DNA from: Oxalobacter sp. OttesenSCG-928-P03
GTDB lineage: Bacteria; Pseudomonadota; Gammaproteobacteria; Burkholderiales; Burkholderiaceae_D
DNA: 45,358 nt
Assembly: GCA_030269625.1 (NCBI GenBank)
Contig: JAJDFZ010000011.1
Location: forward strand, 1 to 45,358
Reading direction: 5' to 3'
A program made the position numbers and the translations under genes. This document shows positions 1 through 45,358 of the stretch, in pieces; within the stretch, counting starts at the first letter, position 1, and each line of letters begins with the position of its first letter. Below the pieces are notes generated by a model. That model did no database searches. It saw only the letters and a program-made list of their open reading frames with translations, and was not told the origin of the DNA.

Positions 1-162
1 TTAAAGACAATGTTTAATGTGCTTTTCTGCTTTTCAATCCGAGCGTATTGGCAAAAAGAACCGCAAAGCCACCAGCAAGTCTGTCAGCTATATACGGAAA
101 GAGAAAACCCATTCCTTTATAAAAATCCAGACAAACATCTGCCGCCCCCTGATTTTTTACTT
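1..162. other. Stretch downstream of hcr, no supported gene
   Basis: This is the region after the hcr stop at the left edge. The minus strand holds a 32-codon open frame (112 down to 14) that could encode a small hydrophobic peptide ending SRKAH. Its only Shine-Dalgarno-like sequence (AAAGGA) directly abuts the ATG with no spacer, and the frame continues open back into the end of hcr. I do not call it a gene. There is no convincing terminator hairpin with a T tract. Confidence 0.3.
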
Positions 163-1254
163 TTACTTGAGCGAGACTTGAACATCATCAGCAATCAGGC
201 TAACACAAGCCAGCGTGTATCCCTCCTCACGGTCTGCCTGCGTCAGAATGCCACTGGCAACGGGATCCGTTGTTAATTGGACATCGCCGGACTCAACCTT
301 GCACTTACAGGCGCCACAAAGGCCCACACGGCATGCGCCAATAATGGGAACCCCGCCATTTTGCAGAACATCCAGCAGGATTTCACCCTCCTCTACTTCC
401 TCATCAAAACCAAAATCCGGCGCAGTGACCCGGTATGCACTCCCGCCATACCCCTTTTCCACTGTTTCCTGAGCGGATGAAGCATCCAAACCGGGTAATA
501 CTTCACAAGTAAATGTAAAGTTTTCATAAAAAAGGCGAGCCGGATCAAAATGGATTTCCCTTAATTCGGCTTTAACCATTTCCATGAATTCCATGGGACC
601 ACAAAGATAAACCGAACAGATGGTTACGATATCTTTCAGATGTGAATGCAGAAAAGCGCCGTTCAGCCGTCCCGCACGATAAGACGAAGCAATCTGATCT
701 GCTGGTGCCGCACTCAGATAAAAAAACGCAGAAAAATCGGGATGATCTTTTTCCAGGGAAAGAATCTCATCGTGATAAATGATATTTTCCCTGTTTCGGG
801 CACAATGGATAAACTGGATGGATTGAACACCCGTCTCTTTGTGAGAGAGGATATATTTCGCCATCGACATCACGGGAGTAACGCCACAGCCCGCACTGAT
901 GAACACAATATGTTCAGCGGGCGGCTGGTCAATAATATTAAAGGCGCCAGCAACACTGTGCATACTGATCTGGTCGTGAACCTCCAGTTCATCCATCATC
1001 CAGTTGGAAACCAGCCCTCCCTCTACCCGTTTGATGGTCAGCTGTATAAGTTCATCCTCCGGCAGGGAACTGATGGAATAAGAACGATAATGCAGCTTAT
1101 CGTCTATCTGAACCCCGATATTAATGAATTGCCCCGGCTTGAACCGGATTTTTCCGGTAACAGGATGCCTGAAGAAAAAGCTTTTCGTATCGACAGCTTC
1201 ATCAACTGTCCTGACCAGTGTCAAGCCATCCGGATTCGGGTTATCTTTCTGCAT
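163..1254 (-). CDS. hcr: NADH oxidoreductase for hybrid cluster protein (Hcr-like)
   Basis: A flavin and iron-sulfur reductase that passes electrons from NAD(P)H to Hcp in nitric oxide defence; it is cytoplasmic. About 363 residues. An N-terminal FAD-binding barrel carries RSYSISS, the usual FAD-binding motif. A ferredoxin-NADP reductase-type nucleotide domain follows (SAGCGVTPVMSM, and CGPMEFM near its end). A C-terminal plant-type 2Fe-2S domain has CRVGLCGAC plus a distal cysteine in TLACVS. The frame opens at a GTG at 1287, but I choose the ATG at 1254: GAGG lies 8 bases before it, and the GTG sits inside a hairpin. The length and the domain order match E. coli Hcr. It lies 74 bases after hcp on the same strand, so co-transcription is likely. 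A generic ferredoxin/flavodoxin reductase is the alternative, but the neighbour makes Hcr the better call. Confidence 0.88.
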   Translation of the reverse strand: MQKDNPNPDGLTLVRTVDEAVDTKSFFFRHPVTGKIRFKPGQFINIGVQIDDKLHYRSYSISSLPEDELIQLTIKRVEGGLVSNWMMDELEVHDQISMHSVAGAFNIIDQPPAEHIVFISAGCGVTPVMSMAKYILSHKETGVQSIQFIHCARNRENIIYHDEILSLEKDHPDFSAFFYLSAAPADQIASSYRAGRLNGAFLHSHLKDIVTICSVYLCGPMEFMEMVKAELREIHFDPARLFYENFTFTCEVLPGLDASSAQETVEKGYGGSAYRVTAPDFGFDEEVEEGEILLDVLQNGGVPIIGACRVGLCGACKCKVESGDVQLTTDPVASGILTQADREEGYTLACVSLIADDVQVSLK

Positions 1255-1275
1255 GTCGCTTACCTCATCTTTCAC

Positions 1276-1309
1276 AAGGTATGTCACCCGGAGCCGGGTG
1301 ACATACCTT
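1276..1309. promoter_or_regulatory. Perfect intercistronic hairpin between hcp and hcr
   Basis: Two 16-base arms (1276-1291 and 1294-1309) are exact reverse complements around AG. In RNA the central bases would open to form the loop. No T tract follows on the minus strand, so this does not look like a simple terminator. It sits between the hcp stop (1329) and the chosen hcr start (1254). It could be a processing or stability element that sets the hcp:hcr ratio. Confidence 0.6.
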
Positions 1310-1328
1310 AAATAACCGGATAGTCTGT

Positions 1329-2987
1329 TCAGGAATTGAGCATGACTTCCAGATCGGAATCCGGATCGGAAATGGGGCGAATATCAAATATCCTGACCAG
1401 CATTTCAAGCAAATCCGGCGTCAGGAATACGGGCAGGCTTGGTCCCAGGTAAATGCCCTTGACGCCCAGCGCAAGCAACGTAAGCAAAACCGCTATTGCC
1501 TTTTGCTCAAACCACGAAACAACCAGCGTAAGCGGCAAGTCATTGACACCGCACTGAAACTCCTCCGCCAATGCCAGAGCAAGCTGGATCGCGGAATAGG
1601 AATCATTGCACTGCCCTACATCCAGCAATCGGGGAATGCCATTGATGGTGCCGAAATCCTGATAATTGAACCGATATTTGCCACATGCCAGCGTCAGCAT
1701 CAACGTGTCTTCCGGTGTCTTTTGTGCGAAATCCGTGTAATAGTTACGCTCCCGCCTGTCCCCGTCACATCCGCCAACGAGGAAAACATGCTTGATATTG
1801 CCAGCCTTGATTTCCTGTATTACGGCCGGTGCCGCCTGCGCCAGCGCTGCCCTGCCGAACCCCACGGTAATCAGATGGGGAGGCGCATCTTCGTTGAAAC
1901 CGTCAAGGGAAAGCGCACAGTCGATAACCTCGCTGAAATCATCGCCCACGACATGACTGGCACCCGGCCAGCCGACAATACTGCGCGTGAAAATACGATC
2001 CTTATAACCGCCGACATCCGGATTGATAATGCAGTTTGATGTCATCACAACCGCACCGGGAAAATCAGCAAATTCCTTCTGCTGGTTTTGCCAGGCTGTA
2101 CCATAATTTCCGACCAGATGCTTAAACGCTCTCAGCTTGGGATAACCATGTGCAGGCAGCATTTCTCCATGCGTGTAGACATTGATTTCCTTATCCTGCG
2201 TCTGCACCAGAATCTCATAAAGATCCTCAAGATCATGCCCGGAAACCAGAATACATTTCCCCTTGACATGACTGACATTCACCTGGGTAGGCTCAGGATC
2301 GCCAAAGCGGGATGTCTCTCCCTTGTCCAGCATGAACATAACGCGATAATTCAGCTCACCTGTTTTCAGGGCCATTTGAAGCAGTTCCTGCACGTCATCG
2401 GGTGAATCGCCCAAATAGCTCATAATTTCATGATACAGGGCATAAACCTCATCATCTGTCTGCCCTAAAACGGCCGCATGCTCCATATAAGCGGCAACGC
2501 CTTTAAGGCCATAAAGACAAAGCAAATAAGCACCCAGCACATCATCCACACTCTTTTTTTGCTGGTTTAATGATGCCATGGGAGCAAAGCGGATGATGGC
2601 TTCCTGCGTTGTGGGAATATCCATTAACGCCGCTGCCGTTAATGGCGGTATTGCGCCTGCACGAGCCGCAATAACCTCTTTTACCTCTTTTTCCAGTACC
2701 GATTTATAACTTTTTGCCTCATGAATGAATTCATGCATCCTGGCAGGATCAAAATTGACATTGGTCAGTGTCGAGAAAAATGCCTGGGGACTCCAGCGAT
2801 TGACCTGTGAGTTGTGATAGCCGTAGTCAGCGCCCAGTTTCGCCCAGAATGAAATCCCCTGCAGATATTTGACAAGGACATCCTGAAGATCCGATACCTC
2901 GGCTGTTTTACCGCACATGCCCTGTGCAAAGATACATCCCTTGGCAACAGGAGAGTTCAGTGTCTGTTCACATTGTATGCAAAACAT
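1329..2987 (-). CDS. hcp: Hybrid cluster protein (hydroxylamine reductase), class II
   Basis: Cytoplasmic iron-sulfur-oxygen cluster protein. In the family it reduces nitric oxide, or hydroxylamine in vitro, and takes part in anaerobic S-nitrosation signalling. 552 residues, the usual length. The N-terminal cysteines C3, C6, C18 and C25 are spaced CX2CX11CX6C, the E. coli-type (class II) pattern that binds a 2Fe-2S cluster in the proximal site. Hybrid-cluster ligand motifs are visible: [40 protein letters not shown] and [11 protein letters not shown]. The C-terminal WFEQKA and LGPSLP stretches are also typical. It is followed by its reductase hcr and preceded by a nitroreductase only 35 bases upstream, so all three may be one unit responding to nitrosative stress. 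I could not identify a clear NsrR or FNR site. Confidence 0.96.
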
Positions 2988-3022
2988 GTTTATTCCTTTA
3001 AAAATTCAATGAACCGGCTTGC

Positions 3023-3541
3023 TCAGAACGTGTTGTAAACAACCGTCTGGTCAAGCGGCTTGCGGTCCGTGTGCATGGGATTGGGCGCGGCTTCAGGTGC
3101 CAGGTATCCCATCGGAAGCAGGGCAACCGGTTCGAGAGACGCCGGAATATTAAAAGCTTCGCGTATCTTGACCGGGTCAAAGTGCATGACCCAGGTCGTA
3201 CCCAAACCGATGTCGGCAGCGGCCAGCATCATCTGCGCGGTGACAACGCTGCAATCAATATCCCTGCTGTTTTTGTTGTCATAGGGACGATCCCAGGCTT
3301 CATCTTTACTCCCACAGACAAGCAATGCCACCGGGGCATTGAAATGACACTCGGTGCAGTCTCTCAGCTTTGTGCGTGCCTGGCGGTCTTCAATAACAAG
3401 AACACGCCATGGCTGTAGATTGCCTGCTGTCGGAGCAAGCTGTCCCGCCTTTAACACATATTCCAGTTTGTCCTTTTCAACCTCCTGCGTGGAGAAGTTG
3501 CGTACAGAGTAACGTTTGGCAGCCAGATCATTAAAGTTCAT
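3023..3541 (-). CDS. Nitroreductase family protein (FMN-dependent)
   Basis: Probable FMN-binding oxidoreductase of the nitroreductase superfamily; the substrate is unknown. 172 residues from the ATG at 3541, which has AGGAGA about 7 bases upstream. The longer frame opening at 3622 has no comparable site and adds a non-homologous leader. The N-terminal AAKRYSVRNFS is the family motif in which basic residues contact the FMN phosphate. LAPTAGNLQPWRV and the late MGYLAPE are also typical. Two short glycine-rich helices (AAADIGLGTTWV) match the middle of the fold. It contains CTECH, which is unusual but not obviously a metal site. The gene is first in the minus-strand order nitroreductase, hcp, hcr, with 35 bases before hcp. 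This suggests a role in reducing nitrogen oxides or their products, but that is inference from context only. Confidence 0.85.
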   Translation of the reverse strand: MNFNDLAAKRYSVRNFSTQEVEKDKLEYVLKAGQLAPTAGNLQPWRVLVIEDRQARTKLRDCTECHFNAPVALLVCGSKDEAWDRPYDNKNSRDIDCSVVTAQMMLAAADIGLGTTWVMHFDPVKIREAFNIPASLEPVALLPMGYLAPEAAPNPMHTDRKPLDQTVVYNTF

Positions 3542-3732
3542 AAGATTCTCCTGTAAAAGGATTGAGGGGAGATACTGCATTTCATAAAAAAACCAGATCA
3601 AATCAATCTGTTTTTTCTGCATACTTCAGCAGCAAAACAGCGGTCACCGGCACGGCTTGTTCGCACTGGCAAAAACATGATGAACACCTGTCGTTTTCAG
3701 TGTCATCCAGTTTATCGACGTAACATCCGTAT

Positions 3733-3754
3733 AAAAACCCCTTACGAAAGGGGG
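3733..3754 (-). terminator. Rho-independent terminator overlapping the PmpB-like stop
   Basis: On the minus strand a CCCCTT/AAGGGG stem (3753-3738) with a TCGT loop is followed by TTTTT (3737-3733). The TAA stop of the upstream permease gene begins in the loop, so the terminator is built into the end of the gene. It closes the repressor-permease operon before the nitroreductase promoter region. Confidence 0.75.
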
Positions 3755-4221
3755 TGTTTTTCTTTCTTCCAAAACCGGAATGTCATAACGGCATTCAAAT
3801 AATCCAAAATTCCCCGCCGCTCCATGAGCGTAAACAGCCCCATCCCCAAAAACATGGATAGGGCAAAGACCAGCCCTTTGGCAGAGCCATAGCCGGGCAA
3901 AGCTATCGCTGGGCCGGGGCAGATGCCTGCCAATCCCCAGCCAATACCAAAAAGTGCGCTACCCATCACAAGCCGCCAGTCAAGCCGTTTCGTGTCAGGC
4001 AACTGGACAGCCCGCCCCGCCAGGGTCGTTTTGCGTTTGTCGACAACCCGAAAAGCCAATCCGCTAACCGGAATTGCCGCCGCCATGACCAGCGCCAACG
4101 AGGGATCCCAGTTTCCCGCCAGGTCAAGAAAAGCCAGCACTTTTTCCGGATTGCCCATGCCGGAAACCATGATGCCCGCTCCGAAGAGAAGACCAGAAAC
4201 AAGCGCAACGAATACATTCAT
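3742..4221 (-). CDS. YeeE/YedE half-permease (PmpB-like)
   Basis: Integral inner-membrane protein of the YeeE/YedE (sulf_transp) family, 159 residues. Family members move small sulfur compounds such as thiosulfate, or are tied to persulfide homeostasis. It has about four hydrophobic segments. The motif GWGLAGICPGPA corresponds to the second conserved cysteine-containing half of full-length YeeE. The ATG at 4221 is preceded by GAGGAAAACAGG. The frame extends further upstream but overlaps the preceding permease gene without a ribosome site. With the neighbour at 4232 it makes up the split version of YeeE, often called PmpA and PmpB. The stop overlaps a terminator. The substrate is not determinable from sequence. 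Confidence 0.85.
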   Translation of the reverse strand: MNVFVALVSGLLFGAGIMVSGMGNPEKVLAFLDLAGNWDPSLALVMAAAIPVSGLAFRVVDKRKTTLAGRAVQLPDTKRLDWRLVMGSALFGIGWGLAGICPGPAIALPGYGSAKGLVFALSMFLGMGLFTLMERRGILDYLNAVMTFRFWKKEKHPLS

Positions 4222-4231
4222 CCTGTTTTCC

Positions 4232-4666
4232 TCATCCAATGACATGACGAACCACGTAAACCACGGCAAAACCGGAAACCATGAATGTGAGCGTCGCAAC
4301 AATGGAGCGCTTCGAGAAGCGGGACATCCCGCAAACACCATGCCCGCTGGTACAGCCCGATCCCAGCCGCGCACCGAAACCCACCAGTCCCCCGGCAATC
4401 ACCAGCGTTACCCAGCCTGCCCCTATATGGCTTTCAGGCAGCGCAGCAAAGCGGCCATAGAGAACCGGCACGAGGAAAATGCCACCGACAAAGGCGAGAC
4501 GCCACAACACATTGCCCGCTGAAGGCGTCAGGAGCCCACCGATAATGCCGCTGATACCAGCTATCCGTCCATTAAGCAGCAGCAAAACGGCAACGGCAAA
4601 CCCGATCAGCACGCCTCCGGCAATGGCGCTGCCCGGTGTAAAACTGCCCCAGTCAATCGTGATCAT
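4232..4666 (-). CDS. YeeE/YedE half-permease (PmpA-like)
   Basis: 144-residue integral membrane protein, the first half of a split YeeE/YedE transporter. The signature [19 protein letters not shown] holds the two cysteines that line the sulfur-compound path in this family. There are about four transmembrane segments. The ATG at 4666 overlaps the stop of the repressor gene in an ATGA arrangement, which decides the start and implies translational coupling. The second half-permease begins 10 bases after its stop. Repressor plus PmpA/PmpB is a known arrangement for BigR/SqrR-type sulfide-responsive operons, which supports a role in sulfide or persulfide handling. Confidence 0.87.
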
Positions 4667-4995
4667 GACTCCTCTCCACTCTGCTGGCAGTAAAGTCCGC
4701 ACAGCGTCGAAAGAACCGTCAGCACGTTCGGATCTGAAATGGAATAATAAATCCGCTTGCCATCCCGCCGCGTATTAACCACCCCGTCTGTCCTCAGCAC
4801 GCCAAGCTGTTGAGAAAGGGTGGGCTGCAAAATGCCAAGCTGCTCTTCCAGTTCGCTGACGGATCGTTCTCCCTTTGTCAACTGGCACAGCAAAAGCAGG
4901 CGATCTTCGTTGGCCAGTATGCGAACCAGTTTTGCCGCCTCCCCGGCCTTGCTTCTCATCAACTCCCTGTCCAAGTCTGTAAATTTGACAACCAT
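4663..4995 (-). CDS. ArsR/BigR-type winged-helix repressor
   Basis: 110-residue ArsR-family transcriptional repressor. The winged-helix core includes LILANEDRLLLLCQLTKGE, then the recognition helix region QPTLSQQLGVLR and the wing VNTRRDGKRIYYSI. Two cysteines are placed as in BigR and SqrR: one in LLLLCQL and one in TLCGLYC near the C-terminus. In those proteins the pair senses persulfides by forming a disulfide or tetrasulfide. I start at the ATG at 4995 because GGAG lies 5 bases upstream; a GTG at 5001 is also in frame. It is divergent from the CoA-disulfide reductase gene, with an AT-rich inverted repeat between them, and it leads the PmpA/PmpB operon. It most likely represses both directions and is relieved by reactive sulfur. 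Confidence 0.87.
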   Translation of the reverse strand: MVVKFTDLDRELMRSKAGEAAKLVRILANEDRLLLLCQLTKGERSVSELEEQLGILQPTLSQQLGVLRTDGVVNTRRDGKRIYYSISDPNVLTVLSTLCGLYCQQSGEES

Positions 4996-5044
4996 AAGCA
5001 CTCCGAAAATAAATCTTGCATTGATGGCCTCACTATACTAAATT

Positions 5045-5068
5045 ATATTATATAAGTAAATATAATAT
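5045..5068. promoter_or_regulatory. Candidate operator for the BigR-like repressor
   Basis: Two 9-base arms, ATATTATAT (5045-5053) and ATATAATAT (5060-5068), are exact reverse complements around AAGTAA. TATAAT-like hexamers occur on both strands here (5061-5066 on plus; ATTATA at 5042-5047 read on minus). An operator here would block both the repressor operon and the divergent reductase gene. AT-rich dyads of this type are usual for ArsR-family repressors. Confidence 0.6.
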
Positions 5069-5109
5069 CTAATGCGTTTTTGAATTTGCCCTTTTTTCGA
5101 GGAGATCAC

Positions 5110-6762
5110 ATGAAAACACAGAAACTGCTGGTTATTGGCGGTGTCGCTGCCGGCGCTTCGTTTGCGGCGCGCGCCCGCCGCCTGTCTGAACAGGCTCAGA
5201 TAACGGTTATTGAGCGGGGTCCGGACGTTTCTTTTGCCAACTGCGGGCTGCCCTATTACATCGGCGGAGAAATTCCTGAAAGGAAATCGTTGGCCGTGCA
5301 GACAGCGGCATCGCTGAAAGCCATGCTCAATCTGGACGTGCGGACACGAACCGAGGCCATTGCCATTGACCGAACGGCAAAGCGGGTGCTGGTTCGTGTT
5401 CTCGATAGCGAAAAGGAGGAATGGCTGGATTATGACAGGCTGATGCTCTCTCCCGGTGCGGCTCCCGTTGTTCCGGAAACGCCCGGCATTGATGATCCTC
5501 GGATATTTACCCTGCGTGATCTTGGCGATATGGATCGTATTGCCGCAGCGGCACAGCCCGGAATGCGTGCTGTCGTTGTTGGAGCGGGATTTATCGGACT
5601 GGAAATGGCCGAACAGCTCCACCGCCGGGGGCTGACTGTTGAAGTGGTCCAGATCGGCCAGCAGGTTCTGTCTCTTCTGGATGCAAAACTGGCCGGGATG
5701 CTTGAGGATGAATTGAAAAACAACCATATCGACCTGCATCTTGGCGAACAGGTTGTCCGCTTTGAAAGCGCTGAAAAGGAGTTGCTCTGCCACCTGACTT
5801 CAGGCGCCGTACTGCCGGCAGACCTTGTCATTATGTCGATAGGCGTGCGGCCGGAAAGCCGCCTGGCAAAAGACGCTGGACTGACATTGGGTGAACGGGG
5901 GCATATTGCTGTCAACGACTTCATGCAAACGTCAGATCCTGATATTTATGCGGCTGGTGATGTGGTTGAAACCCGTGAACGGACGATGGGCGGACAAATT
6001 GCTGTTCCGCTTGGCGGCCCGGCCAACCGGCAGGGGCGGGTTGCGGCAGATCATATTTTTCTTGCTGAAAAGGCGCGTCCCTACCCCGGGTCACTGGGCA
6101 CGGCAATCGTCCGGGTCTTTGAAATGACGGCGGGAACAACCGGCTTCAATGAGTCCGGCCTGAAAAAATCGGGGATAGATTATGACACGGTGACTGTCCG
6201 GGATTTTCATCATGCCTCGTACTATCCAGGCGCCAAACCACTTAACCTGAAAATTTTCTGGGAAAAGGGCAGCGGCAGACTCCTCGGTGCGCAGGCCGCT
6301 GGCCAGGAAGGCGTCGACAAGCGTCTTGATGTACTGGCAACCGCGATTACAGCAAAGATGCACATTGATGATCTCTGCCATCTTGAACTTGCCTATGCAC
6401 CGCCATTTGGTTCCGCAAAGGATGTCATTAATATTGCGGGCTTTACTGCGACAAACATGCATGACGAACTGCTGGAAGTCACCAGTGATTTTCCGGATGC
6501 TTCTGCCGATGTACAGTTACTGGATGTTCGCCCAAATGCGATCTCAAACATGACGCCTGTTCCCGGAGCCATCAATATTCCATATGCGGCATTGCGCAGC
6601 AATCTGGACAAACTTGATCCCAAAAAGCCGGTAGTGGCTTTCTGCTTTGTCGGAAAAAACAGTTACTTTGCGTCCCGGCTATTGGCACAGCACGGGTTCA
6701 AGGTAAAAAGTCTTGCCGGAGGCCTGTCAGTAAACAACAGGCAGAAATCAATCAGTTGCTGA
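5110..6762 (+). CDS. CoA-disulfide reductase / rhodanese fusion (CoADR-Rhd type)
   Basis: FAD-dependent pyridine nucleotide-disulfide oxidoreductase with a C-terminal rhodanese domain; the family reduces CoA persulfide/disulfide or polysulfide with NAD(P)H. 550 residues from the ATG at 5110, with GAGGAGA just upstream. VIGGVAAGASFAARARR is the N-terminal FAD dinucleotide fold. C45 in FANCGLPYYIGG is the active-site cysteine of single-cysteine CoADR enzymes. VVVGAGFIGLEMAE is the NAD(P) fold. YAAGDVVE is the second FAD motif. The rhodanese domain (about 455-545) keeps its active cysteine at about residue 512 (CFVGKNSY). The end is odd: after SLAGG the frame gives only ten more residues, while a neighbouring frame stays open to 6857. 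It is divergent from the BigR-like repressor and PmpAB, so it most likely works in persulfide or sulfide metabolism. Confidence 0.9.
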   Translation: MKTQKLLVIGGVAAGASFAARARRLSEQAQITVIERGPDVSFANCGLPYYIGGEIPERKSLAVQTAASLKAMLNLDVRTRTEAIAIDRTAKRVLVRVLDSEKEEWLDYDRLMLSPGAAPVVPETPGIDDPRIFTLRDLGDMDRIAAAAQPGMRAVVVGAGFIGLEMAEQLHRRGLTVEVVQIGQQVLSLLDAKLAGMLEDELKNNHIDLHLGEQVVRFESAEKELLCHLTSGAVLPADLVIMSIGVRPESRLAKDAGLTLGERGHIAVNDFMQTSDPDIYAAGDVVETRERTMGGQIAVPLGGPANRQGRVAADHIFLAEKARPYPGSLGTAIVRVFEMTAGTTGFNESGLKKSGIDYDTVTVRDFHHASYYPGAKPLNLKIFWEKGSGRLLGAQAAGQEGVDKRLDVLATAITAKMHIDDLCHLELAYAPPFGSAKDVINIAGFTATNMHDELLEVTSDFPDASADVQLLDVRPNAISNMTPVPGAINIPYAALRSNLDKLDPKKPVVAFCFVGKNSYFASRLLAQHGFKVKSLAGGLSVNNRQKSISC

Positions 6763-6857
6763 TGGGCTCCGGCACCTCCTTTGCCATTGGCGAACTGAAG
6801 GACTTTCCGGCAACTGAAAGCAGGATATCCGGTTTGACACTGCTCTCGCAGGAGTGA
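6762..6857 (+). other. Open frame behind the CoADR-Rhd stop (coupled mini-ORF or frameshifted tail)
   Basis: The stop codon of the reductase overlaps an ATG (TGATG), which starts a 31-codon frame running to a TGA at 6857. The same frame is also open backwards into the rhodanese end, to at least 6720. It can therefore be read as a translationally coupled peptide, or as the true C-terminus after a one-base frameshift near 6720-6740. Third positions are moderately GC-rich, as in the neighbouring coding DNA. No family is recognisable. Confidence 0.3.
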
Positions 6858-6953
6858 TAATTTCAGAGTTACAGCCGTGGGACGGGCCAGAAAACAACGT
6901 TACTGCAACGGGTCCGCCCCAAAAACTGCTTGATCGTCAACAGGAGCTGTCGA

Positions 6954-7649
6954 ATGATTATCATACTTACCGGCGCAGGAATCAGCCAGGAAAGCGGCAT
7001 TTCAACCTTTCGCGATGCCGGGGGACTGTGGGAAAACGAGCGGATCGAAGATGTGGGTACACCGGGCGGGTTTGCCAGGGACCCGGACAAGGTGCTGGAC
7101 TTCTATAACAGGCTTCGCAGAAATCTCAAGAGTCCTGAAATCACTCCCAACCCGGCACACCATGCCCTGGCCAGGCTGGAAAAAGAAAGCCGCGAGCAGG
7201 TGCTGGTCATCACCCAGAATATCGACAACCTGCACGAGCGCGCCGGCACAAAAAACCTGCTGCACATGCATGGTGAACTGTACAAGGCCCGCTGTAACGC
7301 CTGTGGCACTGTCACGCAATGGGAAACCGATATGAGCCGGCAGGACGTCTGCGAAAAATGTGGCACGGCAGGCAGGCTGCGGCCGCATATTGTGTGGTTT
7401 GAGGAAATGCCGCTTTACATGGATGAAATATGGCGGGCTTTTTCAAAATGCCGCCTGTTCGTTTCCATTGGCACTTCCGGTCATGTTCACCCTGCCGCCG
7501 GGTTCGTGAAACTGGCCCAGCAGGCCGGGGCAAGGACCCTGGAACTGAACCTGGAACGTTCTCTCGGGGCGTGGTTCTTCCATGACGGGCGTTATGGAAA
7601 AGCGGGAAAGGTGGTTCCTGCGTGGGTAGAGGAGATACTGGCCGGATAA
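6954..7649 (+). CDS. cobB: NAD-dependent protein deacylase (Sir2/CobB family)
   Basis: Cytoplasmic sirtuin, 231 residues, that removes acyl groups from lysines while consuming NAD+. The ATG at 6954 has AGGAG 7 bases upstream; an in-frame TTG at 6930 is unlikely. GAGISQESGISTFRD binds NAD; TQNIDNLHERAG carries the catalytic-site residues; HMHGE contains the catalytic histidine. CNAC and CEKC form the zinc site. IGTSGHVHPAAGF and ELNLE complete the NAD pocket. The similarity to E. coli CobB is strong and almost gapless in the middle. At the acyl pocket the Tyr of the class III Y-x-x-R pair is kept (Y51), but the Arg position is Leu54, with arginines on either side of it. Desuccinylase activity is therefore less certain than deacetylase activity. 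It stands between the sulfur locus and small unrelated genes. Confidence 0.95.
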   Translation: MIIILTGAGISQESGISTFRDAGGLWENERIEDVGTPGGFARDPDKVLDFYNRLRRNLKSPEITPNPAHHALARLEKESREQVLVITQNIDNLHERAGTKNLLHMHGELYKARCNACGTVTQWETDMSRQDVCEKCGTAGRLRPHIVWFEEMPLYMDEIWRAFSKCRLFVSIGTSGHVHPAAGFVKLAQQAGARTLELNLERSLGAWFFHDGRYGKAGKVVPAWVEEILAG

Positions 7650-7680
7650 TCACGCAAAAACCGTTTGAAGAAATCCGGCA

Positions 7681-7920
7681 TTAATCCGACAGCAGTTGAA
7701 CCACTCCCCCGCGACCTGAGCACGGATTTTTTGATTTGCTGAAACTGTATGAACGATCCCCGCAAATGGCCGTTGCGCCATCCGGCGCGGAGGCCTTGGC
7801 TTTTTTTGCCGCCCGGCTTTCTGCCGGTTTTGCCGTGCTCTTTGTTTTTGACTGTGTCTGTGCGAAAGACGGAACCGCGGCAAATGCGGCAACAGCAATA
7901 ATGGAAATAATCTTCTTCAT
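7681..7920 (-). CDS. Small secreted DUF3761-like protein
   Basis: 79-residue exported protein. The signal peptide is MKKIISIIAVAAFAAVPSFA, with cleavage after AFA-like residues. A short lysine/alanine-rich linker follows. The C-terminal domain DGATAICGDRSYSFS...CSGRGGVVQLL resembles DUF3761, whose members have a GATA-C...YS...C-GGV pattern. The two remaining cysteines could form a disulfide in the periplasm. The ATG at 7920 has GAGAG upstream. The frame could start five codons earlier, but that would spoil the signal peptide. It converges on cobB. The function is unknown. Confidence 0.75.
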   Translation of the reverse strand: MKKIISIIAVAAFAAVPSFAQTQSKTKSTAKPAESRAAKKAKASAPDGATAICGDRSYSFSKSKNPCSGRGGVVQLLSD

Positions 7921-8004
7921 TTCTCTCGTATCCATTCGTATAAAGCAGCGCTCCTATCCAATATGTTATAGTCGGCCGCTACCCATGTCCAGACGGCAGG
8001 CGAC

Positions 8005-8289
8005 TCAGGATGCTGCTGACCCGGTTTCGCTTCCGGGCGCTTCCTGTATCCACTCAAACCCGTCATCATCTATCGCAAGATGAAACTGATAGTCTTCCGC
8101 GTCTTCTGACAGAAATACTTTTATGCCCTGGTATTCATTATGATCTGACGTTAAATCCAGCATGACGGACGGTCGGGCCTGCATCAGTTTTTCCAGGAAC
8201 CCCGGGTTCATCTCTATCAGGACAACCGCTTCTCCGGATTGCAGCAAGTCCTGCAACTCGCCTTCAAAATTGTGAATGTCGTTATCCAT
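8005..8289 (-). CDS. Hypothetical acidic protein
   Basis: 94 residues, family not recognised. It is strongly acidic, with no signal peptide, membrane segment or cysteine, so a small cytoplasmic protein is likely. The end is rich in aspartate and glutamate (SEDAEDYQFHLAIDDDGFEW). The ATG at 8289 is chosen because GAAGGAAT lies about 5 to 8 bases upstream; an ATG at 8304 would place that site inside the gene. It follows the lipoprotein gene on the same strand, 32 bases after its... stop is further left, so the order of transcription is lipoprotein (8936-8322) then this gene, and the two may be co-transcribed. Confidence 0.65.
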   Translation of the reverse strand: MDNDIHNFEGELQDLLQSGEAVVLIEMNPGFLEKLMQARPSVMLDLTSDHNEYQGIKVFLSEDAEDYQFHLAIDDDGFEWIQEAPGSETGSAAS

Positions 8290-8321
8290 ATTCCATTCCT
8301 TCAAGACCGGTTGGTCTGGAT

Positions 8322-8936
8322 TCAGTCAGGTTTGCCATTCATTACAGCCGGAACCTGAAACTGCGCCTTGTTGCGGTTTTCGATGATGATCTGGCGGTCA
8401 CTCTCGTCAAGCGGATAGAGGTCCATGCTGCCTGAAATCGTCATCATTTGCAGCCCGACCACGTATATTTCACCGCCTTTGAGCGTGTGGGTTGTCTCGG
8501 AGGTTCTGATCCAGCCAACGGGTAGCGGCCCGCTGTATGACCCGCTCACGGATACCGAGCCACCGGCGCTGGCACGGGCAGTCGGTGAACGTCCGCCGGG
8601 AATGAGACCGTCATACGTCACTGTCAGTTTATAGGTGCCGGGAAGCACATCCACCATATAGGCGGTTTCATTGCCGGTTTCGGCCAGGCGTAAATCCGGA
8701 CTGACCTTGCCATCGCGATCCCTGACAGGCATGTCATCGATCATCACACCATACGACGCCGGCACAATCAGCGTGGCAACCCTGGACTGGTCCCGGATAA
8801 CGTCATCACCGGAATAGGCAAGAACAATGGGCGCATCCTCGTAAGACATGTTTGTCATCGTACTCATAACCGAGGCGCAACCGGAAAGCAGCGGCAACAG
8901 AAAAAGCAGGGGCAGGTACAGGTGAATTTTTTTCAC
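8322..8936 (-). CDS. Putative lipoprotein of unknown function
   Basis: 204 residues. The GTG at 8936 is preceded by GGGAG and gives a clean lipoprotein signal: KK, a leucine-rich core, then the lipobox LLSGC with the lipidated cysteine. The longer frame back to 8999 lacks a ribosome site and puts extra residues before the signal. The mature part looks beta-rich. DVLPGTYKLTVTYDG resembles the PEGA or DUF2846-like modules of surface lipoproteins. A glycine/serine stretch (ASAGGSVSVSGSYSG) follows, then a last third rich in ISGSMDLYPL-type strands. A membrane-anchored protein facing the periplasm is likely. The function is unknown. Confidence 0.75.
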   Translation of the reverse strand: MKKIHLYLPLLFLLPLLSGCASVMSTMTNMSYEDAPIVLAYSGDDVIRDQSRVATLIVPASYGVMIDDMPVRDRDGKVSPDLRLAETGNETAYMVDVLPGTYKLTVTYDGLIPGGRSPTARASAGGSVSVSGSYSGPLPVGWIRTSETTHTLKGGEIYVVGLQMMTISGSMDLYPLDESDRQIIIENRNKAQFQVPAVMNGKPD

Positions 8937-9057
8937 GAAAATCTCCCGGAATGAAAATAACAAGCCAAAGATACACAACCGGCACATGGCATCATACACG
9001 AGTGAACTGAATCATGAAGCATGGCTGCGCCACGATCTCCCCCGGCGACGGCTGAAT

Positions 9058-9092
9058 AAAAAACCCCCTCTGAATGTGGACAGAGGGGGTTT
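9058..9092 (-). terminator. Rho-independent terminator after pyc
   Basis: Perfect 12-base arms (9061-9072 and 9081-9092) around an 8-base loop are followed on the minus strand by TTTTTT (9063-9058). It lies 35 bases beyond the pyruvate carboxylase stop and closes the birA-pyc unit. Confidence 0.92.
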
Positions 9093-9126
9093 GACTGGAG
9101 AGATTTGCCGGTTTCCTTCAAGGATA

Positions 9127-12100
9127 TCAGGCGTCTCCTCTCTTTGCGCCGCAATACGGGCAGAACGTGAAGCCGTCAGCAGGCAATGGCTTGCCGCAGG
9201 CCACGTTGGAACAGGTCGCCGGAACGACGCCCAGTTCAACAATAAGCTCACCTTCACGCACAGGGACCATCTGCTTGCTTTCGCTATAGTCGGCCGTTTT
9301 GAGAACGCGCTTGACCACACCATCCATCGGGGCAAGCACAGCTTTTTCCTGCTTCATGATGGCAACGTTGAACAGCTCGTCACCCTTGCGCACCATCTGG
9401 CCCGGGCTGACATAGGTCACCCACAGATCACCATTGCTTGGCGCGCCGACATGGTACGGGTTGTCCGGGTCAGCTTTGGCAATGTTCCCTTTTCCGGCTC
9501 CGCCGGCCTTGCCGACCTGCACTTCGGAACTCATGATTTCGGAGTCCAGCACGTAGCGGACAATAGACATGCCGCTTTCGTCCGGGTTGCGAATACTCAA
9601 AAGAGACAGGTGATGCGGCTTGCCCTGGCTATCGGTGAAGTTCAGTTCATCGCCCGGCTCCAGCCCTTCAAACCAGACGTCCAGCGGCAGGTTGTTGGGG
9701 TTGCCGTACTCCAGGCGGAAATCGAAGGTTCTGAGAGCATCCGCCGGATGGTTGAGATACAGCAGGAGTTCTTCCTGTGTCGGCTCGCGGTGCAGATGCT
9801 CATGCAGCGCTTCACGCTCTGCATCAAAATCGATTTCCGGCAGCGATTCCAGCGGTGAACGTTCGGTGCGCTTGGCTATCATTTTCCGCCAGTCTTCACC
9901 GAATGCACTCTGATACACCCAATCGGCAGGGAAACCGAGAGGCAGTTTGCCATATTCACCCAGCAGGAGGCCGCGGAAGGCATCGTTACAATCCTGATAG
10001 ATGGTCAGGCGCGCTTCTTTCATTTCCGGTGTGAGAGATTCCTCCGGATTGCTCGCCACGTGTTCCATGACTTCCAGCAGGGTCTGAACCGCGCCATCAC
10101 CACCCCGCCTGTAGGCGCCGGTCACGGCCAGGAAGGCGGTATTCCAGGTGATCTGGGAACCGGGTGTCACGTCATGATAGTGAACAATCTGGCGCGCGCC
10201 TGCGAGGAAACGCAACATCTGCGGCAGCAGGTGGATATAGCCCTGGTCAAAGGCGCCCTGCTGCGAAGAAGAAGTCGCGCCACCCGGCATGCCGTGGCTG
10301 ACCACGTCATAGTCGATGCCCTGGAAGTAGGGCGCAGTATAGCGATCGTAGTAAGGCATGATCTGCTTGAGCACGAAATTACACTCGCGGATCATTTGCT
10401 TGTTCAGGTTGGTCTTGAGACCCAGCTCTTCCAGGTAGGCGGCGGTGGAAAGAACTTCACCCTGCCCGTACCAGCGTGTTGCGGCACCGATGGAAGTGTC
10501 GATAATGTGGGCACCGGCTTTGGCTGCTTCAGCCACGGCCGGAACAAACAGGCCGTCCGTGAAGTGGCGATGATGATGCAACACCAGCTCTGGCCATTTC
10601 TTGCGCAGGGCGGTTACCAGGTCACGCATGAAATGCGGCGGGCAATTGCCGGCCATATCCTTCAGGCCGAGAATAATATTGCGGGATGCCTCGTTCAGAT
10701 CCACACCCAGAATCTGGGCTGTCTGATTCAGGATTTCTTCCGTCACACCGAGGTAGTGGTCCACGGTAAAGCCGCGTCCGTAGCTGAGGGAAAGTGACGG
10801 CTCGAAAATCACGCTTGGCGTATGCAGTACAACTTCGGCAAACGGCCGCATGTTTTCAATATGGTTCAAAAAGTCAAAGCTGCGGATGACATGGAATTCT
10901 TCACAGATTTTTTCTGCCGTGGCATGCATGAGATTGCGCGGCTGCGGCCGGTAACCGAGCACGTTGGTGGAGCGGATAAGAATCTGCTTCATGGTTTTGG
11001 GCGCAACCCGGTTCATTTCTGTTGCCTCAACAAAAGGCGAGGTCATGTTGGCCATCAGGTTGACGTGAAAATGCGCACCGCCGCCGGTTTCCAGAGAAAA
11101 GAAATTACAGTTGTCCAGGTACGGGGCGACAAGCCTGTCTTCAGCCAGACGGAAACGGTTACCGCTGTTGGACTGCGTATTGTCACGGGTCGTCGTGTCC
11201 GTGAAATGAACAAAGCCTGAATCACGAACATAGTCGAGCAGCGCTTTTCTGTCACCGCGCGGGTATGGGGAAGGCTCGTTACGAACTGCAGAACGGATAT
11301 ACGGCAGCACCGGCTCAAACTTGGGCATGCGCGGCGTGCCACGTGTCCTGTATTCACCAAGTTGCACAAAACGGTTGTAACCGTGGGCGGAAATATCCGC
11401 GATAAGACGGGCGCTGCGCTCTGACTCGCGGGCGGCGTCGGTATAGTCCATCAGGTCCGGATGACCCGCGATGAAGCGGGTATCGCACTCACCCTGACGG
11501 AACATCGGGTGTTTCAGTACCTGGCGGTAAAACGGAATGGTGGTCTTCACGCCGGCAACGGTATATTCGCTGAGCGCGCGATCCATGATGCCGAGCACCT
11601 TGTCCCACTCATGCGCATAAGTAATGAGCAGGGTACCAGCCGAATCGTAGTTGGACGGGAACTCGTAACCGGCACTCATGTTGGAGTCGATACGCACGCC
11701 GGGGCCGCCGGGAGAAACATAGCGGGTGATCAGGCCGGAATTGGGCGAAAAGCTTTTCTGCGGATCTTCACAGTTGATGCGCACCTGCATCGCATGGTGG
11801 TAGGGCTGGGTATTTTCATCGTTAAAACGCAGCTCGCTGCCAAAGGCAATGGCGATCTGTTCTTCGACAAGATCAATACCATAGCGGCATTCGGTAATGC
11901 CATGTTCCACCTGCAGGCGGGTGTTGACTTCAATAAGATAGGGCTGGCCTTCCGCTGTCACCAGGAATTCCACGGTTGCCAGTGAATAGTAGCCGACTGC
12001 CTTGACGAGCTTGCGAGAATATTCCTTCAGGGTTTCACGCAGCTCGGGAGTGATCATGACCCATGGCGATGGCGTGATTTCAACCAGCTTCTGGTTGTTG

Positions 12101-12840
12101 CGCTGCAGACTGCAGTCACGTTCGTCAAAGGCAAAGACATTGCCGTATTTGTCGGCAATCACCTGAATCTCGATATGGCGGACATGGGTGAGGAATTTTT
12201 CCACATACACGCGCGGGTTGCCGAAGGACGCCTGCGCCATGGTGGATGCCTTGAAAAAGGCATCTTCCAGTCCGGCTTCGTTATGCACTTCAAAAATGCC
12301 GCGGCCACCGCCACCGCCTTCTGCCTTGAGCATGATCGGAAAGCCGATCTCGGCGGCAACTTCGCGCGCCTTGGGCACGTCAACAGCGCCATCAGAACCC
12401 GGCACAACCGGAATATCCAGTGTTTTGGCAAGCGCACGAACCTGCACCTTGTTACCCAGAAGTTTCATGGGCTCCTGCTCGGCACCGATGAAAATCATTC
12501 CGGCTTCTTTACAGATTCGCGGGAAATTCTCGTCTTCGGAGGCAAATCCCCAGCCCGGGTGAATGGCTGCGATACCGCGCTGTTTGGCAAGGCGGACAAT
12601 TCGCTCCACATCCAGGTAGGCGCGCGGGTCTTCGCCAAGCAGCAGCAGTTCCTGCGCGGCCGAAGCGGCAGGAGCTGTCTTATCGACGTCCGTGGCGGTC
12701 ATCACGGCAACCGCATCGAAACTCTCACGGATAGAGCGGCAAATCCGCCGGGCCGGAATACCCCGGTTAGCCACCAGAATGGGCTTCCCCTGCAGTTCCT
12801 TTACCACTTGCTCAAACGTTTTTCTGGACGTGCTATTCAT
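9127..12840 (-). CDS. pyc: Pyruvate carboxylase, long form with C-terminal zinc ribbon
   Basis: Biotin-dependent enzyme expected to make oxaloacetate from pyruvate, bicarbonate and ATP; cytoplasmic. 1237 residues. Biotin carboxylase domain (about 15-490): ILVANRGIPARR, the ATP-grasp glycine loop AEGGGGGRG, and EVNTRLQVEHGITE. Carboxyltransferase domain (about 540-850): DTTTRDNTQS, LIRSTNVLGY, LGLKDMAGN with the metal-site lysine, and the H-x-H metal ligands in HHHRHFTDG. Biotin carrier domain (about 1110-1200): the biotinyl lysine in IMKQEK near residue 1165 instead of the common AMKM. A further tail has C1210, C1215, C1227 and C1230 (CX4C...CX2C), a probable zinc ribbon not found in ordinary pyruvate carboxylases. 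The acceptor-site loop also differs from the usual DTTFRDAHQS. AAGAGG lies upstream of the ATG. It follows the biotin ligase gene by 83 bases and ends in a strong terminator. Confidence 0.9.
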   Translation of the reverse strand: MNSTSRKTFEQVVKELQGKPILVANRGIPARRICRSIRESFDAVAVMTATDVDKTAPAASAAQELLLLGEDPRAYLDVERIVRLAKQRGIAAIHPGWGFASEDENFPRICKEAGMIFIGAEQEPMKLLGNKVQVRALAKTLDIPVVPGSDGAVDVPKAREVAAEIGFPIMLKAEGGGGGRGIFEVHNEAGLEDAFFKASTMAQASFGNPRVYVEKFLTHVRHIEIQVIADKYGNVFAFDERDCSLQRNNQKLVEITPSPWVMITPELRETLKEYSRKLVKAVGYYSLATVEFLVTAEGQPYLIEVNTRLQVEHGITECRYGIDLVEEQIAIAFGSELRFNDENTQPYHHAMQVRINCEDPQKSFSPNSGLITRYVSPGGPGVRIDSNMSAGYEFPSNYDSAGTLLITYAHEWDKVLGIMDRALSEYTVAGVKTTIPFYRQVLKHPMFRQGECDTRFIAGHPDLMDYTDAARESERSARLIADISAHGYNRFVQLGEYRTRGTPRMPKFEPVLPYIRSAVRNEPSPYPRGDRKALLDYVRDSGFVHFTDTTTRDNTQSNSGNRFRLAEDRLVAPYLDNCNFFSLETGGGAHFHVNLMANMTSPFVEATEMNRVAPKTMKQILIRSTNVLGYRPQPRNLMHATAEKICEEFHVIRSFDFLNHIENMRPFAEVVLHTPSVIFEPSLSLSYGRGFTVDHYLGVTEEILNQTAQILGVDLNEASRNIILGLKDMAGNCPPHFMRDLVTALRKKWPELVLHHHRHFTDGLFVPAVAEAAKAGAHIIDTSIGAATRWYGQGEVLSTAAYLEELGLKTNLNKQMIRECNFVLKQIMPYYDRYTAPYFQGIDYDVVSHGMPGGATSSSQQGAFDQGYIHLLPQMLRFLAGARQIVHYHDVTPGSQITWNTAFLAVTGAYRRGGDGAVQTLLEVMEHVASNPEESLTPEMKEARLTIYQDCNDAFRGLLLGEYGKLPLGFPADWVYQSAFGEDWRKMIAKRTERSPLESLPEIDFDAEREALHEHLHREPTQEELLLYLNHPADALRTFDFRLEYGNPNNLPLDVWFEGLEPGDELNFTDSQGKPHHLSLLSIRNPDESGMSIVRYVLDSEIMSSEVQVGKAGGAGKGNIAKADPDNPYHVGAPSNGDLWVTYVSPGQMVRKGDELFNVAIMKQEKAVLAPMDGVVKRVLKTADYSESKQMVPVREGELIVELGVVPATCSNVACGKPLPADGFTFCPYCGAKRGDA

Positions 12841-12923
12841 GCTTTTTCCTCTTTACATACATACTACATATCATGTCAAACCGCGCATCAGGGAGCGCGG
12901 CGTCAAACCATCACGCCGGGAAC

Positions 12924-13859
12924 TCAGGCCCGAGCAAGGCTCCCGCTGAAGAGTTCGTGAACCCTTCCGTCGGAAGCCTGTAAAAGTAATCCTCCTGTGG
13001 GACTTACACCTCTCAGCCAGCCGCTGAGCGTGGTGCCGTTCGTGTCAGAAACGGTAACGGCTTCTCCCTTCCATGCAAGAAGCGGATCGGCCAGGTCGGG
13101 CAGCATATTTATTGCCGACCGGGCAAACGAGTGACTATACACTGAAATGACCTTTTTCACCAATACCTGCCAGAGAGAAAATGGCGAAAATGGCGAAGGG
13201 CTTCTATCCGAAGCCTGCAGGAGCCCGGCCGGTGCGGCATACTCCCGACGCAGTTGCTGCGCATCCGGCAGAATATGCAGATTGACCCCCACACCAGCCA
13301 GCAAAATGCCGTTTCTGTTTTCCAGCAAAATGCCGGCCGCCTTGGCCTGATCCGGATTCAACAGATCATTGGGCCACTTGAGCCTAAGCGGATAACCCAG
13401 GCGCTCAAACGCCGCTGCCAGCAGAATTCCCGTAACAAGCGCTGCCGCGTCGCTATGAAACAGCGGCTCATCCGGCAGACGAAATGTAACGTACAGATTG
13501 CCCCGTGGTGATTGCCATTGTCGGCCAAGCTGCCCCCTTCCCGCTGTCTGGCAGGCGGCCAGCACGGCACCCCATGCCGGCAATGCGCCTTTTTGTGCCA
13601 GGGCATGGCCAACCGCAAAGGTAGACGTCACTTCATCGCAAAAATAAACCGGCGCAGGCACATTGAAAAATGCCCTGGCCGCATCTTCAGAAGACGGGAT
13701 ATCCGGCCCCAGCAAGGCGTTCGTACCGAAAAGCACATCCGGAGAAAAAGGGGCTGCATGTTCACCCAGGCCTTCCGCCAGCACAAAACAACCGCCCTCC
13801 ACCGGTTTTTCCGGCAAGGATACAGACAAAAAACGGCTGGAAAAAGACGCGTTCGACAT
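12924..13859 (-). CDS. birA: Biotin-protein ligase
   Basis: Attaches biotin to the carrier lysine of carboxylases through biotinyl-AMP; cytoplasmic. 311 residues. GRGQLGRQW (107-115) is the biotin/ATP loop, and KWPNDL (161-166) is the conserved catalytic-lysine motif. ILLENRNGILLAGVGVNL follows, with a small C-terminal SH3-like domain (about 265-311). There is no N-terminal winged helix: the first 65 residues are not DNA-binding in appearance. This is therefore a monofunctional ligase and not a repressor. The gene lies 83 bases before pyruvate carboxylase on the same strand, and together they look like a ligase-substrate operon. A perfect hairpin (13896-13927) precedes the start. Confidence 0.92.
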   Translation of the reverse strand: MSNASFSSRFLSVSLPEKPVEGGCFVLAEGLGEHAAPFSPDVLFGTNALLGPDIPSSEDAARAFFNVPAPVYFCDEVTSTFAVGHALAQKGALPAWGAVLAACQTAGRGQLGRQWQSPRGNLYVTFRLPDEPLFHSDAAALVTGILLAAAFERLGYPLRLKWPNDLLNPDQAKAAGILLENRNGILLAGVGVNLHILPDAQQLRREYAAPAGLLQASDRSPSPFSPFSLWQVLVKKVISVYSHSFARSAINMLPDLADPLLAWKGEAVTVSDTNGTTLSGWLRGVSPTGGLLLQASDGRVHELFSGSLARA

Positions 13860-13895
13860 ACCCGGCTATCCCGCAGAAGAAAGAGACAGGACAAC

Positions 13896-13927
13896 AAAGA
13901 CCTGATGGCCAGAACCATCAGGTCTTT
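13896..13927. promoter_or_regulatory. Perfect hairpin in the birA leader
   Basis: The 13-base arms 13896-13908 and 13915-13927 are exact reverse complements around CCAGAA. Only TTT follows on either strand, so termination would be weak. It lies 37 bases upstream of the birA start codon. It could attenuate birA-pyc, or end a transcript coming from the 14.0-kb side. No gene is recognisable on that side. Confidence 0.55.
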
Positions 13928-14165
13928 ACATCGGACTCTCATTTCGGAGGGGAAATAAAGTTCTATAAGACCTTGTTATTAAACTGTTCGCACCGTGACA
14001 GGCACCCTTAAAAATTTAATTTTACACCCATTCAAATCTGAATGCCGGTCTTTTCTTGGGTACGCTACCCCGGCTTTTAGAACAGGCACGGATCAGCGTA
14101 TCGGCAAAACCTGCCTCAACGGGATGGGCAAGTTCACACATGCATTTACTTTGACTCAACAACCA

Positions 14166-14205
14166 TATACACAAAATATTTCCACATGGAAATATTTTGT
14201 GTATA
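14166..14205. promoter_or_regulatory. 40-bp perfect palindrome, probable operator of the HTH gene
   Basis: Two 18-base arms (14166-14183 and 14188-14205) match exactly around ACAT. The sequence is AT-rich, with TTTCC/GGAAA next to the centre. It lies 35 bases before the start of the helix-turn-helix gene. It overlaps a possible -10 hexamer TATACT (14202-14207) and follows TTGACT (14151-14156). Autoregulation by the encoded protein is the simplest reading. A cruciform or a 5' UTR hairpin is also possible. Confidence 0.7.
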
Positions 14206-14239
14206 CTGGAAGAAACAAAACCGGCTTGAAGGAGCAAGC

Positions 14240-14527
14240 ATGAAAACGAGTTATTTCAAACCCCGAACAAAAAAAGGCTATAACCCGAACCGCCTTCTGG
14301 ATGCCCTGCTCGTCCGTCAGAATATGAAAACCGATGCCGAGCTGGCCAGGGCACTGAAAATCAACCCCAGTGTTATCAGCAAAATCAGGCATGCGAAAAC
14401 ACGGATCAGCGCATCACTGCTTCTGGACATGCACGACATGACGGATATGAGTATTCGGGAACTTCGAAATCTCATGGGAGATACGAAAAACAAGTATTTC
14501 CCGTTCAGGCAGACAAAGCTCAGCTAA
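14240..14527 (+). CDS. Small helix-turn-helix DNA-binding protein
   Basis: 95 residues. The ATG at 14240 follows GAAGGAG by 5 bases; the upstream in-frame start at 14186 lies inside the palindrome and is rejected. The core TDAELARALKINPSVISKIR is a helix-turn-helix of the lambda repressor/XRE type. A basic N-terminus (KPRTKKGYNPNRLL) and a short C-terminal tail of aromatic and basic residues flank it. There is no ligand or peptidase domain, so this is a minimal regulator, perhaps dimerising by its C-terminal helix (LLLDMHDMTDMSIRELRNL). It stands alone between divergent birA and convergent porin genes and has its own palindromic promoter region. Solitary Cro/C.-type regulators of this size are common in mobile or restriction-modification contexts, but I see no partner genes. 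Confidence 0.8.
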   Translation: MKTSYFKPRTKKGYNPNRLLDALLVRQNMKTDAELARALKINPSVISKIRHAKTRISASLLLDMHDMTDMSIRELRNLMGDTKNKYFPFRQTKLS

Positions 14528-14549
14528 CGCCTGTTTTCAAGGTGGTGTT

Positions 14550-14590
14550 CCCAATCCGGGCGGCAGCATGTCACTGCCGCCCGGATTGGG
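14550..14590. terminator. Perfect 17-bp hairpin across the porin stop codon
   Basis: Arms 14550-14566 and 14574-14590 are exact complements around CATGTCA. The stem is GC-rich, as in intrinsic terminators, but neither strand has a T tract. It lies between the convergent HTH gene and the porin gene. The right arm encodes the last six or so porin residues and the stop falls in the loop. This suggests that the coding frame has run on into a terminator-like element. Confidence 0.6.
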
Positions 14591-16055
14591 CAACATCAAA
14601 GGACGTCGACCAGCTGATGACAACCTTGATGTCATCCCGCCCCTGCTTGCCATAACCATTGATGTAAAAGTCGCGCGTTCTCAGGCGGGCAGGATACACC
14701 CCGAAGGTCACCCCCTTGAACATGCCCTCGGGTACAGCGTACTGGATTCCGCCATTGAATTCCCAGGCTTTGCCGCGGGTTTCTCGCCCGGGGACCCGCA
14801 TGTCCCAGCCATAATTGATGTGTCCGCTGAGGCTCAGTCCGGGCAGGCCGATCAGCTTGCCGATCTCATGGCCGATACCGATCTCGATCACTTTCTGCCC
14901 ATCCCATACAAAGTCATCAAGCTGCGCCCAGGTCTGGATAAAGTTGCGGTTGTCACTGTTGGCCCACGCGGTCATCCGGAAGTTCATCTCACCGGAATCA
15001 GGCGAATGCGTCTGCCCGTAGGCGCCAAAAAAATACCAGTTGCCGGTTCTGAGTTCTGCGGATGCACTGTAGTGGTATTCATTTTTCGGGTCGGTAAGCC
15101 CGGTTGATTCGGTCAGGTATTTTCCCCAGAGCGCATAGGTGGTTAATATCAAATCGCCGACATCGGGAATCTTGGCAGGATAGTAAGAGGCAAACTGCGC
15201 ATTGCGGCGATAGTCCTTGCCCTCGCCCACACCGACATCAATAAAGGCTTTCTTGCCCGGGCCAAACATATAGCGTCCGCCAATACTGTGTATATGATCG
15301 ACTTCCGGCGCGGCATCCTGGTATGAGCCGCGATTCTGGTGCCAGGCGGTTGTCATCTTCCGGTATTTGTAATCCCATTCATTATGGAAGCGGTCAGCCC
15401 AGCCATACCCCAGCCAGAAATCCCCCAAAAGTGCCTTTGTCTCAAAGCCGCGATATGAGTGCGGATGCAGACCTCCCAGCGTACCCAGTGTACCGATCCG
15501 GATCGGGAGATAACCGCCTCGGAATTCGAGGCCTGTCTCCGGTGTTCCCAGTTTCAGCTTGAGCGCCGCCTCACCGATATTGAAATTGCTCCGGTCGGTA
15601 TCCTTGTCGACGTCATGAGTCAGCACCTCCGACCAGCCATTGCCCCGGCCCAGGTTGGTATTCAGTCGCATGTCAAAACCAACTGTATCCCAGGCATAGC
15701 CGGAAACGAAACTGATACCGGTGCCAAAGGCGTTGACGTGAATCTGGTTGTTTTTGTCATCGGAAGTACGCGCCCGCCCGTAGTAGGTAAACTGCGAGGT
15801 CAGCTTGCTCTTGTTCCAGAAATCCGCGCCGGTACTGGCTGCGGAAACGACATCCGCGATATCGTATTCCGGCTGGTAATAATCCGCCTGCGGATTGGTG
15901 GTACTGGTCATCGACCCGTCCTGGTAATAGGCATACGGCCCCATTCCCCATGACTGGGCGTAAAGCGTAACGGGCATCACCAGAAAGAGCGCCAGCATCC
16001 CAAGGCAGCGCACACGGGTTATGGGCAACAGGCGGTGAAGACTGAGAACAGTCAT
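14571..16055 (-). CDS. OprD/ChiP-type outer-membrane porin
   Basis: Outer-membrane beta-barrel channel of the OprD family, 494 residues. The ATG at 16055 is chosen because the longer frame back to 16271 overlaps the EIIC-EAL gene. The signal peptide runs to about VTLYA at residue 33. The mature protein shows repeated amphipathic strands ending in aromatic residues, with family-like segments NKSKLTSQFTYYGRARTSDD, YKYRKMTTAWHQNRGSY and DFWLGYGWADRFHNEWDY. OprD relatives pass basic amino acids, small carboxylates or chitin oligosaccharides; the substrate is not predictable here. It starts 19 bases after the EIIC-EAL stop, so it is the second gene of that operon. The C-terminus is odd: the last strand ends ISWSTSF, a proper beta-signal with terminal Phe, but eight more residues follow inside a hairpin. 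A one-base loss at the stop would explain this. Confidence 0.87.
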   Translation of the reverse strand: MTVLSLHRLLPITRVRCLGMLALFLVMPVTLYAQSWGMGPYAYYQDGSMTSTTNPQADYYQPEYDIADVVSAASTGADFWNKSKLTSQFTYYGRARTSDDKNNQIHVNAFGTGISFVSGYAWDTVGFDMRLNTNLGRGNGWSEVLTHDVDKDTDRSNFNIGEAALKLKLGTPETGLEFRGGYLPIRIGTLGTLGGLHPHSYRGFETKALLGDFWLGYGWADRFHNEWDYKYRKMTTAWHQNRGSYQDAAPEVDHIHSIGGRYMFGPGKKAFIDVGVGEGKDYRRNAQFASYYPAKIPDVGDLILTTYALWGKYLTESTGLTDPKNEYHYSASAELRTGNWYFFGAYGQTHSPDSGEMNFRMTAWANSDNRNFIQTWAQLDDFVWDGQKVIEIGIGHEIGKLIGLPGLSLSGHINYGWDMRVPGRETRGKAWEFNGGIQYAVPEGMFKGVTFGVYPARLRTRDFYINGYGKQGRDDIKVVISWSTSFDVAQSGRQ

Positions 16056-16074
16056 GAGATTATTCGTTCTGATT

Positions 16075-18291
16075 TCATGAAGCAATCGCAGCCAGTTGCT
16101 TCGCGGTATTCCCGTTGAGATCTGCCGTGCCATAAGCCTTCTGGGGCTGGCTGATAAAGGCAAAAGCCTCTTCGGCGCGCAGCGGCGGGCTATAGAAATA
16201 GCCCTGGACGTTGTGACAGCCGAGCGAACGCAGCTTGAGCAACTGTGGTTCGTTATCGACAAATTCGGCAATCAGTTCGATATTCAGCGAACGGCAGAGT
16301 TCGGCGATGGTAGCGACAATTTCGCTGCTGCTGCGACTGGCCAGGACATCACGGCTCAACATGCTGTCCACCTTCAGGCTGGCAACGGAGAAGCGTTTCA
16401 GGTAGGTCAGCGAACTGTGGCCCATACCGAAATCGTCAATCGCCAGGCGGATGTTGTATTCGTTCAAACGTGCCAGCACACCGCTTTGTGCCATGTGTGT
16501 CGTCAGGGCGATAGATTCGGTCACCTCCAGTTTGAGGTTTTCTACCGGAAGTGCATGCCGCTGGATAATTTCAAGTATTTTTTCCGGCAATTCAGGGTCT
16601 TCCAGCTGTTTCGCGGAAACGTTCACGGACATGACCAGGTCTGTCAGGCCCGCCTTTCGCCATTCCGCCGCCTGGCGAACAGACTCTTCAAGCACCCACA
16701 GGCCAAGCGGAAGAATGTAACCCGTATCTTCCGAAATGGTAATAAAGAGTGGCGGCGGTATCCTGCCAATTGTCGGATGATGCCAGCGAGCCAGGCTTTC
16801 CACACCGTAAACCCTGCCCGTATCGCTGTCTACCTGCGGCTGGTATTCCACATACAGCTCTTTTCTGTCCACTGCCTGCCTGAGATCATTGGCCAGATTG
16901 TAGGCCATCAGGCCAACCGCCCCCGGGCGGTTGAGCAGGCGCTGGCCCGGTGTAACCGTGCTTTCCTCAAGTGCGAGGTTCAAGAGCTTGCGGAAGTTTT
17001 GATGAAACTGGCTGGTCTTGATGCGGTCATCCAGTACGACAAAAGGCAGGTAGATGGCGACGCCAACCAGCAGGTTGATCAGTTGCAGCACAATGGCACT
17101 GACAGAACCCGTGGACAGGTAGGCATTCACAAAAAGTGGAATATTCCAGGCCACATCATGCACGGTCATGGGGACAATACCGAACATGCACGCATAATAG
17201 GAGATGATCGTGTTGACGATTGGCACCAGGATAAAGGGTGCGATAAAAACGGGGTTCAGAACGATCGGCAGACCAAAGAGCAGGATTTCGTTGATATTAA
17301 AAAGGGACGGAATGATCGAAATCTTGGCGATTTTGCGGACACCGTTATCCCGATGACGCAGTAAAAGCGCGATCAGGAGCGCACTGGTCGAACCGGCTCC
17401 GCCAATGGAGGTGTAGCAGTCAAAAAAGGGTTTGGTCAGGATATAGAGCGGCTCAAGCCCTGCCCTGAAGTTTTCGATATTGACCAGGCTTGCCGGAATA
17501 TACAGTTCCCGCATGACAGGTTCCAGCACATTGGAGCCATGAATGCCGAAGAACCACAGGAAATGACGGACAAAGCCATACAGAACCGCTGTGCCCAGAT
17601 AGTGCCCCCCCAGCGCATGGAAGGGCATCGAAAGAAGCCGGTAGGTCGTTTCATGCAGGTCGGCAATCCCAAGGACTTTTGTCAGGGCCTTGAAACCGGC
17701 AAAAAAGAGAATCGTGATAACGGCCGGAAACAGGGTATTCATCACCTGCGTCATGGATGCTGCCGAACTGCCGGTATAAAAATTCACCCGAAGCTTGGGA
17801 AAACGCAGGAGAAAGCGAAAAAGAAGCCAGGAAAGAATGGCTGTCACGATAGACAGCAAAAGCCCGTATACCCCCATCCACTGCAGGGGCAATGCCGTGT
17901 TGTTGTTAATGGGTTCCAGTATGCAGAAGACACTGCTGAAAACCACAAGCGCAACGACCACCGGTGAAACGCGGTCAAGCGGGTTCCGCTCATTGTAGTT
18001 TTCCGAGAGACTGTAACCGATCGTCGGGATCATGAAAACGGACATGATGCCGAAAGTACCGGTATAGATGTACTGTCCGAACAGTTTCCAGTTATCCCCG
18101 AAAAGGGAATGCATGAAATCCTGGTAGGACGCCAGCGGGAAGGAATTGACCAGGATGGCAATGGTTCCTGCCAGGATAATAGGCATGGTCAGCGCCAACC
18201 CGTCTCTTACCGCGACGAGATAGGGCGTTTCTATCCAGGCGGTAAGCCACTGGACAAGCAAATTTTTACGGGAAGACTTCATCGCCTCCAC
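16075..18291 (-). CDS. PTS EIIC transporter domain fused to an EAL cyclic-di-GMP phosphodiesterase
   Basis: 738-residue inner-membrane fusion. Residues about 15-430 form a PTS EIIC domain of the lactose/cellobiose class with about ten hydrophobic segments; GGAGSTSALLIALLLRHR and FNINEILLFGLPIVLNP are characteristic. Residues about 470-715 form an EAL domain whose catalytic set looks complete: E498 (ESLARW), N557 (VNVSAKQL), the LEVTES glutamates near 589-592, DD at 619-620 (IDDFGMG), K640, E676 and QGY at 696. The usual EGVE is EFVD, so the second glutamate is aspartate. No EIIA or EIIB domain is present, so the EIIC part is probably a ligand sensor rather than a phosphorylating transporter. 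A GTG start at 18291 has AAGGGG upstream; an ATG at 18282 is possible. The porin gene follows 19 bases later. Confidence 0.9.
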   Translation of the reverse strand: MEAMKSSRKNLLVQWLTAWIETPYLVAVRDGLALTMPIILAGTIAILVNSFPLASYQDFMHSLFGDNWKLFGQYIYTGTFGIMSVFMIPTIGYSLSENYNERNPLDRVSPVVVALVVFSSVFCILEPINNNTALPLQWMGVYGLLLSIVTAILSWLLFRFLLRFPKLRVNFYTGSSAASMTQVMNTLFPAVITILFFAGFKALTKVLGIADLHETTYRLLSMPFHALGGHYLGTAVLYGFVRHFLWFFGIHGSNVLEPVMRELYIPASLVNIENFRAGLEPLYILTKPFFDCYTSIGGAGSTSALLIALLLRHRDNGVRKIAKISIIPSLFNINEILLFGLPIVLNPVFIAPFILVPIVNTIISYYACMFGIVPMTVHDVAWNIPLFVNAYLSTGSVSAIVLQLINLLVGVAIYLPFVVLDDRIKTSQFHQNFRKLLNLALEESTVTPGQRLLNRPGAVGLMAYNLANDLRQAVDRKELYVEYQPQVDSDTGRVYGVESLARWHHPTIGRIPPPLFITISEDTGYILPLGLWVLEESVRQAAEWRKAGLTDLVMSVNVSAKQLEDPELPEKILEIIQRHALPVENLKLEVTESIALTTHMAQSGVLARLNEYNIRLAIDDFGMGHSSLTYLKRFSVASLKVDSMLSRDVLASRSSSEIVATIAELCRSLNIELIAEFVDNEPQLLKLRSLGCHNVQGYFYSPPLRAEEAFAFISQPQKAYGTADLNGNTAKQLAAIAS

Positions 18292-18747
18292 AGACCCCTT
18301 TAGCCAAACCGTTTACAGGAATGACAAACATGTTCACCCGTCCGGACTTCCCGGAACCGGCGAACAGGGGCTGCCTGTTCATCCTTGCATAAACAATGAT
18401 ATCCATTTTACTCGCTGTCTGCGCCACCGGCACGACACCTTTTCAGCCAATCATGCCGGCTCTCCGTTTTTTGCCCAACCTATTTCCCGGGCAAAACGGG
18501 GTTATATATATAACCTTACGGCAACATTTCCAGACATTTTAGCAGTCCTTGCATTTTTTTGTTGATCACGGGCAATATTTCATCCGACCACGCAGAACCC
18601 GGACATCCATTTATGCGAAAAACCGGAAACAGTATCGCCTGCCTGCTGGCAGGCGTCCTTCGATTCAGGCAACAAAAGTGCATTTTACCGGAAAAGATAG
18701 TTTTGTTTATTTTGAGAAAGAAGGCTTTCGCAACGGATTCCGATGGA
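18292..18747. other. 456-bp intergenic region with a 16-bp palindrome
   Basis: No gene is supported here. It should hold the promoter of the minus-strand EIIC-EAL gene. A perfect AT-rich palindrome, GGTTATATATATAACC, lies at 18500-18515, about 210 bases before that start. Plus-strand frames through this region read into the ArsD-like gene in the wrong frame and show no family features. No terminator is evident after the ArsD-like gene. Confidence 0.5.
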
Positions 18748-19056
18748 CTACAGCGTGCAGCAGCGGGTGCCGCCTGTATTTTTATCCTCGGAAAAAACCA
18801 CCCCGAACATCATCCATATTCCCATTTCCTCGCGGGTGGGATAACGGCCGGACAGGGCGATATTGCCATCAACCAGAACCAGTGGCAGCGGATGCCGGGG
18901 TGTGTGGGCAAGATCAGGCGATAGCGGCTCCTGATACTGCCGCTCGACCTCAACGCCCCGTTTTTGCACCCACGCCAGATCCGCGTCGAACGCTGGCGGT
19001 ACGTTATGGGCAGGGGGCTGCGGCTCAATGATACGGATTCGGCTTATCTTGGGCAT
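18748..19056 (-). CDS. ArsD-like protein lacking the N-terminal cysteines
   Basis: 102 residues related to ArsD, the arsenite metallochaperone and weak repressor of ars operons. Clear matches are FDADLAWVQKRGVEVER in the middle and LPLVLVDGNIALSGRYPTRE, which correspond to the thioredoxin-like core of ArsD. The ArsD N-terminal metal site (CC and a third Cys shortly after) is absent: there is no cysteine before residue 98. A CC pair remains near the end (GGTRCCTL), as in the C-terminal pairs of some ArsD proteins. The ATG at 19056 has only a weak GAAG upstream. The gene lies 65 bases after the last ABC gene of the iron island on the same strand, where Campylobacter P19 loci carry thioredoxin-like genes. 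No arsenic genes are nearby. A redox or metal-transfer role is inferred. Confidence 0.68.
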   Translation of the reverse strand: MPKISRIRIIEPQPPAHNVPPAFDADLAWVQKRGVEVERQYQEPLSPDLAHTPRHPLPLVLVDGNIALSGRYPTREEMGIWMMFGVVFSEDKNTGGTRCCTL

Positions 19057-19121
19057 AAAACTTCATGGAAAAGAAGACCGTAAAACAGCATTCCTGACAT
19101 GCTATCACATCGCCGGCAGCC

Positions 19122-19841
19122 TTATCCGGCGAGTAATGCGACAAGCCCTTCCTTTGTTGCCGAGCGCTTCTCCACTTCCGATACCCGGCCCGAGCGCATC
19201 AGCGCGACCCGCTGGCTGAAGGCAGCCGTATCGAGTTCATGCGTCACCAGAAGCAGGGCTGTGCCCCGCTGGTGAATGCGAACCAGCAGGTCCATGACAC
19301 CCTGGATCGATACCACATCCAGATCACTGGTTGGTTCGTCCGCAATCAGGATTTGCGGGGCATTGATCAGCGCCCGGGCAATGGCCACGCGACGCGTTTC
19401 GCCACCGGACAACTCTGCCGGATAGGCATCAGCCAGATGAAGCAGGCCAACTTCCTCCAGAAGATAATGCGCCCGTCCGGTTGCATCATCTTCCTTTTTG
19501 CCGGAAAGATAATAAGGTAGGCGCACATTATCCAGCACTGAAAAATTGGGCAGCAGGCTGGCCCCCTGGGGAACATAGCCCATCTCCCTGTTGCGCAATG
19601 CGGACATGGCCGTATCATCCAGCGAAACCGTGCCCTCTCCCAGAAAACGGATTTCCCCCCTGTCCGGTTTTAAAATACCGGCAATCATATTCAACAGCGT
19701 GGTTTTTCCGCTCCCTGAACGGCCGATAATGCTGAGAAAATCCCCTTTCTGCATGCTCAGGCTGACCTCATCCACAGCGGCAAAAGAAACGCCGCCACGC
19801 TGATAGTTTTTTCCTGCTCCGATCAGTTCAAGCATTTTCAT
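19122..19841 (-). CDS. ABC transporter ATP-binding protein (MacB/LolD-like)
   Basis: 239-residue ATPase that should pair with the FtsX-type permease directly upstream. The Walker A GRSGSGKT is at 40-47. The Q-loop lies in GYVPQGASLLPNF, the signature is LSGGETRR, the Walker B is ILIADEP with SDLD, and the switch histidine is in LLVTHELD. The class is the MacB/LolD/FtsE group that powers FtsX-fold permeases and does not import solutes by the classic route. Its ATG overlaps the permease stop (ATGA), so the two are translationally coupled. In Campylobacter P19 loci a similar ATPase is needed for full iron uptake; that role is inferred here. Confidence 0.9.
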   Translation of the reverse strand: MKMLELIGAGKNYQRGGVSFAAVDEVSLSMQKGDFLSIIGRSGSGKTTLLNMIAGILKPDRGEIRFLGEGTVSLDDTAMSALRNREMGYVPQGASLLPNFSVLDNVRLPYYLSGKKEDDATGRAHYLLEEVGLLHLADAYPAELSGGETRRVAIARALINAPQILIADEPTSDLDVVSIQGVMDLLVRIHQRGTALLLVTHELDTAAFSQRVALMRSGRVSEVEKRSATKEGLVALLAG

Positions 19842-21049
19842 TCCCCCCGCAAGGTCGTGTAAATATCAGCGCGCCCCAGCCGCCAGGCTGAATAAAGGCA
19901 GGCAAGCGGGCCGATTCCAGTGGACACAAGCAGGCTGAGCAGGAGCAACAGCATGATTTTCGGTAAACCGGGCAAAAGGAAAGGCAAACCGATAAAAGTA
20001 CTGATCAGCGCCCGGAAAGAAAAAACAACCAGCGCCGACAAAAACAGGCCGCAAAATGCGCCGCCAAAGCTGATCAGAAAAGATTCGGAAAACAGAATAC
20101 CCGAGAGCTTTTTCCTGCTGGCACCCAGAAGGCGAAGCAGGCTGAACTCGCGCCGCCGCTCATTTAACACGATGGAAAAAACCAGCATGAGCACGCCGGT
20201 GGCTAAAATCCAGAGCAGTCCGCCCAGCCCGTACATAACCCAGGCAAAGGAATGCAGCCGCGATGCGATATCACTCATCATGGTCTTTGACATGACCATG
20301 TCCAGGTTGTAATCAATGGCATGCTGCTGGAGAATGGCATTGGCCAGCGCGCGGGTATCCTGTCCGCTTTTTGCCTTGATCATCACCGACGAAACAACCC
20401 CCTCCCGTTTTTTGACATCAAAAAGCGGTGCGATCTCAAGTTTGCTGATCATGCTGCGCGCCGTTTTCAGGTTCAGGAATACGGAGGTATCAAAACCCAT
20501 GCCGGTCCGGTCAAGGCGCATGACAATGGTATAGGGTTTGCCAAAAAACGTGATCTTTCCCCCGATCATCCCCTCTATCCTGCTCCCGACAATAATCTCG
20601 TCATCCCCGGGTTCGCGCGAAATATCGCCTTTCATCCAGGGCCGGACAATAAAATCCGTGGCCGGATCAAAGCCAATCAACTGGACCGGAAGCGAGCAGC
20701 ACGCGGCCTGAAGCGATGCAATGAATATCTGGGAAGATGCTTTTTCCACACCGGACAGCTGTCTTATTTTCTGTTCCAGGGACTGCTCCAGATAAAAGGA
20801 GCTGGGCTCCCCCCGCAAAAGAGCGCCTTGCAGCTGTTTTTCATAGCCATAAGGAACCACCATCAGATCAGCGCCCAGGCGCTGCGACATGCTGCTGATA
20901 CCGCTGCGAATGCTCTCGATCAGGATGGTACCGCCAAAAAGCAGAAAGGAAAAAACCAGCACAATCAGTGTCAGGGCCGCTGTCCTGAATGGCCTCCTGC
21001 ACAGGTTTTCCCGGGCGATGCGCCAGGTTGTCAGTGGGCGCCCGCTCAT
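19838..21049 (-). CDS. FtsX-type ABC permease (third of the island)
   Basis: 403 residues. One transmembrane segment near the N-terminus (RTAALTLIVLVFSFLLFGGT) is followed by a large extracytoplasmic region (about 45-270), then three C-terminal membrane segments. This is the MacB/FtsX fold. The cytoplasmic turn with NERRREFSLLRLLGASRKKL is the typical FtsX coupling motif. The extracytoplasmic part contains one CC pair (LQAACCSLPVQ), unusual among such permeases and a possible metal or disulfide site. Its start overlaps the DUF4418 stop and its stop overlaps the ATPase start, each by four bases, so the three form a tightly coupled unit. Confidence 0.9.
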   Translation of the reverse strand: MSGRPLTTWRIARENLCRRPFRTAALTLIVLVFSFLLFGGTILIESIRSGISSMSQRLGADLMVVPYGYEKQLQGALLRGEPSSFYLEQSLEQKIRQLSGVEKASSQIFIASLQAACCSLPVQLIGFDPATDFIVRPWMKGDISREPGDDEIIVGSRIEGMIGGKITFFGKPYTIVMRLDRTGMGFDTSVFLNLKTARSMISKLEIAPLFDVKKREGVVSSVMIKAKSGQDTRALANAILQQHAIDYNLDMVMSKTMMSDIASRLHSFAWVMYGLGGLLWILATGVLMLVFSIVLNERRREFSLLRLLGASRKKLSGILFSESFLISFGGAFCGLFLSALVVFSFRALISTFIGLPFLLPGLPKIMLLLLLSLLVSTGIGPLACLYSAWRLGRADIYTTLRGE

Positions 21050-21477
21050 TGTCCGCCCTTTCGTTTTGACAGCCTGTTCAGATAAACCATGTTACCCAGA
21101 CTGACAAGCCCTGTCAGCACGGCAGGCACAACAAGTCCGGGCAGGGTTCCCATGCGGCAAGGCATGGTTTGCGCAGTGCAGACCCCGATCAGGAAAAGAG
21201 GAATGGCCGCCAGCAAAACGGCATTCAGGAAAAGCATCAGCGAAATGCCCAGACGGACCAAAACGCTTTTGCTCAGGTATAGCAATACGCCGGAAATACA
21301 GAAGAAAATCCCTGTTCCCAGCGCCATTCGCGCTGTCCAGAAGCATTTCATGGGAATGTGTACACCGGAGACGGTTTCAAGCATGCCACTGCAGGGCTGC
21401 AGCAGCGTATACGGCAGGATGGCAGTTAAAAGGCCCAGCACAATGATGGACAGGCTCGTGATAATACGGTTGGCCAT
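21046..21477 (-). CDS. DUF4418 family membrane protein
   Basis: 143 residues with four transmembrane helices. Five cysteines are at 29, 45, 60, 100 and 107. Those in LLQPCSG, PMKCFW, GVCTAQ and MPCRMG lie next to membrane faces, which fits the DUF4418 pattern. The function of the family is unknown, and its place between two ABC modules of an iron locus is the only hint. The cysteine/methionine-rich faces could hold a metal or take part in thiol chemistry. It overlaps the next permease by four bases and follows the previous ATPase by 26 bases. Confidence 0.78.
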   Translation of the reverse strand: MANRIITSLSIIVLGLLTAILPYTLLQPCSGMLETVSGVHIPMKCFWTARMALGTGIFFCISGVLLYLSKSVLVRLGISLMLFLNAVLLAAIPLFLIGVCTAQTMPCRMGTLPGLVVPAVLTGLVSLGNMVYLNRLSKRKGGQ

Positions 21478-21503
21478 GATGGATTTCCTTTGCGACAGCC
21501 GCC

Positions 21504-22175
21504 TTAAGCTGCGGCAGGATTTTCTGTCATGTTCACAACACGTCCGTGTTCCAGCACGATGATTCGTTCAGCATGCGCGGCAACATCCGGTGAATGGGTC
21601 ACCATGATGATCGTGCTGCCTTCTTTGTGAAGCTGCCTGAATATATCCAGCACGATATTTTCATTGTCGCCATCCAGATTGCCGGTTGGCTCGTCGGCAA
21701 GAATCAGGCTGGGATAATTGATCAGTGCCCTGGCTATACAGACCCGCTGCTGCTCTCCGCCGGAAAGCTGGCTGGGCAGATGCCGGGCCCGCTCACGCAA
21801 ACCCACACGCGCCAGGGCATCCATGGCTTCGGCTTCATCCACCATACTGTGGTAATACTGGGCCATCATCACATTTTCCAGCGCTGTCAGGTAGGACACC
21901 AGGTGAAACTGCTGGAATATCAATCCAATCTTGTCGCGTCTGATGGCGGTCAGTTCCCTGGAACTGATTTTTGAAAGGTCTTCCCCGTCCAGGATAACCG
22001 AGCCGTTTGATGGCTTGTTCATGCATCCGATGATATTCATCATGGTTGTCTTGCCTGAGCCTGATGGCCCCATGATGGCAATCCATTCGCCCGGCGCCAC
22101 GGTCAGGTTGACATCCTGAAGCGCCCTGACGCTGCCATAAATCATCGATACCTCGTTCAGTTCCAGTATATTCAT
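21504..22175 (-). CDS. ABC transporter ATP-binding protein (MacB/LolD-like)
   Basis: 223 residues, first ATPase of the P19 island. Walker A GPSGSGKT is near residue 37. Other motifs are the Q-loop GLIFQQFHLVSYL, the signature LSGGEQQR, the Walker B LILADEPTGNLD and the switch MVTHSPD. This is a standard MacB/LolD-type domain, the partner of the two FtsX permeases just upstream (gap 9 bases). It corresponds to the ATPase that follows two FtsX genes in Campylobacter P19 loci. Confidence 0.92.
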   Translation of the reverse strand: MNILELNEVSMIYGSVRALQDVNLTVAPGEWIAIMGPSGSGKTTMMNIIGCMNKPSNGSVILDGEDLSKISSRELTAIRRDKIGLIFQQFHLVSYLTALENVMMAQYYHSMVDEAEAMDALARVGLRERARHLPSQLSGGEQQRVCIARALINYPSLILADEPTGNLDGDNENIVLDIFRQLHKEGSTIIMVTHSPDVAAHAERIIVLEHGRVVNMTENPAAA

Positions 22176-22184
22176 CTCACCCTC

Positions 22185-23324
22185 TTACTCTCCCCGCAAT
22201 ACCAGCGCGGGCTCAATACTGATAGCCCGCCGGATCGGCAGGATACAGGCAATAATCGTGACAACCAGTGATATGGCGATCGTGGCAAAAACCAGCAATG
22301 GCTCAAAGGAAATACCGCGCCCAAAAACGCTCATGCTGACCTGCCGGGCAAAAAACCAGCCGAAAACCGATCCGATCATGCCGCCGACAAGCCCCAGAAC
22401 AATGCCTTCTCCAAGAAATTCGATCACGATACTGCGGTTTTCCGCGCCAATGGCTTTCTTCAGCCCGATTTCCTTTCTCCGCTCCATGACCATCGACATC
22501 ATGGTTGTGGCAACACAAATCAGTGTCAGAAAAAGCATGACAATCGTGACCAGGTAAACCAGCGCCTGTAGCTTGGACAGGACAAGTGTTTCTGACTGGG
22601 TAATGCGCTTGACCATGCGTGGCGTGACAGCGGGTACCGCCTGCCGGATCCGCTCTTCAAGCACGGCCAGCTCTTCCGCCGGTGCGGCGATGCTGAGCTC
22701 AAAGACCTCAACTTCGTCCGGCGTATCCATGAACATTTCGAGTGCCGCAATATCCATGACCACATAGCCATCCTCCGGTCCGCCCGTCTTGACGATCCCG
22801 GCGATTTTCATTTTCGCGGAAAAACGCTCCCTTTCTTTTGTCTGTCCGCTTATCGTAACGACAGCACCCGGTTTGAGCCGGGTATATTGCGCAATGTCAG
22901 TGCCGATCAGGACTTCATCCTCTGCCTGCGGCCACGCTCCTTCTATCTGCCAGTAAGGACGCGTTTTTTTCACCTGGGCAAAATCGGTTCCGACCGCCGT
23001 AATCGGCTGCCGGTTGATCCGCATGGCCTCATAACGATAGGGTGCCGCACCAACCACCTTGCTCTCAGGAAGAAGCACAAGCGCCTCTTCGACATCTTCC
23101 CGTGCCATATTGCCGGTTTCTGCCGAGGGGACGAGTATCATGTTGGCCCCATAAGAGCGCATCTCACGCCCCAGTTGCCTGGGGATATCGTAGTAAATCG
23201 TCAGCATGCCAAGCAATACGGTTGCGCCGATAGCGATGGCAAGCACGGCAATAAACATCCGGGACAGGCGACGCCCGAGCGCACTGAAAAGCATGCGGAA
23301 ATAAAGGGAATATTTCTTGTTCAT
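22185..23324 (-). CDS. FtsX-type ABC permease (second of the island)
   Basis: 379 residues with the MacB/FtsX topology. An N-terminal membrane segment ([19 protein letters not shown]) is followed by an extracytoplasmic domain to about 250 and three C-terminal membrane helices. [20 protein letters not shown] is the coupling motif, and [14 protein letters not shown] is the usual C-terminal tail. It lies 12 bases after the first FtsX gene and 9 bases before the ATPase, so the three should form one heteromeric complex. In Campylobacter the equivalent pair acts with P19 in iron acquisition. Confidence 0.92.
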
Positions 23325-23336
23325 CGTATCCGCTCC

Positions 23337-24623
23337 CTACCTGTCATAAAGGACTTCTGTCGGCTGCAGGGAAAGCAGCATTCGTAACGCGGGCAGACTG
23401 CCCAGAAGTGTTACCAGAACGGAGAGGATGGCAACAATCGGTATGACAACCGGCTGGACATCCGCACCGGCGCCAAAGACACTCCACGCAACCAGTTGCG
23501 CAAAACCCAGGCCGGCCAGGTAGCCGACAATCCCGCCGATAATGGCGGTAACGAGAATTTCGCTGATAACCAGGATGATCACCTCGCCATCTGTCGCCCC
23601 CACCGCCTTCATCAGGCCGATTTCCGTATTGCGCTCCATCACGTTCATGGTTACCAGATTGGAAATGCCCATGGCCGCACACAGCATGCTCATGCCGGTA
23701 AGAAGCAGCATCAGCAGTTTGATCTTGTTCAGGATACCGCCTTCAGATTCTGACACCTGCAAAACCGGCTTGGCCCGCACATTGGTTAGAACCTCTTCAA
23801 TCTGGTAGGCAATTGAACTGATATATGCCGTGCAGTACCATGCATCCCACTCCTGCCGTGAAAGGCTTGCCGGATCAGTTGCGGCCCGGCGGGCCAGCTC
23901 GTTTTCGGGGGTGGTGAGCGCACTGACATCCACCTTCTGAACCAGTCCCTGACGGCCGGACAGCTCCTGAACCAGTTCCAGCGGCACGTACAGTTGCTCA
24001 TCTTCAGGGCCGCCGCCAGATAGCGTTGCCCTGACGATGAGCTCAACCATTTTTCCTTCCTGAGTCCGGATGACAAGCCGGTCACCCTGACTGAGCTTCA
24101 GCCTCACCGCCAGCGAACTGCCAACCATCACGCCGGATTTATCCGAATCCTGAACCCATTTCCCGGCCACGTCCCACCAGGTTTTCAGCTTGCTGATACC
24201 GGTATTGATGGCATAGCCCGTCGGCAGATCCAGGTGCCGGTCAAACCAGGTTCCCACCAGGCTGACTTTTGAGTCAATCCCATCAATGATGACCGGCATT
24301 TCCAGATAAGGAGCAAAATCCACGATGTTATATGCCCAGAATACCGTCTTCATTTTCGGCAGTTCTTCCTCAAGAATATACTTGTCCGCAATTCCCGCGC
24401 CATCCTCAATCCCGTAGAGATCCCCCAAAAGAGACGCGCTGCGCGGCACCACATTCAGGTTGGCTCCGTAAACTTTCAGCTCCTGATTGACCTTTTCCTC
24501 GACATCCATCATGACATTGAGCATCGCCGTCGAAAGCGAAACACCCAGCGCCATGGTCACGGCAATCATGAGCAGCTTTCTTTTCTGCCGTAACAGCGCA
24601 CACACCAGCATTCTCAAAAACAT
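23337..24623 (-). CDS. FtsX-type ABC permease (first of the island)
   Basis: 428 residues, MacB/FtsX fold. A membrane segment at 18-38 is followed by a long extracytoplasmic domain (about 40-300) and three C-terminal helices. MERNTEIGLMKAVGATDGEV is the coupling motif and LLSLQPTEVLYDR the tail. One cysteine sits in the extracytoplasmic part (AWYCTAYISS). It begins 10 bases after the DUF2318 gene. The extracytoplasmic domain should meet DUF2318 or P19 in the periplasm, by analogy with Campylobacter. Confidence 0.92.
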   Translation of the reverse strand: MFLRMLVCALLRQKRKLLMIAVTMALGVSLSTAMLNVMMDVEEKVNQELKVYGANLNVVPRSASLLGDLYGIEDGAGIADKYILEEELPKMKTVFWAYNIVDFAPYLEMPVIIDGIDSKVSLVGTWFDRHLDLPTGYAINTGISKLKTWWDVAGKWVQDSDKSGVMVGSSLAVRLKLSQGDRLVIRTQEGKMVELIVRATLSGGGPEDEQLYVPLELVQELSGRQGLVQKVDVSALTTPENELARRAATDPASLSRQEWDAWYCTAYISSIAYQIEEVLTNVRAKPVLQVSESEGGILNKIKLLMLLLTGMSMLCAAMGISNLVTMNVMERNTEIGLMKAVGATDGEVIILVISEILVTAIIGGIVGYLAGLGFAQLVAWSVFGAGADVQPVVIPIVAILSVLVTLLGSLPALRMLLSLQPTEVLYDR

Positions 24624-24633
24624 GCCTGCCCTC

Positions 24634-25881
24634 CTACCTGAAACGATGCGCTTCTGATTCCAGATCGGCGGTCTGGATGATGAGCCTGCCGTCCTCCATC
24701 ACGTACTCCAACGGCACAGGATTACAACCGCCCTTGAACCCGATTGTTGAAATGTTCATGACGACATCACACAGAATGCAGACAATCTGGCCATTTCTTT
24801 CGTAGTACCCGCTGGGACCGCAGACATCGCAGGCATCCAGCCCGACACCGAACGCACTTTCACTTTTTTTGATAACGATATAACGTACCCGGGTTCCATC
24901 TTCGGCCGTATAGCTGAAACGGTGCAGGTGTCCGTCATTGACCTGCGCTACGGGAATCTCGATACGCCCGGCATCATGAGCAAGCTCCACGGGCGGCGCC
25001 AGTTCCACAACACGGCTGTTCACTTCGACACCAACCGTCAGGATCAGAAATACCGCCACAACGTTAAGCAAAAGAAATAGCGCCCATCGCACCTGCCTTT
25101 TTGATGCCATTTTCTGCTTCCGCTTAAGCGCCGGGTTTTCCCCATCAATAACCTGCGCCCGGCCTGCCCGCATGCCCCCAATTGACGCGAAGACGCTGAC
25201 GGCCAGGAAAGCGAACAGAAAAACGGCCTGATGCTGGAGAGACCACATCACAAGCTCAACCAGCCAGCCGAATCCGGGAACCCAGTTGCGCAAAACCGCT
25301 ATCTGGAGGAAAAGCAGCAGATGCCATGCGCCAAGGATCAGCAACCCTGACATGACAATCCGCCTGAGCGCTTTTTCATCACACCGGATGACGAGGCGGA
25401 AAAGAGAAAGAGCAGCAAGACAGGCAAGAGAGAGCGCAATAAGATAGCCGGTAACCTTGCCCAGAAATTCCAGATTGAAAATACTGTCCATGCCCACATC
25501 AAACTCGAACGGGTACAGCAACATATCCGGCAGGGCATATGCAAACCAGAGCAGTCCCAGAACGAATACCAGACGTCCTGACAGCTTTTCCGTTGCCGCC
25601 AGTCCTTTTTTACCGGAAAGCAGCAGGCAGACAAACAACCAGGCCTGCGCCACCAGCGCAAGCAATAAAAGCGGCGCATTGTACAACTCCCTGATAACAA
25701 ACCCGGTGTTCAGGCGTAAAACCGCAAGCACAATGGCAATGATGGCGCCGAGAATGGTGCCGGCAAAAAACGGTTTTTTGAGTGATGCCGCCCGGACTTT
25801 TCCAATCAGCCCTGACAACAGCGCCACCACCAGCAGGGTGGGGAAAATGGTATGGGTGACATTAATCAGGTACTGCAGCAT
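24634..25881 (-). CDS. DUF2318 iron-sulfur-type membrane protein (P19 locus partner)
   Basis: 415 residues. About eight transmembrane helices fill residues 1-300. A soluble C-terminal DUF2318 domain faces the periplasm and carries cysteines at 351, 354, 368, 371 and 386 in the pattern C-x2-C ... C-x2-C ... C. Conserved flanks include DACDVCGPSGYY, CILCDVV and GFKGGCNP. This is the counterpart of Campylobacter Cj1660, which lies next to P19 and is thought to take part in electron or metal transfer. The gene follows P19 after 169 bases that contain a terminator hairpin, so P19 is probably made in excess over it. Confidence 0.9.
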   Translation of the reverse strand: MLQYLINVTHTIFPTLLVVALLSGLIGKVRAASLKKPFFAGTILGAIIAIVLAVLRLNTGFVIRELYNAPLLLLALVAQAWLFVCLLLSGKKGLAATEKLSGRLVFVLGLLWFAYALPDMLLYPFEFDVGMDSIFNLEFLGKVTGYLIALSLACLAALSLFRLVIRCDEKALRRIVMSGLLILGAWHLLLFLQIAVLRNWVPGFGWLVELVMWSLQHQAVFLFAFLAVSVFASIGGMRAGRAQVIDGENPALKRKQKMASKRQVRWALFLLLNVVAVFLILTVGVEVNSRVVELAPPVELAHDAGRIEIPVAQVNDGHLHRFSYTAEDGTRVRYIVIKKSESAFGVGLDACDVCGPSGYYERNGQIVCILCDVVMNISTIGFKGGCNPVPLEYVMEDGRLIIQTADLESEAHRFR

Positions 25882-25931
25882 AGGATTCCATCTTGTTTCA
25901 CAGGGTCAGCGCCCGTTTTCCCGCATTCAGC

Positions 25932-25976
25932 AAACAAAAACAGGAAAACTGATGATTGCCGCCATCAGCTTTCCTG
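25932..25976 (-). terminator. Terminator-like hairpin between P19 and the DUF2318 gene
   Basis: 14-base arms (25941-25954 and 25963-25976) pair with one mismatch. On the minus strand they are followed by a T-rich run (25940-25932). Partial readthrough would let P19, a periplasmic binding protein, be expressed above the membrane complex encoded behind it. Confidence 0.7.
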
Positions 25977-26050
25977 ATTTGCCGTTACCACTTCACACTG
26001 CAGGATTGAAAAGACCGGTGTGTTCTTTCAGGCGTGAAGTGTCAATGCAA

Positions 26051-26608
26051 TTACCAGACGCGCGGAATGTAGTTAAAGTCCCAGCTCACTTCAATGGGCT
26101 TTTTCCAGAAACGGCCGGTTACACCGGTCGCTTTATCCACATGCAGCAGATAACCCTGCCTTTCAGGATTGTCAATAATGAAAGTGACCTTGTACTTGCC
26201 CGGGCCATCCAGCTTGACATTGTTGCCGTAGTGCGGACCATCGCTTGCGCTCATGGGCATGAAGGAACCCTGGATCAGCTTGCCGCCTTCTTTCTGGATG
26301 CGGTATTTGACCGTCAGGTAAGGCACGAAATCACCTTCCTCGAAACCAAGGTTGTTGTCTTTGGCTGCCGAGATATCGGCCTCAATATGCATATCGGATT
26401 TGGACGCAGGCAGTCCGGCCTGACCCGCCGGTTCCATATCTACCGGCTGGAAATACACCCCCGCAACCTGAAGCGGGCCAACGACTTTCTTTTCACCCAG
26501 CGGGAATTCCTCAAAATCTGCCGCAAAAGCAGAGCTGCCCATTGCCAGGGCGGAAACGGCCATGGCTGATGCCGCTATCAGCCTGCCCAGTTTTTTACTG
26601 CCTTTCAT
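26051..26608 (-). CDS. P19/Tp34-type periplasmic iron-binding protein
   Basis: 185 residues. The signal peptide ends at SSAFA near residue 29. The mature protein belongs to the Fe/Cu-binding family of Campylobacter P19, Treponema Tp34 and FtrA/FetP, which bind Cu(II) and Fe in the periplasm of low-iron cells. The visible metal-site candidates are MHIEAD (M73, H74), FMPM (M117, M119), GPHYG (H126) and LLHVD (H156). The position and order match the family. It is the first gene of the minus-strand P19 operon, preceded by a Fur-box-like dyad. No FTR1-type permease is present next to it, unlike most P19 systems. Confidence 0.93.
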   Translation of the reverse strand: MKGSKKLGRLIAASAMAVSALAMGSSAFAADFEEFPLGEKKVVGPLQVAGVYFQPVDMEPAGQAGLPASKSDMHIEADISAAKDNNLGFEEGDFVPYLTVKYRIQKEGGKLIQGSFMPMSASDGPHYGNNVKLDGPGKYKVTFIIDNPERQGYLLHVDKATGVTGRFWKKPIEVSWDFNYIPRVW

Positions 26609-26677
26609 TATCAGTCTCCATTTCTATTTTTAATGACGATTTTCCACTCTCTTTATTTTCAGCTCATCCACATCAAG

Positions 26678-26714
26678 CCAAATGCAAATGAGAATCTATC
26701 TCATTTGCATTTGG
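26678..26714. promoter_or_regulatory. Fur-box-like palindrome upstream of P19
   Basis: Two perfect 16-base arms (26678-26693 and 26699-26714) lie around ATCTA. The core AATGAGAATCTATCTCATT (26686-26704) resembles the Fur 19-mer dyad. It lies about 75-105 bases before the P19 start, so iron repression of the island is likely. Confidence 0.72.
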
Positions 26715-26769
26715 ACGTCAATCATTTTATCCATTTAATTTTCAGTGGCATTCCGAAAATGCCCTTGCA

Positions 26770-27411
26770 TCAGGGAGCGGGAGATTCAATAATTCTTCCG
26801 CAGACCGCCTCCAGATCAGAGCGGTCATGCGAAACCAGGAGACAGGTTATCTGCGTTGATGCAAGAATGCCTTTCACCTCTTCGCGAATATTTTCTTTCA
26901 ACTCCGCGTCAAGATTGCTGAAGGGCTCATCCAGAAGCAGCACCTTGGGGCGCGGTGCAAGCGCCCGCGCCAGGGCAACCCGCTGCTGCTGGCCACCGCT
27001 CAACTCAAAGGGATAGCGCCCTGCCAGTTCCGGCATCTTGATCAATGCCAGCATCCTTTCCGTCTGCTCGCGGCGGGCGGCCCTGTCAAGACGGTGCAGC
27101 CCGAATTCGATATTTTTCCTGACAGTCAGATGCGGGAAGAGACCATAATCCTGGAAAAACAGCCCAACCTGGCGATGCTCAGGCTCAACAAACACCCTGC
27201 CACTGGCCAGCACCTGCCCATCCATGATGATCTCGCCGGACAGGGGCCTTTCCAGGCCGGCAACCAGGCGCAAAAGCGTACTCTTGCCGCTGCCGCTTTC
27301 GCCGGCAATACCCACTCTCTCCCCGGCACCCACATCCAGAGAGAAGCCATCCAGCACCATGGGGCCAGGGGATTGATACCTGAATCGCAAATTATGAATA
27401 CGCAAGAACAT
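26770..27411 (-). CDS. fbpC: Ferric iron ABC transporter ATP-binding protein (FbpC-like, short)
   Basis: 213-residue ATPase for the permease just upstream. Walker A is GESGSGKST, the Q-loop is in LFFQDYGLFPHL, the signature is LSGGQQQR, and the Walker B is VLLLDEPFSNLD, with the switch SHDRSDL. Typical FbpC proteins have an extra C-terminal regulatory domain and reach about 350 residues. This one stops after the ATPase core, like ThiQ. AAGGGG lies 6 bases before the ATG. The binding protein and Fur-like sites point to iron rather than thiamine. Confidence 0.87.
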   Translation of the reverse strand: MFLRIHNLRFRYQSPGPMVLDGFSLDVGAGERVGIAGESGSGKSTLLRLVAGLERPLSGEIIMDGQVLASGRVFVEPEHRQVGLFFQDYGLFPHLTVRKNIEFGLHRLDRAARREQTERMLALIKMPELAGRYPFELSGGQQQRVALARALAPRPKVLLLDEPFSNLDAELKENIREEVKGILASTQITCLLVSHDRSDLEAVCGRIIESPAP

Positions 27412-27426
27412 GAAACACCCCTTAAA

Positions 27427-29088
27427 TTATGCTTTTTCTTCTCTTGCCCACAACTGCATCAGGATAATCACCAGTGCGCTGACTGCCACGATACACAGGG
27501 AAGGGAAAGCGGTTTCATGAATTGCCTCATTATTGGCGTACTCATAGACCTTTGTGCCAAGCGTATCGAAATTGAATGGCCGCAATGTCAGTGTCAAAGG
27601 CAACTCCTTTATGATATCGACAAAAACCAGGCCCGCCCCGCAGACTATCGCCTGGCGAATCATGTGAAGATCGACCCTGAAAAAGGTCCGGGTCACACTG
27701 AGGCCAAGCGTCCGTGATGCCTCTGTGTAAATCGGGCCGATTTTGGAAAATCCGGTATCGACAGCCTGATAGCCAATCGAATAAAAACGCACGCTGTACG
27801 CATAAACCAGCATGGCAACGGTCATGCTGACGGGCAATCCGGCAAGGGCCGGAAGCATTCCCTGGATGCTCCTGTCAAGCAGGGCAAAAGCTGTTATCAC
27901 CCCCATCGAAAGCACAGCAGAGGGAATGGCATAACCCATTGTCGTGGCCTGCGATGACAGTGCCGTATATTTCCGGGCGAAGAGGCGGTTGGCATTGGCG
28001 GCGCCGACAGCAAAAAACATGATCAGCACCGTTGCCATACCCCCGACATAAAGCGTATTGCCCACATAACCGAGAATCTGCATGAAAACGGCTCGATCCC
28101 GGCTTATGATTGCCCAGGCCAGCATCTGGGTAACCGGAACAACAAACGCCACCAGCACGGCCAGCAGGCAATAGGCAACCACTATTGCGCCACGCCATCC
28201 TGAAAGCTTTCCGGGTGCGAGCTTTCGTTCCTTGCTGGAAACAATCCGGTATTTGCGGCGATGCTGCATTCCTCTGGCAATGAGAAGAAACACAATCACG
28301 ATCGCCAGCAGGATGACGGCCAGTTTAATGGCGGTATCCACATCCCCCATGCCAAACCAGGCTGCAAATATGGCTGTGGTAAACGTATTCAGCCCCAGAT
28401 AACTGGTCACACCGTAATCATTCAGAACTTCCAGGCAGACCAGTGTCCCGCCGGCCAGCATTGAAGGAATCAGCAGGGGAAGAATGATCCGGAAAAAGGC
28501 CCGCCTTTTGCTCCCGCCAAGCAATACGGCATTTTCAAGAAGTGAACCGCTCTGGTTATACAGAAATGTCCTGACAAAGAGAAAAACATAGGGGAAAAGC
28601 GTGATGGTGAAAACAAACACGGCAAACGGCATGGCCGGAATGGAAAAACTGGCCGCACCGGCAGACAGATTAAGACTGTTTCGTAAAAAGGACTGGATCA
28701 CGCCGGTATAGCCCAGCATGCCGTCAAAAGTATAAGCCGCAATATAGGGCGGGATGGCCAGCGGAAGAAACAGCAGGATTTCCATTGCCCGCCGGCCACG
28801 GAAATCATACACACTGGTACACCAGGCCAGCGAGACGCCCAGCAGCACGGAAAACAGTCCGCTGAAAACGAGCAGCAGCAGCGTATCGATGAAATAGGTT
28901 TTCAGCAGGTAATCCTTTACCTGCTGCCAGTACTCACCGGCAGGCGCAAAAACGCTGATCAGCAGAAAGAGAAAGGGCAGCGCAATACAGGCAAGCGATA
29001 TGCGATGCAGCGCTACCCAGCCGTTAAATCCGATTGAGCGGCTTTCCGGTTTATTTCCAGCCCACCTTGTTGAAGATACGTATGGCAT
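27427..29088 (-). CDS. fbpB: Ferric iron ABC transporter permease (FbpB-like)
   Basis: Inner-membrane permease, about 553 residues, made of two fused binding-protein-dependent permease modules with about twelve transmembrane helices. The coupling loops contain ENAVLLGGSKRRAFFRIILP in the first half and TEASRTLGLSVTRTFFRVDL in the second, both of the EAA type. The ATG at 29088 is the likely start. It overlaps the end of fbpA by 38 bases and has no strong ribosome site, so coupling to fbpA translation is likely. A GTG at 29103 is an alternative. The frame opens at 29232, but that region is inside fbpA. It lies 15 bases before fbpC. Confidence 0.88.
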   Translation of the reverse strand: MPYVSSTRWAGNKPESRSIGFNGWVALHRISLACIALPFLFLLISVFAPAGEYWQQVKDYLLKTYFIDTLLLLVFSGLFSVLLGVSLAWCTSVYDFRGRRAMEILLFLPLAIPPYIAAYTFDGMLGYTGVIQSFLRNSLNLSAGAASFSIPAMPFAVFVFTITLFPYVFLFVRTFLYNQSGSLLENAVLLGGSKRRAFFRIILPLLIPSMLAGGTLVCLEVLNDYGVTSYLGLNTFTTAIFAAWFGMGDVDTAIKLAVILLAIVIVFLLIARGMQHRRKYRIVSSKERKLAPGKLSGWRGAIVVAYCLLAVLVAFVVPVTQMLAWAIISRDRAVFMQILGYVGNTLYVGGMATVLIMFFAVGAANANRLFARKYTALSSQATTMGYAIPSAVLSMGVITAFALLDRSIQGMLPALAGLPVSMTVAMLVYAYSVRFYSIGYQAVDTGFSKIGPIYTEASRTLGLSVTRTFFRVDLHMIRQAIVCGAGLVFVDIIKELPLTLTLRPFNFDTLGTKVYEYANNEAIHETAFPSLCIVAVSALVIILMQLWAREEKA

Positions 29089-30079
29089 GGGGATTGTTTT
29101 CACCCAAAAGTGAGAAATCGATTTGCTGGGTCTTAAATGCGCCCCACTCTTCCAGGAGGCGGTGTTTTTTTGCCTTCGGGTTGACCGGGTATTCATAGTT
29201 GCCGTTTGACAACGCTTCCTGTGCCGGCACACTCACCAGATAGGCGATCAGCTTCATGGCGTTATCCCGGTTTTTGCCAAACTTCGTCAGTCCGGCACCA
29301 CTGATGTTGATGTGGGTTCCGCTTGTTTTCCGGTTCGGAAAAAAGACCCCGGTGTTTTTTGCCACGCGCACCTCTTCCGGGTCTTTCGAATGCATCATCT
29401 GCCCGATGTAGTAGGTATTCATGATAGCGACATCCCCCTCTCCCGCAGCAATAGCCTTGGCCTGGGCCCGGTCATTTCCCCTTGGCTGGCGGGCCATGTT
29501 CGCGACGATACCGGCAGCCCATTTTTCCGCCTTTTCGTAGCCATCCACGACAATCAGGGACGCCAGAAGCGACTGGTCATAGAGGTCTGCCGAAGAGCGA
29601 ACCAGCACGCGCCCCTTCCAGCGCGCATCAGTCAGCGCCTCATAGGTCGACAATTCCTCCGGCCTGACACGGTCCTTTGAATAAACAATCACCCGCGCCC
29701 GGGTTGTCAGCCCCACCCAGTAATTGTCGCGATCACGCAGGTTCCCGGGTACTTCCGTGGCGAATGCCCCCGAAGGCATGGGCTGGAGAATCCCGGCTTT
29801 CCTGGCTGTATGAAGGACACCACCGTCTACCGTGATAAACACATCCGCCTGGGTATTTTCTCCTTCACGCCGGATTCGTTCGATCAGTTCCGGCGCCTTG
29901 CCGCTGACCACATTGACCCTGATACCGGTCTCTTTCGTAAACTGCTCATAAAGCGCCCTGTCAGACTCATAGTGACGGGCGCTGTACAGATTGACCACCC
30001 CTTCTGCCGCCTGCGCGGGCAGGATACCGAAAAAACCTGCCAGAACGGCGAGGCAGGCCAGCCATGCTCTCTGTTTCAT
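29051..30079 (-). CDS. fbpA: Periplasmic ferric iron-binding protein (FbpA/FutA-like)
   Basis: 342 residues. The signal peptide ends at ILPAQA near residue 24. The mature protein begins EGVVNLYSARHYESD, a hallmark of FutA/FbpA proteins, in which the tyrosine after NLYSARH helps bind Fe(III). NTYYIGQM holds the second tyrosine pair. ADVFITVDGG and SGAGLTKFGKN are other family blocks. It delivers Fe3+ to the FbpB/FbpC complex encoded next. A Fur-box-like sequence lies about 100 bases upstream. Confidence 0.94.
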   Translation of the reverse strand: MKQRAWLACLAVLAGFFGILPAQAAEGVVNLYSARHYESDRALYEQFTKETGIRVNVVSGKAPELIERIRREGENTQADVFITVDGGVLHTARKAGILQPMPSGAFATEVPGNLRDRDNYWVGLTTRARVIVYSKDRVRPEELSTYEALTDARWKGRVLVRSSADLYDQSLLASLIVVDGYEKAEKWAAGIVANMARQPRGNDRAQAKAIAAGEGDVAIMNTYYIGQMMHSKDPEEVRVAKNTGVFFPNRKTSGTHINISGAGLTKFGKNRDNAMKLIAYLVSVPAQEALSNGNYEYPVNPKAKKHRLLEEWGAFKTQQIDFSLLGENNPHAIRIFNKVGWK

Positions 30080-30176
30080 TTTTTATCCTCTCTCACAATA
30101 AAGACACCAAACCGGCATCCCGTTTCAAAACGGATGTGATGGATGATAAAGGTGTGTCAGAATATAGTCAATGAAA

Positions 30177-30195
30177 ACAAGAATCATTATCATTT
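30177..30195. promoter_or_regulatory. Fur-box-like site upstream of fbpA
   Basis: The sequence AGAATCATTATCATTTC fits the Fur consensus GATAATGATAATCATTATC in most positions. It overlaps the place of a -35 for a minus-strand TATATT hexamer (30166-30161). It lies about 100 bases before the fbpA start in the region shared with the divergent lysine-rich peptide gene. Confidence 0.7.
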
Positions 30196-30303
30196 CGAAT
30201 AAGGGGGTGCGGCCATCTGACAAAAAACACGGGCCACCCTTCTGCATCCTGTAAAATTCACCATCATCTCCAGCAACTTCATCTCGGAAGGACGGTTACG
30301 CTC

Positions 30304-30534
30304 ATGAATGATTTGATGCAAACACTGAAAAAAGCCGGAATCTTCCTGCTCGGCGGCCTGATATTTGCTTCAGGCTGGCATGCCAGCGCCCAGACGGCAA
30401 AGGAAAAAACCGCCAAGGACAAGGACAAAAAAGCCGCCACTGAAAAAAAAGCCCCCAAAAAGGCGGATAAAAAGGGCAAAAAGAAAACCACACTGGAAAA
30501 AAAGTGGCCTGAAAAATCATCCGGATCGGAATAA
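30304..30534 (+). CDS. Small secreted lysine-rich peptide
   Basis: 76 residues. The signal peptide (LKKAGIFLLGGLIFASGWHASA) is likely cut near residue 29. The mature part of about 47 residues is almost half lysine, with alanine and glutamate (KEKTAKDKDKKAATEKKAPK), so it is disordered and highly basic. No family is recognised. The start at 30304 has GAAGGA about 12 bases upstream, which is long; an ATG at 30316 is possible. It is divergent from fbpA and lies 6 bases before apbE, so the two are probably co-transcribed. Poor sequence complexity means that homology searches will be weak. Confidence 0.65.
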   Translation: MNDLMQTLKKAGIFLLGGLIFASGWHASAQTAKEKTAKDKDKKAATEKKAPKKADKKGKKKTTLEKKWPEKSSGSE

Positions 30535-30540
30535 GGCTTC

Positions 30541-31470
30541 ATGGATTTGCTGTACAAGACGCAGACACGGTTTCTCTTTCATTCACATATCCGAATCAAA
30601 ATTGAGGCATCCTGGCCCGATGCGGTTTTTGATGACCTGTATGCCGTACTGGATACTGTCGATAAAAAATATAACTCTTACCAGAGCGGTTCCTACATTG
30701 ACCTGATCAACCGCCATGCCGGCAGCTTTGTCGATGTCGACGATGAAACGGTTCGCATACTGGAACAGGTCATCGCCCTTTCAGCCTTTTTCGACGGCAC
30801 ATACGATATCACCGTCATGCCCCTTATCCGCCTGTGGGGCTTTTACAGGAACCATCCCCGCCGCATCCCGACGCCGGAGGAAATCGAGAGCGTCCGCCAT
30901 CTGATCAACTACAGGAATATCGAAATGGATGGCAACCGTGTCCGCATTGGCAAGGGGCAGGAAATCGTCACCGGATCCTTTATCAAGGCCTATGCCACTG
31001 ACCGGCTGGCGGAAACCATGCGCAAAGCCGGGATGCATAACGCCATTGTCAATGCCGGCGGCAGCACCATCCGGGCCATTAACCGCCCGTCCGACACCCC
31101 CTGGCAGGTCAGCGTACCCCACCCCGAAAATGAAAAGCCCCTCTTCACCCTGAACCTGGACAACCGGTGTTATTCGACATCATCCCAGACAACAGCCTTT
31201 GTGGACATTGATGGTAAACGATATGGACATATCCTGAACCCTCAAACCGGGTTTCCCGCGACAAACCTGCTGCTCGGAATCGCGACGGACAGCTGTATGG
31301 TCGGCGATATCCTTTCCACTGCGCTCTTCAATGAAACGCCTGACGGTTTTCTGGAAAAAACCCGGCAATTGGCCCGGCACCATGATCTCGCCGGATTTGT
31401 GATGAATCAGGACAGCATGATCACCGCAACGCCCGGTTTCGAGCATCTCGTGGACCGTGCCGGCCACTGA
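30541..31470 (+). CDS. apbE: FAD:protein FMN transferase (ApbE-like)
   Basis: 309 residues. ApbE proteins attach FMN from FAD to a threonine of flavoproteins such as NqrB/NqrC or FMN-bind domains. Family motifs: DITVMPLIRLWGF, GSFIKAYATDR (normally G-I-A-K-G-Y-A-D; the second glycine is alanine here), VNAGG, GHILNPQTGFPA, and GDILSTALF with the metal-binding aspartate. No signal peptide or lipobox is present, although most ApbE proteins are periplasmic lipoproteins. This one would act in the cytoplasm unless it is exported by another route. It follows the lysine-rich peptide gene and converges on the sodium symporter gene with one base between the stops. No FMN-bind target is in the window. 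Confidence 0.9.
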   Translation: MDLLYKTQTRFLFHSHIRIKIEASWPDAVFDDLYAVLDTVDKKYNSYQSGSYIDLINRHAGSFVDVDDETVRILEQVIALSAFFDGTYDITVMPLIRLWGFYRNHPRRIPTPEEIESVRHLINYRNIEMDGNRVRIGKGQEIVTGSFIKAYATDRLAETMRKAGMHNAIVNAGGSTIRAINRPSDTPWQVSVPHPENEKPLFTLNLDNRCYSTSSQTTAFVDIDGKRYGHILNPQTGFPATNLLLGIATDSCMVGDILSTALFNETPDGFLEKTRQLARHHDLAGFVMNQDSMITATPGFEHLVDRAGH

Positions 31471-31471
31471 A

Positions 31472-32797
31472 TCAGAGATTCTGGAGCAACACCAGCAAAA
31501 TCAGCAGCGGCGCAATATACCGGCAAAACGGCCTCATCACGCGCCACCACCACGGACTCTCCCCATCCGGCAACGCCAGGCGTGCCGCAACCGGACGCCA
31601 GGCTCTCCATCCGACCAGCAAGGTCACCATGATGCCGCCAAAGGGCATCATCAGGTGGGATGTCGCATAATCCAGTACCCCGAAAAAACTCTTGCCGAAA
31701 AAAGTGTATTCCTTCCAGGCTCCAAGGGAAAGCGAGGCCGCAATTCCAACGACGAACATCAGGATTGCCATGACAATGGAAACCGGGATGCGCGGCATAT
31801 CGAATTCGTCGATAAAAAAACTGGTCACGACTTCCATCAGCGAAACCGATGACGTCAGCGCCGCAACAAACAGCAGGAAAAAAAACAGGATGGCAAAAAG
31901 CTGCCCTCCGGCAAGATGGGAAAAAACGGCCGGCATGATAATAAATGTCAGGCCGGAACCTTCGGCAGGATTCAGCCCGAAGGCAAAAACAGCCGGAAGG
32001 ATCATCAACCCGACCAGGATACAGATCGCCGTCGTCAGTCCGACAACACAGGCAGCGGAATTGGCGAGATTGGTTTCATTTGAGACATAGGAGCCGTATG
32101 TCATCATGCACCCCATGCCCAGCGAAAGAGAAAAGAACGCCAGTCCCATTGCTTCGAGCACCATGCCGGCATTAACCTTGCTGAAATCCGGCATCAGAAA
32201 ATACATGACGCCTTCGGATGCGCCGGGCAGAGTCAGGCTGCGGACAATCAGAACCAGAATCAGGAAAAACAGCAGCGTCATCAGCGATTTGCTGACCCGT
32301 TCAATTCCCTTCTGCACACCGGCCAGAACCACCCCGGCCGTTAACGCCATAAAAACCGCGTGGTACCAGAGCGGCTCAACCGGGTCCGTGATAAAGCCAT
32401 CAAAAATCGCCTTCAGCCGTACCGCATCGGACGTCAATATCGTATCCCCGAACGACTTCACGATGTAGAAAATGGTCCACCCCCCCACCACACTGTAAAA
32501 GGAGAGAATCAAAAAACCACAGACGACGCCTATATAACCAACGATTGACCAGGAACGGCCGCCAAAATAACGATAGGCGCCGACCGGGCTCTGCTGCGAA
32601 ATCTGGCCAACGGCCATTTCGGCAATCATGATGAAAATGCCAAGCGTGAAAACCATCACCAGGAAAAGCAGAAGGAAAGCGCCACCTCCGTTTTGCGCGG
32701 TGACATAGGGAAATTTCCAGATGGCGCCCAGGCCGATCGCTGAACCAGCGGCCGCCAGGATAAAACCGACACGTGAGCCCCATGCTGCCCGAACCAT
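31472..32797 (-). CDS. Sodium-dependent transporter, NSS (SNF) family
   Basis: Inner-membrane symporter of the LeuT-like neurotransmitter:sodium symporter family, 441 residues, about eleven to twelve helices. GSAIGLGAIWKFPY is the helix 1 sodium/substrate signature; FSLSLGMGCMMTYGSYV is helix 6-7; FVAALTSSVSLME is the helix 8 sodium site. The ATG at 32797 has GGGGGAT 6 bases upstream. The frame is open to 32998, but that part holds the promoter region and is not membrane-like. Substrates in bacteria are usually amino acids; specificity is not visible. It is divergent from the diaminopimelate dehydrogenase gene. Confidence 0.93.
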   Translation of the reverse strand: MVRAAWGSRVGFILAAAGSAIGLGAIWKFPYVTAQNGGGAFLLLFLVMVFTLGIFIMIAEMAVGQISQQSPVGAYRYFGGRSWSIVGYIGVVCGFLILSFYSVVGGWTIFYIVKSFGDTILTSDAVRLKAIFDGFITDPVEPLWYHAVFMALTAGVVLAGVQKGIERVSKSLMTLLFFLILVLIVRSLTLPGASEGVMYFLMPDFSKVNAGMVLEAMGLAFFSLSLGMGCMMTYGSYVSNETNLANSAACVVGLTTAICILVGLMILPAVFAFGLNPAEGSGLTFIIMPAVFSHLAGGQLFAILFFFLLFVAALTSSVSLMEVVTSFFIDEFDMPRIPVSIVMAILMFVVGIAASLSLGAWKEYTFFGKSFFGVLDYATSHLMMPFGGIMVTLLVGWRAWRPVAARLALPDGESPWWWRVMRPFCRYIAPLLILLVLLQNL

Positions 32798-32929
32798 AAA
32801 GAAATCCCCCGATACGCCTTGCCGGATACGGCAAGACTGCACATGATAAATGAAAAAAACCGATTGCCCTATTCCTTCCCGGAAAAGCACAGAAACGCCC
32901 TGCGGCCCGGCAACCGGCAAAACCCGTGC

Positions 32930-32959
32930 TTGATCTCGGACAAAGTCTGTGTCTATACT
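32930..32959 (+). promoter_or_regulatory. Sigma-70-like promoter for the dehydrogenase gene
   Basis: TTGATC (32930-32935) and TATACT (32954-32959) are spaced by 18 bases and lie about 60 bases before the start codon at 33019. The same 221-bp region also holds a short perfect hairpin, CTTGCCG/CGGCAAG (32818-32835), in the leader of the divergent symporter. Confidence 0.55.
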
Positions 32960-33018
32960 CACCAAACAATCGTTTTTCCGGTGTGCACGCACCGTCAATA
33001 CAGAAAGGAAGCTTTTGC

Positions 33019-33942
33019 ATGAAAACCATTAAAGCCGCAGTACATTCGCTGGGCAACATTGGCCGCCACGTTATCGACTGCCTGGTCTCTTCCCCCGACT
33101 TTGAATGCCTGGGCGTCGTCCGCCGGGTCGAGTCATTGGGGACACAGGCCCTGGAACGCCAGAACCTGCCTGATTTTGCCTCCATTGACGAACTGATTCT
33201 GAGCCGCGGAAAACCGGATGTGGTCATTCTTTGCGGCCCATCCCGTTCTGTCCCGGAAGATGCGCGCCAGTACCTTGCCAAAGGCATCTGCACGGTAGAC
33301 AGCTTTGATATTCATGAAGAAATTCCGGCACTGGTGCGCTCACTTGATGAAATCGCCCGGAAAAACGGCAGCGCCTCCATTACCGCTGCAGGCTGGGACC
33401 CGGGCACGGACTCGATATTCCGCGCCCTTTTCGAAGCCATGGCCCCGACCGGTGTGACTTTCACCAATTTCGGCCGCGGCCGCTCAATGGGGCACTCCGT
33501 TGCCGCACGGTCGATCGAGGGTGTTGCTGACGCCACCTCCATCACCATCCCTCTTGGTGGAGGACGGCACTCACGCCTGGTTTATGTTCTGCCCAAACCG
33601 GGCGCCTCTTTTGACAAGATCAAGGCAGACCTGACCGCCGATCCGTATTTCAGCAATGATCCGCTTGATATCCGCCAGGTGGCGACACCGGAAGAATTGG
33701 CTGCAGTGGCGGACAATTCCCATGGCGTGCTGATGGAAAGAATCGGCGCCTCCGGCAGCACCTCCAACCAGCGCCTGACGTTTGACATGCGAATCGATAA
33801 TCCTGCACTGACGTCACAGGTACTGGTTTCCTGTGCCCGTGCCGTTACCCGCATGGGGCCTGGCTGTCATACCATCATCGATATCCCGCCGGTTCTGCTT
33901 TTGCCCGGGGATCGCATGGCGCACATTGCGCGCCTGGTATAA
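33019..33942 (+). CDS. ddh: meso-Diaminopimelate D-dehydrogenase
   Basis: NADPH-dependent enzyme that interconverts meso-diaminopimelate and tetrahydrodipicolinate. It gives a one-step route to meso-DAP for cell wall and lysine. 307 residues. The N-terminal dinucleotide-binding fold runs AAVHSLGNIGRHVIDCLV. CTVDSFDIHEEIP, TAAGWDPGTDSIFRALFEA and GRGRSMGHSVAARSIEGV line up with the Corynebacterium enzyme (CTVDTYDNH, STGWDPG, GLSQGHSDALRRIPGV). The ATG at 33019 follows AAAGGAAG; the longer frame is rejected. The enzyme is rare in proteobacteria, which mostly use the succinylase route. Confidence 0.9.
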   Translation: MKTIKAAVHSLGNIGRHVIDCLVSSPDFECLGVVRRVESLGTQALERQNLPDFASIDELILSRGKPDVVILCGPSRSVPEDARQYLAKGICTVDSFDIHEEIPALVRSLDEIARKNGSASITAAGWDPGTDSIFRALFEAMAPTGVTFTNFGRGRSMGHSVAARSIEGVADATSITIPLGGGRHSRLVYVLPKPGASFDKIKADLTADPYFSNDPLDIRQVATPEELAAVADNSHGVLMERIGASGSTSNQRLTFDMRIDNPALTSQVLVSCARAVTRMGPGCHTIIDIPPVLLLPGDRMAHIARLV

Positions 33943-33973
33943 CCCTGCCGCATCCTCGCCGGGATGTGACGGC

Positions 33974-34159
33974 TTAATCATAGCGTTCGTCACGTCCCAG
34001 CGAGCGGTCCCGCTCCATGCGATGATACATTTCGTGAAATGACTCCTCATGCATATCAAAAATGTCATCGTGCTCATCGATGAAATCGCCATCAAAACTA
34101 TCCACAAATTCCTGTTCGCGGATTTTTTTGGGCTTCGAACGTTTCTTCCCGGTATTCAT
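33974..34159 (-). CDS. Small acidic hypothetical protein
   Basis: 61 residues. The ATG at 34159 follows GGAAGGAAT by 2-7 bases; the frame to 34249 adds an unlikely leader. A basic N-terminus (KKRSKPKKIREQ) is followed by an Asp/Glu/His/Met-rich tail (FDGDFIDEHDDIFDMHEESF). No family is recognised. It is cytoplasmic with no membrane segment or cysteine. The charge separation could suit a nucleic-acid or metal-binding role, but this is speculation. It is convergent with ddh and divergent from the AI-2E-family permease. Confidence 0.6.
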   Translation of the reverse strand: MNTGKKRSKPKKIREQEFVDSFDGDFIDEHDDIFDMHEESFHEMYHRMERDRSLGRDERYD

Positions 34160-34376
34160 GGATTCCTTCCTTCGCAATGCGGCAGACCTGTCACTTTTTC
34201 CGCACATGTTGAGGTGATTTCCGAAGCCGGAATTGAGAAATATCAACAAAACGTTTTATGGAGCACAGCAAATTGATTGCGCCAGCACAACCCGGTACGA
34301 CGCGCGCCTCCTGTACCATGCCGGAACCGCCCCGCATTTCTCATCAGCCAGTAACGCCAACCGGACTCGCTCACAT

Positions 34377-35480
34377 ATGAACCGCCCGCATCTTCATCAA
34401 AAAATTTTCCTCTCGCTTCTTGTCATCATTACGCTGGCATTTTTCTGGCTGCTTCTGCCGTTTTCCGGCGCGATTTTCTGGGCATTTATCTTTGCCGTTC
34501 TGTTTACCCCGCTTTTTAACCGGATACAGGAAAAAATGCCGGAGAAAAGAACCCTGGCGGCCATCCTGACCCTGCTGTGCTGCCTGCTGCTGGCAATTTT
34601 CCCCCTGACCCTCATTATCCTGTCGCTGGCAGGAGAAGGTGAAATGCTCTACCGGAAAATCCTGAGCGGTGAAATCGATTTCAACCGCACCTTCATGGAA
34701 ATTTACAGCAGTCTGCCGGAATGGATCAGCCGTATCCTGCAGATCTTTGGCGTCAGTGATATCGGCGACCTCCAGCAAAAAACCGCGGACAGCCTGATGC
34801 AGGCCAGCCGGACTATCGCAGGCAAGGTCTTTACCATCGGGCAGAATATTTTCGGGTTTGGTGTTGGCGTCGTTATCATGCTTTACCTTCTCTTTTTTCT
34901 CTTCAGAGATGGCAAAGCTCTTGGGCATGCGATTCACAAGGCCATCCCCCTGGGCGAACAGCAGAAACATGAACTCCTGGTCCGCTTTACCGGCGTTATC
35001 CGGGCCACCGTCAAGGGCAATCTGATCGTCGTCATCGTACAGGGCGCACTGGGCGGACTCATTTTCTGGATACTGGGAATACAGGCCCCCGTGTTGTGGG
35101 GGGCTGTCATGGCATTTCTGTCGCTTTTCCCGGCGGGAGCCAGCCTCATCTGGATTCCTGCCGCCATTTACCTGCTCTGCACCGGCGCCATCATCAAAGG
35201 TGTCATCATGATTGCCTTTTGTGCTGTCGTCATCGGGCTGGTCGATAATCTTTTGCGCCCCCTTCTCGTCGGCAAGGATACGCAAATGCCGGATTATCTC
35301 GTCCTGATATCGACCCTGGGCGGTCTGAGCCTCTTCGGACTGAACGGCTTCGTGATCGGCCCCGTCATTGCCGCGCTCTTCATGACCTCATGGAAAATGT
35401 TTTCCGGCATCGACGCTCCCGCCACCGGAGAAATAACCGCAAAAACGCATGAAGCCGCATCTGCGGAAATACCGGATTAA
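34377..35480 (+). CDS. AI-2E family (PerM/YdiK-like) membrane protein
   Basis: 367 residues, about eight transmembrane helices. The N-terminus has IFLSLLVIITLAFFWLLLPF and FWAFIFAVLFTPLFNRI. The central part has FLFRDGKALGHAIHKAIPL, typical of the family. The C-terminus has VDNLLRPLLVGKDTQMPDYL and LGGLSLFGLNGFVIGPVIAAL, the most conserved block of this superfamily. Although named for autoinducer-2 export, most members are putative permeases or Na+/H+-type transporters of unknown substrate. The ATG at 34377 begins just before the first helix; the frame back to 34233 is not coding in look. It converges on tex. Confidence 0.92.
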   Translation: MNRPHLHQKIFLSLLVIITLAFFWLLLPFSGAIFWAFIFAVLFTPLFNRIQEKMPEKRTLAAILTLLCCLLLAIFPLTLIILSLAGEGEMLYRKILSGEIDFNRTFMEIYSSLPEWISRILQIFGVSDIGDLQQKTADSLMQASRTIAGKVFTIGQNIFGFGVGVVIMLYLLFFLFRDGKALGHAIHKAIPLGEQQKHELLVRFTGVIRATVKGNLIVVIVQGALGGLIFWILGIQAPVLWGAVMAFLSLFPAGASLIWIPAAIYLLCTGAIIKGVIMIAFCAVVIGLVDNLLRPLLVGKDTQMPDYLVLISTLGGLSLFGLNGFVIGPVIAALFMTSWKMFSGIDAPATGEITAKTHEAASAEIPD

Positions 35481-35487
35481 CCCCGCC

Positions 35488-37833
35488 TCATCTTTCTTTC
35501 AGGCGGGAAAAGGCATCCGCCATTGCCGTACCGGATGCCGGTGAGTGTTTTTTTTCTTCCGGTTTGCGGGGTTTGCCCTTTCCTGCCTTGCCGGATTTTT
35601 CAGGCGCCGGTTCTGCTGTGGATGCGCTGCTGTCGGTCAGACGCATCGACAGGCTGATCCGGTTTCGCTTCATGTCCACTTCCATCACTTTGACCTTCAC
35701 GATCTGTCCGGCACTGACAACCTGGTGCGGGTCCCGGACAAAACGGTCTGACATTGCGGAAATATGGACCAGCCCGTCCTGGTGAACCCCTATATCCACA
35801 AAGGCGCCAAAAGCCGTCACATTCGTCACGACGCCTTCAAGGATCATGTCAGGTTCCAGATCCGCAATTTCCTCAACACCCTCCTTGAATGCCGCACTGA
35901 CGAAAGCCGGCCGGGGATCCCGCCCCGGCTTTTCAAGTTCGGAAAGGATGTCGGTCACGGTGGGGACACCAAAACGCTCGTCCGCGTATTTCTGTGGCTG
36001 AAGTGACTCAAGGAGAGACTTGTCGCCAATCACGGATTTGATATCTTTTTTGATATCCGCCAGGATTTTTTCCACGACCGGATAGGATTCCGGATGAACA
36101 GCTGACGCATCCAGCGGGTTTTCCCCATCCGGGATACGAAGAAAACCCGCGGAAAGCTCAAAGGTTTTTTCCCCCAGGCGCGGAACAGACTTCAGATCGG
36201 TACGGGAAGCAAAGCGGCCGTTCTTGTCCCGGTAAGCGACAATGTTTTTCGCCAGTGTTTCGCCAATCCCGGAAACCCGGGCAAGAAGAGGGGCCGAAGC
36301 CGTGTTGACATCCACACCGATCGCGTTCACGCAATCCTCGACAACCGCATCCAGTGTCCGCGCAAGGCCATGCTGCGAAACATCATGCTGATACTGACCG
36401 ACACCGATCGATTTCGGATCGATTTTCACCAGTTCCGCCAGCGGGTCCTGCAATCGCCGAGCAATGGAAACGGCTCCCCGAAGCGAGACATCCAGCTCGG
36501 GCAATTCCTGTGAGGCATACTCTGATGCAGAATAAACGGAAGCGCCAGCTTCCGACACCATGACCTTGGCAAACCGCTCTTTGCTCTGCCTGAGCAGATC
36601 CTGCGCCAGCCGGTCCGTTTCGCGTGAGGCAGTGCCATTGCCAATGGCAACCAGGCTGACACCGTGCTTTTCGATCAGCTTTGACAGCGCACTGATCGTA
36701 CCGTTCCAGTCATTTTTCGGCTGATGCGGAAAAACTGTTCCGGTATCCAGCACTTTCCCTGTTTCATCCACAACGGCAACCTTGACGCCGGTTCTCAAGC
36801 CGGGATCCAGTCCCATCGTTACACGCGGGCCGGCAGGGGCTGCCAGGAGCAGTGCTTTCAGGTTCTGCGCAAAAATATCGATGGCATCAGCCTCTGCTTT
36901 TTCCCGCAGCGCTGTCATGAGACCATTCTCAAGATGGGTAAAAATCCGCACACGCCAGGCCCATCTCACCGTATCCATGAGCCAGCGGTCTGCCGGACGC
37001 CCCTTGTCGGCAATCTCAAAATGAGATGCAATCCGGGTTTCACACGGGTTGTGCGGCGCATCCCATTTGGGCCGCTCGGGTTCGGAATCCAGCCGAAGGC
37101 GAACCGCCAGGATCTCCTCGCGACGCCCCCTGAAAAGCGCCAGGGCCCGGTGAGAAGGAATGACGGCAAGCGGCTCGGCATAATCGAAGTAATCGGAAAA
37201 CCGGATGCCTTCCTGCTCCTTTCCTTCGAGAACGCGGGATTCCACCACGCCATGCTCGTGCAGATACGTGCGCAATACCTGCAGCAAAACCGCTTCCTCG
37301 GCAAAACGCTCCATGAGAATCTGTCTCGCACCCTCCAGTGCCGCAGCCACATCCGGCACACCCGGATTTTCCCCGTTTTCTGCCGTAAAAGGGGGCAGGA
37401 TGTATTTTGCTGCCTCCACATCCGGTTCCAGCATCGGATCTGACAACAGGGCATCGGCCAGCCGCACCAGCCCGGCTTCATGCGCGATCTGCGCTTTCGT
37501 GCGGCGCTTGGGGCGATAAGGCAGATACAGGTCTTCCAGTGTTGTCTTGTCGGCGGCAGCCAAAACGGCCGCCTTGAGCTCCGGGCTCATTTTCCCCTGC
37601 TCTTCAATGCTTTTAAGCACGGTATCGCGGCGTGCCTCGAGTTCCCGCAGATAATATAACTGCTCCTCCAGAAGACGAAGCTGCGCATCATCCAGCCCGC
37701 CGGTAACTTCCTTGCGATAGCGCGCGATAAAAGGAACCGTCGCTCCCTCATCCAGAAGACTGACCGCCGCCAGAACCTGTCTATCTGAAACAGCCAGCAT
37801 GGATGCAATACGTTGTTCTATTGATGGCAACAT
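35488..37833 (-). CDS. tex: Tex RNA-binding transcription accessory protein
   Basis: 781 residues. Tex binds nucleic acid and affects transcription and toxin expression in several bacteria. The N-terminal helical region includes [19 protein letters not shown], the Tex hallmark. The central YqgF-like RNase H fold contains [19 protein letters not shown]. The helix-hairpin-helix region [16 protein letters not shown] is followed by an S1 domain with [20 protein letters not shown] near residues 640-710. The last 40 residues are charged and disordered ([20 protein letters not shown]). The ATG at 37833 is chosen; the frame to 38007 crosses the promoter region divergent from the helicase. The end converges on the AI-2E gene. 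Confidence 0.96.
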
Positions 37834-38041
37834 GAAAATCCGGAATAAAAAACAGAAAACCGAAATGATACGGAATTCAGCAGAATATGCCACCCCTGCC
37901 TGATTTTTCCATACCGGCCGTTTTTCTTTTGTGCATGAAAAATACCATTTAAAAAATACCCCCTCCCCTTTTTGACATTTATGATCGATAATGTCTCTTT
38001 CGCCCACAAAAAATATCGCCGAAAGGCGATGTCACGGTTAT

Positions 38042-41000
38042 ATGAACTTCTCACAGGAAGACATCCAGAAACAGTTTGATGAGGCCACATACCAGGCGGG
38101 CCTGGACTATGCCAAACATGATTATGTCAAACAGGTTCAGCTCGCTGCCAACCTGATCCGCTCACAGGTAAAGGGGCCGGGCAACCAGGTCTTCCAGCAG
38201 AATATTTTTCTCAAATCAACCGTCAAGGGCCTGCTTTTTCAGGGAACCTGCACATGCTCTGACCACACGAACTGCAAACATGTCGTTTCTGTTCTTGTCA
38301 CGGTGCTCCGCAAGAAAAAAATGGCCAGCGCCCAGCCTGTATCCGCCCCTGTCGCCTCATGGCTTCAGCGGCTGCGCAGCGCCACTTTTGGCGCAAGCGA
38401 CCCGGTGGCAGCGCCTGACACCGAAATCCAGGAAAAACCATCCCAGCGGCTCCTGTATATCCTCTCACCGGATCAGGCTGACAGGCGTACCTTTTTGGGC
38501 ATGTGCAAAGTCCGCTTCAGACCGAATGGCGAAATCGCATCCGCCACACCTGTCAGCGACCCGCCGGCCCTTCTGACAGAAAAGCCGGACTATATCCAGC
38601 CTGAAGATGATGGCCCGATTCGCCTTTTCATCGCCATGCGGGGCGGCCATGTCCCCCAGGGGCAAAACCTTGTCGAACCACGCGGCCCCATTGGTGCCCA
38701 GCTCCTGCGTATCCTGATTGACCGCCAGCAATTGCTGTGGACCAACTCATGGAGCGATATCGGGAAGGGCCTGCTTTTCCCGCTGCGCGCCGCGCCTCCC
38801 CGGGAAGCCCGGCTGGTCTGGCTGGAAACGGAATCCACCCTCCGTCTTTCCTGGGAATTTGCTCCCCTGCCGGAAAACGGGGAAAACCGGCGTACGGCGA
38901 AAAAACAGCGAATAGACTATATCCTGCCGACAGAACCCGCCTGGTACATGGATAACCTGACCTGCGGCGAACTCATTTTGCCAACAAACGATACCGGCAT
39001 ATCGGTCAAGGACCTGCAGGAACTGGTATCCCAGGCACCTCCTGTTCCTATCAAGGATAAAACCGCTGTATCGCGGATGCTGATCACACAGGGACTGTCT
39101 GAACTGATCCCGCCGCCCGAATCCATGAAAGAATCTGTCCGCAAGGATATCAGGCCAACACCGGTCCTGCGCCTGGGCAGCATGCAGAACAAGGGAACCG
39201 CGCAGGCAGAATTGTCCTCCTGGTATGACTATGCCCAATTGCTTTTCGATTATGACGGACAACAGGTTTTTTACGGGACATCAGTCCCCATCATGCGGGC
39301 ACAGGGCGCCGCCATCGAACGCATTCTGCGCAATGAAAAAATGGAGGCCGGATTCTTTGACACCCTCCACCAGGCCGGCTTTGTCCTGCAGGATAATTCG
39401 GGACTGTCCCATACAACCCTGCCCGGGCTTTTAGACCTCCCGTCCCAGTCAGACTGGATGCAATTTACCAGCGTGATCATGCCGGAACTGAAAAAACAGG
39501 GATGGCATATCGAAAAAACACAGGAATACCGTTATGACATCGCCGAAATCGAAGACTGGTATGCGCGTGTCACCGATGAAAGCAAAAGCAGCGGCAAGGA
39601 CTGGTTCAGCCTGGAACTGGGCATTGTCGTTAACAAACAGCGCATTTCCCTCCTGCCGCTTCTGGTCACACTGATCAGGACCGCACCGGAAGAGTTCGAT
39701 CCCAAAAAGCTCGGTGAAAAACCGGATCATGAAGCCCTTCTGACCACCCTGCCGGACGGCCTTCGTGTTGCCCTGCCATGGGGACGGATCAAGCCGATCC
39801 TGCGCACACTGGGTGAGCTTTATTTCACGGACCGGGATGACCACTCGATCCGCCTGCACGCGCTGGACTCTCCTCGCCTGGCCGAACTTTCCAAGGAACT
39901 GCCTTTACACTGGCTGAATGGTGAGCGCCTGCTTGAAATGGGAACACGCCTGGCCGAATTTGATGGCGTCCAGAAAGTTCATCCACCCAAAACACTCCGG
40001 GCATCCCTGCGCGATTATCAGCTTGAAGGGCTTTCCTGGATGCAGTTTTTGCGGGAATACGAACTGGCCGGCATTCTGGCCGATGACATGGGGCTGGGCA
40101 AAACACTCCAGACTCTCTCGCACATCCTGCTTGAAAAAGAAGCCGGCAGACTGACCCAGCCCGCACTGGTTGTGGCCCCCACCAGCCTGATGAGCAACTG
40201 GCAGGAAGAGGCCGAGCGCTTTGCGCCGGAGCTGCGCGTACTGGTCCTGCAGGGCAAGGATCGCATCAAGCGGTTTGAGCGCATTGAGCAGTATGACCTG
40301 GTCCTGACAACCTATGCCCTTTTGCCAAGAGATGAGCAGGAATTGCAGGAACATGAATACCACCTGCTGATCCTCGATGAATCGCAGTACATCAAGAATA
40401 TCCGCTCCAAGGCCGCGCAGATCGCGACCACCCTTCGTGCGCGCCATCGCCTGTGCCTGACGGGCACTCCGCTGGAAAACCATCTTGGAGAACTGTGGTC
40501 CCAGTTCCATTTTCTTTTGCCCGGCCTTTTGGGTAATGAAAAAACCTTCAACAGCGAGTTCCGCCACCCCATTGAAAAACTGGCTGACGATAACCGCAGG
40601 GCGCTTCTGGCCAGGCGTATTCGCCCCTTCCTCCTGCGCCGGACCAAGGACAAGGTTGCCGATGAGCTGCCGCCAAAAACCGAGATGGTTCGCAATGTGG
40701 AACTCACATCCTCGCAGCGGGATATCTATGAAACCGTGCGTCTCGCCATGGACAAGAAAATCCGTGACGAAATTGCCAAGAAAGGCGTGGCGCGAAGCCA
40801 GATCGTCATTCTCGATGCACTCCTGAAATTGCGCCAGGTCTGCTGCGACCCGCGTCTTTTGCGTGGCGGGGCCAACCGGAAGGCTGCGATGTCTGCCAAG
40901 CTTGCCGCCCTGATGGAGATGGTTGAGGAACTCCTGCTGGAAAACCGCCGCATTCTTGTTTTCTCCCAGTTCACCAGCATGCTGGCCCTGATCGAAGCCG

Positions 41001-41488
41001 AATTCAAGGCCCGGAATTTTTCCTATACGGTTCTGACCGGGGACACAGTTGATCGCGCCGGTGCCATTCGCACTTTCCAGGAGGGGCATGTTCCGCTTTT
41101 CCTGATCAGCCTGAAAGCGGGTGGCGTTGGCCTGAACCTGACCGCAGCGGATACGGTCATCCATTATGATCCCTGGTGGAACCCGGCTGTTGAAAACCAG
41201 GCAACCGACCGCGCATGGCGAATCGGACAGGACAAACCGGTTTTCGTCTACAAGCTGATCGCAAGGGGAACGCTGGAAGAAAAAATCCAGGAACTGCAGC
41301 AGAAAAAAGCGGATCTGGCTGACGCGATCCTGTCGACGGGAGAAACGCAAAGCGTGCAAATCACGCCGGAAGACCTGCAGGCCATTTTCGAGCCGCTGGA
41401 AAGCATCGGAGATGACGAACTCGAATTTGGCGAAATGGAGTCCCCTCCGCCTTCTCCTGTAAAACCGGCCAAAAAGCCGCGCAAATAA
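38042..41488 (+). CDS. SWIM-domain SNF2/Swi2-type helicase (RapA-like)
   Basis: 1148 residues. Residues C70, C72, C78 and H80 form a SWIM zinc finger (CxCx5CxH). The middle is a long bacterial SNF2-associated region. The helicase core starts with DDMGLGKT near residue 680 (Walker A), then LILDESQ near 777 (Walker B). The second lobe has FSQFTSMLALIEAEF, LKAGGVGLNLTAADTVI, and QATDRAWRIGQ near 1052 (motif VI). ATP-driven translocation on duplex DNA or nucleoprotein is expected; such proteins remodel DNA-protein complexes. I start at 38042, since the ATG at 37991 has no ribosome site and lies in the space shared with tex. Confidence 0.94.
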   Translation: MNFSQEDIQKQFDEATYQAGLDYAKHDYVKQVQLAANLIRSQVKGPGNQVFQQNIFLKSTVKGLLFQGTCTCSDHTNCKHVVSVLVTVLRKKKMASAQPVSAPVASWLQRLRSATFGASDPVAAPDTEIQEKPSQRLLYILSPDQADRRTFLGMCKVRFRPNGEIASATPVSDPPALLTEKPDYIQPEDDGPIRLFIAMRGGHVPQGQNLVEPRGPIGAQLLRILIDRQQLLWTNSWSDIGKGLLFPLRAAPPREARLVWLETESTLRLSWEFAPLPENGENRRTAKKQRIDYILPTEPAWYMDNLTCGELILPTNDTGISVKDLQELVSQAPPVPIKDKTAVSRMLITQGLSELIPPPESMKESVRKDIRPTPVLRLGSMQNKGTAQAELSSWYDYAQLLFDYDGQQVFYGTSVPIMRAQGAAIERILRNEKMEAGFFDTLHQAGFVLQDNSGLSHTTLPGLLDLPSQSDWMQFTSVIMPELKKQGWHIEKTQEYRYDIAEIEDWYARVTDESKSSGKDWFSLELGIVVNKQRISLLPLLVTLIRTAPEEFDPKKLGEKPDHEALLTTLPDGLRVALPWGRIKPILRTLGELYFTDRDDHSIRLHALDSPRLAELSKELPLHWLNGERLLEMGTRLAEFDGVQKVHPPKTLRASLRDYQLEGLSWMQFLREYELAGILADDMGLGKTLQTLSHILLEKEAGRLTQPALVVAPTSLMSNWQEEAERFAPELRVLVLQGKDRIKRFERIEQYDLVLTTYALLPRDEQELQEHEYHLLILDESQYIKNIRSKAAQIATTLRARHRLCLTGTPLENHLGELWSQFHFLLPGLLGNEKTFNSEFRHPIEKLADDNRRALLARRIRPFLLRRTKDKVADELPPKTEMVRNVELTSSQRDIYETVRLAMDKKIRDEIAKKGVARSQIVILDALLKLRQVCCDPRLLRGGANRKAAMSAKLAALMEMVEELLLENRRILVFSQFTSMLALIEAEFKARNFSYTVLTGDTVDRAGAIRTFQEGHVPLFLISLKAGGVGLNLTAADTVIHYDPWWNPAVENQATDRAWRIGQDKPVFVYKLIARGTLEEKIQELQQKKADLADAILSTGETQSVQITPEDLQAIFEPLESIGDDELEFGEMESPPPSPVKPAKKPRK

Positions 41489-41529
41489 AAACCGCTTTCT
41501 GTGCCCGGCCGGGCAACAGAAAGCGGTTT
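41489..41529 (-). terminator. Bidirectional terminator between the helicase and dps
   Basis: Perfect 14-base arms (41489-41502 and 41516-41529) enclose a GC palindrome, GCCCGGCCGGGC. On the minus strand TTTTTATTT follows (41491-41483), giving a strong dps terminator. On the plus strand a T-rich stretch after 41527 may also end the helicase transcript. Confidence 0.9.
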
Positions 41530-41545
41530 GTTTCCGTTATGTTTT

Positions 41546-42094
41546 TTACTTCTTCCGGGCCTTGGCCGCCGGCTTGGCCGAACGGGAAGCGGCTTTTGCC
41601 GGTGCGACCGCCTTGTCGGAATCGATCAGGCTTCTCAGCATCCAGGCATTCTTTTCATGTACCTGCATACGCTCGGTCAGAAGATCGACTGTCGGATCAT
41701 CACCGGCTTTGTCGGCCAGTGTGAGTACATCCCGGCTCAGGCGGCTGACGGCCTCGGAACCGGCCAGGACATCACGAATCATGTCTTCTGCACTTGGCAC
41801 GCCTTCGATTTCCTTGATGGAAGCCAGGCGCAGATACTCCTTGAGTGTGCCGGGTGCGGCAAAACCGAGTGAACGGATACGCTCGGCAATTTCATCCAGC
41901 GCATTCCACAGTTCCGTATACTGCTCCTCAAACATGACGTGCAGTGTCTGGAACATGGGACCTTTCACGTTCCAGTGATAATTATGTGTTTTCATGTACA
42001 GCAGGAAGCTTTCTGCCAGTATGCGCGAAAGGCCCTTGCTGATATTTTCACGATCTTTAACACTCATTCCGATATTGATTGCGGGAGCTGCCAT
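41546..42094 (-). CDS. dps: Dps/ferritin-like DNA-protecting protein
   Basis: 182 residues, cytoplasmic. Dps dodecamers oxidise ferrous iron with peroxide and coat DNA in stress. The ferroxidase set at the dimer interface is H40 (THNYHW), H52, E56, D67 and E71 in the family spacing. The first helix begins KDRENISKGLSRILAESF. The C-terminal tail (SDKAVAPAKAASRSAKPA) is lysine and alanine rich, a DNA-binding feature that is N-terminal in E. coli. It is monocistronic, with a terminator at 41529-41489 and 250 bases upstream. Confidence 0.95.
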   Translation of the reverse strand: MAAPAINIGMSVKDRENISKGLSRILAESFLLYMKTHNYHWNVKGPMFQTLHVMFEEQYTELWNALDEIAERIRSLGFAAPGTLKEYLRLASIKEIEGVPSAEDMIRDVLAGSEAVSRLSRDVLTLADKAGDDPTVDLLTERMQVHEKNAWMLRSLIDSDKAVAPAKAASRSAKPAAKARKK

Positions 42095-42343
42095 AATGCC
42101 ATTCCTCCTGATTAGATTATTATTTTCAAACGGCCGGAACAGTTAAGAGGTACTGCTGTTTCTGTCTGAAAAATCCATCCCGGCTGCACTGCGCTTCAAC
42201 GATATAAACGGCAGTATCGTATTGATACGTTTCTATTGTACCCGCATTTGAAAAATGGTTCTTGAAAGAAACGAATTCTTCCATTGCACGTCACCAAAAA
42301 AGAATTCGAATAAAGAGAAACGTGTTTTTATGCCGGACGGCAT

Positions 42344-44164
42344 TTACTCTGCCGTATCCGCTTCCTCATCGAAACGGGCCTGTTGCTGTACCCACATGTG
42401 ATAATAAGCGCCGCCGGCGTCAAAGAGTTCCTGATGGGTCCCCGACTCGATAATCCGCCCTCTGTCCAGTACAAGAATCTGGTCGGCATCGACAATCGTG
42501 GACAGCCTGTGCGCAATCATCAGCGTTGTCCTGTTTTTTGCAATCTCTTTCAGTTGCGCCTGAATCACCTGTTCTGCATGCGTATCAAGCGCCGATGTCG
42601 CTTCATCAAAAACCAGGACCGCCGGATTTTTCAGCACCATGCGCGCAATGGCGACGCGCTGTTTTTCCCCGCCCGACAGTTTGAGGCCGCGCTCACCGAC
42701 AATCGTGCTGTACCCGTCTGGCAGGCTTTCGATAAAGTCATGGATATAGGCCGCCTTCGCGGCTGAGACAATTTCCGCTGTTGTCGCGCCGGGACGCCCG
42801 TACGCAATGTTGTATTCAATCGTGTCATTGAACAGGACGGTATCCTGGGGCACAATCCCGATTTCCCTTCGCAGGGATGCCTGGGTTACATCGCGCAGAT
42901 CCTGCCCGTCTATCGTAATCGCGCCGCCCGTTACATCATAAAAACGGTACAGCAACCGTGATATTGTCGATTTGCCCGAACCGCTGTGACCGACAAGCGC
43001 CGTAACCGTACCGGCAGGAATAGTGAAATCAATATCAAACAGAATCTGCCGCGCGGCCTCATAACTGAAGTCCACGCGGGAAAACCTGATTTCGGCGCCG
43101 TCGACTTTCAGTTCTGCCGCATCCGGCGCATCGGTAACTTCGCGGTTCTGGTCCAGAAGCTGGAACATGCGCTCCATATCTGCGAGACTCTGCCGGATTT
43201 CCCGGTAAATCACACCCAGGAAGTTCAGCGGAATATACAGCTGGATCATGAACGCATTGACCAGAACCAGGTCACCCAGCGACATGGTTCGCGCCACCAC
43301 GCCGGAGGTGGCATGCCAGAGCATCAGGGTAACCGCCGTGGCGACAATAAGCGCCTGGCCGATATTCAGGACGGAAAGTGCATACTGCGACTTGATGGCA
43401 GCACTTTCGTAATGCTGCAGGTTGACGTCATAACTGGCCGCCTCATGCTCTTCATTGCTGAAATATTTCACCGTCTCGTAATTGATGAGCGAATCAACGG
43501 CACGGGTGTGCGCCCGTGAGTTCAATTCATTCATCAATCGCCTGTATCCGGTTCGCCAGTTGGTCACGACAACCGTGTAGACAACGTATGCCGCCAGTGC
43601 GCCCGCAGCAATCACGGTAAACCAGATATCGTAGTGCAGTGCAAGATAGCCGAGCACCAGCACGATTTCAACCAGCGTCGGAAAAATATTGAACAGTGTA
43701 AACGTGATCAGCGCCAGGATGCTGCGCGTGCCGCGCTCGATATCCTGTGTGATGCCGCCCGTCTGCCGGTCAAGATGAAAACGCAGCGACAGCGCATGCA
43801 AATGCCGGAAAACCTGCAGTGCCACCGTCCGGATGGCGCGCTGAGTCACCCGGACAAAGAGCAGTTCCCTGAATTCGGTAAAAAGCGTACCGGCAAGACG
43901 CAATGCACCATAAGCCAGCAGCAGCCCCACCGGCAGGACAAGCAGGGCGTCAGGATGGGCCAGTTCCTCCGAAAGCCGGTCAATCAGCTCTTTCAGTATA
44001 ATCGGCACCCCCATCCCCGCCACCTTGGCGAAAATCAGAAACAGCAGTGCGAAAGAGACCCGCCATTTGTATACCCAGACATAGGGCAGGAAAACCGCTA
44101 TCGTTTTCCAGTCACTTTGCGGCTTGCTGGAAGGGGTCGGCGTGAAGGTCCGGAATTTATTCAT
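42344..44164 (-). CDS. Atm1/HMT1-type ABC exporter
   Basis: 606-residue half-transporter with six helices (about 25-330) and an ATPase domain. Atm1-type markers are TRSILALITFTLFNIFPTLV and NYETVKYFSNEEHE. Walker A GHSGSGKST is near 391, the signature LSGGEKQR near 495 and the Walker B VLVFDEATSALD near 516, with the switch AHRLS. Family members export glutathione-linked sulfur or metal species and are tied to iron-sulfur homeostasis and heavy-metal detoxification. A 14-bp palindrome (42330-42343) abuts the stop. It is divergent from yggT; dps lies downstream after 249 bases. Confidence 0.93.
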   Translation of the reverse strand: MNKFRTFTPTPSSKPQSDWKTIAVFLPYVWVYKWRVSFALLFLIFAKVAGMGVPIILKELIDRLSEELAHPDALLVLPVGLLLAYGALRLAGTLFTEFRELLFVRVTQRAIRTVALQVFRHLHALSLRFHLDRQTGGITQDIERGTRSILALITFTLFNIFPTLVEIVLVLGYLALHYDIWFTVIAAGALAAYVVYTVVVTNWRTGYRRLMNELNSRAHTRAVDSLINYETVKYFSNEEHEAASYDVNLQHYESAAIKSQYALSVLNIGQALIVATAVTLMLWHATSGVVARTMSLGDLVLVNAFMIQLYIPLNFLGVIYREIRQSLADMERMFQLLDQNREVTDAPDAAELKVDGAEIRFSRVDFSYEAARQILFDIDFTIPAGTVTALVGHSGSGKSTISRLLYRFYDVTGGAITIDGQDLRDVTQASLRREIGIVPQDTVLFNDTIEYNIAYGRPGATTAEIVSAAKAAYIHDFIESLPDGYSTIVGERGLKLSGGEKQRVAIARMVLKNPAVLVFDEATSALDTHAEQVIQAQLKEIAKNRTTLMIAHRLSTIVDADQILVLDRGRIIESGTHQELFDAGGAYYHMWVQQQARFDEEADTAE

Positions 44165-44432
44165 GAAACAAAGCTTCAGGCATCGGTTCAGCAGATTCGG
44201 GGGTGTGTCATAACGCGATTATCCGGCAATGTCCGCCTTTCGGGCAAAATATCGACCGCTTTTTCCCGTTTGCCGGCTTTATCCGGGCAAGACTCGCTCT
44301 GTTCCGCTCCATGCAACACCATCCTCTGCGGTAAAATGAATCTGTCAATCCATCCGATGGCATATTCAAATATCGCCTCAAGCGGTTATCATCATGCAAC
44401 CGGATAAAGCTAACCCCGAAAAAGGAGTGTCT

Positions 44433-44981
44433 GTGGTAAAAGATGTTTTGTTTTTCATTATTGATGTGGCGGCCGCCCTGTTTGGCGGCCTGATGCTGCT
44501 CCGATTCTGGATACATGCCGCACGGGTCAGACCCCCCATGCAGATCGGGAATTTCATCTATATCCTGACCAACTGGCTGGTCAATCCGCTTCGCAGGGCC
44601 ATCCCCGGTGTTGGCGGACAGGACTGGGCAAGCCTTGTCGGCTCCATTCTGATTGCCATTCTCACCGGGGTTTCCAAAGCCATGCTCATCTGGCCTGTTT
44701 TCATTCCTAAAATGGCCATATTCCTGACGCTTTTGACTCTTTTTAACTGGGTGGTTTACGGCATCATGGGACTGCTTATCCTGGAAGTGATTTTCAGCTG
44801 GGTGAATCCGCATGCTCCCCTGGCGCCGCTGGTCAATGCCCTTAACCGGCCTTTTCTGGCACCGATAAGAAAACTGATTCCACCTATCGGCGGGCTGGAC
44901 CTGTCTGTGATGGTTGTTTTTATCCTGCTTGGTGTTGCCGGCCGGCTCGTCCCGCAACTGATTTCCTCCTTGTTGAAATGA
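44433..44981 (+). CDS. yggT: YggT family membrane protein
   Basis: 182 residues, two copies of the YGGT repeat, four transmembrane helices. Repeat motifs are LLRFWIHAARVRPP with NWLVNPLRRAIP, and LILEVIFSWVNPHAPL with NALNRPFLAPIRKLIPPIGG. Proteins of this family have been linked to osmotic or envelope functions, but the biochemical role is uncertain. I start at the GTG at 44433, preceded by AAGGAG with a 5-base gap; an ATG at 44394 is open but lacks a site. The stop overlaps the YggU start by four bases. Confidence 0.9.
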   Translation: MVKDVLFFIIDVAAALFGGLMLLRFWIHAARVRPPMQIGNFIYILTNWLVNPLRRAIPGVGGQDWASLVGSILIAILTGVSKAMLIWPVFIPKMAIFLTLLTLFNWVVYGIMGLLILEVIFSWVNPHAPLAPLVNALNRPFLAPIRKLIPPIGGLDLSVMVVFILLGVAGRLVPQLISSLLK

Positions 44982-45280
44982 GCAGAAACTGGCTTTCAGA
45001 AACCGGCTCGGGATTTCGCCTGGCGGTCCAGATCAGCCCGAACGGGAAAAAATCGGAAATCCTTTCCGCTACTGATGAAGCCCTGCGCATCCGCCTGCAG
45101 GCGCCTCCCGTTGATGGCAAGGCCAATGAGGCGCTGATCCGTTTTATTGCTGACCAACTGGATCTGCCAAAAAGCAGCGTACAGATTACCCATGGATTCA
45201 CCAGCCGCCGGAAACTGCTGGACATCCGCACGTCCGCGCTGACACGCGAGGACGTGGAAAAACAGTTATCAATCACCTGA
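44978..45280 (+). CDS. yggU: DUF167 / YggU family protein
   Basis: 100 residues, a small alpha/beta cytoplasmic protein. The core LRIRLQAPPVDGKANEALI is the DUF167 signature; TSRRKLLDI follows. It overlaps yggT by ATGA, a pairing found widely in proteobacteria. The function is unknown. Confidence 0.94.
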   Translation: MSRNWLSETGSGFRLAVQISPNGKKSEILSATDEALRIRLQAPPVDGKANEALIRFIADQLDLPKSSVQITHGFTSRRKLLDIRTSALTREDVEKQLSIT

Positions 45281-45293
45281 CCCGGAGTTTGAC

Positions 45294-45358
45294 ATGAGCT
45301 TTATCGCCAATTACATGATGCTGGATGACGACACCCTTGACGGCCTGCTCGGGCTCGA
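45294..45358 (+). CDS. 5' end of a DUF1877-like gene (cut by window edge)
   Basis: Only about 21 codons are present, beginning MSFIANYMMLDDDTLDGLL. This resembles the start of YfbM/DUF1877 proteins (M-x-M-I-G-N-Y ... L). CGGAG lies 7 bases upstream. It follows yggU by 13 bases and may belong to the same operon. The call rests on a short stretch. Confidence 0.45.
   Translation, partial: MSFIANYMMLDDDTLDGLLGL

Follow-up and report, generated by a model that had tools for sequence, protein, structure and literature searches.

EAL phosphodiesterases generally work as dimers, and the ligands of most enzymes of cyclic-di-GMP (c-di-GMP) turnover are, to our knowledge, unknown. Some signalling proteins take their input through a transport domain, as in CbrA, a transporter-derived sensor kinase which, so far as we know, is not paired with a porin. 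The membrane domain of the phosphotransferase system (PTS), PTS_EIIC, has already been recorded in c-di-GMP proteins, the EIIC-EAL architecture included, in the excerpted text of a review (PMC8846402), and our literature searches of open-licence papers found no functional study of EIIC-EAL. A permease for comparison is ChbC, in which His250 and Glu334 coordinate the sugar, chitobiose, according to an excerpt of PMC11393339; PMC7329351 lists the Bacillus cereus protein (bcChbC) among dimers.

An EIIC-EAL fusion with a conserved sugar site

The window analyzed here comprises 45,358 nucleotides (positions 1-45,358 of contig JAJDFZ010000011.1) from Oxalobacter sp. OttesenSCG-928-P03. An open reading frame on its minus strand (16075..18282) encodes an EIIC-EAL fusion of 735 residues, for which ATG 18282 is a likelier start than the alternative GTG 18291 (738 residues), with the stop end at 16075. 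A sequence-only reading of this DNA had proposed that a lactose/cellobiose-class EIIC lacking EIIA and EIIB is joined to an EAL domain. Each element of that proposal was borne out: Pfam assigned PTS_EIIC (E 3e-30) and EAL (E 2e-66) and found no EIIA or EIIB domain within the protein, and the EIIC scored 293 bits with the family model TIGR00410 (lactose/cellobiose EIIC), above its cut-off of 236. By Pfam and NCBIfam the EIIC domain, of the lactose/cellobiose/chitobiose class, spans approximately residues 18-427 (17002..18231, minus strand), and by Pfam the EAL domain spans approximately residues 465-700 (16183..16890, minus strand). The last EIIC helix (residues 394-439; 16966..17103, minus strand) is unbroken in the AlphaFold model m3aa6726f4d4f and is the predicted signalling link to EAL. 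Both Pfam domains were present in 120 of 120 database matches listed, the window's own among them. A whole-class search of 369 genomes recovered the full-length protein only in its own genome, other matches listed being EAL-only; at most three candidates were scored per genome, with matches to E ~1e-82, and an overlooked case is therefore unlikely, if possible. Scans for promoters (6 found, 4.2 expected) and terminators (10 found, 5.5 expected) were near chance.

ChbC was the best PDB sequence match of the EIIC (3qnq, B. cereus; 34% identity over 404 aligned residues) and the top fold match of the EIIC-EAL model by E-value, with a poor superposition on 3qnq (rmsd 11.0 Å, TM 0.52 by target length). 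Alignment to 3qnq places His248 (17539..17541, minus strand) and Glu332 (17287..17289, minus strand) at the sugar-coordinating ChbC His250 and Glu334 (PMC11393339), and Trp243, His248 and Glu332 are kept in all 131 EIIC-EAL sequences, the window's included, and in all 64 sequences in which EIIC is fused to a kinase. The fusions do not share a second feature of PTS permeases. The cytoplasmic TM4-TM5 loop (residues 160-178; 17749..17805, minus strand), so named by analogy with glucose permease in the PMC11393339 excerpt, lacks by sequence comparison a P..VP motif that we defined in the present comparison, without a published definition. The motif occurs in 15 of 15 distinct EIICs of our PTS set, as well as in ChbC 3qnq, and in none of the 131 EIIC-EAL or 64 EIIC-kinase sequences (0/195 together). 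The PTS set was sampled with no motif filter, eight of ten fetched stretches yielding a lac-type EIIC and two none (a motif-filtered version kept four of the ten), and one member that duplicates a C. difficile sequence (L123) was counted once. Two lone Enterococcus EIICs with no adjacent EIIB or EIIA (L116 and L119), kept apart as neither PTS-set nor fused, both retain P..VP, indicating that motif loss does not follow from standing alone by itself. We infer that the loop serves EIIB. Two further candidate signatures were rejected: the NE-P position after Glu332, considered as a second diagnostic, is M in ChbC 3qnq and keeps P in 6 of 64 kinases, and Gln400, considered as fusion-specific, is matched by Gln in ChbC too.

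The EAL domain appears catalytically intact, as the sequence-only reading had supposed. The active residue occupies all eight positions expected for catalysis (E498, N557, E589, D619, D620, K640, E676 and Q696 in the 738-residue numbering). Across 116 sequences (115 relatives and the window's protein, with 4 of 120 proteins dropped by length) these positions are invariant except D620, which is E in one. An M in DDFGMGH and an F or Y replacing the G before V-E/D are each typical of the family (114/116 in both cases). The window's own genome holds 22 GGDEF and 12 EAL matches. By motif scan, with Pfam on four of these, a GGDEF gene lies within about 1.5 kb of EIIC-EAL at 6 of the best 80 of 556 relatives (L021, L024, L031, L032, L034 and L067), too few to build on.

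In spirochaetes, a histidine kinase takes the place of EAL in the EIIC fusion, giving a HisKA-HATPase-receiver output. The EIIC-kinase clade (support 95) is nested inside the EIIC-EAL tree, and the fusions split from PTS EIICs with a support of 99 in an EIIC tree built without loci missing most of EIIC. Such a swap of EAL for a kinase output is as expected of a receptor, and the kinase fusions lend independent support to the earlier suggestion that EIIC acts here as a membrane receptor input.

An OprD-family porin beside the fusion

The gene downstream on the minus strand (14571..16055) encodes an OprD-family outer-membrane porin of 494 residues. Although its listed frame opens at TTG 16271, a signal-peptide-like stretch follows ATG 16055 by eye, and the gene was set at 14571-16055 on that basis. 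The resulting spacer to EIIC-EAL is 19 bp (16056..16074, minus strand), the gap that had been read from the sequence. OprD membership follows from PF03573 (E 1e-14, 54.7 bits, cut-off 25) and from the OprD-type barrel in the porin model, whose best fold matches are the chitoporins 7vu2 and 7vtz. The earlier description of the porin as ChiP-type fits most pair porins well: 18 full-length partner porins of a second subfamily, the Z type, show 33-38% identity to E. coli ChiP (E down to 3e-87) and are clear ChiP kin. It fits the window's porin more weakly, with 24% identity to ChiP (E 4e-11) alongside the chitoporin folds. Porins of the window's type were found in 1 of 369 genomes in the whole-class search. 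One porin, P0139, is named 'Chitoporin' by its source, which is a label and not a test.

Retention of the neighborhood was assessed in the best 80 of 556 relatives. A porin lies directly beside EIIC-EAL at 20 of these 80 loci, so the arrangement is kept in relatives as the sequence-only reading would have it. Nineteen of the porins are directly downstream on the same strand and one is divergent, and at 8 of these 19 loci the EIIC-EAL stop shares a 4-bp overlap with a possible start codon of the porin. The two unlike porin subfamilies are both paired with EIIC-EAL, and the other flanks of 15 loci mostly differ by eye, near relatives excepted. No porin adjoins the fusion at the remaining 60 of the 80 loci, five of which have downstream sequence shorter than 1 kb. 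While many of these are Firmicutes, outer-membrane bacteria are also represented (seven Synergistaceae, one Synergistales, Desulfobulbus, Chromatiaceae, Trinickia and L018, in the Zoogloeaceae group), indicating that the fusion can do without the porin.

Seventeen pair genomes were searched further: the window's and those of 16 of the 20 pair loci (all but L023, L053, L026 and L029). Among the 28 genomes chosen by us for the OprD search, exactly one Pfam OprD match occurs in 14 of the 17 pair genomes, one of these (G386) under the curated cut-off, and in 14 of 14 the match adjoins EIIC-EAL. The other three lack a Pfam OprD match, and a locus HMM detects their adjacent porin. In two pair-less genomes (those of L047 and L057) an OprD gene lies elsewhere. 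A porin tree, built without short rows and L029, disagrees with the EIIC tree on L053.

A proposed two-membrane sensor and its alternatives

The sequence-only reading held that a matching EIIB and EIIA would speak against a receptor. Within the limits of Pfam sensitivity and genome completeness, lac-type EIIA was found in 0 of 17 pair genomes and stand-alone EIIB in none; EIIB was absent altogether from 15, and in the other two it occurs as long frames, at least one in each fused to another EIIC. No other EIIC scored above the cut-off in 15 of 17, and one more, IIB-fused, did so in the same two. The EIIB and EIIA searches covered 46 of the 80 loci (L023 and L053 left out) and the window's genome, which is 62% complete; the 16 related pair genomes agree with it in showing no matching EIIB or EIIA. 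ChbB and ChbA near the C. difficile EIIC-EAL (L060) were rejected as PTS partners, as they adjoin a separate EIIC (14579-15880) in an inspection that drew on 79 of the 120 EIIC-EAL rows (P0002-P0080) and all 72 porin rows. The gene between that EIIC and EIIC-EAL appears to be RlmH.

We consider it probable that EIIC-EAL, with no PTS partner found, is an inner-membrane receptor in which a chitooligosaccharide-type ligand arriving via the porin alters the predicted phosphodiesterase activity, and the fusion and porin together are likely to form a two-membrane sugar sensor. Judging from porin family and fold, a sugar of about disaccharide size would cross the outer membrane via the porin, the likeliest candidates being chitobiose and other beta-1,4 oligosaccharides. 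The sugar would then bind the EIIC site bearing the ChbC-type His and Glu. As neither a stand-alone EIIB nor a lac-type EIIA turned up in the 17 pair genomes searched, and the EIIC has no P..VP loop motif, the bound sugar would not be phosphorylated by any EIIB. Elevator-type movement of the EIIC dimer could instead be passed through the long last helix to switch the EAL domains, so that c-di-GMP would fall or stop falling and the cell would become more, or less, inclined to swim freely. We weakly favor the direction in which sugar activates the phosphodiesterase. The spirochaete fusions would use this receptor domain to control the histidine kinase and receiver.

The identity of the ligand is the point at which this reading is most open to a competitor. 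It is rather unlikely, though worth weighing, that the receptor answers to cellobiose or a similar plant-type sugar, or to an unrelated small solute, with the porin being a general one. TIGR00410 covers lactose and cellobiose EIICs, and the window's porin is no close ChiP orthologue. Neither GH18 nor GH20 was matched in any of the 17 pair genomes, from which the sugar may be a cue and not food; the same result would fit equally well with a ligand that does not come from chitin. Against this stand ChbC as the best PDB match of EIIC, the clear ChiP kinship of the Z-type partners, and the chitoporin folds of the window's porin. The missing GH18 and GH20 matches bear in another way on a reversal of flow, in which c-di-GMP binding or hydrolysis by EAL would gate EIIC as a facilitated sugar channel without phosphorylation. 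While the retained sugar-site residues and a porin suited to uptake agree with this, the genomes lack these two families for using chitobiose, and the spirochaete EIIC carries a kinase and receiver, which are outputs; we regard it as improbable.

Whether EIIC instead reads the state of the PTS turns on the loop and the missing partners. A non-cognate phospho-EIIB or phospho-HPr would then act on EIIC and report PEP supply, and HPr was indeed matched in 25 of the 28 genomes that we chose for the HPr and EIIC searches, including 16 of the 17 pair genomes, leaving some room for PTS input via an unrecognized EIIB. PTS_EIIC is called a phosphoreceiver domain in the review excerpt (PMC8846402), and V. 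cholerae links the PTS to a phosphodiesterase through PdeS and EIIA-Glc (PMC6877527, excerpt). The absence of P..VP from every fusion sequence, together with that of lac IIA and stand-alone IIB from the pair genomes, makes such a reader distinctly improbable. That the two genes adjoin by chance or hitch-hiking and are unrelated in function is very unlikely. The 60 of the best 80 of 556 relatives with no such neighbor speak for it, but two unlike subfamilies are paired, the sole OprD match is the adjoining one in 14 of 14 genomes, and the surrounding flanks mostly differ.

A broader form of the receptor reading is put forward tentatively, as we hold it somewhat more doubtful than not: an ancient, widespread receptor family derived from PTS permeases may pair a chitooligosaccharide-sensing EIIC with swappable EAL or PAS-kinase-receiver outputs, and may, in several Gram-negative lineages, have acquired a dedicated chitoporin on two or more occasions, from different subfamilies, as a private outer-membrane signal line and not for food. 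On the receptor reading, transport machinery cut off from its phosphate supply would have been turned into a receptor, and a channel of the outer membrane would have been retained for sensing. Many holders carry gut-associated isolate names, from which we presume their habitat; in a gut setting, fragments of chitin would tell the cell something useful about its surroundings. With an input domain that has a solved-structure relative and a porin that hints at the ligand class, the signal can be guessed and is testable at once.

Relation to known systems

The window's EIIC resembles PTS EIICs (TIGR00410; ChbC, 3qnq) in its family score, the sugar-site His and Glu, the Trp243/Trp379 positions and 34% identity, and it differs in being fused to EAL with no EIIB or EIIA found, in lacking P..VP, and in falling into an EIIC-EAL clade of its own together with the kinase fusions. 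Like other EAL phosphodiesterases (PF00563; BifA EAL 8arv, MucR 5m1t) the fusion has a full domain with all catalytic residues; unlike them it has the M in DDFGMGH and the F/Y substitution, and its membrane part is a permease domain. The Z-type porins share 33-38% identity with E. coli ChiP of the OprD family, and the window's model shares the chitoporin folds (7vtz, 7vu2), whereas the window's porin reaches no more than 24% identity with ChiP and is encoded beside a signalling protein. With CbrA the fusion shares a transport domain as signalling input, CbrA being derived from another transporter superfamily. In Vibrio cholerae EIIA-Glc/PdeS, as described in an excerpt of PMC6877527, a PTS protein likewise lets sugar supply control a c-di-GMP phosphodiesterase; there a soluble EIIA acts with a separate phosphodiesterase, whereas here no phosphate donor was found and the permease lies within the phosphodiesterase itself.

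The EIIC–EAL fusion and the search for its PTS partners

The fusion gene (16075–18282, minus strand) encodes a single protein of 735 residues, in which a PTS EIIC domain comes first and an EAL domain forms the C-terminal part. It passes the curated TIGR00410 cut-off, bearing out the sequence-only reading, which had placed the EIIC in the lactose/cellobiose class. Its best solved sequence relative is the B. cereus diacetylchitobiose EIIC ChbC (3qnq; 34% identical across 404 aligned positions). AlphaFold models the fusion with good predicted quality (mean pLDDT 85.5, pTM 0.78, alignment of 31 rows); in the model, residues 394–439 form the last EIIC helix without a break, and a second helix (454–470), separated from the first by a short loose stretch, enters the EAL domain. 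A fold search with this model also ranked 3qnq first by E-value, and the superposition is poor (rmsd 11.0 Å, TM 0.52 by target length), perhaps owing to differing states.

The EAL domain, previously described as apparently intact, indeed carries the active residue at all eight catalytic positions described in the EAL literature. These positions are invariant across 116 EAL sequences (window included), with the sole exception of one E for D620, and the window's domain looks active. The M of DDFGMGH and an F or Y, not G, preceding V-E/D each occur in 114 of the 116, unlike the EAL domains compared.

PTS_IIB and lac-type PTS_IIA were searched in 47 genomes: the one holding the window, plus the genomes behind 46 of 80 loci that stand for the best 80 of 556 relatives. 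They were matched in 17 and 3, respectively. A separate set of 17 of the 47 is defined by holding an EIIC–EAL gene adjoining an OprD-family porin gene (pair genomes: the window's and those of loci L016, L017, L020, L021, L022, L024, L025, L027, L030, L032, L033, L034, L035, L044, L058 and L064). Lac-type PTS_IIA was absent from all 17, and PTS_IIB was found only in those of L033 and L058, in long frames, at least one of which in each genome also contains a second EIIC. The EIIC–EAL protein is the sole EIIC above cut-off in 15 of the 17. At 62% completeness, the window's genome lends little weight to absences seen in it alone, and the case that no phosphate donor is encoded is carried by the agreement of the other pair genomes; a complete matching PTS, named earlier as a refuting finding, did not turn up in these 17. 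Of the PTS genes suggested for checking, HPr, which is expected of a regulatory PTS, is present in 16 of 17 pair genomes.

A conserved sugar site and two output domains

Window His248 and Glu332 align with His250 and Glu334 of ChbC (3qnq), which an excerpt of PMC11393339 describes as coordinating the ligand. Both residues are kept in 131 of 131 EIIC–EAL (window included) and 64 of 64 EIIC–kinase sequences. The loop after TM4 (in the glucose permease, the cytoplasmic TM4–TM5 loop according to the same paper) contains P..VP in 3qnq and in all 15 distinct lac-type EIICs from PTS settings (mostly Firmicutes, including related sequences that are not independent), and in none of the 131 EIIC–EAL or 64 EIIC–kinase sequences. 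Since the motif is retained in two Enterococcus EIICs that have neither EIIA nor EIIB beside them, its loss tracks fusion and not standing alone. These two are plasmid-borne (L116:510–2736 and L119:544–2739), each downstream of a gene annotated PEP phosphonomutase. We infer that P..VP would serve EIIB; these residues suggest a fused EIIC that has retained the sugar site and, it seems, lost its PTS coupling.

In five spirochaete loci (L062:8429–11392, L063:2735–5860, L065, L066:908–3982 and L079:4712–7777), Pfam finds HisKA after the EIIC, with HATPase and receiver domains in four (the L065 frame ends early) and PAS in three; such proteins frequently carry the source name 'PTS transporter subunit EIIC'. 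Among the 120 of 225 matches listed in a search with one EIIC–kinase, kinase fusions dominate the top and EIIC–EAL proteins come next, at no more than 62% identity in the EIIC part (61% for one named Synergistaceae). A tree of 119 EIICs, made by a quick method with SH-aLRT support only and long branches present, places 11 PTS-type EIICs on one side (support 99) and all 108 fusions on the other, with the 18 EIIC–kinases as a single clade (support 95) within EIIC–EAL. Because EAL was swapped for a kinase while the sugar site was kept, the EIIC appears to be behaving as a sensor. The same swap is what we rank as the strongest argument against a reverse flow, in which EAL and c-di-GMP would gate the EIIC and which we regard as improbable. 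The EIIC–kinases look like an undescribed family of sugar-sensing hybrid kinases.

The adjoining porin

As previously noted, the next gene, 19 bp away, encodes an OprD-family porin (14571–16055, minus strand). Porins lying anywhere within the flanking DNA, which reaches at most 10 kb per side, were used to build an HMM for searching the loci. Among the best 80 of 556 relatives, all 20 matches directly adjoin EIIC–EAL, 19 downstream on the same strand and one divergent (L058); eight of the same-strand loci have a candidate porin start codon that gives a 4-bp overlap with the EIIC–EAL stop. Holders comprise 16 of 17 Zoogloeaceae, Azoarcus, Accumulibacter or other betaproteobacterial loci, 2 of 3 Desulfovibrio, one Campylobacterota and 1 of 2 Planctomycetaceae. 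The suggested check of whether an OprD-type gene stays next door thus found it in these 20; no such neighbour shows in the other 60, several of which have an outer membrane (for five of the 60, <1 kb of downstream sequence was covered). Fourteen of the 17 pair genomes contain exactly one OprD match, always the neighbour of EIIC–EAL (one below the curated cut-off), and the remaining three give no Pfam OprD match; an OprD gene lies elsewhere in 2 of 11 genomes without the pair (those of L047 and L057). Eight porin and eight EIIC–EAL database matches agree exactly in the length of their longest contig (79 EIIC–EAL versus 72 porin rows compared); P0003/P0123 and P0004/P0125, close relatives of the window's pair, are among them. 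Remaining flanking genes are, by eye, mostly unlike across 15 loci, save where the loci are closely related (L017/L027 and L024/L034, for example). On these grounds we take the porin to belong with EIIC–EAL; the 60 relatives without such a neighbour count against this.

Pair porins form two groups far apart in a tree built by a quick method, with a program warning about long outgroup branches: the window's W-type and the Z-type of most other pair loci. Pairing thus arose twice or changed its porin, and either points to a functional link. The proposed ChiP kinship applies well to the Z-type (33–38% identity to E. coli ChiP across 18 full-length members, HMM E 2.5e-113); it is less secure for the window's W-type porin, at 24% identity (HMM E 6e-32). 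The model of this porin (pLDDT 83.9) best matches chitoporins 7vu2 (E 7e-31) and 7vtz (E 2.5e-28), with Occ porins below (E 6e-23). The nearest genus-named W-type relatives are OprD porins of Paludibacterium, Collimonas and Chromobacterium, the first labelled Chitoporin by a source.

Several other features were noted. L019, a deltaproteobacterial EIIC–EAL within the porin-bearing clade, has at the porin's place a 310-residue frame without Pfam match (L019:3667–4599) that overlaps the EIIC–EAL stop by 4 bp. In the window, a perfect 17-bp hairpin with a 7-base loop (14550–14590, by eye) spans the stop codon of the porin gene, where two genes converge, and lacks a T run. A perfect inverted repeat (14166–14205; arms of 19 bases, spacer of 2) lies where a small Cro/CI-type HTH gene (14186–14527, weak HigA match) begins and is probably its operator. 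A pyruvate carboxylase gene (9127–12840, C-terminal zinc ribbon weakly predicted) adjoins a biotin ligase gene (12924–13859).

Ligand and relation to known systems

GH18 and GH20 matches are absent from all 17 pair genomes; if the ligand is a chitin fragment, it may therefore serve as a cue rather than food. The genes, their residues, the missing motif, the lack of partners in the genomes searched, the conserved neighbour and the two outputs with their tree are direct observations; the identity of the ligand, its passage via the porin, allosteric coupling and the sign of the effect are what we infer. In the window's genome, GGDEF is matched 22 times and EAL 12 times. GGDEF genes near EIIC–EAL or the pair (L024:6769–8685, L034:6808–8754, L032:5045–6997, L031:12367–13317 and L021:5689–6984; four recognised by Pfam, L032 by its motif alone) are a possible opposing cyclase.

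Searches of open-licence literature found no functional work on EIIC–EAL, its porin or the EIIC–kinases. The architecture itself is already known, as an excerpt of the review PMC8846402 names PTS_EIIC among the rare phosphoreceiver domains of c-di-GMP proteins. A PTS-to-PDE link is likewise known in V. cholerae, where it runs via EIIA-Glc (PMC6877527); we call EIIC–EAL a member of the transporter-derived receptors.
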